IMG/VR virus record: IMGVR_UViG_3300048999_000133
Span: 1 to 41,199 of that record
DNA from: a virus
Strand: one strand, 5' to 3'
DNA length: 41,199 nt
The position numbers and the translations under genes were made by a program. The notes beneath the pieces are model-generated. The model did not search any database. It worked only from the letters and a program-made list of their open reading frames with translations, and had not been told where the DNA came from. This document shows positions 1-41,199 of this stretch, one piece after another (the first letter of the stretch is position 1; each line of letters starts with the position of its first letter).

Positions 1-127
1 CCGCGGCCCAGGTCCAGGCGGCCAGTCTCGACGACCTGATTGCGGCCATGCTGCGGATGCCCGGCCAGGTGCTGTCTCTGCGGGACGCCCAGCGGGGTTA
101 CCAGCAGTCGCTGGACGACGCGACAGC
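1..127. repeat. Left copy of 127-bp terminal direct repeat
   Basis: These 127 bases are identical to the last 127 bases of the window (41073-41199). The repeat lies inside the tape measure reading frame, which continues in frame from one end to the other. An odd length of 127 is typical of a k-mer overlap left by a de Bruijn assembler, so I read this as a circular contig of 41,072 bp rather than as a biological terminal repeat. Confidence 0.95.
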
Positions 128-1763
128 GGCCCTGAAGGAGAACGGTAAGACAGCGATCAACCACGGGGCCGCTCTCCAGATCAGCACCCAGAAGGGCCGC
201 GACAACCAGGCCGCTCTGGACGCCATCGCCAAGTCGGCGAACGACGTCACGAAGACGTTGCGGGAGAACGGCGCCAGCCAGAAGACGCTGTCGTCGAACA
301 CAGTCCAGACGAGCAAGGATCTGTACGCCGCGGCCCGGCAGTTCGGGCTGAATGACAAGGCGGCCAGGGCCTACGTCAAGTCGGTGCAGGCGGTCCCGCA
401 AAAGGCCACGACAACGATCTCCAACAACGCTCCGGCGGCGAAGGCGAAAGTTGACCCGTACACCAAGGCGCTGAACCTTCTCCCGAAGACGAAGACCACC
501 GGCGTGGTCCTGACTGGGGCGAGCTCTGCCCGATCCCAGGTGCTGAACCTGTCCGGGGCGATCAACAATCTCCCGTCCCAGAAGAACGTCTACGTAAAGC
601 TCATCCAGAGCGGAAGCGTGGGCGGTATCCCAGCGTCGGTCAAGGCGCCCGGGAAAGCGACCGGCGGCCCGATCCAGGGCTACTCGCCGTCAGCCACCGC
701 CGACAACATCCCGGTGATGGCCACTGCCGGCGAGTACATGCACAACGTCGCGGCGGTTCAGTACTACGGACCAGGGTTTATGGACGCGGTCAACACCCGC
801 TCTTTCCCGAAGCCGGCTGGATACAAGGACGGCGGACTGATCCGCGGCTACGCGACCGGCGGCGCCATCGGGGGCCTGGACATCGGGACGCTGATCAGTC
901 TGCTGTTCGCGGCGCCGGGCAACCCGCTCGCCGGGTCCAACCCAGCTACCGAACTCACCGCGGCCCGCCGCGCGGCTGCGGCCCAGGTATCGGCGATGAA
1001 GGCCCTTACCCAGCAGCAAGTTGAGCGGAACCGGGCCACAGCGGAACAGGCCCGAATCCAGGCCCAGCTGGACGCTCAGCGATCGAAGACAGCAACCGAT
1101 CGCACCAACGGCGCCAGTGACGCGACGATCAAGACCGATCAGCTCCGGCAGATCGCACTGACCAAGCAGCTGAACGCGGCCAAGGCCAACACCAAGAAGC
1201 AGACGGCCGACGTCACAGCCGCGGAGAAGGCCTACGCCAAGGCAGCCGACGCCAGCAAGGCGACGTCGGACAAGTACAAGGATTCGATCGAGAAGCTCAA
1301 CCAGGTCAGGGAGCAAGCCACCGCACTGGCGCGCCAGGTGGCGGATACTCAGCTCCAGGGCACCGACGTCAGCTCGCTGGCACAGTTCGGTGCTCAGGGC
1401 CTGCTGGCCGGGAAGCAGGCGAAGGCCAAGGATCTGGCTTCGTTCGCTTCGACGCTGGAGAAGCTCCAGTCGGCCGGGCTCAGCAAGGAGTTGCTGGATC
1501 AGATCCGGTCCGGTGGGCTGGCCAACTCCAACATCGCGACGGATATCTTGTCCAGTGGGCAAGGTTATATCAAGAGCCTGAACGCCAGTGAAGGTCAGAT
1601 CCAGGCGCAAGCTGCCCGGATCGGTGCCGGCGCGGCAGCACAGTTCTACAACACCACCTACCTGACGAACCGCATCGAGATCGGCGGCGAAGTGGTGAAG
1701 GTGGTCCAACAGGTCATCAGGTCGAGCAACGCTGCGACCAAGCAGGCCGCGACACGGAGGTAA
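1..1763 (+). CDS. Tail tape measure protein, C-terminal part
   Basis: This is the continuation of the tape measure gene that starts at 39272; the codon phase is preserved across the 127-base overlap (the codon beginning at 41072 continues at position 1). The joined protein has 1,187 residues. The ATG at 48 is internal and not a start. This part has a glycine-rich stretch with GGPIQGYSP and GYATGGAIGG motifs, as is usual in the C-terminal half of actinophage tape measures, and a long Ala/Lys/Gln-rich helical region (about 966-1330) likely to form coiled coil. The protein sets tail length and is ejected ahead of the DNA. The next gene starts four bases after the stop. Confidence 0.93.
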   Translation, partial: AAQVQAASLDDLIAAMLRMPGQVLSLRDAQRGYQQSLDDATAALKENGKTAINHGAALQISTQKGRDNQAALDAIAKSANDVTKTLRENGASQKTLSSNTVQTSKDLYAAARQFGLNDKAARAYVKSVQAVPQKATTTISNNAPAAKAKVDPYTKALNLLPKTKTTGVVLTGASSARSQVLNLSGAINNLPSQKNVYVKLIQSGSVGGIPASVKAPGKATGGPIQGYSPSATADNIPVMATAGEYMHNVAAVQYYGPGFMDAVNTRSFPKPAGYKDGGLIRGYATGGAIGGLDIGTLISLLFAAPGNPLAGSNPATELTAARRAAAAQVSAMKALTQQQVERNRATAEQARIQAQLDAQRSKTATDRTNGASDATIKTDQLRQIALTKQLNAAKANTKKQTADVTAAEKAYAKAADASKATSDKYKDSIEKLNQVREQATALARQVADTQLQGTDVSSLAQFGAQGLLAGKQAKAKDLASFASTLEKLQSAGLSKELLDQIRSGGLANSNIATDILSSGQGYIKSLNASEGQIQAQAARIGAGAAAQFYNTTYLTNRIEIGGEVVKVVQQVIRSSNAATKQAATRR

Positions 1764-1767
1764 CACC

Positions 1768-2547
1768 ATGGGCCTTACCGCCACGTATGACCCGGTCCTG
1801 TCGCGGATTCGTCTCGCTGGAACGGTGCTCGGTGCCACTGGTACCAAAGTGATGGTGACCCGATCCACCAACGGCGGGCTGTCCTTCGACGTAGTACGGG
1901 GCGGGTTCGACGCCCCGTACTCCGGCGGAAGCTTCAACGTCGACGACTACGAATTCCCTGCTGGTGTTCCGATCCAGTACAAGATGGTGACGCTGGATCA
2001 CACCTACACAGCGACGATCACCCAGGATCTGGACAGTATCTGGATGAAGGTGCCCGCGGCCCCATTCCTGAATCGTAAGATCACTGTCCGGTCCGTGACC
2101 GAGATCAAGCGGGCCGCGCGGCAGCAGGTGTTTCCGATCGTCAACCGGGACAACCCGGTGATCACGTCGGACCGGCGTACGGCACCGGAGTTCGGGATGG
2201 AGATCCGGACGTTCGGGCCGGCCGAAGAGTTCGACATGGAATACCTGCTGGCGACGGCCGAGATCATCTTCATCCACTTGCCGTACGACGAAACGTGCAT
2301 GCGCGGCGGTTACTACGGTGTCGGGGACGTCACCTGGAAGGCGCCCAACTCCACGTCGGGGGACCGGATCTGGTCCCTTCCGCTGACGACCGGGGCCGCT
2401 CCGCCGCCGGACGTTGTCGGTTCGACGTACACCTGTCTGGCATTGGTCGCTGATTACGCCACCTGCTCGGCGGTGGTTGCCGGCAACGCGACATGCGCGG
2501 CGGTGCTCGAACACACAGCAGCACCGGTCACCACTGTGGTGCCCTGA
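1768..2547 (+). CDS. Minor tail protein, likely distal tail (Dit-like)
   Basis: This 259-residue protein follows the tape measure gene directly and has a strong ribosome site (ggaggtaacacc before ATG). In siphoviruses this position encodes the distal tail protein, which forms the hub at the tail tip; the assignment rests mainly on position. The N-terminus reads as beta-rich (residues 1-70 repeat short strands), as expected for a hub domain. The C-terminus is odd: three tandem ten-residue units beginning TC (Cys 223, 233 and 243) end the protein. Its stop overlaps the next start (TGATG). A Dit role is inferred; minor tail protein is the safer label. Confidence 0.7.
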   Translation: MGLTATYDPVLSRIRLAGTVLGATGTKVMVTRSTNGGLSFDVVRGGFDAPYSGGSFNVDDYEFPAGVPIQYKMVTLDHTYTATITQDLDSIWMKVPAAPFLNRKITVRSVTEIKRAARQQVFPIVNRDNPVITSDRRTAPEFGMEIRTFGPAEEFDMEYLLATAEIIFIHLPYDETCMRGGYYGVGDVTWKAPNSTSGDRIWSLPLTTGAAPPPDVVGSTYTCLALVADYATCSAVVAGNATCAAVLEHTAAPVTTVVP

Positions 2548-3704
2548 TGCGTGCAGTGGATGCGATCTTCCTTCGCACGCTGCGGGGATCGCACCGGCCA
2601 GTGTTCCGGGCCCGGGTCATCACGACGTACCAGACCGGGGTCCAGCCCGATGGCGATCTGATCGATATCGTCGACAGCAACGGGGAAGTGAGCCAGTCGT
2701 CCACCGCGGATATCCGGAGCTCGCTGACGCTGACCGTTCCCGAACCCTGGCCGAAGTCGGCGACCGATCACCTGGCGCCGTACGGCAACGAAATCTACAT
2801 CGAGCGAGGCCTTGCCTACGGCAACGGTCAAACGGTGTGGGTCGGACTCGGGTACTACCGAATCAACACCCCGCAACAAGACATCGTCCCGGACGGACCG
2901 GTCACCATCACCGGCTCCGACCGCATGGCCGGGGTGATCGACTCCAAATTCATTCGCCCACAGCAGTTCTCGCAGACGATGACGCGGCGGCAACTGAGCG
3001 AATTCCTGGTGCAGGATGCCCTGGGCCCGCAAGCAGTGGTCGAGTGGGACGATCCGGCCGTCGCTGATGCGGTGATCGGCCGCCCGCTGGTGGTCGAGCA
3101 GGACCGTTACGGAGCGCTGAAGGATCTAGCGGACTCGGTCGGGAAGAGTGTCTTCTTCGACTACCGCGGGGTATGCCTGTTCCGGACCAGGCCTGACATC
3201 ACCGGGGTGGCTTCCTGGACAGTCGATGCTGGGGGCAACGGAGTCATGGTGTCGATGTCCCGGAACCTCACCAGGGACGGAGTGTTCAATGCCGTCGTCT
3301 GCACCGGCGAAGGGGCCGACACCAATACTCCGGCGTACGCCGTGGTGGCCGACTACAGCGAGAACTCTCCGACGCGGTACGGCGGACGGTTCGGGAAGGT
3401 ACCCGACTTCTACAGCTCGCCGTTGGTGGTGACTCAGGCCCAGGCGGTGACGGCCGGGACCGAGCGGCTGAAGACCCAGTTGGGGCTGCCGTACAAAGTG
3501 GTGCTGTCGCTGGTGCCGAACCCGGCGCTCGAGCCGGAAGACATCATCGCGGTGTCGTACCCGGACCGGGCCCGGTCGCTGAGCCTCCAGACGGAGAAGC
3601 ACATCATCGACACCATTCGGCATCCGATCGGGGTAGGTGCCGGGGCGCAGTCGATCGAGACTCGGCAGCAGCCGAAGATCCTGGTAGGGGAGGTGCCGTT
3701 GTGA
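2547..3704 (+). CDS. Minor tail protein (tail tip / Tal-like position)
   Basis: A 385-residue protein. I chose the ATG at 2547 because it overlaps the preceding stop as TGATG; a longer reading frame from 2493 would run into the previous gene. Second after the tape measure is where tail-associated hub or baseplate proteins sit in siphoviruses. The N-terminus (MRAVDAIFLRTLRGSHRPVF) resembles the DUF5047 family of actinophage minor tail proteins as I remember it; this is from memory and unverified. No enzymatic motif is visible. The end overlaps the GTG start of the next gene (GTGA), so the tail tip genes are probably translationally coupled. Confidence 0.7.
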   Translation: MRAVDAIFLRTLRGSHRPVFRARVITTYQTGVQPDGDLIDIVDSNGEVSQSSTADIRSSLTLTVPEPWPKSATDHLAPYGNEIYIERGLAYGNGQTVWVGLGYYRINTPQQDIVPDGPVTITGSDRMAGVIDSKFIRPQQFSQTMTRRQLSEFLVQDALGPQAVVEWDDPAVADAVIGRPLVVEQDRYGALKDLADSVGKSVFFDYRGVCLFRTRPDITGVASWTVDAGGNGVMVSMSRNLTRDGVFNAVVCTGEGADTNTPAYAVVADYSENSPTRYGGRFGKVPDFYSSPLVVTQAQAVTAGTERLKTQLGLPYKVVLSLVPNPALEPEDIIAVSYPDRARSLSLQTEKHIIDTIRHPIGVGAGAQSIETRQQPKILVGEVPL

Positions 3705-4441
3705 CCGATCTCTACATCCCCCCGCTGTACCCGCTGATGCAAGAAGATCTTGTCCCCTTGCTGACCCAGCAACCGCCGGATAAATCGCTGGTCCGGTACC
3801 GGCAGGGGCTTGTGGTCTCCTGGAACACCAGCACCGGTGAGAACGTCGTCAATGTCGGCGGTGCTCTGCTGGAGAATCTCCCGATGCTCAACAGCAACGA
3901 CTCGGTCCGGCTCCAGGCCGGCCACGTCGTGGCGTTGCTGGCTGCCGGCTCTTCGATGCTGATCATCGGCCGCGTGGTCAAACCCGGAAGCGCCGACTAC
4001 GGGTCAGCCGCGATTGACTACGGCCAGACCGGATTCACCGTCAGCAACTTTGCTGTTGCCGGCTCTGGCGTGATGACGGTGGTCGGGTCAGCGACCCTGA
4101 CGGTTCCGGACTGGGCGGACCAGGCGCTGGTAATGGTGACCGCGTCTGGCCAGATCACCAACCCCAGCGTCTCCAACGACTTCGCCTTCTTGTCCGTCGG
4201 CGTCAACGGCGGCAGCGGCGGTGCTCCCGGTCAGCCACTGGCACCGACCGGCAACACTCTCTGGCAGGACCGGCACCCGATTTACGCATCGACGCGGAAT
4301 CTGCTGTCCGGACTGACCGCAGGAAGCAAGACACTCACGATTGAGGCCCGGTGCGCGCACAGCAACGCTGGTGCATGGGCGGCCAACGCAAATAACACGG
4401 TATTCGCGCATGCAATGGCGTTCTACCGTTCGACGGTTTAG
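3701..4441 (+). CDS. Minor tail protein
   Basis: A 246-residue protein starting at a GTG that overlaps the previous stop. The N-terminal half (about 1-100) is a compact segment with a hydrophobic stretch near residues 72-92; the C-terminal half (about 105-246) is rich in Ser, Thr, Gly, Ala and Asn and reads as a beta-sandwich such as a carbohydrate-binding or receptor-binding module. Its place in the tail tip group supports a role in host contact. I do not recognise a named family, so adhesin function is inference. Confidence 0.6.
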   Translation: MTDLYIPPLYPLMQEDLVPLLTQQPPDKSLVRYRQGLVVSWNTSTGENVVNVGGALLENLPMLNSNDSVRLQAGHVVALLAAGSSMLIIGRVVKPGSADYGSAAIDYGQTGFTVSNFAVAGSGVMTVVGSATLTVPDWADQALVMVTASGQITNPSVSNDFAFLSVGVNGGSGGAPGQPLAPTGNTLWQDRHPIYASTRNLLSGLTAGSKTLTIEARCAHSNAGAWAANANNTVFAHAMAFYRSTV

Positions 4442-4449
4442 GAGAAACC

Positions 4450-5196
4450 ATGCCGGGCGCAACTTCGAATTACGCAATTCCGTACCTTCAGGCCGGGGAC
4501 CCGCCCGCTATCCACACCAGCGAACAAGCGCTGGCCGAAGCGACCGACGCGGTACTCCTGCGGATGGACACGGTTCCGACCACCACGGTGTTCACCACCA
4601 GCGGCACCTTCGCCAAGCCGGCCGGCTGCCGGTACGTCAAGGTGCGCCTGGTGGGCGGTGGCGGTGGCGGTGGAACGGCGCCGACCACGGTATCGGCCCA
4701 GGCGTCCGCGGGCGGTGGCGGTGGCGGTGGCGGGTACGCCGAGGAGATCATCCCGGCGAGCTCGCTCACGGCCAGCACCACGGTCACGGTGGGAGTCGGC
4801 GGAGCGGCGGCTGGTGCTGGTGGCGCGTCAGCCTTCGGTGCCTTCCTGTCCGCCAGCGCTGGGGCCGCTGGAGGCCTTGGCGTGGTCGCGGGCACTGGAG
4901 CCGCATCGGCAGCCGACGGTGGCCAGGGGGGCTCAGGAACCGGCGGCAGCGTCAACATCGACGGCATGGACGGCGACGTCGGTCGGACCGGCAACGCGGA
5001 ACCCTGGCCGGCCCGCGGCGGTAACTCGGTGCTCGGCATGGGTGGCCGGGCCGGAGCTACCACCCAGGGCGGTGTCGGTGGCGCCGGGCAGGGCTTCGGC
5101 GGCGGTGGCGGTGGCGGCGCCTGTCGCCCGGCCCAGGGCGTCACGATCGGTGGCGTCGGGGCTGCTGGTGTGGTGATCGTCGAAGCGTTCTTCTAA
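4450..5196 (+). CDS. Glycine-rich minor tail protein, candidate receptor-binding protein
   Basis: A 248-residue protein with an aggaga ribosome site. Residues 1-70 form an ordinary N-terminal domain; from about residue 65 to the end the sequence is dominated by glycine runs (GGGGGGG near 66-72 and 90-97, GFGGGGGGGA near 218) separated by short hydrophobic strands ending VVIVEAFF. This layout matches glycine-rich phage tip adhesins, in which glycine-rich helices form a sandwich with variable loops for receptor binding. The runs of ggtggcggt in the DNA are explained by these codons. The receptor role is inferred from composition and location. Confidence 0.7.
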   Translation: MPGATSNYAIPYLQAGDPPAIHTSEQALAEATDAVLLRMDTVPTTTVFTTSGTFAKPAGCRYVKVRLVGGGGGGGTAPTTVSAQASAGGGGGGGGYAEEIIPASSLTASTTVTVGVGGAAAGAGGASAFGAFLSASAGAAGGLGVVAGTGAASAADGGQGGSGTGGSVNIDGMDGDVGRTGNAEPWPARGGNSVLGMGGRAGATTQGGVGGAGQGFGGGGGGGACRPAQGVTIGGVGAAGVVIVEAFF

Positions 5197-5217
5197 ACCA
5201 ACTGGGGAGGTCCGGCC

Positions 5218-5550
5218 ATGGAACTTCCCGACGCTGGGATTCTTGCCGCGGTATTCACTGGCTTAGCTACCTTGGTAGCAGCTGTCGGAGGTTTACTGAT
5301 CAAGTTCCGGCAGATGAGAAATGCACATCTGCTGCAAATGGCCCAGGTGCGGGCGGACCAGTACCTAGTCGACTACGACGAATTGGAAGACTTGCGCTGG
5401 TGGCGACGTCTAGCAATTGGAGTAGTTAACAAATTCTTGGATGACTACACCCAGCGCTCGGTAGAACCACCGGTCGACGTCCACGCGGTACTCGACTACC
5501 CGCCCCCGGATCGGCCCCGATCGAAAAGCGGAAGGCGTTTGAAGCCATGA
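5218..5550 (+). CDS. Small single-pass membrane protein
   Basis: A 110-residue protein with a good ribosome site (ggggaggtccggcc before ATG). Residues 6-30 form one hydrophobic transmembrane segment; the rest is charged (RADQYLVDYDELEDLRWWRR) and ends in a basic tail (RPRSKSGRRLKP). It sits between the tail tip genes and the collagen-like and lysis genes and overlaps the next start (ATGA). The stretch around 5310-5450 uses noticeably more A/T-ending codons than its neighbours, perhaps a more recent arrival. The function is unknown; it could be a lysis accessory or a virion-associated membrane protein. Confidence 0.7.
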   Translation: MELPDAGILAAVFTGLATLVAAVGGLLIKFRQMRNAHLLQMAQVRADQYLVDYDELEDLRWWRRLAIGVVNKFLDDYTQRSVEPPVDVHAVLDYPPPDRPRSKSGRRLKP

Positions 5551-6326
5551 CGACTCACCTGGAGACACCGCCGGAAGGGCCCCGGCCGCCAGTGGACCGA
5601 CGGGCCCCGCTGCCGCCCAGCCGCGGCATGATCAGCTGGCGCTTCCTGCTCACGATGTTGCTGGCGGCAATCTTGATAGCGGTGATCATCATCGCTCTCG
5701 GGCTGTACGCCGGTGACCGATCGGACAAGGCCAAGTCGTCGGACCAGACCCTGTCCGGACTGGCCGGCGAGGTGGCCGCTGCTTGTGCCAGCAACCCGGT
5801 CCAGGCCCGGCAGCTGTTCGGCGACGTTTGCGGGAAGGCCAAGCAGATCGATGAGCGTCCGGCCGGAGCGAAGGGTGACCCGGGCAAGCCGGGATCGGCG
5901 GGCGCAGTGGGGCCGCCCGGACCACGGGGGCCTGCAGGTGCTGTCGGCCCTCGCGGACCTGCAGGTCCGGCGGGGGTGCCGGGCCCGATCGGCAAGTCGG
6001 GAATCACCCCGCCCTGTGTCCTGACGCTGGGTGGGTGCGTCGGGAAGACGGGCCCAATAGGACCTTCTGGTCCCGCGGGGTCGAAGGGCGATACCGGTCC
6101 TGTCGGTCCGCAGGGGGATACTGGGCCTGTTGGCCCACAGGGGCAGCAAGGCGCCAAGGGTGACGACGGTCCGGTGGGACCAGCTGGACCGGTTGGTCCC
6201 GTGGGTCCGAAGGGCGATACCGGTCCGATCTGCCCGGTGGGGTACACCATCGCCGAACGGACATCGGTCAGCATCGAACATCCGGAGGGCGAAAAAGTCG
6301 CGGAGTGTCTCGCCGATACTCCCTAA
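5547..6326 (+). CDS. Collagen-like membrane-anchored protein
   Basis: A 259-residue protein. A proline-rich N-terminus (1-28) precedes a transmembrane segment at about 33-54 (LLTMLLAAILIAVIIIALGL). Residues 110-230 are mostly Gly-X-Y repeats (GPPGPRGPAG, GDTGPVGPQG), broken near 154-165 by a cysteine-containing insert (PPCVLTLGGCVG). The last 30 residues are non-repetitive and contain two cysteines. Gly-X-Y repeats form a triple-helical stalk, so a trimeric membrane-anchored stalk is the likely form. It is coupled to the preceding membrane protein by ATGA and sits just before the endolysin. Topology and role in lysis or adsorption are unknown. Confidence 0.75.
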   Translation: MTTHLETPPEGPRPPVDRRAPLPPSRGMISWRFLLTMLLAAILIAVIIIALGLYAGDRSDKAKSSDQTLSGLAGEVAAACASNPVQARQLFGDVCGKAKQIDERPAGAKGDPGKPGSAGAVGPPGPRGPAGAVGPRGPAGPAGVPGPIGKSGITPPCVLTLGGCVGKTGPIGPSGPAGSKGDTGPVGPQGDTGPVGPQGQQGAKGDDGPVGPAGPVGPVGPKGDTGPICPVGYTIAERTSVSIEHPEGEKVAECLADTP

Positions 6327-6342
6327 CGCTGGAAGGGAAATC

Positions 6343-7107
6343 ATGACGGCAATCACTTTCGAAGGGCACAAGATCGACGCCCGATCCCGAGACATGCTGG
6401 TCACGGCCAGGAAGCTCACGGGAGTGGCGCTCTACATCACCCAGGGCGGCTACAACAAGGGAGGCGTCGCCGCGTCGGCCGGCACGCACGACGGCGGCGG
6501 AGCGCTGGACATCCGGGCCATCGGGCTGACCGATGCTCAGCGCGACGAAGCCGTGGTCGCGTTGCGCGCGGTCGGATTCGCGGCATGGCTGCGGAACCCC
6601 GATGAGGGCGACTGGCCCTGGCACATCCACTGTGAAGCGCTCGACTGCCCCGATGCATCGGCCGGCGCCAAGCGCCAATGGACGGCGTACCGGAACCACC
6701 GAAACGGGCTGGCGAACAACGGTCCTGACAAGGGCCGCCCGCTGTACTCCGGTGGCAACTGGGAGTCGTTCAAAGCGGCCCACGCACAGATGTTCACCGA
6801 CCAGGACATCACGATCACCACGGCGTGTGTGACCCGGCTCGCGGTAGACAAGCTCGGCGTCTCCGACGCCTGCCTGAGCGACTGCTACCAGGTGATGAAC
6901 ATCGCCGTCTGGTTCTACCCGAAGATGGGCGAGACCACGCGGCCGGCGATGTGGAAAGCAGTTGCCGACGGCGACTGGGCGAAGGCTTCGGAGTACCTGG
7001 TCTACGCCATCAAAATCATTCAGGTCAACGGTCACCTGACCCAGGACGGTGTCTTCGGCCCGAAGACGGCTAGCTTCCTGCGAACCCGCGGATACGTGAT
7101 CCGCTGA
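6343..7107 (+). CDS. Endolysin: M15-type peptidase with C-terminal peptidoglycan-binding domain
   Basis: A 254-residue lysin; the ATG at 6343 follows a ggaaggg ribosome site. The N-terminal domain shows the M15 (VanY / D-Ala-D-Ala carboxypeptidase or L-Ala-D-Glu endopeptidase) zinc pattern: SAGTHDGGGALDI at 45-57 with ligands His49 and Asp56, a likely acid/base Glu88, and WPWHIH at 91-96 with the third ligand. The C-terminal 100 residues end in a PG_binding_1-like repeat containing DGVFGPKTASFL. The protein cuts peptide bonds in peptidoglycan at the end of infection. It has no signal peptide, so it needs the holin encoded next. Length and domain order fit actinophage lysin A. Confidence 0.9.
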   Translation: MTAITFEGHKIDARSRDMLVTARKLTGVALYITQGGYNKGGVAASAGTHDGGGALDIRAIGLTDAQRDEAVVALRAVGFAAWLRNPDEGDWPWHIHCEALDCPDASAGAKRQWTAYRNHRNGLANNGPDKGRPLYSGGNWESFKAAHAQMFTDQDITITTACVTRLAVDKLGVSDACLSDCYQVMNIAVWFYPKMGETTRPAMWKAVADGDWAKASEYLVYAIKIIQVNGHLTQDGVFGPKTASFLRTRGYVIR

Positions 7108-7717
7108 TTGGAGTTTCATCGTGTTCAGCAAAGCGTTTCTGAAGGATTTCGCGGACCGGGTACTGTCCACCTTCGTGGCGGTGTTCGTCGGAGTCGTTGC
7201 GAGTGGCAACGGCTTTGAGATGTCGATGCTGGGGGACTGGAAGTTCTGGGCCCCGATTCTCATCACCACCGCCGTGACCGTCGCCAAGGCACTGGGGCTC
7301 GGCATCGCGAACCCGAACACGGGGGCGAGCTTCGGCACCACGGTCCCCGGTGACCTGGTGGCGGCGCAGACCGACACGGGTGGCAGTCACCCGGGCGATA
7401 CCGGGCCCATCGTCGCCGGCCCCGCTGCGGCCAACATCCCGAACGGGGACCCGGTCCAGATCGTCCCGGGCGCCACTCCCTGACTCGAGAGCGGTACCGA
7501 TCCCGGACCAGATCCGGAGAGTACGAACGAAGTGGAGATGCGGCCGGACCCGACTCGGGTTCGGCCGCTTTTCTGCATTCAGCATCCGGGCGTACAGGCT
7601 CCGGATGCGGTCGGCGAACATGGCCGCTGAGTCAACCGGCAGGCCCATCCGTTGCCGACGGCACCGGTTCTTGATCCAGACAGCGATCTGGGAATCAACC
7701 TTGTACCGGGGCATCAC
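7070..7717 (-). CDS. Uncertain last gene of the leftward operon; stop codon lies inside the endolysin gene
   Basis: A GTG at 7717 overlaps the stop of the upstream gene (GTGA), as for almost every other gene in this operon. The first 60 or so codons look coding: high GC at third positions, mixed composition, and a basic helical segment (VWIKNRCRRQRMGLPVDSAA). No stop follows until 7070, so the full 215-residue frame runs through the terminator and antisense to the whole holin gene, where it becomes Arg/Gly/Val-rich like a shadow frame. Either a short gene has lost its stop or only the 5' part is meaningful. I support the start, not the end. Confidence 0.35.
   Translation of the reverse strand: MMPRYKVDSQIAVWIKNRCRRQRMGLPVDSAAMFADRIRSLYARMLNAEKRPNPSRVRPHLHFVRTLRIWSGIGTALESGSGARDDLDRVPVRDVGRSGAGDDGPGIARVTATRVGLRRHQVTGDRGAEARPRVRVRDAEPQCLGDGHGGGDENRGPELPVPQHRHLKAVATRNDSDEHRHEGGQYPVREILQKRFAEHDETPISGSRIRGFAGS
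7121..7483 (+). CDS. Putative holin
   Basis: A 120-residue protein starting at GTG 7121 (ttggag upstream), 13 bases after the endolysin stop. The N-terminus (FLKDFADRVLSTFVAVFVGVV) resembles r1t-type holins; two hydrophobic segments lie near 14-30 and 43-62, separated by a short loop. The C-terminal half is a flexible Gly/Pro/Thr/Asp-rich tail. Holins open the cytoplasmic membrane at a set time so that the endolysin reaches the wall. Membrane segments and position beside the endolysin are the evidence. It is the last rightward gene before the terminator. Confidence 0.78.
   Translation: MFSKAFLKDFADRVLSTFVAVFVGVVASGNGFEMSMLGDWKFWAPILITTAVTVAKALGLGIANPNTGASFGTTVPGDLVAAQTDTGGSHPGDTGPIVAGPAAANIPNGDPVQIVPGATP
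7540..7572 (+). terminator. Intrinsic terminator ending the tail/lysis operon
   Basis: The sequence folds as a long hairpin: left arm gcggccggacccga, right arm tcgggttcggccgc, with a single G-T wobble and a one-base loop, followed by tttt. It stops rightward transcription after the holin. The opposite strand has no T-run after the hairpin, so it is not an obvious terminator for the converging leftward operon. Confidence 0.85.
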
Positions 7718-7935
7718 AGGGCTTCGATCGCGTCGCAGTTGTTGATCTCTCCGGCAGCGATGCCGTGCGAGAGCTTGAAAATGGTCAGCAGTTCCAGGAT
7801 GTCCCGCTCCGATCCCAGTCGCTCGGTCGCGAACTCAGTCAGGTCGTTGGTGATCCGGGTTCCCGGCTCGCACTTCCAGCCCATGTCCAGACGGAAAGCT
7901 TCGATGAATCGTTCAACTGTTAACGGCTTGGACAT
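7714..7935 (-). CDS. Small protein of unknown function
   Basis: A 73-residue protein with a strong ribosome site (caggagacaaag before ATG). It is mixed, acidic and probably helical (RFIEAFRLDMGWKC, RDILELLTIFKLSHGI). Its 5' end overlaps the preceding gene by 23 bases and its stop overlaps the next GTG. I do not recognise a family. Its place near the end of the early operon suggests an accessory role. Confidence 0.7.
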   Translation of the reverse strand: MSKPLTVERFIEAFRLDMGWKCEPGTRITNDLTEFATERLGSERDILELLTIFKLSHGIAAGEINNCDAIEAL

Positions 7936-8173
7936 CTTTGTCTCCTGTCATGAAATGTTTCCAGGGCTGGTCCGGGTGGGAGATGCTCAGGCACTGATAG
8001 ACGGTCGGGGACCCGTGCACGGTGACGCTGTAGTTGCACCGGGGCAAGGCATCCCGGATCTTGCCGACGACGCATTCACAGTGGGTGTCGTCGGGAGTGA
8101 TGTAGCACTCGGGCGCGTGCGAAGCTTCCTCGGTCAGCTTCCGGACCAAGATAATCAGCCCGTCTTGGTCCAT
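7913..8173 (-). CDS. Small cysteine-containing protein of unknown function
   Basis: An 86-residue protein. The ATG at 8173 overlaps the preceding stop as TGATG. It contains CYITPDDTHCECVVGKIRDALPRC in pieces: Cys 23, 32, 34 and 46, with nearby histidines, which could bind zinc or form disulfides. No family is recognised. It overlaps the downstream gene by 23 bases, so the two are probably translated together. Confidence 0.72.
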   Translation of the reverse strand: MDQDGLIILVRKLTEEASHAPECYITPDDTHCECVVGKIRDALPRCNYSVTVHGSPTVYQCLSISHPDQPWKHFMTGDKDVQAVNS

Positions 8174-8391
8174 CACTTCTGCTCTTCCGCCTTGTAAACC
8201 TCCATCGCCTGGCGCACGACGCGGACCCGATGCCCGACCGATTCCCCGGCGTGGTCCTTGGCCGCCTGCTTGGTGTCCGGCCCTTCTGGACAGACCCATT
8301 CGTCGGGGCACGGAGTCTCGTCGTCGACACCCAGACACTGGGCCCAGGGCAGCGCCTGCCCGGAGAAGATCGTCTTTACCTTGACCAGCAT
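8173..8391 (-). CDS. Small protein of unknown function
   Basis: A 72-residue protein starting at ATG 8391 behind the recurrent leader cgctggaggtaacacc. The middle has a short Cys/Pro segment (DDETPCPDEWVCPEG) and the C-terminus is a charged helix ending KAEEQK. It is the first gene after the hairpin at 8415-8447. No family is recognised. Confidence 0.72.
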   Translation of the reverse strand: MLVKVKTIFSGQALPWAQCLGVDDETPCPDEWVCPEGPDTKQAAKDHAGESVGHRVRVVRQAMEVYKAEEQK

Positions 8392-8414
8392 GGTGTTACC
8401 TCCAGCGAGAGAAG

Positions 8415-8447
8415 AGAGCCGGGCCCCAGGGGCAAGGGCCCGGCTCT
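8415..8447 (-). terminator. Stop-proximal perfect hairpin without U-tract
   Basis: A perfect 12-bp stem (agagccgggccc pairing with gggcccggctct, loop of 9) begins 15 bases beyond the stop of the collagen-like gene in the transcribed direction. No T-run follows on either strand. U-less terminators and 3' stabilising hairpins are both known in high-GC actinobacteria; which applies here is not visible. Confidence 0.6.
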
Positions 8448-8462
8448 GGTAAGTGGGGTTGG

Positions 8463-9269
8463 TCAGCCGACGCGGACAGCGTCGATCTGGGCGGAGACCG
8501 TGATCTTGCCCGATGCGTACGCCGAGCCGTCGGAGTTGTAGCCGAACCCGTACGCCGTGACGGTGGTGGTCTCGGTGACGGTGACGATCTTCGTAGTAGC
8601 GCCCATCAGCTCCCGGCCGACGGTGCCCGAGATGTCGTTGCCCATGATCGTGCCGGCATCGCCGGGGTAGCGGAGGGCCAGCTGCGGAAGCGTCTTCGGT
8701 GCGTCGGCCGCGGCAGCTTCAGTGCGGTTGAACACCGCGGTGGTGTTCACCAGCCAGGTGCCCGGCGTCAGCGAGAAGGTTCCGAGGGTGGTGGCGTTGG
8801 CTGCGAAGGGCCCGCCGATGTGCTCGACGGTGGTCTCAGCGATCGACTTACTGAGTCCCAGGCCACCCTTGACATCGGTTGCCGGGTCACCCGCAGGTCC
8901 CGTGTCGCCCTTCGGACCGGTGGCTCCGGTCTCGCCGACGGATCCTTGCGGTCCCACCGGTCCGGTGTCGCCTTTCGGCCCCTGTGCACCAGTGCCGACG
9001 GTGTTGAGCTTGGTCCGGACGGCCGGCGCCAGCTTGGCTTCGGTGACGATGCTGTCGTTCAGGGTGTTCTGCCAGACCGAGCCGTCGGCGTTGTGCGACA
9101 GCAGGTAGTCCCAGGTGCCGGTGTAGATGTCCTGCTGGCCCAGGGTGTTGTCGACGAAGCTCGAGCCACCGCGGTACGGACCGTCCCCGGGGTTCGCCGT
9201 GGCAGCAGAACCGCCACCCAGCAACACGACGCTGGCGACTGCCAGGATCGCGAGAATCTTGGTACGCAT
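8463..9269 (-). CDS. Secreted collagen-like protein
   Basis: A 268-residue protein. I chose ATG 9269 because it has a ggaggtatt ribosome site and opens a classic signal peptide: basic MRTK, a hydrophobic core (ILAILAVASVVLLGGG) and a likely cleavage after SAATA. Residues 95-130 or so carry Gly-X-Y repeats (GPKGDTGPVGPQG). The C-terminal 120 residues are Thr/Gly-rich beta-type sequence resembling the globular heads of bacterial collagen-like proteins. It is unusual for a phage early operon to encode an exported trimeric stalk protein; it would act outside the infected cell. Surface shielding or attachment are possible roles, not shown by the sequence. Confidence 0.8.
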   Translation of the reverse strand: MRTKILAILAVASVVLLGGGSAATANPGDGPYRGGSSFVDNTLGQQDIYTGTWDYLLSHNADGSVWQNTLNDSIVTEAKLAPAVRTKLNTVGTGAQGPKGDTGPVGPQGSVGETGATGPKGDTGPAGDPATDVKGGLGLSKSIAETTVEHIGGPFAANATTLGTFSLTPGTWLVNTTAVFNRTEAAAADAPKTLPQLALRYPGDAGTIMGNDISGTVGRELMGATTKIVTVTETTTVTAYGFGYNSDGSAYASGKITVSAQIDAVRVG

Positions 9270-9300
9270 TGAATACCTCCAGTTGAGGGCTGGTCTACCT

Positions 9301-9358
9301 GACCAACCGAAGCGGTACCGGCCCCGCATCCAGGTGTCCGGTACCGCTTCGGTGGGTC
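9301..9358 (-). terminator. Very strong stop-proximal hairpin without U-tract
   Basis: Arms ccgaagcggtaccgg (9307-9321) and ccggtaccgcttcgg (9338-9352) pair perfectly over 15 bp. Pairing continues outwards to 9301/9358 with one mismatch, giving about 20 of 21 pairs, and reaches the stop codon of the gene at 9357-9716. No T-run follows in the leftward direction. Confidence 0.65.
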
Positions 9359-9716
9359 ATGCTTCAGTGTGATCGGCCGCGTAGCCGAGCTTCATCGCTT
9401 GGTCAGCGTGCTCGTCGAAGCTCTTCAGCCGGTCCAGCGCTTTCTGTGCGTCGACCGGACCGGCGATCATCACCAGTGCCAGCAACGACTGCTCCATCCA
9501 GGACAGTACGACGTACACCAGCGAAGCCATGCCAGTGAGCACGGCGCCGAATTCAACCACTCCCCACAGAACCTGAGTCTCCTTCTGGAACAGGCCCACG
9601 GTCACGGTGTGGGTGAGACCGATGATCATCAGCGCGATACCGAAGATCAGACCCAGCGCCAGGAAGATAACCTTCGCGGCCCGGATGAAGTTGACGGTTT
9701 CCAGTGCACGTTTCAT
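9357..9716 (-). CDS. Membrane protein with two or three transmembrane segments
   Basis: A 119-residue protein with a taaggggaaagtc leader before ATG 9716. Hydrophobic segments lie at about 12-38 (VIFLALGLIFGIALMIIGLT) and 49-72 (VLWGVVEFGAVLTGMASLVY), with a weaker one near 76-86. The C-terminal 30 residues are soluble and charged (DAQKALDRLKSFDEHADQ). It lies between a 25-residue membrane peptide gene and the secreted collagen-like gene, forming an envelope-directed group. No known family is recognised; superinfection exclusion or a second lysis protein are guesses. Confidence 0.72.
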   Translation of the reverse strand: MKRALETVNFIRAAKVIFLALGLIFGIALMIIGLTHTVTVGLFQKETQVLWGVVEFGAVLTGMASLVYVVLSWMEQSLLALVMIAGPVDAQKALDRLKSFDEHADQAMKLGYAADHTEA

Positions 9717-9726
9717 GACTTTCCCC

Positions 9727-9804
9727 TTAGATGGTGAAGATTACGGCGATCCAGACTACGACGGCGACCGATAACGCGACCAACGTCAGGCGTTCCAAAG
9801 TCAC
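9727..9804 (-). CDS. 25-residue single-pass membrane peptide
   Basis: A GTG at 9804 overlaps the stop of the upstream gene (GTGA) and opens a 25-residue reading frame whose last 18 residues are one hydrophobic span (LVALSVAVVVWIAVIFTI), ending TAA at 9727, ten bases before the next start. Coupling and composition support a real gene despite its size. Tiny membrane peptides of this form act in other phages as lysis or exclusion modulators; no specific role can be assigned here. Confidence 0.65.
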   Translation of the reverse strand: MTLERLTLVALSVAVVVWIAVIFTI

Positions 9805-10346
9805 AGGATCTCGAGCCGCGTTTCCGTGCGCTCGGTGGTGTACTTCTCGATCAGGCCCGGGTTGTCGGCCGCACACTCCGCCTTGTTGAAGTACGACTTC
9901 GGGATGACCTTGGCGTACAGCACCCGCTGTCCGGCGATGGCGCCGTACTCCTTGCCGGACTCGCGGAGCCGGGCCAAGATCTGGTCCCGGGCTTCGTCCG
10001 CTGACTTCTTGGCGTCGGCTGCGGCCCGGCGAGCGGTGGCCAGCTGCTGGTACAAGTGCGCCATATCGTCCATCGGAACGGCTTCGGCGTCCGTGGTGCT
10101 GGTGTCGCTGAAGAAGATCCCCATCAGCGACGCACCCATGGCCGGGCTCATCGGGGCGGTGACATCCACCTGGAACGGACCGAAGGGCTTGGCCGTTCCG
10201 GAGATCAGGACATCTGTCACGGTCAGCAGCTGAGTGCCGTCGATGTACGCCGGGTCCACACCATTGGCCTGGAGCCAGTTGCAGAACGGCCAAAACATGT
10301 CACCCCAGACGGATTCGGGACAGTTAGCCGGGATCGTGAATTGCAT
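9801..10346 (-). CDS. Hypothetical protein with central coiled coil
   Basis: A 181-residue protein starting at ATG 10346 (aggaaagggttttcc upstream). The N-terminal 85 residues are mixed and hydrophobic, with WGDMFWPFCNWLQANG. Residues about 95-128 form an Ala/Arg/Asp-rich helix (ATARRAAADAKKSADEARDQ) of coiled-coil type. The C-terminal part (GKEYGAIAGQRVLYAKVI) ends in a charged helix. Proteins carrying such a region next to Cas4/RecB-like nucleases occur in other phages, but I cannot name a family. A recombination accessory role is a weak inference from the nearby nuclease at 10595-11368. Confidence 0.65.
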   Translation of the reverse strand: MQFTIPANCPESVWGDMFWPFCNWLQANGVDPAYIDGTQLLTVTDVLISGTAKPFGPFQVDVTAPMSPAMGASLMGIFFSDTSTTDAEAVPMDDMAHLYQQLATARRAAADAKKSADEARDQILARLRESGKEYGAIAGQRVLYAKVIPKSYFNKAECAADNPGLIEKYTTERTETRLEIL

Positions 10347-10389
10347 GGAAAACCCTTTCCTAGTTCAGGTCCGATCGTTCAGAGACCCA

Positions 10390-10405
10390 GACCGGTTTCC
10401 CGGTC
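10390..10405 (-). other. Small GAAA-tetraloop hairpin after a stop codon
   Basis: In the leftward transcript this reads GACCGG GAAA CCGGTC: six pairs closed by a GNRA tetraloop, 16 bases beyond the stop of the small gene at 10421-10579. GNRA loops make unusually stable hairpins. It belongs to the same set of stop-proximal hairpins seen at 8415, 9301, 11717 and 12235. Confidence 0.5.
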
Positions 10406-10420
10406 CAGGAGTCCCAGCGA

Positions 10421-10579
10421 TCAGCGCTTGCGGTTCCAGCCTTCACGGAAGGCGTTGGCCAGTTCGGTGTCGTCGGGGTAGAGGGCTTCGGCGGTGGCGA
10501 TCGGCTGGTTCTTCCGGCCTTCGCCGCGCATCTTGGCTACTTCGATCTGCTGATGGCGGGGGTTCTTCGTTGTCGGCAT
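10421..10579 (-). CDS. 52-residue basic protein, probably leaderless
   Basis: ATG 10579 to TGA 10421 encodes 52 residues beginning MPTTKNPRHQQIEVAKMRGE and ending EGWNRKR. It is basic and helical. No ribosome site lies upstream; instead a TAAAGT -10 box sits exactly six bases before the ATG, so the mRNA probably starts at the ATG. The GC-rich codon use agrees with a gene. A small DNA- or RNA-binding protein is possible, but there is no recognisable motif. Confidence 0.65.
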   Translation of the reverse strand: MPTTKNPRHQQIEVAKMRGEGRKNQPIATAEALYPDDTELANAFREGWNRKR

Positions 10580-10585
10580 GTGAAA

Positions 10586-10591
10586 ACTTTA
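10586..10591 (-). promoter_or_regulatory. Leftward promoter, leaderless type
   Basis: In the leftward sense the sequence is GATGTTAAAGTTTTCACATG. The -10 box TAAAGT fits the actinobacterial TANNNT rule, and six bases (TTTCAC) separate it from the ATG at 10579, which is the spacing of leaderless mRNAs. The same GATGTTA-type element occurs at 15908, 19035 and 19929. It fills the gap between the nuclease stop and the small gene. Confidence 0.6.
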
Positions 10592-10594
10592 ACA

Positions 10595-11368
10595 TCACTT
10601 GGCGTCGCAACACAAGCCCTGTCCTGCGGAACCCTTGTACGGGCAGAAGTAGCATCCCGATCCCGGCTTGGCTGCGATCTGGAGCAGGGGCGCACGGTTG
10701 GCGTCGCTGGCTCCGGTGCCGGCGACGTACATCCGGACCTGGCCCAGCCGGTTCAGCGCCATCTGTGCTTTGGCCGGGTTGTACGGATCGGACCAGACGT
10801 ACAGATCCTGGAGCGTTTTGGTTGCTCCGAAGATCGCGAGCGCCACCCGCTCGACGACGTAGCCCTTGTTCACCCAGCCATTGCCGTAGGTGTGACCCTG
10901 GATTTCGTACTTCTCCGACATGTAGCCCTTGGCGTACTCACTGTGCTGGGTCGCACCGAGAAACTTCCAGTCGACCACGGTCCTGGTCGGGCGGTGGTAG
11001 GCGTCGCTGGTGCCGATGACGCCGGCCCCGCAGTCGAGCTTGCATTCTAGGTCCCACTGATCGCGTGGGAGGTTGTCCTCCATCCAGGCGTGCATGGCCA
11101 CGCCGCGGATGCTCGGCAACGGGTCCAGCCAGCTGGGGTTCTTCGCCACCCCGGCCACCTTGTACGCGACCTGGCGCGTGCACGGTTCCCCGATCTCCGA
11201 CGGGCCGATGGCCTTCTGGATGTTTCGCGCGGCACCGTTCGCTGCCTCGGTCATCTGGGCGATGATCAGTTCCCGAAGCGCTTCCGAGTACGGGTTGTTG
11301 CCGCCACGCTGCCCGACCCGGGCCTTGACGTTGACCGGTACCGGGGAGAACGTGCCCAGTACGGTCAC
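10595..11368 (-). CDS. Cas4/RecB-like PD-(D/E)XK exonuclease with likely Fe-S cluster
   Basis: A 257-residue protein starting at GTG 11368, which overlaps the previous stop. The nuclease core is readable: His93 in GVAMHAW, Asp122 in GTSD, the Asp133-Trp-Lys135 pair in VVDWKF, and the QxxxY motif Gln157-Tyr161 (QGHTY). Cys63, Cys239, Cys242 and Cys253/254 have the one-plus-three arrangement that binds a [4Fe-4S] cluster in Cas4 and AddB. The protein probably resects DNA ends for recombination or concatemer processing, working with the SSB, helicase and polymerase of the same operon. Phage Cas4-like proteins without a CRISPR array are common. Confidence 0.85.
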   Translation of the reverse strand: MTVLGTFSPVPVNVKARVGQRGGNNPYSEALRELIIAQMTEAANGAARNIQKAIGPSEIGEPCTRQVAYKVAGVAKNPSWLDPLPSIRGVAMHAWMEDNLPRDQWDLECKLDCGAGVIGTSDAYHRPTRTVVDWKFLGATQHSEYAKGYMSEKYEIQGHTYGNGWVNKGYVVERVALAIFGATKTLQDLYVWSDPYNPAKAQMALNRLGQVRMYVAGTGASDANRAPLLQIAAKPGSGCYFCPYKGSAGQGLCCDAK

Positions 11369-11685
11369 GCTTCGCCGTCCAGGATTCCCTTGAGCTTTTC
11401 GGCTATGTCGGCATAGATCTGCCAGTCCTCAGGCTCTGATTCTGCCTTAGTTTCGCAATACGACAACAGCGATCGGAGCGCTTCGTCTCGCATCACGTCA
11501 GCCAGAATCGGTGCATCTTCCAGCAATCGGGTGGCGTAGGCCCTGAACTGATTCTTGTTGGTGTCGTCGGCGTACGCCGGGAATGGTGCATCGGGTGCGT
11601 TGTCGGGGCGATCCCAGACCCCACCCTGGCCGTATTCCCAGTGCTTCTTTGCAACGTGCTCGATCAGTTCCTTGATATTTGCCAT
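11365..11685 (-). CDS. Small acidic protein of unknown function
   Basis: A 106-residue protein from ATG 11685; a TTG six bases upstream of it is an alternative start (a ribosome-like aggag lies four bases before the TTG and ten before the ATG). It is acidic and helical in the second half (RLLEDAPILADVMRDEALRS). Its stop overlaps the nuclease start (GTGA), so it may act with the nuclease. Just upstream lies GAACCGATAG, a ten-base match to the repeat unit at 22986. No family is recognised. Confidence 0.7.
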   Translation of the reverse strand: MANIKELIEHVAKKHWEYGQGGVWDRPDNAPDAPFPAYADDTNKNQFRAYATRLLEDAPILADVMRDEALRSLLSYCETKAESEPEDWQIYADIAEKLKGILDGEA

Positions 11686-11716
11686 GGGCAATAATCTCCT
11701 ATCGGTTCAGCACCGA

Positions 11717-11743
11717 CCCCGCTCCCGGGACAGGAAGCAGGGG
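11717..11743 (-). other. Stop-proximal hairpin with one bulge
   Basis: Arms ccccgctcc and ggaagc-a-gggg pair with one bulged base and one wobble, six bases after the stop of the gene at 11750-11941. There is no T-run. It is weaker than the hairpins at 9301 and 12235 but in the same position relative to a stop codon. Confidence 0.4.
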
Positions 11744-11749
11744 CGACGC

Positions 11750-11941
11750 TCAACCCAAAGGGTTGTGCATCTTGCAAACAGAATCCAACCGCTCGCAACT
11801 GCACTTCGCCCCACTGTCGATGACCAGCGGTGGTTCGAACATCGGAGCCAGACCAGCCGCGCGCTCTTCGTCGGTGAGACCGTCGTTCCCGAGCTCGCCG
11901 CGAGGGTCGTCCGGGTGGGGTTCGTCAGCCCACGGGCTCAT
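11750..11941 (-). CDS. Small MSPW-type protein of unknown function
   Basis: A 63-residue protein from ATG 11941 (gaggagtcggcag upstream), overlapping the preceding gene by 17 bases. It begins MSPWADEPHPDDP, acidic and proline-rich, much like the 26-residue product at 19038-19118 (MSPWLPHDPAPEP). The C-terminus has CSCERLDSVCKMH, a possible metal or disulfide cluster. The function is unknown. Confidence 0.68.
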   Translation of the reverse strand: MSPWADEPHPDDPRGELGNDGLTDEERAAGLAPMFEPPLVIDSGAKCSCERLDSVCKMHNPLG

Positions 11942-12212
11942 CTGCCGACTCCTCACCCGGGTACGGGTCGTACTCATCCGTCACCGGCACTGGTGCGAAC
12001 TTCCCCAGCTTCGGTTCGGGCGCCGGCTCCGGGATGGGCAGCGTGACGACGATGGATTTGAGCCGGGGCTTGTATTCGATCGTCGCCCCCGCCGTCAGCG
12101 CGGCCACGATGTCGTTCAGCTCGAGCTCACCACTGGCGGCCGGTGCCAGCAGATCACGAAGACGCTTCTCCGCCCCGGCGACCGCGGTGTATTCGTTCCT
12201 GGTTCTGGGCAC
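11925..12212 (-). CDS. Hypothetical protein
   Basis: A 95-residue protein starting at GTG 12212 behind cagggagacagca. The N-terminal half is helical (GAEKRLRDLLAPAASGELEL), then IVAALTAGATIEYKPRLKSI and a proline/acidic C-terminus. It lies just downstream of the putative SSB gene and its hairpin. No family is recognised. Confidence 0.68.
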   Translation of the reverse strand: MPRTRNEYTAVAGAEKRLRDLLAPAASGELELNDIVAALTAGATIEYKPRLKSIVVTLPIPEPAPEPKLGKFAPVPVTDEYDPYPGEESADEPVG

Positions 12213-12234
12213 TGCTGTCTCCCTGAGACGAAGG

Positions 12235-12265
12235 GGCGGGAGCCAGATTACGACTGGCTCCCGCC
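12235..12265 (-). terminator. Stop-proximal perfect hairpin without U-tract
   Basis: A perfect 12-bp stem (ggcgggagccag with ctggctcccgcc, 7-base loop attacga) lies 10 bases beyond the stop of the putative SSB gene. No T-run follows on the leftward strand. It may stabilise the SSB mRNA 3' end or reduce downstream transcription. Confidence 0.6.
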
Positions 12266-12275
12266 GGGGTGGGTG

Positions 12276-13241
12276 TTACTGGAACTGGCCGCTGTTGAGC
12301 TGGTTCAGCGCGGCCTGGGCCGCCGGGTTGTTCTGGCCGGGAGCGGGCTGCTGGAACTGACCCTGGTTCGGGTCCTGTGTCGGCTGACCGAACTGGCCCT
12401 GGTTCTGCTGGAACCCCTGCTGCGCGGGGGCGCCACCGAACTGGCCACCCTGCGGGGCCTGTTGGCCAAACTGACCCTGGGACGGGTCATTGGCCGGGCC
12501 CGGGTTCCCGAAGCCCTGAGCGGGCACCTGGCCCCCGAACTGTCCCTGCTGTGCCGGGGCCTGCTGCTGGAACCCCTGCTGAGGCACCTGGCCGCCGAAG
12601 CCGCCACCCTGAGCGGGCGCCTGGTTCGGCTGCTGGTTGCCCCACTGGGGCTGGCCGCCGGGCTGTTCGAACCTGGACGCCGGTGCTCCGAAGCCGCCCT
12701 GGTTCTGCTGGGGGGCCTGGCCGCCGAACATCCCGCCCTGGTTCTGCGGTGCCTGTTGCTGGAACCCCTGCTGGGGCTGACCGCCGAAACCGGTGTTACC
12801 GGCCGCGGCCACTGCTGCCTGCTCGCGACGGGCGCGCTCCTGGGCCACCATGCCCCAGTTGTTGTAGGCCTGGTTTGCAGCCGCCATTTCGGCCGGCTCG
12901 AGTTCGACCGGTGCCGCGTAGCCACCGAACTTGCCACCGGCCACACGGGTCAGCTTCAGCGGAAGCACGGTGCCGGAACCGACAGCGCTCTTGAAATTGT
13001 CGACCAGGGCACCGCTGGTAGTCAGGACGTTGATCAGCACTTGGCCGGTCTGGACGTCCATCAGGTCGAACCAGACAGCTTCGATCGTCGCGCCCTGGCC
13101 GTTGTTGGCCATCTTCGACTGGAAGCTGTCGCTGTACTCGACCGGCTGTACCAGGTAGGGGCGGTTGTAGACCCACTGCTGGCGGAGGTCGAGCTTGTCC
13201 CCGGCTACGCGGGAACGGGGGGTGAAGGTACCGAGCGTCAT
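12276..13241 (-). CDS. Putative ssDNA-binding protein with long Gln/Gly/Pro-rich tail
   Basis: A 321-residue protein; ATG 13241 follows caggagaccaaacc. Residues 1-135 form a folded domain with strands such as TIEAVWFDLMDVQTGQVLIN and VLPLKLTRVAGGKF, compatible with an OB-fold. From about residue 145 to the end the sequence is low-complexity, built from repeats of the form QQGFQQQAPxxQG, FGGQAPQ and NQGQFG. Position between helicase, polymerase and Cas4-like nuclease and the domain-plus-disordered-tail plan suggest an SSB. The usual acidic C-terminal tip is absent (it ends NSGQFQ), so the assignment is an inference. Confidence 0.6.
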   Translation of the reverse strand: MTLGTFTPRSRVAGDKLDLRQQWVYNRPYLVQPVEYSDSFQSKMANNGQGATIEAVWFDLMDVQTGQVLINVLTTSGALVDNFKSAVGSGTVLPLKLTRVAGGKFGGYAAPVELEPAEMAAANQAYNNWGMVAQERARREQAAVAAAGNTGFGGQPQQGFQQQAPQNQGGMFGGQAPQQNQGGFGAPASRFEQPGGQPQWGNQQPNQAPAQGGGFGGQVPQQGFQQQAPAQQGQFGGQVPAQGFGNPGPANDPSQGQFGQQAPQGGQFGGAPAQQGFQQNQGQFGQPTQDPNQGQFQQPAPGQNNPAAQAALNQLNSGQFQ

Positions 13242-13276
13242 GGTTTGGTCTCCTGTCTCTCGCTCGGTGGATGGGT

Positions 13277-13316
13277 GGCCCGCTGGGATGCGTGTTCCCT
13301 GAAGATCCAGCGGGCC
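13277..13316 (-). other. Hairpin upstream of the putative SSB gene
   Basis: Arms ggcccgctgg (13277-13286) and ccagcgggcc (13307-13316) pair perfectly over 10 bp with a 20-base loop. In the leftward transcript it lies about 35 bases before the SSB start and follows a second hairpin at 13321-13371. Tandem hairpins here suggest RNA processing or a control point between helicase and SSB expression. Confidence 0.5.
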
Positions 13317-13320
13317 GGCA

Positions 13321-13371
13321 CCCGGTAGCGCTTCTGATTACGGTTAAGGTGAAAGGTTTATCGCTACCGGG
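13321..13371 (-). other. Hairpin after the helicase stop
   Basis: Arms cccggtagcg (13321-13330) and cgctaccggg (13362-13371) pair perfectly over 10 bp around a 31-base A/T-richer loop (gattacggttaaggtgaaag...). It begins 20 bases after the helicase stop. The long loop could hold an operator or promoter. Confidence 0.5.
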
Positions 13372-13377
13372 CAAAGC

Positions 13378-13393
13378 TCACATTACCACATTA
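13378..13393 (-). promoter_or_regulatory. 16-bp motif TAATGTGGTAATGTGA, first copy
   Basis: In the leftward sense the motif TAATGTGGTAATGTGA begins with the helicase TAA stop codon. It consists of two 8-base repeats (TAATGTGG, TAATGTGA), each containing a TANNNT hexamer. An identical copy occurs at 23343-23358 on the other strand, also starting at a stop codon. It may be a promoter or an operator for a phage regulator. Confidence 0.5.
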
Positions 13394-15076
13394 GGGGGCA
13401 ATCCAGACCCCTACGTTCGGGTCCAGCGTCACGCTGGCGAAGTACCGGCTGATGATGTCCGAAACGGGACCTTTTCTCATGCCTTCTTCGACCGGCAGCC
13501 CGAACTGGCCGGCGAACGCCAGCTGCTGTTTGCTGGCCGCGCGCTTGCGCCAGTCCGCCGTACGGCTGCTGACGGAAGGGTCCTCGTTCTCCGCGTAGTC
13601 CTGGCACACCATCATCGCCGCGGCTTGGTCCAGGCTGCCGATGGCGAAGTTGCCACCCACCATCGACCGGGTCCCGCCGGTGTATCCGACGGAGTACAGG
13701 TCCGGCTCCTCCCGGCGCCGGGCAATGAACCACACCCGTTCCTTGGTGGGGATAAACCAGATACCGGCCGCGGTACGGAGCCAGACCGACGTCGACCCGG
13801 CAAACAGGTCCACTTCGATGTCGTGCTCGCCACGCACCAGCTCGATTGCTTCTTCGGTGACAACGTCGCACGCGCAAGTGCACGTGCATCGGCCCAGTTC
13901 CTTGTTCCGGCGGCAGTCGATCTTCGTCTCGCCGTCGTTGCAACAGGACAGGGTCGGCAGCTCCCAGCAGGAACACAGCGCCGGGCCGGTCTGCTTGGTC
14001 TCGGCTCCGTCGGTCTTCGTCTGGGTCAGGTCGGTGATGCTGGCCAGCGAGTGGTTGGCCGCGTCGCCGGTGATGTCCAACAGGACCGCCTTCTCCTTGC
14101 CCGGGAAGAGACGGAGCGCGCGGCCGGCCATCTGCTGCCACAGACCGCGGCTCTTCGTCGGCCGGGCCATGATCGCGCAACTGATGGCCGGGATGTCGAA
14201 CCCCTCCGTCAGTACGCCGACCGACGCCAGTACCTGGGTCTGTCCACCGCGGAGCCGTTCGTACGTCGCCTGGCGCTCGGATGTCGGGGTGTGACCGAAG
14301 ACCGTCTCGGTGCTGATCCCGGCTTGGTACAGGCCCAGCGCGAGCTGGTTGCAACTGTTGATCGACGGGGCGAACAGGATCGTGGGCAGGCCTTCGGCGT
14401 ACTTGCGCCAGGCCACCGGGATCAGCTCGGCTGCCGAGCTCGCCTCCATCGCCGCGCCCAGGCTCTGGTCGGTGTAGTCCCCAGCTGTAGATTTCGCTGT
14501 GGACAAGTCCAGGTCCGGTACGACGACGGTCCGGGCTTCGACGTCGACCAGGTAGCCGTGCTCGATGGCCCACTGGACGTCGCGCTCCATCACCACAGAC
14601 CAGTCGTTTCCGAGTTTGGCCGAATCGGTGCGGCTGAACGTGGCGGTAAAGCCGGCGGCCAGGGTGGTGCCGCCGATCACACCGAGCCGGGTCAGCAGCT
14701 CCCGGTTCTGCTTGCTGGCGAAGTGGTGCAGTTCATCGGCGACGACGACGGACCGGGGTCCGATGTCGCGTCCGCCGTACAGCGACTGGACCGTGGCCAC
14801 CACTACGGGCGCTTCGATTTCGTTGCGGGCCGCCTTCACCACGCCGACGTCGCGAACTCCCATCGCGTGGAGCTTGGCAACGGTCTGGGTCACCAGCTCT
14901 TCGCGGTGCACCAGGATCACGATGCGGTGCTCCGGCAACAGCTGTCGCGTGAGCTCGGAAAAGATCACCGTCTTACCGACGCCGGTCGGCAGCACCACCG
15001 CGGCCGGGCCGCCTTCGGTGACCCAGTGTTTGGTGATGGCTTCGATGGCTTCGTGCTGGTAGGCGCGGAGTTTCAC
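13391..15076 (-). CDS. SF2 DEAD/DEAH-type helicase with cysteine-rich insert
   Basis: A 561-residue helicase from GTG 15076, which overlaps the previous stop. Motifs in order: Q-like RAYQHEAIEA (4-13), Walker A LPTGVGKT (29-36), motif II DELH (114-117, a variant of DEAH), motif III TAT (144-146), and motif VI QMAGRALR (315-322). After the second RecA domain comes a cluster of about ten cysteines (368-403, including CSC, SCC, CTCTCAC), likely zinc-binding. The rest has no recognised domain. Such helicases in phage replication operons unwind DNA for replication or recombination. DELH in place of DEAH is the only departure from the family pattern. Confidence 0.88.
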   Translation of the reverse strand: MKLRAYQHEAIEAITKHWVTEGGPAAVVLPTGVGKTVIFSELTRQLLPEHRIVILVHREELVTQTVAKLHAMGVRDVGVVKAARNEIEAPVVVATVQSLYGGRDIGPRSVVVADELHHFASKQNRELLTRLGVIGGTTLAAGFTATFSRTDSAKLGNDWSVVMERDVQWAIEHGYLVDVEARTVVVPDLDLSTAKSTAGDYTDQSLGAAMEASSAAELIPVAWRKYAEGLPTILFAPSINSCNQLALGLYQAGISTETVFGHTPTSERQATYERLRGGQTQVLASVGVLTEGFDIPAISCAIMARPTKSRGLWQQMAGRALRLFPGKEKAVLLDITGDAANHSLASITDLTQTKTDGAETKQTGPALCSCWELPTLSCCNDGETKIDCRRNKELGRCTCTCACDVVTEEAIELVRGEHDIEVDLFAGSTSVWLRTAAGIWFIPTKERVWFIARRREEPDLYSVGYTGGTRSMVGGNFAIGSLDQAAAMMVCQDYAENEDPSVSSRTADWRKRAASKQQLAFAGQFGLPVEEGMRKGPVSDIISRYFASVTLDPNVGVWIAP

Positions 15077-15231
15077 TGGTCCTCCACAAATTCAAGCTCA
15101 TCGGCTAACTCGGTAAAGGCTTCCGCGATGGCGTACGGCACCGCGTCTTCACCGGCAGGCAACAGGTTTCCGTGTGCGTTGTGCCTTTCAGCAAGCTGGC
15201 GAAGGATGTTGGCCAGAGTCTCGGCTTTCAT
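15073..15231 (-). CDS. 52-residue acidic protein
   Basis: ATG 15231 overlaps the preceding stop (ATGA) and the product's own stop overlaps the helicase GTG. The 52 residues (MKAETLANILRQLAERHNAH... to ADELEFVEDQ) are helical and acidic. Coupling to the helicase suggests the two are made together. No family is recognised. Confidence 0.65.
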   Translation of the reverse strand: MKAETLANILRQLAERHNAHGNLLPAGEDAVPYAIAEAFTELADELEFVEDQ

Positions 15232-15554
15232 CGCCAACTCCAGTCTTCGTGGGGCGGGATCTCGGGCTGGGCCCAGCTGGGGTACCGGTACCAATGTTTC
15301 CACTCACCGAAGACCAGTGGGGTTTCCGGATCGGAATCGTGCACCAAGACGTTAGCCCGGTACACGTACTCCCGAATCGCCCACGGGGCGGGCAAAGCGT
15401 ACTGACGCCGGGTCAGCCAAACGATGGTGAAGAGGATTTCGTCCATTACTTCACCTGTCTGAACAGGGATCTGGACGTCATGCCATCGCCGGTCGACTAG
15501 GTCTTCTAGTCCGGCCCGGTTACGGTCGATGGCTTCTTGCAACCCGGGGATCAC
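15228..15554 (-). CDS. Hypothetical protein
   Basis: A 108-residue protein from GTG 15554, coupled to both neighbours by overlaps. It is rich in aromatic residues, especially tryptophan (GEWKHWYRYPSWAQPEIPPH near the C-terminus), and has a helical, acidic N-terminal half. No family is recognised. Confidence 0.68.
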   Translation of the reverse strand: MIPGLQEAIDRNRAGLEDLVDRRWHDVQIPVQTGEVMDEILFTIVWLTRRQYALPAPWAIREYVYRANVLVHDSDPETPLVFGEWKHWYRYPSWAQPEIPPHEDWSWR

Positions 15555-15757
15555 AGTCCGTGCTCCGCTCTCTCGTGATCGACTGCCCCGCGTTGTGCGT
15601 TTCCCCTGTTGCTGTAGGACTCCCGGCTCACGATCGGGCCTTCGTCACCAGTGCACTCCGGGCACCACCAGCCCCATAGCGTGTCGTGGACGTGGTAGAC
15701 CAGCGCCTTGACGCCGTCCCCACGCTTCTTCTTGGTCAGTACCGCGCGCCGGGCCAT
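15551..15757 (-). CDS. Small CxxC protein, possible zinc ribbon
   Basis: A 68-residue protein from ATG 15757, overlapping the upstream stop (TGATG). It has a basic N-terminus (ARRAVLTKKKRGDG), then HVHDTLWGWWCPEC and a histidine-containing C-terminus (VDHERAEH). One CPEC pair plus histidines could bind zinc. The function is unknown. Confidence 0.68.
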   Translation of the reverse strand: MARRAVLTKKKRGDGVKALVYHVHDTLWGWWCPECTGDEGPIVSRESYSNRGNAQRGAVDHERAEHGL

Positions 15758-15885
15758 CAGCAGCGGGCGCCGTAGCAGGTGCCGCGCTGTGCCGGGTCCT
15801 GGCCGAAGCCCAGCGCCTGGCAGACGAAGCCGGCGACGAACACGGACACGACGATGGCCACGGAAGCGATGACGAAGTTTTTCAC
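15757..15885 (-). CDS. 42-residue membrane or secreted peptide
   Basis: GTG 15885 follows the recurrent leader cgctggaggggcaacc. The 42 residues open with a signal-like hydrophobic span (FVIASVAIVVSVFVAGFV, 4-21) followed by a short outer part with three cysteines (C22, C37, C42). It is the first gene after the GATGTTA-type promoter at 15908. Its stop overlaps the next start (TGATG). No lipobox fits well, so a single-pass membrane peptide is likelier than a lipoprotein. Confidence 0.66.
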   Translation of the reverse strand: MKNFVIASVAIVVSVFVAGFVCQALGFGQDPAQRGTCYGARC

Positions 15886-15907
15886 GGTTGCCCCTCCAGC
15901 GATTGTT

Positions 15908-15913
15908 AAACTA
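15908..15913 (-). promoter_or_regulatory. Leftward promoter with leader
   Basis: The leftward sequence after the polymerase stop is GGATGTTAGTAGTTTAACAA. TAGTTT is the likely -10 box (TAGTAG just before it is an alternative), with the transcript starting near 15900 and a short leader carrying the ggagggg ribosome site of the gene at 15885. It shares GATGTTAG with the promoters at 10586, 19035 and 19929. Confidence 0.5.
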
Positions 15914-15921
15914 CTAACATC

Positions 15922-17769
15922 CTATCCGTACAGGGCACCCCAGCGCAAGCCGAAGTCAGTTGCGTCAGCGATGATGTCCACTGGCCGGGTCGCTCCGGGC
16001 GGGCACCAGCTGAACGTCATGCACTCGATAGCGTGTTGGCGTACCTCGCGGGCGATCGATCGCGGAGCGGAGAACACCAGCTCATCGTGCACGAAAGCCT
16101 TGATCATCCGGACCACCGAGTCGTCCATCCGCAGGATCGCGTGGAACGCCAGGTCCCGGGCAGCGCCCTGGCCCATCAGCGCCGGTCCCTGGGTCCAGGC
16201 CCGGTCCCGGTTCGCCTTCATCAGGCGGCCGAAGCCGTTGTCGAGCATCCCGTAGCGCTCTGCCAGATCGGCTTGCTCACGCTTCCACTGGACCAGCCGC
16301 GGGTGATCCCGCTCCATTGACTGGATGAATTGCCGCGCGATGTCCGGCCCGGCAATCAGACCCAGCTTCCCCAGCCCCATGCCGTAGTTCCAGCCGTGGC
16401 CGATCGGCTTGGCCATCTCCCGGTGCTGCTTCGTTGCCTGTGGCCCCCACACCGTTCGAGCGTTTTCCATATGGAGGTCGCGACCATCCAGGAACTTGTC
16501 TAGGTAGTTGTAATCCTGGCTCAGCCCGGCGACCGACCGCGCATCGATCTGGGCGAAGTCGACCGAGAACAGGACATGGAAGTCGTCGTCTTCCTCCGGC
16601 AGCACGTCACCGGTGAACACCTCCCGCTCGTGATGCCGGCCGCCCCGCTTCCCGAACACCGTCAGTCCGGGGTTCTGGATCGATGTCCGGCCCGACGCCT
16701 GAAGGTAGTAGATATCGGGGTGACAGAACCCGTCGACGTGGCAGTTGTCCAACGCCGTCTGGTACACCGTGCGCAAGCCCTGGATCGAGCTCACTGCTTC
16801 CAGCACCGGCGTGGCCTGCGGGTACTTCTTTGCCAGCTCGAGCAGGCCTTCGCCGCCGAAGCTGGGCTGGCCCTTGTTCGTCTTCGGGACGTCCGCGTAG
16901 TCCACGCCGTAGTCGTACAGCGCCCGGAGAATGGCTTCCTTGCCGCCCTTGGTAGCGGTGGGCTTGGCGGCCGGCTGGCCCGCGGCGTTGGTGGTCGGCA
17001 GCCCGTACCGATCGATCAACATCTGGACTCGGTCTGCCTGAATCGCGTTGTTGTTGTCGATCCGGGCCTGGGTCAGTTGCTTGTCCAGACGGAACCCGTT
17101 CTGGCTGATCTGGCTGCACACCGCAGCCACGCGCATCTCCCGCCAGGCGTACTCCGTCACCTTGCCGTCGGTGGTGAACCGGCCCAGCAGCTCACCCAGT
17201 ACGGTGCGGTTGGCCAGTACGTCATGGGCCAGATAGTCGCGGTACTGCGGGTTGGTGGTGGGGATCGTGCCGAACTGGCAGCAGGCGTCAGGGTCGCCGT
17301 GTTCCTTGGCCAACTGCTTGAGATCGTGGCTCTTGCCCGGTACGCCGTACTGGTGCGCCAGGTTGTCGAGCGCGTAGTACTTCTTCAGGCGCTCCGGGGT
17401 GTCCGGGAATACCGTCACCCCGCCGGTGTTGACGTAGCTGACCGGCGCCGGGTCGAGCACGGTAGCCAGGGTCCAGGTGTCGATGATCTCCCGGGCGCGT
17501 GTCTTGGCCAGCAGGTCGAAGCCGCGGCTCAGCGCCGGGAAGTCGAAGGCCAAGACGTTGTGCCCGATCAGCAGTGACCGGTACTCGAGATCGGACATCA
17601 TCGCGTCGTACGAGTCGTGGAGCCGGGGCACGTCGCCGGCACCAAGGCCCAGCGTCGCACCGATCCGGTGAAAGTCGTCAGGCTTGTGCGCGTACATCTC
17701 GTTGACCGAATGGGTTTCGATGTCGAAAACCACCGGTGGGTACAGGATCGAGTCACGTGCGGCATTCAC
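15922..17769 (-). CDS. Family A DNA polymerase with 3'-5' exonuclease domain
   Basis: A 615-residue polymerase from GTG 17769, chosen because it overlaps the stop of the small gene before it (GTGA) and gives the usual phage PolA length. The exonuclease domain starts at DIET (16-19). Polymerase motif A is DFAQIDAR (404-411), motif B HREMAKPIGHGWNYG (449-463), motif C HDE (561-563). In motif A the usual Glu of SQIELR, the steric gate, is Asp409, and in motif B His458 stands where Phe or Tyr is usual. There is no 5'-3' nuclease domain. The same frame stays open to 18144, which would give a 740-residue protein. It is the replicative polymerase of the phage. Confidence 0.92.
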   Translation of the reverse strand: MNAARDSILYPPVVFDIETHSVNEMYAHKPDDFHRIGATLGLGAGDVPRLHDSYDAMMSDLEYRSLLIGHNVLAFDFPALSRGFDLLAKTRAREIIDTWTLATVLDPAPVSYVNTGGVTVFPDTPERLKKYYALDNLAHQYGVPGKSHDLKQLAKEHGDPDACCQFGTIPTTNPQYRDYLAHDVLANRTVLGELLGRFTTDGKVTEYAWREMRVAAVCSQISQNGFRLDKQLTQARIDNNNAIQADRVQMLIDRYGLPTTNAAGQPAAKPTATKGGKEAILRALYDYGVDYADVPKTNKGQPSFGGEGLLELAKKYPQATPVLEAVSSIQGLRTVYQTALDNCHVDGFCHPDIYYLQASGRTSIQNPGLTVFGKRGGRHHEREVFTGDVLPEEDDDFHVLFSVDFAQIDARSVAGLSQDYNYLDKFLDGRDLHMENARTVWGPQATKQHREMAKPIGHGWNYGMGLGKLGLIAGPDIARQFIQSMERDHPRLVQWKREQADLAERYGMLDNGFGRLMKANRDRAWTQGPALMGQGAARDLAFHAILRMDDSVVRMIKAFVHDELVFSAPRSIAREVRQHAIECMTFSWCPPGATRPVDIIADATDFGLRWGALYG

Positions 17770-17996
17770 CGGAACTGGTCCAGGTTGTGTCGGGGTGCGA
17801 ACTTCAGGTATGGAAGCAGCGGCTGGGGTACCTTCGTCCCGACGGCTCTGGCCCACTTCACTTCCAGATCGTACGCGTTGTGATTCGGCCACTCGCGGGA
17901 CATCTTCCACCCGCGTTCGAAGGCCTTCTTCATCGCGAGTTCGATCTCCTCCCGCGTCATGTCGGGCACTGGTTCCGTAGTACTCGGCTCGCTCAT
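17766..17996 (-). CDS. Small protein coupled to the DNA polymerase
   Basis: A 76-residue protein from ATG 17996 (a TTG at 18020 in the same frame is an alternative). It reads MSEPSTTEPVPDMTREEIEL, then a charged helix (AMKKAFERGWKMSREW) and a mixed C-terminus. Its stop overlaps the polymerase GTG. The amino acid mix is normal, whereas the competing frame over the same bases is Arg/Gly/Pro-rich, so I regard this frame as the real one. No family is recognised. Confidence 0.65.
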   Translation of the reverse strand: MSEPSTTEPVPDMTREEIELAMKKAFERGWKMSREWPNHNAYDLEVKWARAVGTKVPQPLLPYLKFAPRHNLDQFR

Positions 17997-18016
17997 CAGC
18001 CCACCTGTCTGTCGAA

Positions 18017-18144
18017 TCAAAGATCTTCCTTGCCGGACGCAAGCATTCCGCGTGGAGCCACTGGTCTTTCAGCTCGCCGGTTTCGTCGTACTTGGCGTTG
18101 GTGAACCCGCGCTTGGACCCGACACAATCGCAGTACGGTTTCAC
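18017..18144 (-). CDS. Small zinc-knuckle-like protein, 3' end disturbed
   Basis: GTG 18144 overlaps the preceding stop (GTGA) and encodes MKPYCDCVGSKRGFTNAKYD, then WLHAECLRPARK, with a C-x-C plus H-x2-C arrangement typical of tiny actinophage zinc proteins. In the sequence as given there is no stop in this frame, which continues into the polymerase. A single-base frame change just after RPARK would end the protein at TGA 18019-18017, exactly overlapping a TTG start of the next frame (TTGA). I annotate to that predicted stop. A real fusion to the polymerase is the alternative. Confidence 0.5.
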
Positions 18145-18329
18145 TCTGGCACCCGGTGAATGTAGACGTAACTTCTCGGGGCATTGGTGAACAACTCCGG
18201 GATGGTTTCGAAAGTCACCGATTCAGCATCGCCGTTGCAGTCGCACCCTTCGATCTTGACCGGGTGCGATAGCTGCTCAGGTGTCAGATTCTGCAACTGG
18301 GCCAGGAGTTCTTGGCCGGTAAGCTTCAC
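18141..18329 (-). CDS. 62-residue protein of unknown function
   Basis: GTG 18329 overlaps the HNH gene stop (GTGA). The product (MKLTGQELLAQLQNLTPEQL to YVYIHRVPE) has a helical start and a central VKIEGCDCNGDAESV segment. Its form resembles small regulators seen in phage early regions that begin with TGxELL, but no family can be named. It ends overlapping the next GTG. Confidence 0.7.
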   Translation of the reverse strand: MKLTGQELLAQLQNLTPEQLSHPVKIEGCDCNGDAESVTFETIPELFTNAPRSYVYIHRVPE

Positions 18330-18709
18330 CGTTTCACCCGCGATGCACCGAGCTTGCCGCCGGTCCTGGAGTTGCAGCTGCCGCACGCCGGCCGGATGTT
18401 GTTGCGGCGGTAGGTGCCGCCAAGAATGCCCGGAATGATGCGGTCCGCCGTCACCGTCTCGACGGTGCACAGTTTGCCGCACCGGTAGCAACGGCAGGCA
18501 GGGACAACTGTTGCGTGCGGAAGCTCTTCGAGCAACACCCACTCTTCTAACTTCTGGTCCCTCTCGATCGACTGTTCCCAGGCGCCTGCTGGTCCAGCCG
18601 TCACGAAAAGTATATCGACGTCGGCCCGGTACGTCTCTACCAGCCAGAGCTTGCGGCGGCGCCGGTCCTCACTGTTACCGGACACGTTCCCATTGCTGGT
18701 GCTGGTCAC
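18326..18709 (-). CDS. HNH endonuclease-like protein
   Basis: A 127-residue protein from GTG 18709 behind aaggagatccaa. The second half carries an HNH-type core: CYRCGK (a zinc pair), VTADRIIPG (the first catalytic segment, where many family members have DH), GGTYRRNNIRPACGSCNS (the Asn and the second zinc pair). The DH to DR change at the first position may reduce or alter activity. HNH enzymes nick or cut DNA and in phages act in packaging, homing or host DNA breakdown. It lies free-standing in the replication operon. Confidence 0.78.
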   Translation of the reverse strand: MTSTSNGNVSGNSEDRRRRKLWLVETYRADVDILFVTAGPAGAWEQSIERDQKLEEWVLLEELPHATVVPACRCYRCGKLCTVETVTADRIIPGILGGTYRRNNIRPACGSCNSRTGGKLGASRVKR

Positions 18710-18864
18710 TTGGATCTCCTTACAGGGAACGCGCTTCGGATACTGCGAGCCTGCCAGCGGGCCATGGCCGCGCCTTCTTTGTCACCGTTGGCCTTGCGGA
18801 GACGGGCAACAACGTCCCACAGTTGCGCCCGCTCCGCATTAGTGACCAGCAGCCGGGACTTCAC
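18706..18864 (-). CDS. 52-residue basic helical protein
   Basis: GTG 18864 overlaps the upstream stop and the product's TGA overlaps the HNH start (GTGA). It reads MKSRLLVTNAERAQLWDVVA to FPVRRSK, basic and helical, and may bind nucleic acid. Position immediately before the HNH gene suggests co-expression. No family is recognised. Confidence 0.65.
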   Translation of the reverse strand: MKSRLLVTNAERAQLWDVVARLRKANGDKEGAAMARWQARSIRSAFPVRRSK

Positions 18865-19001
18865 TCGGTCTCAGCTGCGCACACTTTGCACAACTCTCCG
18901 CAGTAGCCGTAACCCCACTCCCGGCCGCAACCAGTGATGCATTCGGTGAAGTCGTCACGAAGCGACTGGGCGATTTCTTCCGGGCTACCGAGCTTCAACA
19001 T
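18861..19001 (-). CDS. 46-residue cysteine-rich protein
   Basis: ATG 19001 follows the recurrent leader cacgctggaggatctg. The protein begins MLKLGSPEEIAQSLRDDF and ends with five cysteines in 22 residues (CITGCGREWGYGYCGELCKV), a likely zinc ribbon. It is the first gene downstream of the promoter at 19035. The role is unknown. Confidence 0.68.
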   Translation of the reverse strand: MLKLGSPEEIAQSLRDDFTECITGCGREWGYGYCGELCKVCAAETE

Positions 19002-19034
19002 CAGATCCTCCAGCGTGGTCGGGCTTGTGTTAAA

Positions 19035-19040
19035 AGTCTA
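19035..19040 (-). promoter_or_regulatory. Internal leftward promoter
   Basis: The leftward sequence is GATGTGTTAGACTTTTAACA. TAGACT is a TANNNT -10 box, followed by an A/T tract and a leader with a ggagg ribosome site for the gene at 19001. The TAG in the box is also the stop codon of the small gene at 19038-19118. It shares the GATG...TTAGA core with three other sites. Confidence 0.55.
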
Positions 19041-19118
19041 ACACATCTTCTTCGGGTCTGGTGGTGGCGGTTCGGGCCAGGGTTCCGGTGCTGGGTCGTG
19101 CGGCAGCCAGGGGCTCAT
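19038..19118 (-). CDS. 26-residue proline-rich MSPW peptide
   Basis: ATG 19118 overlaps the upstream stop (ATGA) and the frame ends at TAG 19040-19038. The product MSPWLPHDPAPEPWPEPPPP-DPKKMC is nearly half proline. The first four residues match the protein at 11750-11941. Coupling and the shared start argue that it is translated. The function is unknown. Confidence 0.55.
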   Translation of the reverse strand: MSPWLPHDPAPEPWPEPPPPDPKKMC

Positions 19119-19303
19119 TCTTCTACCTTGATCTTTCTCCAGTGGTTGGCGCTGTACGCCAGGACCGGGCTCCCGCCAAGGTCGAACAGGACCAGCGTCC
19201 CCTGCTCGAGCACCTGGAACCGGGCCAGGTCGCCGGTAACTTCGTCGTGCGTGATCGACCGGCCGCCGACGCTGCTGGACGCGACCGTGATCCGGTACTT
19301 CAT
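19115..19303 (-). CDS. 62-residue protein of unknown function
   Basis: ATG 19303 overlaps the stop of the HTH gene (ATGA). The product (MKYRITVASSSVGG, ITHDEVTGDLARFQVLEQGT, LAYSANHWRKIKVEE) alternates short strands, like a small beta-barrel. No family is recognised. It is probably co-translated with the HTH protein. Confidence 0.68.
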   Translation of the reverse strand: MKYRITVASSSVGGRSITHDEVTGDLARFQVLEQGTLVLFDLGGSPVLAYSANHWRKIKVEE

Positions 19304-19503
19304 ACCCCGGTGGCCTGCTCTCGGTTCGCTTGCGCGGTGACCGCGTCGCGGTCGAAGACGTACGGGCCCTGGCGCTTCTCGCCGCCGGGGAGCCGTTCGG
19401 GGGCCACGTCGAACAAGCCGGCGTCGACCCACCGGTGAACGGTCATCACCGTCACGCCGAACAGCTCCGCGACTTCCTGGCTAGACATGGTCTTGGATGC
19501 CAT
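19300..19503 (-). CDS. Excisionase/MerR-like helix-turn-helix protein
   Basis: A 67-residue protein from ATG 19503, starting directly after the upstream TAG. Residues 6-30 (MSSQEVAELFGVTVMTVHRW) form a winged helix-turn-helix of the HTH_17 (excisionase-type) class, followed by a wing-like GEKRQGPYVFDRDAV. Such proteins bind DNA as Xis factors or as transcription regulators. No integrase is present, so a regulator of the divergent promoter region 420 bases away, or of the GATGTTA-type sites, is a reasonable guess. Confidence 0.78.
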   Translation of the reverse strand: MASKTMSSQEVAELFGVTVMTVHRWVDAGLFDVAPERLPGGEKRQGPYVFDRDAVTAQANREQATGV

Positions 19504-19794
19504 CTACTTGCCTTTCAGTTCCTTCAGCTTGGCCAGTACTGCCGGCGGCAGCTGGTCTTCTTTCACCGTGGCTCGAGCATCGACCTGGCTGTGGGTGCCG
19601 TTGTTCGTCTTCCACCGGCCGATCGCGAACAGGTGAGTGAACACCCGCTTGTCATCGTAGGTGCTCCGGTACCAATGGATCTCGCGAACCAGTACCGACC
19701 GGATCACGTTGGTTCGGACTTCCAGCTCCAGGTAGAAACGCTCTCCCTCCATGGCCAGGCTGAGGGTCACTTCTTCGGTGGAGTACATCGTCAC
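19504..19794 (-). CDS. Hypothetical protein
   Basis: A 96-residue protein from GTG 19794, overlapping the stop of the first leftward gene; ATG 19788 is an alternative. The first 70 residues are strand-rich (EEVTLSLAMEGERFYLELEV, VREIHWYRSTYDDKRVFTHL) and the end is a lysine-rich helix (VLAKLKELKGK). No family is recognised. Confidence 0.68.
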   Translation of the reverse strand: MTMYSTEEVTLSLAMEGERFYLELEVRTNVIRSVLVREIHWYRSTYDDKRVFTHLFAIGRWKTNNGTHSQVDARATVKEDQLPPAVLAKLKELKGK

Positions 19795-19922
19795 TTACCC
19801 TTCTTCGGCTTCGGGGGCTTGCGCCCGATCAACTTGCCGAGACCCAGGATGCGATCGTCGGCCTTCGGCTTCTTGGCGTTCTTGTCCAGGGCCTTGTCAT
19901 CTCCGTGCTTATCCTTTGCCAT
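19791..19922 (-). CDS. 43-residue lysine-rich protein, first gene of the leftward operon, leaderless
   Basis: ATG 19922 to TGA 19791. The product (MAKDKHGDDKALDKNAKKPK, then RKPPKPKKGK) is about one third lysine and could bind nucleic acid. No ribosome site precedes the ATG; a TAGATT -10 box lies exactly six bases upstream, so the transcript probably begins at the ATG. Its stop overlaps the next GTG. Confidence 0.65.
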   Translation of the reverse strand: MAKDKHGDDKALDKNAKKPKADDRILGLGKLIGRKPPKPKKGK

Positions 19923-19928
19923 GTGCAA

Positions 19929-19934
19929 AATCTA
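19929..19934 (-). promoter_or_regulatory. Main leftward promoter, leaderless type
   Basis: The leftward sequence is CGATGTTAGATTTTGCACATG. TAGATT fits TANNNT and stands six bases (TTGCAC) before the ATG at 19922. It is the first promoter of the leftward operon and lies in the divergent gap with the rightward genes. The core GATGTTAGA recurs at three other places. Confidence 0.65.
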
Positions 19935-19944
19935 ACATCGTTGC

Positions 19945-19950
19945 TAGTGT
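19945..19950 (+). promoter_or_regulatory. Possible rightward promoter of the divergent pair
   Basis: TAGTGT (a TANNNT box) lies 33 bases before the first rightward ATG at 19983, leaving a short leader with the sequence cctacgctggggag. No -35 element is clear. The gap of 60 bases between the divergent starts must hold both promoters and any operator. Confidence 0.4.
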
Positions 19951-19982
19951 GAAACAACCAACACCTACGCTGGGGAGTTGAA

Positions 19983-20213
19983 ATGGGTGGCAAACCGAAG
20001 CCGGGTCAGCCCTGGGATCACAAGCAGATCCCATCTGTCCGGGTGGTGGTACTGGAAACCGTTGCCAACAAGGTGACGTTCCGGTCCCGCCGTACCGACG
20101 ACGTCCGGACGATCGAGCTCGAGACGTTCACCGACCTGTACCGGAAGGGAGACTGGAGTGAAGACCCAACGGCGGCGACAGCAGGAACGACGCGACCGCG
20201 TCGCCGTGGCTGA
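19983..20213 (+). CDS. Hypothetical protein, first gene of the rightward early group
   Basis: A 76-residue protein; ATG 19983 follows acgctggggagttga. It is beta-type in the middle (SVRVVVLETVANKVTFRSRR) with charged ends. The C-terminal 17 residues overlap the next gene in another frame. No family is recognised. Confidence 0.68.
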   Translation: MGGKPKPGQPWDHKQIPSVRVVVLETVANKVTFRSRRTDDVRTIELETFTDLYRKGDWSEDPTAATAGTTRPRRRG

Positions 20214-20319
20214 ACAGCTGAACGATGCCGGTGACCGGCCGGTAGTCTTCTGTACCTGCGGCACTCGGCAAGGTAGCCGGTACTGCAAAATCCACGCTGG
20301 AGGGAAGCAACATGGCTGA
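20158..20319 (+). CDS. 53-residue basic zinc-finger-like protein
   Basis: GTG 20158 follows aagggagactgga and encodes MKTQRRRQQERRDRVAVAEQ, then a C-terminal FCTCG...RYCKIHAGG, a C-x-C/C-x2-H zinc knuckle. It overlaps the preceding gene by 56 bases, which is long for this genome, but the ribosome site and metal motif support it. The basic N-terminus suggests nucleic acid binding. Confidence 0.58.
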   Translation: MKTQRRRQQERRDRVAVAEQLNDAGDRPVVFCTCGTRQGSRYCKIHAGGKQHG

Positions 20320-20656
20320 TGCGAGAGTCGTTTTCGAAATGAGAATCGATACGTCCAAGATCCAGGAAGTGGTCGAGAGGGTACAGGCCGCGGTGGCGAA
20401 GTTCGATCGCGTCCCGAGTGTTCGCCGGCTTAGCGACGTTCAGGCGTTGGAGATCCCGGCACCGGGGTCCACCTGGGAGTTCGCCGATGGTCGCGACCCT
20501 GGTGCTGTCTGGAAGGTCGACTCCGGCTATCGCGGCGGTGACGACGTGCTTGAGCTTTACCGCCACTCCGACGATCGGCTGGAAGGCGATCCCGCACAGG
20601 TATGGAGCGGGACCGTTGCCGACCACAACAAGACTTTCCGGAGGTCAAACGGCTGA
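20312..20656 (+). CDS. Hypothetical protein
   Basis: A 114-residue protein with the leader ccacgctggagggaagcaac before ATG 20312. A helical N-terminal part (TSKIQEVVERVQAAVAKFDR) is followed by an acidic, strand-rich C-terminal part (STWEFADGRDPGAVWKVDSG). No family is recognised. It is the last gene before the hairpin at 20682. Confidence 0.7.
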   Translation: MADARVVFEMRIDTSKIQEVVERVQAAVAKFDRVPSVRRLSDVQALEIPAPGSTWEFADGRDPGAVWKVDSGYRGGDDVLELYRHSDDRLEGDPAQVWSGTVADHNKTFRRSNG

Positions 20657-20681
20657 CCGGATGTACAGTACGAAAACGCAA

Positions 20682-20712
20682 CAGCCCCCCGCATCCGTAG
20701 AGCGGGGGGCTG
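20682..20712 (+). terminator. Stop-proximal perfect hairpin without U-tract
   Basis: cagccccccgc and gcggggggctg form a perfect 11-bp stem with a 9-base loop (atccgtaga), 25 bases after the preceding stop. No T-run follows (cctgaatc). It may reduce transcription into the primase gene. Confidence 0.6.
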
Positions 20713-20744
20713 CCTGAATCACCTACGCTGGAGGCGACTACGCC

Positions 20745-20786
20745 GTGAACGATATCAGTTCTGCAACCCCTCTGGACAGCCTGTGA
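20745..20786 (+). CDS. 13-residue leader peptide coupled to the primase
   Basis: GTG 20745 lies behind the full recurrent leader cctacgctggaggcgactac and opens a 13-codon frame (MNDISSATPLDSL) whose TGA overlaps the primase GTG as GTGA. The primase itself has no ribosome site of its own, so ribosomes would reach it by finishing this peptide. This looks like a translational-coupling leader rather than a functional protein. Confidence 0.55.
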   Translation: MNDISSATPLDSL

Positions 20787-22957
20787 CTCTGGGGCCCGCG
20801 CACGTCGCGGAACTCCAGGCATCCACGATCGACCCGGCGGTAGCAGCCGAACGCGGATACCTCACCATCACCGAGGACATGCGCGACACTCTCACCCGTT
20901 CTAGGGTGCCCGGCTACGCGACCGATCCACCGACGTCGTACCCGGGGTTGCTGATCCCGATGTATCCGCCCGGCGGTGGTGACGCGCTCAGCTTCCAGTT
21001 CAAGCCGGCCGAACCGGTGCCGCATCCGTCGACCGGCAAGCCGCTGAAGTACGTCTCCCGCCGCGGTACGCCGAACATGCTGGACGTACACCCCCGCAAC
21101 GCCGCCGCGGTACGGGACGTGACCGTACCTCTGTGGATCACTGAAGGGGTGAAGAAGGCCGACGCGCTGACGTCGCGGGGGCGGTGCGTGGTCGCGCTGA
21201 CCGGGGTCTACAACTTCCGGTCCAAGACCGGGACGCTGGGGGACTGGGAGGATGTCCCGCTCCGGGGCCGGACGGTGGTGATCTGCTACGACTCCGACGC
21301 CAGATCTAACGACTCTGTGCTCACCGCGATGCGGCGGATCGGCACCTGGCTGAAGTCGAAGGGGGCCGCGGCGGTCTGGTACATCGTCGTTCCGCCGACC
21401 TGCCACGGGGCGGCGGTCAAGGGGGCCGACGACTGGTTCGCGGCCGGCGGGACGATCGAAGAGCTCGAGAGTGTGGCCACCGACTACGTACCGAACTCCG
21501 GCACGGTCCAGGACCCCACCTTCACCGACGCCTACCTGGCCGCCACGGTGGCCGACGACGCGCTGGGCGACCAGTTCCTGTACTCACCCGGGCTCGGTGG
21601 CTGGCAGACCTGGGACGGGCGGCGGTGGGCCCGGTGCGGGACGGAGACCGTGATCGAGTCGGTGCGCGAGTACGCCGTACGCCGGTATCAGGACGCGGTG
21701 GCTGAGTTCGCCAAGGAACCGAACCAGAACCGGGTCAAGCGGGCGCTGGATGGGTGGCGGACCGTGCTGACTCGGGCCAAGCTGACGTCGCTGGAGTTCT
21801 TGTGCCGCGGTATCTGTTTGGTGGACGCCGAGGAGTTCGACTCCCACAACGACCTGCTCAACGTCGGTAACGGGGTGGTGGACCTGACCACTGGGACGCT
21901 CCTGCCCCACGATCCGGAGCTCCACATGACCAAGCTGGCGCCGGCCAAGTACGTACCGGGCGCTGACCATCGCGACTGGAAGGCGTCGCTGGAGTCACTG
22001 CCGCCGGAGACTCACGACTGGTGGCAGCTGCGGCTGGGCCAGGCGGCCACCGGCTACATGACGCCCGATGACAAACTGGTGCTGGTCACCGGCGGCGGGG
22101 AGAACGGCAAGAGCTCCATGATGGACGCGGTCGGCCGGGCGCTGGGTGACTACTACGTCCAGGTCTCCCACCGCGCGCTGCTGTCCAGCAACGACGCACA
22201 CCCGACCGAGCTGATGGATTTCAAAGGGGCCCGGCTCGCGCTGATCGAAGAGACCCCCGAAGAGCGCCGGCTGAACGCCACGCGACTGAAACAAACCGTC
22301 GGTACGCCGAGGATCAAAGCGCGGTACATGCGCGCCGACTCCGCCACGTTCGACGCGACCCACAGCCTGTTCCTGTCCACACAGTTTCCCCCAACTGTGG
22401 ACGAGACCGATCACGGCACCTGGCGCCGTCTGGTCAGGATCGATTTCCCCTACACCTGGCTGCTGCCGGGCAAGCCGTCGAAGCCGAACTGGATCGTGCG
22501 GCCCGCGGACCCCGGACTCAGGCAGCGGATGAAGGAAGGCCTGGACGGGCAGCACGAAGCCATCCTGGCCTGGCTGGTGGCCGGCGCCCGTGAGTGGTAC
22601 CAGCGGGACCGCGTCATGCCACCCGAGCCGGGGCCGGTCGACGCGGCGACGGCGGAGTGGCGGGGCAAGTCGGACACCCTGGGCGAATACGTGGCCGACC
22701 GGCTCGAGTACGACCAAGGCAGCTGGATCACCAGCGTGGATCTGCTGACCGATCTGAACTACTGGCTGAAGGACCACGGGCAGGCTCCGTGGTCGGACCG
22801 GTTGCTGGCCACCAGGATGCCGGATGTTCACTCTCTGTCGATGAAAAAGATAGCGATCCGGAGCGATCTACCGGGCCGGTCGACCAGGTTGGGTGGTGGT
22901 GGCATGCTCTCGGGAGTCAAGGTTAAGGCGTGGGTCGCGGTTCGATTCCGTTCCTAA
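20783..22957 (+). CDS. D5/P4-type primase-helicase
   Basis: A 724-residue protein from GTG 20783. The N-terminal 240 residues carry a Toprim-like primase-associated domain (DUF3854 type): LWITEGVKKADAL with Glu121 and VVICYDSDA with Asp170 and Asp172. A D5_N-like region follows (YSPGLGGWQTWDGRRW near 267-282). The SF3 helicase core has Walker A GGGENGKSS (437-445), LALIEE as the B site (about 485-490) and FLSTQFPP as sensor (about 529). It primes and unwinds DNA for replication with the PolA on the other operon. The end beyond about residue 700 is less conserved in form. Confidence 0.88.
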   Translation: MTLGPAHVAELQASTIDPAVAAERGYLTITEDMRDTLTRSRVPGYATDPPTSYPGLLIPMYPPGGGDALSFQFKPAEPVPHPSTGKPLKYVSRRGTPNMLDVHPRNAAAVRDVTVPLWITEGVKKADALTSRGRCVVALTGVYNFRSKTGTLGDWEDVPLRGRTVVICYDSDARSNDSVLTAMRRIGTWLKSKGAAAVWYIVVPPTCHGAAVKGADDWFAAGGTIEELESVATDYVPNSGTVQDPTFTDAYLAATVADDALGDQFLYSPGLGGWQTWDGRRWARCGTETVIESVREYAVRRYQDAVAEFAKEPNQNRVKRALDGWRTVLTRAKLTSLEFLCRGICLVDAEEFDSHNDLLNVGNGVVDLTTGTLLPHDPELHMTKLAPAKYVPGADHRDWKASLESLPPETHDWWQLRLGQAATGYMTPDDKLVLVTGGGENGKSSMMDAVGRALGDYYVQVSHRALLSSNDAHPTELMDFKGARLALIEETPEERRLNATRLKQTVGTPRIKARYMRADSATFDATHSLFLSTQFPPTVDETDHGTWRRLVRIDFPYTWLLPGKPSKPNWIVRPADPGLRQRMKEGLDGQHEAILAWLVAGAREWYQRDRVMPPEPGPVDAATAEWRGKSDTLGEYVADRLEYDQGSWITSVDLLTDLNYWLKDHGQAPWSDRLLATRMPDVHSLSMKKIAIRSDLPGRSTRLGGGGMLSGVKVKAWVAVRFRS

Positions 22958-23093
22958 CTCACTAGTAGCTAAATTCGCTGAGCGTGGAACCGATAGAACC
23001 GAGGCGTCCCATCCCCCACAGGTTGGAAATCCTCACGTAGAGGGGATGCTGGGCATCGGTTCTATCGGTTCCGGTATTGAAAGGATCTTTCAT
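22958..23093. other. Non-coding gap holding a strong inverted repeat
   Basis: No reading frame of any promise fills these 136 bases between the primase and the next gene. They contain the inverted repeat at 22986-23072 and are more A/T-rich on the left (actagtagctaaattcgc). The last 20 bases hold the ribosome site of the gene at 23094. Confidence 0.7.
22986..23072. repeat. 17-bp perfect inverted repeat made of GAACCGA units
   Basis: Left arm GGAACCGATAGAACCGA (22986-23002), right arm TCGGTTCTATCGGTTCC (23056-23072), an exact inverse match. Each arm holds two direct copies of GAACCGA nine bases apart. Inside, atcccc (23011-23016) pairs with ggggat (23042-23047) and ccc with ggg, so the whole can extend to a long hairpin of 87 bases. 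A replication origin with iterons, an operator cluster, a structured RNA or a miniature element would all fit. Confidence 0.85.
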
Positions 23094-23345
23094 ATGTCTA
23101 CCCACAGTCACCCCGACGGACAGCCACTCCGATCGACCGACGATTACGATCTGGGACGACCCTGCCCGGCGTGCGGGGCTGTGGCGGGTGTTGCGTGCGT
23201 CGTCTCAGGTCACCCGACGCGGAGAGCCCACAGCGCCCGAGTGAGCGCCGGAGACCGGCACTGGAAACGCGACACCAAGAACGCACCGTGGCGCGAAGAC
23301 CGGGTGCCTGGAGCCTGTTACAGCACGCTTCCAGGGTGCGAATAA
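23094..23345 (+). CDS. Small zinc-binding protein
   Basis: An 83-residue protein; ATG 23094 follows gaaaggatctttcat. The core RPCPACGAVAGVACVVSGH with RRAHSARV matches the short actinobacterial and phage zinc-binding domain of the form CPxCGA-x2-G-x2-C ... R-x2-H-x2-R. Such proteins are common beside phage replication genes; their role is not known. It ends at a TAA that begins the 16-bp motif at 23343. Confidence 0.75.
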   Translation: MSTHSHPDGQPLRSTDDYDLGRPCPACGAVAGVACVVSGHPTRRAHSARVSAGDRHWKRDTKNAPWREDRVPGACYSTLPGCE

Positions 23346-23358
23346 TGTGGTAATGTGA
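23343..23358 (+). promoter_or_regulatory. 16-bp motif TAATGTGGTAATGTGA, second copy
   Basis: Identical to the motif at 13378-13393 and again beginning with a stop codon, here of the gene at 23094-23345. The next start (ATG 23365) is six bases further on and has no ribosome site, so the second TAATGT could be a -10 box giving a nearly leaderless transcript. Confidence 0.5.
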
Positions 23359-23364
23359 TCGATC

Positions 23365-23571
23365 ATGGCGGCGCGCGTGGACGAATTCATCCGGTGGGGG
23401 AACTTCACCGATGAGCGGTTCCATGTCCTCCGCCAGGGTGAGGACTTCGACCGGGAACCCTCGCTGGTGAGGCAGGCGGCCCAGATGTGGGCCAGCCGCA
23501 ACGGCTACCGGTGCAACGTCGAGCTGGGACCCAGCCGGGTCACTTTCCGATTCGTACCGAAGGGGGACTGA
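23365..23571 (+). CDS. Hypothetical protein
   Basis: A 68-residue protein from ATG 23365. It reads MAARVDEFIRWGNFTDERFH, a charged helix (EPSLVRQAAQMWASRNGY) and a short strand pair at the end (CNVELGPSRVTFRFVPKGD). No ribosome site is visible; see the motif at 23343. No family is recognised. Confidence 0.65.
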   Translation: MAARVDEFIRWGNFTDERFHVLRQGEDFDREPSLVRQAAQMWASRNGYRCNVELGPSRVTFRFVPKGD

Positions 23572-23573
23572 CC

Positions 23574-23783
23574 GTGGCAACGATCAACCGAGCCAAGCTG
23601 CTGAAGTCGCTGGCGGAGCACGTGCCGGACTTCGACCCGTTCACGGTGCTGGCGGTCCAGATCCACCCGACGTACGTCACCGCCGACGTGGCCCACGGAC
23701 TCGCCACCAGCGACAAGTGCTGGAAGCCGGGCTGCTCCGAAAAGGGACGCCACTCCCATACGAAGCGCTGGGAGGTCCGATGA
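23574..23783 (+). CDS. Small protein with C-terminal Cys/His cluster
   Basis: A 69-residue protein from GTG 23574 (agggggactgacc upstream). The N-terminal part is helical then strand-rich; the end (CWKPGCSEKGRHSHTKRW) could bind one metal ion through two Cys and two His. Its stop overlaps the next ATG. No family is recognised. Confidence 0.68.
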   Translation: MATINRAKLLKSLAEHVPDFDPFTVLAVQIHPTYVTADVAHGLATSDKCWKPGCSEKGRHSHTKRWEVR

Positions 23784-24010
23784 AGACCTTCGACAAAAAG
23801 CTCAGGCTCACCCAGAACGCCGATGGCTCCGTGCGGTTCGAAGTGGTCACCGTGTCGTTGCTCGGTGTCGTCGTGGTGATGGCCGGCGCGACCCTGCCGA
23901 AGGGACCGGCCAGCGAAGCCGGTCTCCAGGTCCAGGCCTGGACCGCCGCGGAGCCGATGCCGGCGACCACCACGCTGCCCATGGTCAAGCCGGCGGGACA
24001 GAAGTCGTGA
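23780..24010 (+). CDS. Small single-pass membrane protein
   Basis: A 76-residue protein from ATG 23780 (gggaggtccg upstream, ATGA overlap). A basic, polar N-terminus (MKTFDKKLRLTQNADGSVRF) is followed by a hydrophobic span (VVTVSLLGVVVVMAGATL, about 23-40) and a Pro/Thr/Ala tail. An inner-membrane anchor with an outer tail is likely. The function is unknown. Confidence 0.68.
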   Translation: MKTFDKKLRLTQNADGSVRFEVVTVSLLGVVVVMAGATLPKGPASEAGLQVQAWTAAEPMPATTTLPMVKPAGQKS

Positions 24011-24519
24011 CCGCGGGAGGACATCCATGCGTCGACTGCCGGGCGGAAGATCCAGAAGTTTACCGCCAGCCCCGCCTGATCGTGACCGATCCGGGGAGCA
24101 AGAGTCCCCGCTGCTGGACTCATGATCGTCAGGCCCGGAAGCTGGCGAAGAAAGCCCGTCGAGCGAGCACCGTACTGCGCACCCGGGGCATCACCGCGGA
24201 CCAGAGCCACGAACTGCTGGTGTTCCAGGGCGGGGTCTGCTGGCTGTGCCGTCGCGCAACGGGCACCAGCAAGGCGCTGGCGCACGATCATGACCATGCG
24301 CACTGCTCGGGACCCGACAGCTGTCCCGAGTGCTTACGCGGGCGCCTGTGCTCGACCTGCAACCGGATGCTGGGCCATCTCCGTGACGATCCGGAAGCGT
24401 TCGACCGGGCCGCGGCGTATCTGCGTGGCGATACGCCGTGGCGCCGGCTCAAGGCTTCGAAGCAGGTCTTCGCGGCGGAGCTGGTCCGACGACAGTTGGG
24501 CACTCATGGCGACCGGTAA
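24007..24519 (+). CDS. Endonuclease VII-like HNH nuclease
   Basis: A 170-residue protein from GTG 24007 (GTGA overlap). It has an N-terminal zinc pair CVDC (8-11), then the endonuclease VII pattern: CWLC (78-81), a His/Asp cluster LAHDHDHAH (91-99), and RGRLCSTCNRMLG (111-123). T4 endonuclease VII resolves branched DNA before packaging. Here a similar role in debranching replication intermediates, or an HNH packaging role, is likely as it lies upstream of the terminase genes. The extra CxxC near 106-109 (CPEC) is unusual. Confidence 0.85.
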   Translation: MTAGGHPCVDCRAEDPEVYRQPRLIVTDPGSKSPRCWTHDRQARKLAKKARRASTVLRTRGITADQSHELLVFQGGVCWLCRRATGTSKALAHDHDHAHCSGPDSCPECLRGRLCSTCNRMLGHLRDDPEAFDRAAAYLRGDTPWRRLKASKQVFAAELVRRQLGTHGDR

Positions 24520-25153
24520 AGGTTCTGGCACCGATGAGGATTACCCTCGCTGCGGTGCGACCAAGAAACAGCAGCCGTTCCCCGGTGCTGCTCTGACCTG
24601 TGGCCAGGCTGCCGGCTGGGGTACCACCCACCCTGGCTTCGGGCGGTGCAAACTCCACGGTGGGTCGAGTCCAGTCGGTGGCCGCATCCAGGGCGAGCGC
24701 CTGGCGACCGCAGCAGCTGCTGCGACGTACGGTCTCCCTATCGTCATTGACGCTCATACCGCTTTGCTGCAAGAGATCCACCGTACTGCGGGCCACGTTG
24801 CTTGGTTGGCAGAAGTTGTCAAGGGCATCGATCAGAACGGCCTGGTTTGGGGCCTGTCCGAAGACGTTGTCGGAGGCAAGAACCACGGCAAAACGTTCAA
24901 GGCCGCCCCGAACATCTGGCTGAACCTGTACCAGACCGAGCGCAAGCATCTGGCCGCGGTATCCTCCGCGGCGATCAAGGCCGGCATCGACGAACGACGG
25001 CTCGAGCTCGAGAAGAGCCAGTCCACAGCGATCAGTACGGCGTTTTTCGCCATGCTGGACGCACTCAACCTGACCGACGAACAGCGCGTCCTGGCGTTGG
25101 AAACGTTCCCACGTCTGCTCGAGCAGATCGGGAAAGGAGACACAGATGAGTGA
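24506..25153 (+). CDS. Possible small terminase subunit
   Basis: A 215-residue protein from ATG 24506, overlapping the nuclease gene by 14 bases. The N-terminus has a cysteine/histidine segment (YPRCGATKKQ, LTCGQAAGWGTTHPGFGRCK, LHGG) that I associate with proteins annotated as small terminase in actinophages. The rest is mainly helical (HTALLQEIHRTAGHVAWLAE; LELEKSQSTAISTAFFAMLD), fitting an oligomerising DNA-recognition protein. It lies 2.5 kb before the large terminase, with small genes between. The assignment comes from remembered resemblance and position. Confidence 0.6.
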   Translation: MATGKGSGTDEDYPRCGATKKQQPFPGAALTCGQAAGWGTTHPGFGRCKLHGGSSPVGGRIQGERLATAAAAATYGLPIVIDAHTALLQEIHRTAGHVAWLAEVVKGIDQNGLVWGLSEDVVGGKNHGKTFKAAPNIWLNLYQTERKHLAAVSSAAIKAGIDERRLELEKSQSTAISTAFFAMLDALNLTDEQRVLALETFPRLLEQIGKGDTDE

Positions 25154-25397
25154 CAAGCCGAACCTGGGGCTGGCTACCACCAAGCAGCTGATCGAAGAAC
25201 TGGCAGCGAGGGTGGAAGTATCGGCTAGCAACCGGGAGGAGTGGGTGGATTACAAGACGCTCTCCGACCCCACGCCCTGGCCGAAGCTGAACCCCCAGTT
25301 GTTGGAGCTCGGCTACCGCTGGGACCGGGAGACCGGCCACCAGTTCGTAGTCGTTGACAACGGCAACGGTCACGAGTGGGCGGAGGTCGGCAAGTGA
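25146..25397 (+). CDS. Hypothetical protein
   Basis: An 83-residue protein from ATG 25146 (gaaaggagacac upstream), overlapping the previous stop by 8 bases. It is helical (TKQLIEELAARVEVSASNRE) then mixed with several Trp and Tyr. No family is recognised. Confidence 0.68.
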   Translation: MSDKPNLGLATTKQLIEELAARVEVSASNREEWVDYKTLSDPTPWPKLNPQLLELGYRWDRETGHQFVVVDNGNGHEWAEVGK

Positions 25398-25591
25398 GCC
25401 AGACTGCCCAGGGCCCTGGTGAGGATGAGTGTGGCCGGGTCGGTGGGGAGCCGCACGTCTGGGTGTTTCATTGCGGTGGACGTCTGCCGTCAGTGGCTAC
25501 CTGTATGGCCTGTGGCCGCCCCAACAGGCGCGACGTCCAGGCCCAGATCCTTGCTGCCACACCGCGACTGCTACGGAGGTTCATTCGATGA
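25394..25591 (+). CDS. 65-residue zinc-ribbon-like protein
   Basis: GTG 25394 overlaps the previous stop (GTGA). The middle, HVWVFHCGGRLPSVATCMAC, with Cys at 13, 27, 37 and 40 and nearby His, is a likely zinc ribbon; the C-terminus is basic and helical. Its stop overlaps the next ATG. The function is unknown. Confidence 0.66.
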   Translation: MSQTAQGPGEDECGRVGGEPHVWVFHCGGRLPSVATCMACGRPNRRDVQAQILAATPRLLRRFIR

Positions 25592-25821
25592 GCGAGGCAG
25601 AGCGCCAGGATCGTATCCGGGAGTCGATGGAGCGCCTGTTCCGTGAAGGGTTCATCACCGGCTGGCAGGCCTTCGCCAGTGGCCGGTACGGCGCCGGCCA
25701 GGTCCCGCCCCCGATCGACGTCACCTGGGACGGGCATACGCCGACGTTCACGGTCCGGCGCCAGACGATCAACATCAGCAGCGGGTTGCACCTGCCCAAC
25801 GGTTTCAACCGGGACGCTTGA
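25588..25821 (+). CDS. Hypothetical protein
   Basis: A 77-residue protein from ATG 25588 (ATGA overlap, ctacggaggttcattcg upstream). A charged helix (EAERQDRIRESMERLFREGF) is followed by short strands (IDVTWDGHTPTFTVRRQTIN). No family is recognised. Confidence 0.68.
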   Translation: MSEAERQDRIRESMERLFREGFITGWQAFASGRYGAGQVPPPIDVTWDGHTPTFTVRRQTINISSGLHLPNGFNRDA

Positions 25822-26138
25822 TGGATGACGAGCAGTTCTTCGCCGCTGAAGACACCACGATGGCCGGACAGACGTATGTCCGACAGAGAACTGATGACCC
25901 GCATTACGGGCCTTATACGGCTGACGTGATCGAGTCACCGGACATGGTCAATCACCCGCCGCACTACACCAGCCATCCAAGCGGGGTCGAGTGCATCACG
26001 ATCACCAGGCACATGGGCTTTAACCTGGGCAACGCGCTGAAGTACGTGTGGCGGGCCGATCTCAAGGGCTCGAGCATCGAAGACCTGGAGAAAGCCAAGT
26101 GGTACATCCAGGACGAGATCGACCGGCGGAAGCAGTGA
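25821..26138 (+). CDS. DUF3310-family protein
   Basis: A 105-residue protein from ATG 25821 (TGATG overlap with the previous stop). The C-terminal 65 residues match the DUF3310 pattern: VNHPPHYTSHPSGVECI, then GFNLGNALKYVWRADLKG and a helix DLEKAKWYIQDEIDR. The family is widespread in phages; T7 gp1.7, a nucleotide kinase, has been linked to it, so a role in nucleotide supply is possible. The N-terminal 45 residues are variable and acidic. Confidence 0.85.
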   Translation: MDDEQFFAAEDTTMAGQTYVRQRTDDPHYGPYTADVIESPDMVNHPPHYTSHPSGVECITITRHMGFNLGNALKYVWRADLKGSSIEDLEKAKWYIQDEIDRRKQ

Positions 26139-26356
26139 AACCACGCGAGTGGATGGGTCTCTGTTGCGTCGACCTACCGGCCGACGGTAGCGAGGCAGTC
26201 AGCAAGGACCGCATCCAGCGAGCGATGCGGAAGATCCTCGGAGACCTGCCACGTAACGAGACTTGGGACTGGACCACGCTCAGGGTAGAAGTCGTCAAGA
26301 ACATCACCCAGGGTCCACCCGCTGTGAAAGTCCGGATCAGTACCCGGGGCGCCTGA
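26135..26356 (+). CDS. 73-residue hypothetical protein
   Basis: GTG 26135 overlaps the previous stop (GTGA). The product (MKPREWMGLCCVDLPADGSE, then DRIQRAMRKILGDLPRNETW and VEVVKNITQGPPAVKVRI) is a mixed alpha/beta protein. No family is recognised. Confidence 0.66.
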   Translation: MKPREWMGLCCVDLPADGSEAVSKDRIQRAMRKILGDLPRNETWDWTTLRVEVVKNITQGPPAVKVRISTRGA

Positions 26357-26625
26357 TGGAACCCGACGCCAGTGACCGGGAGATAACCAAGACGATCGAC
26401 GACGCGGTGGCCAAGTACTACGCCGCGGAAAAGATCGCAGGCATCCCGGCCGGCTGGGTGTTGCTGGTGAATGACATCGGCACCGACATGGAAGTAGAGC
26501 CGTCTGGTGTCGTGATCGTCTACCCCAACGGCTCGATGCCCTGGGCAACAGCGCTCGGTATCGTGGAGATGGGGCGGATCAGACTGCACACCGTTTTCGG
26601 AAGACATGGCGGAGCCGACGGCTAG
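26356..26625 (+). CDS. 89-residue hypothetical protein
   Basis: ATG 26356 overlaps the previous stop (TGATG). It begins with an acidic helix (MEPDASDREITKTIDDAVAK) followed by hydrophobic strands (AGWVLLVNDIGTDMEVEPSG; VVIVYPNGSMPW). No family is recognised. Confidence 0.66.
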   Translation: MEPDASDREITKTIDDAVAKYYAAEKIAGIPAGWVLLVNDIGTDMEVEPSGVVIVYPNGSMPWATALGIVEMGRIRLHTVFGRHGGADG

Positions 26626-26650
26626 AGCACGATTTCAGGATGGGGACTGA

Positions 26651-27712
26651 ATGACTACCTGTGGTGGCTGCAAACAGCACGAACTGCTGCTGGCCGAAGT
26701 GCTGTGCCTGTCCTGTGTCGAAGACCTGAAGCTGTGGCTGAAGACGATCCCGGCGCTGTACGACGAACTCGGCTCGGTACGGCTGCCGGGGTCGGTGCGC
26801 GTGGCCGGCCCGTACGCCAAGACCAGCAGCATGGGTGGCGCGGCACCGGTCCGGCTAGCCGTCGTGGACTTGGCCGACCGTGGCGAGGTGGTGGCCCGGC
26901 TCCGGGCCTGCTGGCCGGAGGACTGGGCCGTGCTCTGGGGCATCGGGTACGACGTCGAAGGCCTGTGCACCGCGCTGAGCCGCAACTTGCTGAACCTCGT
27001 GATGCTGGACGAAGCGCCGGCCATGTACCGCAAGGTCCGGGGCCTGGTGCGTGATCTGGGCCGGGCAGTGGGCGAGCCGCAGGATCTCGCCGTCGGAAAG
27101 TGCCCGCGGCCCCTGGGCCCCGATGGCGAGCTCTGCCGCGGACAGCTGCTGCGGGCCGGTGACACCACGGTGGTGTACTGCCGCCGGTGCGGCGACCGGC
27201 CGGCGATCGTGGACCAGCAGGTATGGGTGACCGCGACCGAGGCCCATCTCATCGTTGGTAAGCCGATCAAAACTGTGCGTAACTGGTTCAACCGAGGCCT
27301 GGTCGGGTGGGGGCCACCGGTGCTCCAGGGCCTGGGCTGGCTCCCGATCATCGTCCGTCGCGCGGCACTTGCCACAATCTCACAATCGTCTGATACCGTG
27401 AATCTCGGATCAGGGGCGGAGCCGTCTAAGGATCAGAGGTCGGTACCTGTTGTCGATACTTCGTCTGGGTGCGGTTTAGTCTCAGATGCGGATGTGCTTG
27501 GTCGGGTCGCCCCCGGCAACGACACGCCGCCGGTTGCTCGAGCGACTGGTACGGACGTCGCCCCTGATTCACTCGGCACCGCGGCCGAACAAGGCCCCCA
27601 GTACTCGGCTTCGGACGGGGAAACGGGCCCTAGTAGGCCAGCGGTGCCGGCCACAGCACCAGTGGCCCGGTTTCGCGGGGACATCCCGGAGCCGGGTCAC
27701 TGCTGTGACTGA
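26651..27712 (+). CDS. Zinc-finger and helix-turn-helix protein upstream of terminase
   Basis: A 353-residue protein from ATG 26651 (gatggggactga upstream). It starts with a zinc pair set CGGCK (4-8) and CLSC (19-22), has a helical middle, a second Cys region (CPRPLGPDGELCRG, YCRRCGDRP at about 150-185), and an HTH (VTATEAHLIVGKPIKTVRNW, about 193-212). The last 110 residues are Ser/Pro/Gly/Asp-rich and probably disordered. It binds DNA; position directly before the large terminase leaves open that it is the DNA-recognition subunit for packaging or a late regulator. Its end overlaps the terminase start by 8 bases. Confidence 0.72.
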   Translation: MTTCGGCKQHELLLAEVLCLSCVEDLKLWLKTIPALYDELGSVRLPGSVRVAGPYAKTSSMGGAAPVRLAVVDLADRGEVVARLRACWPEDWAVLWGIGYDVEGLCTALSRNLLNLVMLDEAPAMYRKVRGLVRDLGRAVGEPQDLAVGKCPRPLGPDGELCRGQLLRAGDTTVVYCRRCGDRPAIVDQQVWVTATEAHLIVGKPIKTVRNWFNRGLVGWGPPVLQGLGWLPIIVRRAALATISQSSDTVNLGSGAEPSKDQRSVPVVDTSSGCGLVSDADVLGRVAPGNDTPPVARATGTDVAPDSLGTAAEQGPQYSASDGETGPSRPAVPATAPVARFRGDIPEPGHCCD

Positions 27713-29105
27713 CACCCTGTTCCAGCAGATCGCGGACAAGATCCGCCGCAAGCCGCTGGAAGACAGCTTCCTCACCGATCCGGCCGCCTGGGCAATGGAC
27801 AAGCTCCGGGCCTTCTTGTGGTCGAAACAGATCGAGATCTGTAACTCGGTCATCCTGAACCGGCGTACCGCAGTACGGAGCGGGCACGGCATTGGGAAGT
27901 CGTGGACGGCCGGGATGCTGGCCGCCTGGTGGATCGACACCCACCCGGTCGGCGAAGCCATCGTCATCACGACGGCACCGACGTACAACCAGGTGCACGC
28001 CATCTTGTGGGAAGAGATCCGCAAGCAGCACCGCAAAGGCGAGCTGGCCGGTGACGTGCTCCAGACCGACGTCTGGAACATCGACAAGATCCTGGTCGGT
28101 CAGGGACGTAAGCCCAGCGACTACAACGACCAGGCGTTCCAAGGCATCCACCGCCGGTACGTGCTGGTGATCCTGGACGAAGCGTGCGGCGTACCGGCCA
28201 ACCTGTGGACCGGCGCCGAAGCGATCACCACGAACGCCGACTGCCGCATCGTGGCGATCGGTAACCCAGACAACCCCAGCAGCGAGTTCTACAACGCTTG
28301 CAAGCCGGGAAGCGACTGGAACGTCATCGGGGTGTCAAGTTACGACAGTCCGAACCTGACCGGTGAAGAAGTACCGGACGAACTCCGGCCGCTGCTGGTC
28401 GACGCCGACTGGATCGAAGGCCGGCTGAAGAAGTGGGGCCGGGACAGTCCGCTGTTCCAGTCCAAGGTGCTGGGCCTGTTCCCGAAGTCGAGCGTTGACA
28501 CCCTGATCCCCATCGAGTGGATCGAACGGGCCCAGCGCAAGGAGCTCCCGGACAATGGCTGGCCGCGAACACTCGGCGTCGACGTCGCCCGATTCGGTAC
28601 CGACCACTCGGTGATCATCACCAGGACCGGTGGAAAGTTCCGGATCTACAGCGACCGCAACGGCGAGCGGACCACGGTCACCGCCGGCCGTGCGGTCAAG
28701 GCCTGGATGGACACCAGCGCCGAAGATATCAACGTCGACGGCGTGGGTGTCGGGGCCGGCGTGGTCGACACCCTGGATGAAGACGGCTACCCGGTGCAGG
28801 ACATCCAGTCCGGCGCCGAGCCGTCGGACAAGAAGCACTTCATAAACCTGCGGGCTGAAGCCTACTGGCACTTGCGCGAGATGTTCGAACGCGACGAAGT
28901 AGACCTGGACCCGGCCGACGACGAACTGGCCAGCCAGCTGGGCTCGATCAAGTACGTCTTCAACCGCAAGGGCAAGATCCAGATCGAGTCCAAGGACGAC
29001 ATGCGGAAACGCGGGATGCCATCGCCTGACCTGGCTGATGGGTGCATGCTGGCAGTTGCTGAGCCGGTCGACTCCAAACGGACGTCGTCCGTCACATCCG
29101 ACTGA
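27705..29105 (+). CDS. Terminase large subunit
   Basis: A 466-residue protein from GTG 27705. The ATPase part has Walker A RSGHGIGKSW (58-67), an adenine-contact region TTAPTYNQVHAI, and Walker B LVILDE (154-159) followed by ACG. The RNase H-like nuclease part begins at Asp293 in GVDVARFGTD, with further acidic residues in VDGVGVGAG and near DLADGCMLA at the C-terminus. It packages DNA through the portal and cuts the concatemer. Length and motifs are standard. Whether it cuts at cos or by headful cannot be seen. Confidence 0.93.
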   Translation: MTDTLFQQIADKIRRKPLEDSFLTDPAAWAMDKLRAFLWSKQIEICNSVILNRRTAVRSGHGIGKSWTAGMLAAWWIDTHPVGEAIVITTAPTYNQVHAILWEEIRKQHRKGELAGDVLQTDVWNIDKILVGQGRKPSDYNDQAFQGIHRRYVLVILDEACGVPANLWTGAEAITTNADCRIVAIGNPDNPSSEFYNACKPGSDWNVIGVSSYDSPNLTGEEVPDELRPLLVDADWIEGRLKKWGRDSPLFQSKVLGLFPKSSVDTLIPIEWIERAQRKELPDNGWPRTLGVDVARFGTDHSVIITRTGGKFRIYSDRNGERTTVTAGRAVKAWMDTSAEDINVDGVGVGAGVVDTLDEDGYPVQDIQSGAEPSDKKHFINLRAEAYWHLREMFERDEVDLDPADDELASQLGSIKYVFNRKGKIQIESKDDMRKRGMPSPDLADGCMLAVAEPVDSKRTSSVTSD

Positions 29106-29119
29106 ACAGGGAGCTGGAG

Positions 29120-29287
29120 ATGAGCGAGACCCCGCAGGAGTACAACGAACCGACCGCGCCTGATCCGGAACAGGAGCTGGAGCGCCCGGCGTACAGCGAC
29201 GCCGGGAACGGCGAGCTGAACCCGCCCGAAGACCCCAGCACCACCGATGACGAAGCCACCCGCAAGGAGCTCGGCACCGACGACTGA
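29120..29287 (+). CDS. 55-residue acidic protein
   Basis: ATG 29120 follows acagggagctggag, close behind the terminase stop. The product (MSETPQEYNEPTAPDPEQEL to ATRKELGTDD) is strongly acidic and proline-rich and probably disordered. It could be a virion or assembly accessory. The function is unknown. Confidence 0.66.
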   Translation: MSETPQEYNEPTAPDPEQELERPAYSDAGNGELNPPEDPSTTDDEATRKELGTDD

Positions 29288-29300
29288 TAGTCTTCGCCCG

Positions 29301-29369
29301 GGCAACCTTCGCGGGGCGGCGACCGTTGCCCACCACAACCGCTGGACTCCACCTGGGTCCGGCGGTTGT
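29301..29369 (+). terminator. Two hairpins and a T-rich stretch between terminase and portal
   Basis: A short hairpin (ggcaac 29301-29306 with gttgcc 29325-29330) is followed by a 12-bp stem (29335-29346 with 29358-29369, one wobble) and then tccttttacc. The second looks like an intrinsic terminator for the terminase transcript. The portal gene would then need its own promoter or read-through. Confidence 0.55.
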
Positions 29370-29399
29370 TCCTTTTACCGAGCTCTTACGGAGGACCGA

Positions 29400-30803
29400 A
29401 TGCCTGCTGCTGACGCGCTTGCCGCGGTCCTGGACTGGAAGAGCCGGATCACCGAGACGTCGATGTTCGGCGACTACTACGACGGCGAGCACTACTACCG
29501 GTTCGCCAGCCCGAAGTTCCTCCGCCGGTACCGCTGGGTGCTCCAGCAGAGCCGCGAGAATCTGTGCCCGGCCGTCGTCGACAGCATCGCGTCCAAGCTC
29601 ATCATCCAGAGCTGGGAGGGCGGCACCGAAGACGATCCCGCCGTGGCCGCGATGAGCGACATGGCCGATGAGATCGGGCTCGACTCCCTGATCGACCAGG
29701 TGCACACCGAAGCGCCGAAGTGCGGTGACGCCTTCGTGCTGGTGTGGCCCGACGGTGACGGTGTCGACCGGCCCTGGCTGAAGCTGGCGAGCGAGAGCGC
29801 CTGTTTGCCGGACCCCCGGCGGCCGGGCAAGATGCTCTGGTACGCGCAGGTCTGGACCGACACCGAAGGCTACGGTCGGGTCAACATCTACTACCCGGAC
29901 CAGCTCGAGCGGTACCGGACCCACGCCAAGGTGATCAACGTCGATCTCCGCGAGACGTTGCAGACCGAGATGGCCAGTTGGCCAGACAGCGCCGAGGCCT
30001 ACGAACCGTTCTCCGACGACGATGGCACGGACATCATTACGCATACCTTCGGCGAAGTGCCGGCGGTGTGGTTCCCGTTCCGGGCCCGGCAGGCAGGACG
30101 CCACGGCCGGTCGATCCTGACCGACGTCGTACCGCTCCAGGACGCGCTGAACAAGTCGGTGGCCGACGTCATCGTGAACAGCGAGTCGTACGCCATGCCA
30201 CTGCGGGCGTTGCTGAACTGGAAGCCGAAGAAGCGGTTGGACCCGGCGACCGGCCGGGCAGTCGAAACGAAGCTGAACTTCGATCCGACCAGGGAAGCGA
30301 TCCTGGGCATCGAAGGCGATGGACCGTTGCAGCAGCTCGAAGCCGGCGACGTGTCGAAGCTGACCGGGTTGCAGGACGCCTTCGCCAACAAGATCTGTCG
30401 AGTGGTCGGGCTCCCCGCCTTCTACATCACCCAGGTCACCGGCGAACCCCCGTCCGGAGTCAGTCTCCGGGTGCTCGCCAGCCGGATGACGTCGAACAGC
30501 CGCAAGGACCAGAAGACGCTGACCCCGCGGTGGTCCGAAGTCGCCGAGCTGCTGGGCTTCCCCGGCATCCGCCCGGTCTGGCTTGACCCGGCGCCGACCG
30601 ATGAGACCGAACAGCTGGAGAACGCACAGGCCCGCAAGGATCTGGGCTACGACCAGGAGACGATCCTCAAGAAGCTCGGCGAGGACCCCGACGACATCGC
30701 CCGCATCTTGCAGGCCAAGACTGACCAGGCCCCGCCGGTCGGCGGCCCGCAACTGGTCCGGTCGTTCGAATCGGGACTGAACCCGGCTGATCTGGCCGGC
30801 TAA
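29400..30803 (+). CDS. Portal protein
   Basis: A 467-residue protein from ATG 29400 (cttacggaggaccga upstream). Position after the terminase, length, and typical segments identify an SPP1/phi29-like Phage_prot_Gp6 portal: an N-terminal YRWVLQQSRENLCPAVVDSI, HTFGEVPAVWFPF in the wing, the long helix ILTDVVPLQDALNKSVADVI, and the stem/crown region GVSLRVLASRMTSNSRKDQK. It forms the dodecameric channel for DNA. The stop overlaps the next ATG (TAATG). Confidence 0.9.
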   Translation: MPAADALAAVLDWKSRITETSMFGDYYDGEHYYRFASPKFLRRYRWVLQQSRENLCPAVVDSIASKLIIQSWEGGTEDDPAVAAMSDMADEIGLDSLIDQVHTEAPKCGDAFVLVWPDGDGVDRPWLKLASESACLPDPRRPGKMLWYAQVWTDTEGYGRVNIYYPDQLERYRTHAKVINVDLRETLQTEMASWPDSAEAYEPFSDDDGTDIITHTFGEVPAVWFPFRARQAGRHGRSILTDVVPLQDALNKSVADVIVNSESYAMPLRALLNWKPKKRLDPATGRAVETKLNFDPTREAILGIEGDGPLQQLEAGDVSKLTGLQDAFANKICRVVGLPAFYITQVTGEPPSGVSLRVLASRMTSNSRKDQKTLTPRWSEVAELLGFPGIRPVWLDPAPTDETEQLENAQARKDLGYDQETILKKLGEDPDDIARILQAKTDQAPPVGGPQLVRSFESGLNPADLAG

Positions 30804-31870
30804 TGGCGCTGTCCCGGGAGCCGGTCAAGATCGCGGGGGATCTGGCCCTGTTCGTGGACCGGCGCCTGGGCGCGGACCTGGTCAAACTGGTCACCGCCTG
30901 GTCGCGGGCCTGGCGCGTGGTCGAAGCCGAATGGAAGCTGGTCACCACCGAGCTCGCCCGGGAAGTGGCCGCCAACGGCGTACCGACCAAGAAGACGATC
31001 CGCCGCGCACGCAACGTCCAGGCAGCCCTGAACAGCAGCCGGACCGAGCTCGCCAACCTGGCCGAACTGACGGGCGGCATCGCGTCGCCGTCAGCCGAGG
31101 CCTTGATCAAGTCGAGCGCCCAGATGAATGCCCGGATGATCGCGGCCCAGCTACCGAAGGGCAGCGATCTGCGGGCACAGGTCGAGCGCACGGCAACGCT
31201 GCCGAACCGGCAGCTGGAGTTCTTGGTCCGCCGCAGTACCGCGCGGATCGAGTCGGCGTTGCGTCCGTTGTCGGACGACGCGACCGACGCAATGCTGGAC
31301 GCTCTGTTCCAGGGTGCTGCGCGAGGCAGCAACCCCCGGACCATGGCGGCCAAGATGCTCGAGCAGGCCCGTACCGGATTCGACGGCGGGCTCACCCGGG
31401 CGCTCACCATCTCCAGGACCGAAGCACTGGACGGACACCGCGATGCCGCGAGGGCACAGCAGTTCCAGCACAGTGACGTCCTGGACGGGTGGCAATGGCT
31501 GGCCGATCTGACCAGCCGTACCTGCCCAGCCTGCTGGTCCAAGCACGGCAGCAAACATCCGCTGTCTGAGCTCGGTCCAGAAGGCCACCAGCAGTGCCGG
31601 TGCTCCCGCGCACCACTGACGAAGTCTTGGCGAGACCTTGGCTTCGATGTCGACGAACCCCGCTCGATCGTCCGCGACGGACACGAGGAGTTCGCCAAGC
31701 TGCCGAAGAAGCAGCAGCTCGAAGTGATGGGACCGACCCGGCTCCAGGGACTGGACCGCGGACTCATCACCTGGGACGAACTGGCCACCAAGCGCACCAA
31801 CGTGGGCTGGCGGCCGGCGTACTACGCAACACCCGTCCGCGAATTCCGCAGACGAATCCCTGTCGGGTGA
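30803..31870 (+). CDS. MuF-like minor head protein
   Basis: A 355-residue protein from ATG 30803, coupled to the portal. The Phage_Mu_F pattern is clear: a helical region ending in ISRTEALDGHRDAARAQQ, followed by WLADLTSRTCPACWSKHGS and the cluster GPEGHQQCRCS. MuF proteins are packaged in the head and contact the portal. The cysteine/histidine residues likely bind zinc. No extra toxin domain is attached at the C-terminus, unlike some MuF polymorphic toxins. Confidence 0.85.
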   Translation: MALSREPVKIAGDLALFVDRRLGADLVKLVTAWSRAWRVVEAEWKLVTTELAREVAANGVPTKKTIRRARNVQAALNSSRTELANLAELTGGIASPSAEALIKSSAQMNARMIAAQLPKGSDLRAQVERTATLPNRQLEFLVRRSTARIESALRPLSDDATDAMLDALFQGAARGSNPRTMAAKMLEQARTGFDGGLTRALTISRTEALDGHRDAARAQQFQHSDVLDGWQWLADLTSRTCPACWSKHGSKHPLSELGPEGHQQCRCSRAPLTKSWRDLGFDVDEPRSIVRDGHEEFAKLPKKQQLEVMGPTRLQGLDRGLITWDELATKRTNVGWRPAYYATPVREFRRRIPVG

Positions 31871-31910
31871 CCCGGCGGGGCCAACACCGAGATCCGTGAT
31901 GGAGATCGAC

Positions 31911-32606
31911 ATGTACCGAAGCAAGCGCACGATCCTGGCCGCACTCAACTACTCGCCGGACGGTACCGGCGGCGAGGGAGCAGCTGGCGGCCAGACCGCG
32001 GGGCAGCAGGGAGCACAGACCCAGGGGCAGCAGCAGTTGCCGCCAGGTGTGGCGCCCGGTTCCGCCGCGGCACAGGCCCTTCAGGGCCAGACCCAGCAGA
32101 CGTCCGGGACGGACGCCGGCAACGGTCAGCAGTCGACGGGCATGGTCCCGGTCGGTGAGCTCGCTCAGGAGCGTCAGCGCCGTCAGGCACTGGAAGCTCA
32201 GATCGCGACGCTGACCGCGAACCAGCAGAAGTTCCAGGACGGCGTGAAGCAGGCCCTGGGCCTGACCGAAGGCCAGACCCCGGAGCAGTTGCAGGCAGCC
32301 GCGACGGCAGCCCAGCAGCAGGTCAAGAACGCCAACGCACAGCTGGCGGTGACGCGGCTGGCCGCGGCTGCCGGCGGCGACGCGGGCGCGCTGCTGGACT
32401 CGGCTTCGTTCCTGGCCAAGCTCGGCACCGTCGACCCGGCCAAGGACGAAGAAGTGACCCAGGCAATCAAGGACGCGGTCGCGGCCAACAAGGCGCTAGG
32501 CCTGGCCAAGGTTGCCCCTGCAGGGTCCGGCGACGCCGGGCGCGTGGGCGGCGACGGTGCGCCCGTCACTGGACTCAACGATCTGCTCCGGGCCACCCGG
32601 AGCTGA
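31911..32606 (+). CDS. Scaffolding protein
   Basis: A 231-residue protein from ATG 31911, chosen because ggagatcgac precedes it; GTG 31896 and ATG 31899 in the same frame are alternatives. An N-terminal Gly/Gln/Ala-rich disordered part (to about residue 75) is followed by a long coiled coil (GELAQERQRRQALEAQIATL) and a helical C-terminus. This plan and the place just before the major capsid gene identify the scaffold around which the capsid assembles. Confidence 0.82.
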   Translation: MYRSKRTILAALNYSPDGTGGEGAAGGQTAGQQGAQTQGQQQLPPGVAPGSAAAQALQGQTQQTSGTDAGNGQQSTGMVPVGELAQERQRRQALEAQIATLTANQQKFQDGVKQALGLTEGQTPEQLQAAATAAQQQVKNANAQLAVTRLAAAAGGDAGALLDSASFLAKLGTVDPAKDEEVTQAIKDAVAANKALGLAKVAPAGSGDAGRVGGDGAPVTGLNDLLRATRS

Positions 32607-32659
32607 TTCCGCTGCCATGACCGGCAGCGTTCCCTATCCCCACAGAGAGGCAGCCAGTC

Positions 32660-33613
32660 ATGGCAACTCGCCAGATCAATGCCACCGACGCGGCAGCCTT
32701 GCTGCGCCGGCAGGACATCAAAGAGATCATTCAGATGGCGCCGAAGTCGAGCGCCGCGCTGAGCACGTTCCGCACGCTGCGGCTGTCGGCCAAGTCGGCA
32801 ACCATGCCGGTGCTGGCCGCGCTGCCGACGGCCGGCTGGGTCGGGGTCACCCCGGACCCGATCTCCGGTTCGACCGGTGTCAAGCCGCTGAGCAACGTCG
32901 CCTGGGCGTCGAAGACGATCACCGCCGAGGAGATCGCAGTTATCGTTCCGGTCCACGAGGACCTGTTCGACGACACCGAGTTCAACATCTGGGAAGAGGT
33001 CAAGCCCCTGGTTGCCCAGGAGTTCGGCCGCATCCTGGACCTGGCGGTGTTCTTCGGCACCAACGCGCCGGCCACCTTCGACGACTCGCTGGTGGAAGGC
33101 GCCCGGGCCGCGGGCAACGTGGTCTCGCCCGGCACCATCGACCTGGCCGAAGACGTCAACCAGGTGATGAGCCTGGTGGAAGCCGACGGCTTCGACGTCA
33201 ACCAGTTCTACGCCAAGCGCACCCTGCGGGGCCGCCTTCGCGGGCTGCGGGACGACGTCGGCCAGCCGATCTACCTGAACTCCATCCGGAGCGACGGTCA
33301 GGTCAACACGCTGTACGGCGAAGACCTGGCCTGGGTCACGAACGGCGGCTGGGTCGCGGGGTCCGGTACCGAGCCGTCCGCGACCGGTGCCACGCTGATC
33401 GGTGGCGACCGCGACATGGCCATCCTCGGCATCCGCCAGGACATGCAGGTCAAGGTTCTGGACCAGGCCACGGTCGGCACCTACAACCTGGCGGAACGGG
33501 ACATGATCGCGCTGCGATTCAAGTTCCGCGTCGGCTTCGCCGTCGCCAACCCGCTCACTCCCGAGGCCAGCGGCGGTTACCCGTTCGCCATCCTGGGCCA
33601 GCCGTCCGCCTGA
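32660..33613 (+). CDS. Major capsid protein (HK97 fold)
   Basis: A 317-residue protein from ATG 32660 (cagagaggcagccagtc upstream). It has the HK97-type order: an N-terminal arm with DIKEIIQMAPKSSAALSTFR, an E-loop (SKTITAEEIAVIVPVHEDLF), the spine-helix region (IWEEVKPLVAQEFGRILDLA with the following GTNAPATF), and strands of the P and A domains ending ERDMIALRFKFRVGFAVANP. No N-terminal delta domain is seen, in agreement with the separate scaffold. A strong hairpin follows the stop. Confidence 0.92.
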   Translation: MATRQINATDAAALLRRQDIKEIIQMAPKSSAALSTFRTLRLSAKSATMPVLAALPTAGWVGVTPDPISGSTGVKPLSNVAWASKTITAEEIAVIVPVHEDLFDDTEFNIWEEVKPLVAQEFGRILDLAVFFGTNAPATFDDSLVEGARAAGNVVSPGTIDLAEDVNQVMSLVEADGFDVNQFYAKRTLRGRLRGLRDDVGQPIYLNSIRSDGQVNTLYGEDLAWVTNGGWVAGSGTEPSATGATLIGGDRDMAILGIRQDMQVKVLDQATVGTYNLAERDMIALRFKFRVGFAVANPLTPEASGGYPFAILGQPSA

Positions 33614-33625
33614 TCCCCTCCGCAA

Positions 33626-33661
33626 GGCACCGAGCCTGATCCCCCGAGCGGGCTCGGTGCC
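33626..33661 (+). terminator. Stop-proximal perfect hairpin after the major capsid gene
   Basis: ggcaccgagcc and ggctcggtgcc form a perfect 11-bp stem with a 14-base loop, starting 12 bases after the capsid stop. No T-run follows (gccctgcacg). Reducing downstream transcription or protecting the capsid mRNA would fit the large amount of capsid needed. Confidence 0.62.
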
Positions 33662-33696
33662 GCCCTGCACGAACCTGCAAGAGAGAAGGACCCAGC

Positions 33697-34149
33697 GTGA
33701 CCACTCTGTACAAGCCTGATGGCAGCTCGGTGACCGTGACCGACAGTGCCAGAATCACCGAACTGCTGGCCCGGGGCTACACCACGACAGCGCCCGGTTC
33801 CGCCTACGGCAAGACGGTGCTGGCATCGGCCGCCCGGACTACGTCCGGCACCAGCAGCGCCATCACGCCGGACCCGCGAGGCATCACGGCTCGCACCATC
33901 TGGACCGGGCTGGTGGTTACCGCGGTGTCCGGCACTACGCCGACGCTGGACCTTTCGATCCAGTGGTTCAGTGCCGCGCTCAACAGCTGGTCCGACTTCG
34001 AACCGGTCCAGGCCTTCACCCAGAAGAACGCCGTTGGCGCCTGGCTGAAAGACACCCCGGTTCGTGGCGACCAGTACCGACTCAAGTGGACCATCGCTGG
34101 TACCACCCCCTCGTTCACCTTCTCGGTGACCGAGACCGGCCGCAACTGA
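33697..34149 (+). CDS. Head surface or decoration protein with MTTLY module
   Basis: A 150-residue protein from GTG 33697 (agagagaaggacccagc upstream). Residues 1-33 (MTTLYKPDGSSVTVTDSARI) form a short module that recurs in the gene at 34451 and in looser form at 34166. The rest is strand-rich (ITARTIWTGLVVTAVSGTTP; YRLKWTIAGTTPSFTFSVTE), a beta-sandwich typical of capsid decoration. The role is inferred from position right after the capsid protein. Confidence 0.62.
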   Translation: MTTLYKPDGSSVTVTDSARITELLARGYTTTAPGSAYGKTVLASAARTTSGTSSAITPDPRGITARTIWTGLVVTAVSGTTPTLDLSIQWFSAALNSWSDFEPVQAFTQKNAVGAWLKDTPVRGDQYRLKWTIAGTTPSFTFSVTETGRN

Positions 34150-34165
34150 CAAGGAGACACAGGCC

Positions 34166-34435
34166 ATGGCCCGTGGAGAGAAGACCGTCACGCTGTTCCA
34201 CCCGGAGACGGGAACCCCGGTCGAAGTACTGGCCGGCAAGGGCGACCCGAAGAGCGCCGACTACGAGCCGGGTCGCGCCGACGTTCTCAAGGAACGCGGC
34301 TACCTGGACAAGAAGCCGACCCTGGGCCGTGGCCGCCGTGCCGCGACGAAGGGCGCCGACAACTCCGCCGAGCTCGAAGCCAAGGACGCGGAGATCGCGG
34401 ACCTGAAGGCCAAGCTCGACGCTGTACAGAAGTAA
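34166..34435 (+). CDS. Small head protein
   Basis: An 89-residue protein from ATG 34166 (aaggagacacaggcc upstream). The N-terminal half (VTLFHPETGTPVEVLAGKGD, then YEPGRADVLKERGYL) resembles the MTTLY modules of its neighbours: a strand, a turn and a helix ending in RGY. The C-terminus is a basic linker and a coiled coil (AELEAKDAEIADLKAKLDAV). It may be a head-tail or capsid accessory protein. Confidence 0.62.
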   Translation: MARGEKTVTLFHPETGTPVEVLAGKGDPKSADYEPGRADVLKERGYLDKKPTLGRGRRAATKGADNSAELEAKDAEIADLKAKLDAVQK

Positions 34436-34450
34436 CCGGGAGGGTCCGTC

Positions 34451-35020
34451 ATGACGACTCTGTACTCACCATTGGGCGCAAAGGTCAGCGTGACGGACCC
34501 GGCCCGCATCACCGCCCTGGAAGCGCGCGGCTGGACACTGACCGCGCCCACGATCCCAGACCCGCCGTCCCCGCCCTGGAGCGAAGGCGGGCTGTCGCTC
34601 CCGATCTCGGCAACGGGGCCGGGGGCAACGTTCGAAGTCGCGGAGTACATCGTCCAGGAAAACTCCCTGAACGAGGACTTCAGCACGTACCCGGACCGCG
34701 AGGTCTGGCGTTTCAAGCGCTTCGGGGACACCGATCCCGACGGCGGAAACCTGGTCAGCGTCAAGAACGAGTTCGGGGAGTCCCGGTTCTATCCGGCGAA
34801 GCCGAGCACGACGCCGGTCAGGATCTACGCCAAGGAACACAGCTCCGACCCCAACCACGACAACAACGTGGCGCTGCTGGAGATCCTGTCCGACCGCGAC
34901 AACCGAACCCTGATCTTCGCTGTCTACCCAGACGGCCGGATCGTGGCGCCGGGCTACACCGTGGTCTACGCCGGGGTCACCAACCCGGGAGCCGGCGTCG
35001 CCTGGCTGAACACGGCGTAA
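34451..35020 (+). CDS. Virion surface protein with MTTLY module
   Basis: A 189-residue protein from ATG 34451 (gggagggtccgtc upstream). Residues 1-33 (MTTLYSPLGAKVSVTDPARI) match the start of the protein at 33697. A proline linker (34-45) leads to a beta-type domain of about 140 residues (EVWRFKRFGDTDPDGGNLVS; TLIFAVYPDGRIVAPGYTVV). The module probably anchors different outer domains to the same site on the capsid. Exact function unknown. Confidence 0.6.
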   Translation: MTTLYSPLGAKVSVTDPARITALEARGWTLTAPTIPDPPSPPWSEGGLSLPISATGPGATFEVAEYIVQENSLNEDFSTYPDREVWRFKRFGDTDPDGGNLVSVKNEFGESRFYPAKPSTTPVRIYAKEHSSDPNHDNNVALLEILSDRDNRTLIFAVYPDGRIVAPGYTVVYAGVTNPGAGVAWLNTA

Positions 35021-35023
35021 GCG

Positions 35024-35824
35024 ATGGCGTTCGAAGCGGAGTACGGGCCCGGCATCCTGAACGCTTCCGGGCTGACCTTTACCATTCCGATCACAGCCGC
35101 CGTTGCCGTAGGCAAGTTCCTGGTTGTCAGTGTCCACGACGCCTCCAGCACAGCGCTGACGGTGACGTGCACCGACACGAAGGGCAACACCTACACCAAG
35201 GATCTGGAGTTCATCGACGGCAACCCCGGAGCCGGACTGATCTCTGGGTCGGTGCACCAGCTCCGGACCAAGGTCACCACGGCACTGGTCAGCGGCAACG
35301 TGATCACGGTGACGTTCAGCGGTGCCGCTACCCGAGCAGTCGGCATGGCTGCGGTGTACGGCGACGACATCAGCGGCCGGGACCCTGTCGGTGTCGGTCC
35401 GTCAGGTAACTCCGGGGCCACCACCAGCTCAGCCTTGGCCACGGCCAGCGCCACCACACAGCACGCCAACGACCTGTTCGTGGGCACCGTGGGTCTGGTG
35501 TCGTCGGCCCGGGTCTTCACCCCGACCAACGGCTGGACTGCCCTCACGAAGGGCATCTCGACCAGCGGCTCCGGGGATCGTGGGGTCCAGCAGATCTACA
35601 AGTACGTGGCCGCTCCCGGCCCGTACACCGCCACTGGCACCCTGAACAGCTCGAGCCTGTGGGGCATCGGCTATCAGCCGTACGCCATCGCAGACCCGGC
35701 ACCGCCAGCCCGGTCCGGGCGCCTGTACTGGTACAACACCGCGACGGGTATTTGGGAGCCGAAGCCGACGCTGGTCAGCGGAGTCGAGAAGCCCTGGTCG
35801 TACAACGGAGTCCTGTCTCTGTAG
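35024..35824 (+). CDS. Virion surface protein, beta-sandwich type
   Basis: A 266-residue protein from ATG 35024, four bases after the previous stop, with no clear ribosome site, so re-initiation is likely. It is rich in Thr, Ser, Gly, Ala and Val in alternating strands (NASGLTFTIPITAAVAVGKF, LRTKVTTALVSGNVITVTFS) and ends in an aromatic tail (RLYWYNTATGIWEPKPTLVS). This looks like a carbohydrate-binding or Ig-like decoration. Host or mucus binding is a possible role, not shown. Confidence 0.6.
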   Translation: MAFEAEYGPGILNASGLTFTIPITAAVAVGKFLVVSVHDASSTALTVTCTDTKGNTYTKDLEFIDGNPGAGLISGSVHQLRTKVTTALVSGNVITVTFSGAATRAVGMAAVYGDDISGRDPVGVGPSGNSGATTSSALATASATTQHANDLFVGTVGLVSSARVFTPTNGWTALTKGISTSGSGDRGVQQIYKYVAAPGPYTATGTLNSSSLWGIGYQPYAIADPAPPARSGRLYWYNTATGIWEPKPTLVSGVEKPWSYNGVLSL

Positions 35825-35842
35825 GAAAGGAGCGTGACCGCG

Positions 35843-36250
35843 ATGACTCGCGACGAAGCACGTACTGCACTCGCGGAACTGGCAGCCGCGGCCACTGCTC
35901 CGACCCTCACCGACGCCGAACTGGACGCGGCCCTCACCGCGTCACGGCTCCCCGACAGCCAAGGGCGGCCGCCATCCGACCCAGACTTCGTGGATGAGAA
36001 CTGGGACCTGATGTACGCCGCGGCGGAGTGCTACGACCTGAAGGCGGTCAAGCTGCTGGGCGCCGGCCAGATCACCAAGTTCACCAGTGAGGGATCGTCG
36101 TTCGAGAAGACCGGTCCCGACTTCAGCGCGCTGGCCGATTGGTACCGGGATCAGTCCACGGTCGGCGACAGTGGAGACGGTGTGGTGTTCGTACCCATCG
36201 AGTCCAAGGCCCCCTGGTGGTTTCGTCCGCGGTCGGTGCCGCCATGCTGA
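35843..36250 (+). CDS. Head-tail connector (adaptor)
   Basis: A 135-residue protein from ATG 35843; GTG 35834 is too close to the aaaggag site but possible. Helical N-terminus (RDEARTALAELAAAATAPTL) and DENWDLMYAAAECYDLKAVK fit the helical adaptor proteins of the HK97 gp6 type that sit on the portal. It overlaps the next gene by 7 bases. The place in the order capsid, adaptor, stopper, completion protein, terminator supports it. Confidence 0.7.
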   Translation: MTRDEARTALAELAAAATAPTLTDAELDAALTASRLPDSQGRPPSDPDFVDENWDLMYAAAECYDLKAVKLLGAGQITKFTSEGSSFEKTGPDFSALADWYRDQSTVGDSGDGVVFVPIESKAPWWFRPRSVPPC

Positions 36251-36660
36251 CCGCGGACGAACTGGCTTGGTGCCGGGCGACGCACGAAGAGATCATGCTC
36301 GATCGAGTGCGCCTGTACCGGTCCGGCCGCGTCGCTGAAGCAAGCTTCGACCCGGCGCTGGGGTACGAACCCAGCGACCGGCCCGAGCCGTACTACGACG
36401 GCAAAGCGATCGTCCAGGCCCGGCCCATCCAGGCGGGCAACAAGACCGCGGTCGAGCAACCGGTGGGACTGATCGGGTACGCGGTCAAACCGCCGTACAC
36501 CGTAACCGATGTCAACGTGAACGACCTGGTGGAAGTGGTCGAGTCGCCGGACCCCGGCAACGTGGGCCTGTGGCTGGTGGTGCAGGCGGAGCAGTCCAAT
36601 ACCTTCGCTACCGCGCGTCGGCTGCTGTGCACCCTGTACGAAGGCCCGGTGTCATCGTGA
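36244..36660 (+). CDS. Head-tail connector (stopper)
   Basis: A 138-residue protein from ATG 36244. MLTADELAWCRATHEEIMLD leads to a small beta-barrel (YDGKAIVQARPIQAGNKTAV; PYTVTDVNVNDLVEVVESPD). The N-terminus resembles the DUF6093 family of actinophage connectors as I recall it. Stopper proteins close the portal channel after packaging. The end overlaps the next GTG. Confidence 0.7.
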   Translation: MLTADELAWCRATHEEIMLDRVRLYRSGRVAEASFDPALGYEPSDRPEPYYDGKAIVQARPIQAGNKTAVEQPVGLIGYAVKPPYTVTDVNVNDLVEVVESPDPGNVGLWLVVQAEQSNTFATARRLLCTLYEGPVSS

Positions 36661-37019
36661 GCGGGCTCAGCGTCGACGTGACCGACTTCAACAAGCTGAC
36701 CGCGGATCTGAACCGGGCCGGGCCGCTGGCGCTTCGCAAGATCAGCCAGCTGGTCAAGAAGACGATCTTCGACACCCAGCGCGACGCACAGGCCTTCTGC
36801 CCTGTCGAAACCGGCAACCTCCGAAACAGCTTCGTGACCGAGTTCATCAGCACCGGAAGCAGCTTCACCGGGCTGACCGGGCCGACAGCGGAGTACGGAG
36901 AGTACGTCGAACTCGGCACCAGCCGGCAGGCTCCGGCCGCGTACGTCGGACCAGCGGTGGACCGCAACACCCCGCCGTTTGTGTCCGCGCTAACGGCGCT
37001 GGCCGGTGATCTCCTGTGA
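36657..37019 (+). CDS. Tail completion protein (HK97 gp10-like)
   Basis: A 120-residue protein from GTG 36657 (GTGA overlap). The pattern VTDFNKLTADLNRAG, ALRKISQLVKKTIFDTQRDA, FCPVETGNLRNSF and AEYGEYVELGTSRQAP is typical of the HK97 gp10 family: a helix, the P-x2-TGxLR-x-S motif, then YA-type strand and xGT. These proteins join head and tail. Confidence 0.82.
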   Translation: MSGLSVDVTDFNKLTADLNRAGPLALRKISQLVKKTIFDTQRDAQAFCPVETGNLRNSFVTEFISTGSSFTGLTGPTAEYGEYVELGTSRQAPAAYVGPAVDRNTPPFVSALTALAGDLL

Positions 37020-37435
37020 TCGAGCCGGGCCCGGCGTTCGAAGCGATCGGAGCCTTGCTCCTGGCCGGGATCGATCAGGAGATCATGCCGGTGTACGTCA
37101 CGGGAGTGGTACCAGATGCGGTACCGACTCCGCCCAACGATCTCCGCGTGCTCGCTTACGCGGTGTTGTTCGCCGGTGCTGGTTATGCACCGGCGTACTC
37201 GCTGGCCGCGTGGCCCTTGCTGACCGAGTTGCCTTTCCAGGTAACGGTTGCCGGGGGCACGCAACAGCGAACCCTGAACGGAGTGAGCTTGGTCCGGAAG
37301 GTTCTTGCCGGCGTGGAACTGGCAGGCTTCGGGCTGATCTCTGAACAGGATCTGAACCCTGGCCCGTTGCGTCGCGATGACGCGGTGGTCCCTCCCCGGC
37401 ACTACGTGCCAATGCAGTTTGTCCTAGAGCCGTAA
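37016..37435 (+). CDS. Tail terminator protein
   Basis: A 139-residue protein from GTG 37016 (GTGA overlap). It has an N-terminal helix (AFEAIGALLLAGIDQEIMPV) and strands, with the end PRHYVPMQFVLEP. The position between the gp10-like protein and the major tail protein is that of the tail terminator, which caps the tube at its final length. The assignment is positional. Confidence 0.68.
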   Translation: MIEPGPAFEAIGALLLAGIDQEIMPVYVTGVVPDAVPTPPNDLRVLAYAVLFAGAGYAPAYSLAAWPLLTELPFQVTVAGGTQQRTLNGVSLVRKVLAGVELAGFGLISEQDLNPGPLRRDDAVVPPRHYVPMQFVLEP

Positions 37436-37449
37436 GGAGATGTGACCAG

Positions 37450-37704
37450 ATGACCGAGTTTGTCCGCGTCAAGGACAACGACACCGGTCACGAGTTTTCG
37501 ATCCCGAAGCGCTTGGCCGAAGGTCTGAAGGGTGACTCCATCTCGATTCTCGAGAAGAAGGAAGCCCTGGACGCCAACGGCCGGCCCGCTCCGGCGAAGC
37601 CGAACACCCGTGTCCTGGAGTCGAAGACGGAGCAGGCACCGGCCACCAGTGCCGAGATGACTCCGCCCACCGCGACCAAGGCGAAGGCAGGTGAGTCGAA
37701 GTGA
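37450..37704 (+). CDS. Small tail-region protein
   Basis: An 84-residue protein from ATG 37450 (gtaaggagatgtgaccag upstream). The start (FVRVKDNDTGHEFSIPKRLA) and KGDSISILEKKEALDANG lead to a Lys/Pro/Ala/Thr tail. Similar short proteins accompany major tail genes in actinophages. The stop overlaps the next GTG, so its level is tied to the major tail protein. Confidence 0.66.
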   Translation: MTEFVRVKDNDTGHEFSIPKRLAEGLKGDSISILEKKEALDANGRPAPAKPNTRVLESKTEQAPATSAEMTPPTATKAKAGESK

Positions 37705-38228
37705 CCGTCGTCTACCCCGAAGGCGTACGCGCTCGCGGAAACGAAAACGTCCGGTTCCTGCTGGCCGTGGCCGATCCGCTCGAAGTCACCCTCGCCGAGG
37801 TCAACGCCTCGCTGGGTGTCGACCTGTCCTGCTTCCTGTCGGGGTTCTCCCCGACAGGAAGCCAGGAAAGTGCCGAGGACCGGCGCCTGTGCTCCCAGCA
37901 GATCTTCGAAGACCCGGGCGACGTCCAGGTCACGATCGACAACCTGGAGTACGTCTACTACCCCCAGTCGGCCCCGGCCGACCCGAACAACAAGGCGTAC
38001 GACACGCTGAAGCTGGACACCGTCGGCTGGCTCCTGGACCGGCGCGGGCTCAACGCCCGGACCGTGGCCTACGCTGCGGACCAGATCGTCGACCTGTACC
38101 CGGTGCGGCTCGGTGAGCAGTTCCGTCAGCCGGTCGATCCGTCGGCACAGGGCGGCAAGTTCCGCATCAGCCAGAAGGCGTTCGTCACGGGTCCGTACTA
38201 CTACGACTCGGTCATCGTCGCGGCCTAA
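37701..38228 (+). CDS. Major tail (tube) protein
   Basis: A 175-residue protein from GTG 37701 (GTGA overlap). It is beta-rich (NVRFLLAVADPLEVTLAEVN; VQVTIDNLEYVYYPQ) with a long loop, ending KFRISQKAFVTGPYYYDSVI. Place between the terminator and the tail chaperones, length, and the intrinsic terminator after it all fit the major tube protein, needed in hundreds of copies. Confidence 0.85.
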   Translation: MTVVYPEGVRARGNENVRFLLAVADPLEVTLAEVNASLGVDLSCFLSGFSPTGSQESAEDRRLCSQQIFEDPGDVQVTIDNLEYVYYPQSAPADPNNKAYDTLKLDTVGWLLDRRGLNARTVAYAADQIVDLYPVRLGEQFRQPVDPSAQGGKFRISQKAFVTGPYYYDSVIVAA

Positions 38229-38234
38229 GAAGCG

Positions 38235-38278
38235 AGAGGGGTGGTCGGGTCTGTCAGGTTCCCGGCTGCCCCTCTTTT
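38235..38278 (+). terminator. Intrinsic terminator after the major tail gene
   Basis: A 15-bp stem (38235-38249 with 38261-38275, three G-T wobbles) with an 11-base loop is followed by a run of T (cctctttt). It lies seven bases after the tail protein stop and probably lowers transcription of the chaperone and tape measure genes relative to the tube protein. Confidence 0.8.
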
Positions 38279-38311
38279 CGGCTGTAACCACCAACCTGAC
38301 GCCAACCTGAC
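38253..38311 (+). promoter_or_regulatory. Possible pseudoknot between terminator loop and chaperone leader
   Basis: The terminator loop holds gtcaggtt (38253-38260). Its exact complement aacctgac occurs twice downstream, at 38293-38300 and 38304-38311, the second ending at the aaggag ribosome site of the chaperone gene. Loop pairing with either site would form a pseudoknot and could hide or expose the ribosome site or weaken the terminator. Confidence 0.45.
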
Positions 38312-38323
38312 AAGGAGAAACCA

Positions 38324-38869
38324 ATGTCCGAACCTCTGACTTTGGACCAGATGATCCGAGGCGCCTCACGCGCCAAGGAACTGGTCCCGATTTGCTTCCG
38401 GCTCGACGTCCTGGCGGACATCCGCCGGCTCGAGCTCGAGCTTGAGAAGATCACTGACGCCGACGTTTCCGACACCCGCCTGGGTGGCGCGACCGAACGC
38501 TCCGCCGTCGATGTCGCCGAAGAGATCCGCGAACTGGAGCAGGTAGCCGAGGACAACACGATCCAGCTCGAGCTTCAGGCTGTCGACTCCGGTCGCTGGG
38601 CAGAGAACATCTCTGCCCACACCGACGACCAGGGAAATACCCAGCTCGGTGACGCGCTGCGGGCCCTGCTCCCCGAGTCGATCACCGCCCCGGAGTTCAC
38701 GTCGGTGCAGATCCAGAACATGTTGGCCGTCTTGTCCGACGGACAGTGGGACCGGATCGGCAAAGCGCTGCTGTTCCTCAACCGCGAGACGGCTTCCGTC
38801 CCAAAATCCTTGACCGCCTTCGTAGCTCTCCAGGCGAAGTCTGGGAAGCAAGAGTCCGAAGAGCGGTAG
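38324..38869 (+). CDS. Tail assembly chaperone, short form (gpG-like)
   Basis: A 181-residue protein from ATG 38324 (caaggagaaacca upstream). It is helical and acidic (LDVLADIRRLELELEKITDA; EEIRELEQVAEDNTIQLELQ), followed by a globular helical part with PESITAPEFTSVQIQNM. This is the upstream member of the chaperone pair that binds the tape measure and is absent from the virion. Most ribosomes end here at TAG 38869; some slip at 38800-38806 to make the long form. Confidence 0.85.
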   Translation: MSEPLTLDQMIRGASRAKELVPICFRLDVLADIRRLELELEKITDADVSDTRLGGATERSAVDVAEEIRELEQVAEDNTIQLELQAVDSGRWAENISAHTDDQGNTQLGDALRALLPESITAPEFTSVQIQNMLAVLSDGQWDRIGKALLFLNRETASVPKSLTAFVALQAKSGKQESEER

Positions 38870-39369
38870 GCGCGACCCGATCCGAGTGGCACGGCATCCC
38901 AACCGTTGTACGGCAAGAGCACTTTGATGCCGATGGCAACCACACCGGTACGACGGTCAGCACCACTCCCAGCCGCTGGACCGAAGATAACAAGGCCTGG
39001 GAGCTGGCGTACTCCGAGATGCTCGCCACCGACTACTGCCCAGGCTGCGGTGAGCTGAAGGCAATCGCCCACGACCCGATGCGGGCCTGGAAGATCGGCT
39101 TCGACGAATGCCGCCGGTGCTACTCGCTCGAGTACGTCCAGCGGCAGCGTGCCGACGACGACGCCAAAGCCGAGAAGGCAGGCGCCAAGACTTACCCAGG
39201 CGCCCGGGCCTGGTGGATTCGTGAGTACGACTGGAAGAACGATCCCGACGCGGAACTGGAGGCGCTGACCAATGGTGGACAGGACAGTAACCGCCAAGTT
39301 CCAGGCGGACGTAGCGGGAGCGATAGCGAACATCGCCCGCCTGACGAAATCGATCGTCGACTCGGCTAG
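38324..39369 (+). CDS. Tail assembly chaperone, frameshifted long form (gpGT-like)
   Basis: A -1 shift at CCCAAAA (38800-38806) joins codons 38324-38806 to 38806-39369, giving about 348 residues. The added part begins ILDRLRSSPGEVWEARVRRA and continues with SEWHGIPTVV. It contains two CxxC pairs (CPGCGELKAI, ECRRCYSL) forming a likely zinc ribbon, uncommon in this family as far as I know. Gene order, the slippery heptamer in the correct phase, and overlap with the tape measure start make the frameshift very likely. Confidence 0.85.
38800..38806 (+). other. Programmed -1 ribosomal frameshift site CCCAAAA
   Basis: In the upstream frame the codons read GTC CCA AAA, so C-CCA-AAA fits X-XXY-YYZ exactly. 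After slipping one base back, reading continues as ATC CTT GAC. It lies 63 bases before the short form's stop. This is the usual device for making the G and GT tail chaperones in a fixed ratio. Confidence 0.85.
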
Positions 39370-41199
39370 AGCTGGTACCGATTTCGCGGCCAAGAATAAG
39401 GCCAGCTTCGACAGCGTTGCTCACGCGGCGGCCGGGATCGGCATCACGTCGGCGGTAGCACTCGGTGCCGCGGTGAAGGCCTTCGCCGACTTCGACAAGG
39501 AGATGTCGAACGTCCGGGCGGCCACCGGCGAGACCGCCGGAAACATGGAGCTGCTGCGGGCTGCGGCACTGAAGGCGGGCAAGGACACCGCCTTCAGTGC
39601 CACCGAAGCCGCCCAGGGGATCGAGAACCTGGCCAAGGCTGGCGTGTCCACGAAGGACATCCTGGGTGGTGGACTGACCGGTGCGCTGAACCTTGCCGCT
39701 GCCGGCCAGATCGGGGTAGCTGACGCGGCCGAAGTCGCGGCCACCGCGATGACCCAGTTCAAACTGTCGGGCAAGGACGTCCCGCACATCGCCGACCTGC
39801 TGGCCGCCGGTGCCGGCAAGGCCCAGGGCGAGGTCGGCGACATGGCCGCGGCCCTCAAGCAGGGTGGCCTAGTCGCGAGCCAGTTCGGGTTGTCGGTCGA
39901 AGAGACCACGGGCACTCTGGCCGCGTTCGCGTCGGCGGGCCTGATCGGGTCGGACGCCGGCACGTCGCTGAAGACGATGCTCCTGTCGCTGGCCAGCCCC
40001 AGCAAGCAGGCTGCCGACACGATGAAGCAGCTGGGCCTGAACGCCTACGACGCAAAGGGCGCGTTCATCGGCATAGCTCCGCTGGCGGAGCAGTTGAAGA
40101 CGAAGCTCGGTGGCTTGTCCCAGGAACAGCGCAACGCCGCGCTGTCCACGATCTTCGGGACCGATGCCATCCGGGCCGCCAGTGTCCTGTACGACCAGGG
40201 CGCGAAAGGTGTTGTCGACTGGACGACCAAGGTCAACGACACCGGCTTCGCTGCTCAGCAGGCCGCCACCAAGATGGACAACCTGTCCGGTGACGTCGAA
40301 AAGCTGAAGGGCTCCCTGGACACCGCACTGATCCAAGGTGGGTCCGGGGCGAACTCGGTACTGCGGGGCCTGGTCGAATCGGCCGACGGTCTGGTGACCG
40401 CGTTCGCCAACCTCCCACCAGCCGTCTCCGGGGTCGCCACGGCGCTGGCCGCGGTGGGCACCTTCGGCGGTCTGGGGGCCGCGGGAGCGCTGAAGGCAGC
40501 GTCGGCCGCCGGCCAGCTGCGGGAAGCGTGGCAAGGCCTTGGCCGGGTCGGCAAGACCCTGACTCTGAGCATGGGCGCCGTCGGCGTGGCGCTGGCTGCC
40601 GCCGGCTTTGTCTACTCGGCGTTCGTCAAGCGCAACGAAGAAGCCAAGGCCAAGGTCTCCAACCTGAAGGACACGCTGGACCAGGCCACGGGGGCGATCA
40701 CCGGGAACACCCGGGCCTATGTCGCCAACCAGCTCGCGTCGTCGGGACTGGCGGAGAAGGCGAAGAGCTTCGGGCTGAGCTTGTCGTCGGTGACCGATGC
40801 AGCGCTGGGCAACAAGACGGCGATGGATAGTGTCGTTGCCAGCCTGGACAAGATCATCACCACCAACGAGTCTCTGGCGTCGGGCCTGCCCCAGGGTTCC
40901 GGGAAGGCCTTGCTGGATTCGGCTCAGGCCGCCCGGGATCTGAAGAACGAACTCACCGGGACCAATGCCGGACTGACCGAGGCCCAGAAGCAGCAGAAGC
41001 TCGCTGCCGAAGGTGCCAAGACCGATGCCACAGCACAGGAAACGGCAGCCGCGGCGCACAAGGCAGCGGCTGCCGCGGCCCAGGTCCAGGCGGCCAGTCT
41101 CGACGACCTGATTGCGGCCATGCTGCGGATGCCCGGCCAGGTGCTGTCTCTGCGGGACGCCCAGCGGGGTTACCAGCAGTCGCTGGACGACGCGACAGC
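39272..41199 (+). CDS. Tail tape measure protein, N-terminal part
   Basis: ATG 39272 lies inside the end of the long chaperone frame (98-base overlap) and follows ctggaggcgctgacca. The frame is open to the end of the window and continues at position 1. The N-terminal 300 residues match the TP901-type PhageMin_Tail domain: FADFDKEMSNVRAATGETAG, DTAFSATEAAQGIENLAKAG, ADAAEVAATAMTQFKLSG, GLSVEETTGTLAAFASAGLI and ALSTIFGTDAIRAASVLY. Hydrophobic segments follow near 385-410 and 430-450, which may insert in the host membrane during ejection. Total length 1,187 residues. Confidence 0.93.
   Translation, partial: MVDRTVTAKFQADVAGAIANIARLTKSIVDSARAGTDFAAKNKASFDSVAHAAAGIGITSAVALGAAVKAFADFDKEMSNVRAATGETAGNMELLRAAALKAGKDTAFSATEAAQGIENLAKAGVSTKDILGGGLTGALNLAAAGQIGVADAAEVAATAMTQFKLSGKDVPHIADLLAAGAGKAQGEVGDMAAALKQGGLVASQFGLSVEETTGTLAAFASAGLIGSDAGTSLKTMLLSLASPSKQAADTMKQLGLNAYDAKGAFIGIAPLAEQLKTKLGGLSQEQRNAALSTIFGTDAIRAASVLYDQGAKGVVDWTTKVNDTGFAAQQAATKMDNLSGDVEKLKGSLDTALIQGGSGANSVLRGLVESADGLVTAFANLPPAVSGVATALAAVGTFGGLGAAGALKAASAAGQLREAWQGLGRVGKTLTLSMGAVGVALAAAGFVYSAFVKRNEEAKAKVSNLKDTLDQATGAITGNTRAYVANQLASSGLAEKAKSFGLSLSSVTDAALGNKTAMDSVVASLDKIITTNESLASGLPQGSGKALLDSAQAARDLKNELTGTNAGLTEAQKQQKLAAEGAKTDATAQETAAAAHKAAAAAAQVQAASLDDLIAAMLRMPGQVLSLRDAQRGYQQSLDDAT
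41073..41199. repeat. Right copy of 127-bp terminal direct repeat
   Basis: Identical to positions 1-127. See the left copy: the sequence is a circular map and the repeat is most simply an assembly overlap inside the tape measure gene. Confidence 0.95.

Follow-up and report, generated by a model that had tools for sequence, protein, structure and literature searches.

The stem-loop downstream of orf904 in the archaeal plasmid pRN1 is essential and movable in the plasmid, and a mutation in its stem is rescued by restoring symmetry; in the available text of the report, the authors call the motif bound at the stem-loop not yet identified and name Bordetella phage BIP-1 as a phage parallel (PMC4234260). 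Inspection of the sequence itself revealed that each pRN1 arm carries TGTCCA twice at a 9-bp pitch, with the 21-bp arms 58 bp apart, a repeat of which no mention was found in the available text (PMC4234260). In Streptococcus thermophilus phage Sfi21, the feature annotated in GenBank as "origin of replication" lies directly after a Pox_D5/DUF5906 primase gene and holds CTTTAGTTACTTAGTTAC, inverted and 71 bp apart. The crr ("cis required region for replication") of P4, with its annotated type 1 repeats, is found directly after the alpha primase gene. D5-type helicases of SaPI and SCCmec elements are reported to use iterons directly downstream of their own gene; SaPI Rep reportedly does so via its C-terminal domain, and binding by SCCmec Cch2 needs direct repeats, not inverted repeats (PMC7581432).

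The DNA analyzed here (the window), a phage contig of 41,199 bp, has a GC content of 65% and a 127-bp terminal repeat. A dyad of 87 bp occupies the 136-bp gap between its primase-helicase gene (20783 to 22957, plus strand) and the next gene (23094 to 23345, plus strand), beginning 28 bp past the primase-helicase stop and ending 21 bp before the likely next start. The sequence-only reading had described perfect 17-bp arms 53 bp apart, with two GAACCGA units per arm in two orientations and further pairing inside, and all of this was confirmed, the arms exactly as claimed. The left arm, GGAACCGATAGAACCGA (22986 to 23002, plus strand), holds units at 22987 to 22993 and, 9 bp on, at 22996 to 23002; the right arm (23056 to 23072, minus strand) is its exact inverse, with units at 23056 to 23062 and 23065 to 23071. 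The 53-bp centre (23003 to 23055, no strand assigned) includes the shorter inner pairing CATCCCC/GGGGATG as well as the central motif CTCACGTAG (23032 to 23040, plus strand), 7 bp to the right of the dyad centre; at a GC content of 0.62 versus 0.65 in its surroundings, it is only slightly AT-richer. These arms form the longest perfect inverted repeat of the window when spacings up to 120 bp are considered, the runner-up having 16-bp arms. That second repeat (9306 to 9321 and 9338 to 9353, 16 bp apart) sits at the beginning of an ORF on the minus strand (8463 to 9329). By itself, GAACCGA is not enriched in the window (11 observed, 7.9 expected), unlike its arrangement in a set of four. Furthermore, no second pair of GAACCGA-like units (at most 1 mismatch each) was found anywhere in it, and the dyad is the only one present.

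Two other parts of the earlier description held only in part. The repeat had been called non-coding; the next gene more likely starts at the ATG at 23094, which AAAGGA precedes, and the dyad is probably intergenic, yet a plus-strand frame stays open from a GTG at 22893 across the repeat to 23345. The further match to GAACCGATAG at 11699 to 11708 exists but amounts to a single unit that overlaps AGGAG, the Shine-Dalgarno-like sequence of a gene on the minus strand, and we take it as chance. At the end of the primase gene, GGTTCGATTCC (22939 to 22949) resembles a tRNA T-arm; ARAGORN called no tRNA. The predicted fold of the repeat is strong (about -50 kcal/mol), as would suit an RNA element of the primase transcript acting as a regulatory hairpin, attenuator, or terminator. 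Such an element is nevertheless highly improbable: the best Rfam match was at chance level and below threshold (22.8 bits versus the 100 required), no terminator was called at the site, direct repeats within the arms are unnecessary for an RNA, and the pRN1 counterpart still functions after relocation within its plasmid, according to the available text (PMC4234260).

The gene upstream encodes a 724-aa primase-helicase with a DUF3854 primase-like region, D5_N, and DUF5906 (SF3-type helicase), as assigned by Pfam and PHROG matches; Pfam gave no Pox_D5 match in this protein. Its AlphaFold model (mean pLDDT of 79, 12 sequences) matches the hexameric ASFV PrimPol and mpox E5. Predicted secondary structure suggests a C-terminal winged-helix-like domain (residues about 632 to 722, encoded at 22676 to 22948, plus strand), the proposed reader of the site, and the end of the model runs helix-helix-strand-strand (H651-664, H672-683, E686-691, E713-722); an HMM match for this segment was not obtained. 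This domain may bind the units, in part by analogy with SaPI Rep, which is reported to use its C-terminal domain (PMC7581432). The DNA polymerase of the window is a separate gene (15922 to 18144, minus strand), and the gene to the right of the dyad, encoding a small zinc-binding phage protein of 83 aa (Pfam Phage_zn_bind_8), is probably a neighbour and not part of the site.

With a D5_N/SF3-type gene upstream, a long inverted repeat just after it whose spacer falls in the range of roughly 50 to 70 bp, and two direct units per arm at a pitch of 8 to 9 bp, the window site would belong, as judged from its anatomy, with the primase-adjacent iteron-dyad replication sites of the pRN1 and Sfi21 kind, an already known type. 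Like it, the pRN1 site immediately follows the gene of a P4-family primase-helicase that has a winged helix, and it has two units per arm at a 9-bp pitch, and in the pRN1 family, as here, sequence diverges while form is kept. Unlike it, pRN1 is an archaeal (Sulfolobus) plasmid with an AEP-type prim-pol and the unit TGTCCA, and its site is AT-rich and, in the available text, published as a stem-loop. The Sfi21 origin, also known as a phage-inhibitory sequence, shares the two inverted units per arm after the primase gene but differs in its 8-bp pitch, its 71 bp between arms, its AT-rich centre, and its separate prim-pol gene. The likeness of P4 crr is approximate: its repeats fall at a 9-bp pitch and have inverted partners, but these are imperfect and irregularly spaced, the crr block occurs in two copies, and the annotated origin is elsewhere. 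For the SaPI Rep and SCCmec Cch2 origins, the likeness (a D5-type helicase with iterons just downstream) is by description only (PMC7581432). Five mycobacteriophages of cluster K and related groups (Nergal, Kashi_VT1, Milly, Biglebops, and Mitti) have a four-unit dyad 67 to 228 bp after the primase/helicase gene, but with about 95 bp between unit pairs and with extra copies. Their dyads are distinct from the ESAS repeats of cluster K, whose spacers are mostly 4 to 13 bp, and no origin description was found in the available text of the cluster K paper (PMC3203893).

Relatives were gathered in searches with the primase-helicase of the window, which returned 27 and later 54 viral loci as well as 27 genome loci, these sets overlapping, and the stretch from -150 to +600 bp around the end of each primase gene was searched for dyads. 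A four-unit dyad was found near the primase gene end in 43 of 49 loci (window included); the same pattern occurred in 0.4% of dinucleotide-shuffled 750-bp windows. Among the six misses, L002, L018, and L062 have versions with unequal units, and L076, L078, and L081 have none. The outer span was 82 to 88 bp, mostly 83 bp, in all 42 loci measured with exact cores, and the pitch was 9 bp in all 42, a value that the exact-core search itself required; when pitches of 8 to 12 bp were allowed, nearly all best matches again fell at 9 bp. The words filling this frame vary widely across loci (GTACC, GTTAC, GTTCC, GTAAC, ATTAC, GTGCA, GTGTG, GTGAC, GTGCC, GGGAG, GGACA, and GAACC). The check for arm conservation and co-variation proposed with the sequence-only reading was therefore positive: relatives keep the dyad, and both arms change in step. 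Six exact-arm matches in viral contigs were set aside as chance and not true relatives of the site, because the sole inverted repeat there with arms of at least 12 bp is unrelated (L032). Two of the viral contigs share their lengths and matches with Streptomyces africanus and Streptomyces sp. NRRL S-455 contigs (L019/L106, 92,743 bp; L077/L107, 95,726 bp), and these phages or phage-like elements therefore live in Streptomyces.

Among 45 loci, 29 have a primase ORF that continues through the dyad into a long extension. Pfam confirmed a fusion of primase-helicase and family A DNA polymerase in L005:6001-10125, where one 1374-aa ORF carries DUF3854, D5_N, DUF5906, and DNA_pol_A; in about 28 other loci, the fusion is apparent. 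The dyad of these relatives sits in the stretch coding for the linker between primase-helicase and DNA polymerase A, and an identical unit (GTTAC, ATTAC, or GTTCC) falls in different reading frames in different fused loci, which points to selection on the DNA and not on the protein. Apparently fused primase-polymerase ORFs with no recognisable dyad in the linker were seen in L076, L078, and L081.

The mid-ORF location also bears on whether the dyad serves a phage repressor or other regulator as an operator controlling the genes to the right. Symmetrical repeats in a 136-bp gap before the next gene would suit a dimeric regulator, but besides the fused relatives, two findings make this reading very unlikely: a scan for sigma-70-like promoters detected none at the site, and no regulator gene is common to the loci, only the primase-helicase. 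Of the proteins encoded in the window, the primase-helicase alone had relatives in almost every compared locus (30 of 31); next came a ResIII helicase (17 of 31) and PolA (11 of 31), in a ranking that leaves aside ORFs opposite the primase gene strand. Of the two alternatives that the sequence-only reading had named beside an origin, a repressor operator and a structured RNA, both are thus retained only as much less likely. When protein columns were compared with unit positions by mutual information, C-terminal columns (about residues 692 to 694) ranked among the best, with unit position 4 pairing Y with A and K/R with C; this co-variation is only suggestive, shared ancestry dominates it, and it is not counted as evidence.

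Across relatives, the dyad centre is AT-richer (mean GC of 0.51, versus 0.57 in 100-bp flanks [p = 3e-4] and 0.68 over the whole locus). A motif near CTCGCATAG (at most 2 mismatches) was present in 22 of 34 dereplicated centres, as opposed to at most 12 in 40 shuffles, although part of this enrichment may be shared ancestry; the motif is asymmetric and occurs in either orientation, and its offset from the dyad centre is typically about +6, or about -6 when mirrored. At positions between the units, the two arms of a dyad agree at 85 to 95%, versus 37 to 44% between phages, whereas corresponding stretches within one arm agree at 66%; whole-arm symmetry is therefore kept as well as the repeat. 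This pattern is what would be expected if a hairpin or cruciform were read chiefly by its shape, the reading proposed for pRN1, and the repeated units were incidental. The rescue of a pRN1 mutant by stem symmetry points the same way (available text of PMC4234260), as a pure iteron model would not require it, and this counts against iterons alone. Nonetheless, a direct repeat at a constant 9-bp pitch stands in both arms of all measured loci, for which a stem alone has no need, and we consider reading chiefly by shape rather unlikely. Hairpin and iteron roles are inseparable on the present comparison, so both models remain, with the pRN1 rescue, by analogy, favouring some role for symmetry.

Several observations complicate the assignment of a start point. 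Fourfold-site GC skew fell across the dyad in the 27 fused loci (mean of +0.065 to -0.045), which is contrary in sign to what a simple bidirectional origin would give and is confounded, since two different genes are compared; in the window, the cumulative skew minimum near 20 to 21 kb tracks gene direction. The skew check suggested for an origin thus lent no support to a bidirectional one. An adjacent dyad was absent at the D5 primases of LuckyBarnes, OscarSo, Wyvern, Lilbooboo, Reedo, Elva, Percival, and Javan107, and for LuckyBarnes no dyad was seen in the stretches searched. Eight of the contigs examined whole (about 61 to 98 kb; G001, G005, G006, G008, G009, G010, G012, and G013) have two dyads 42 to 49 kb apart, the second carrying an identical or almost identical unit and, in all three cases inspected (L133 to L135), not beside a primase. 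Curtobacterium phage Kalimba (L137) has two AGTGAC dyads of the same geometry in intergenic gaps (19871 to 19975 and 32912 to 33016), neither adjoining its primase and one adjoining a serine integrase gene. Two dyads per contig suggest that dyads and start points may not correspond one to one. The double dyads of the large relatives and Kalimba, together with P4, where crr lies right after the primase gene and the annotated origin elsewhere, would agree with an accessory cis-required site that the primase-helicase binds and at which synthesis does not start. Against this stand the single dyad of the window and the position of the Sfi21 and pRN1 dyads at annotated or essential origins, and we judge an accessory role of this kind to be improbable. 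The Kalimba integrase gene might also suggest a site of attachment or recombination. The present record yielded neither a tyrosine nor a serine recombinase, integration here would split the replication gene of the fused relatives, and this reading is exceedingly improbable.

Replication origin, as the sequence-only reading had suggested, remains the best-supported interpretation, given arms conserved as a dyad and the anatomy of Sfi21, P4 crr, and pRN1. From sequence comparison and analogy, we consider it quite probable that the dyad is a cis replication site, the origin or an essential part of it, whose units are bound by the phage's own D5/P4-family primase-helicase. In the mechanism we envision, the four units at a 9-bp pitch, two per arm in opposite orientation, would be the binding sites, and the C-terminal winged helix would bind them. 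The symmetry would set two hexameric rings face to face around the centre of roughly 55 bp, which would then be unwound at the expense of ATP, perhaps aided by cruciform formation, and the exposed single strand would be taken up by the primase and then by the phage DNA polymerase. Binding, melting, priming, and initiation at the site are all inferred.

A broader proposition, to which we give about an even chance, is that one origin design (four units at a pitch of about 9 bp, a dyad of near-fixed span, and the winged helix of D5-family primase-helicases as its reader) is common to actinobacterial phages, a streptococcal phage, and an archaeal plasmid, that the word changes along with the protein of each lineage, and that one lineage incorporated the origin into the gene for a primase-helicase-polymerase fusion. 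The fused relatives would then represent an origin surviving within a coding region; phage lambda, whose origin lies inside gene O, is comparable to the dyad in the fused ORFs. To our knowledge, origins have not been mapped in most tailed phages that encode D5-family primase-helicases. If the proposed reading is true, such origins would be findable from sequence alone, by geometry; the motif of the pRN1 stem-loop would gain a testable candidate, TGTCCA at a 9-bp pitch; and changing words on a fixed frame would make the co-evolution of protein and site directly testable.
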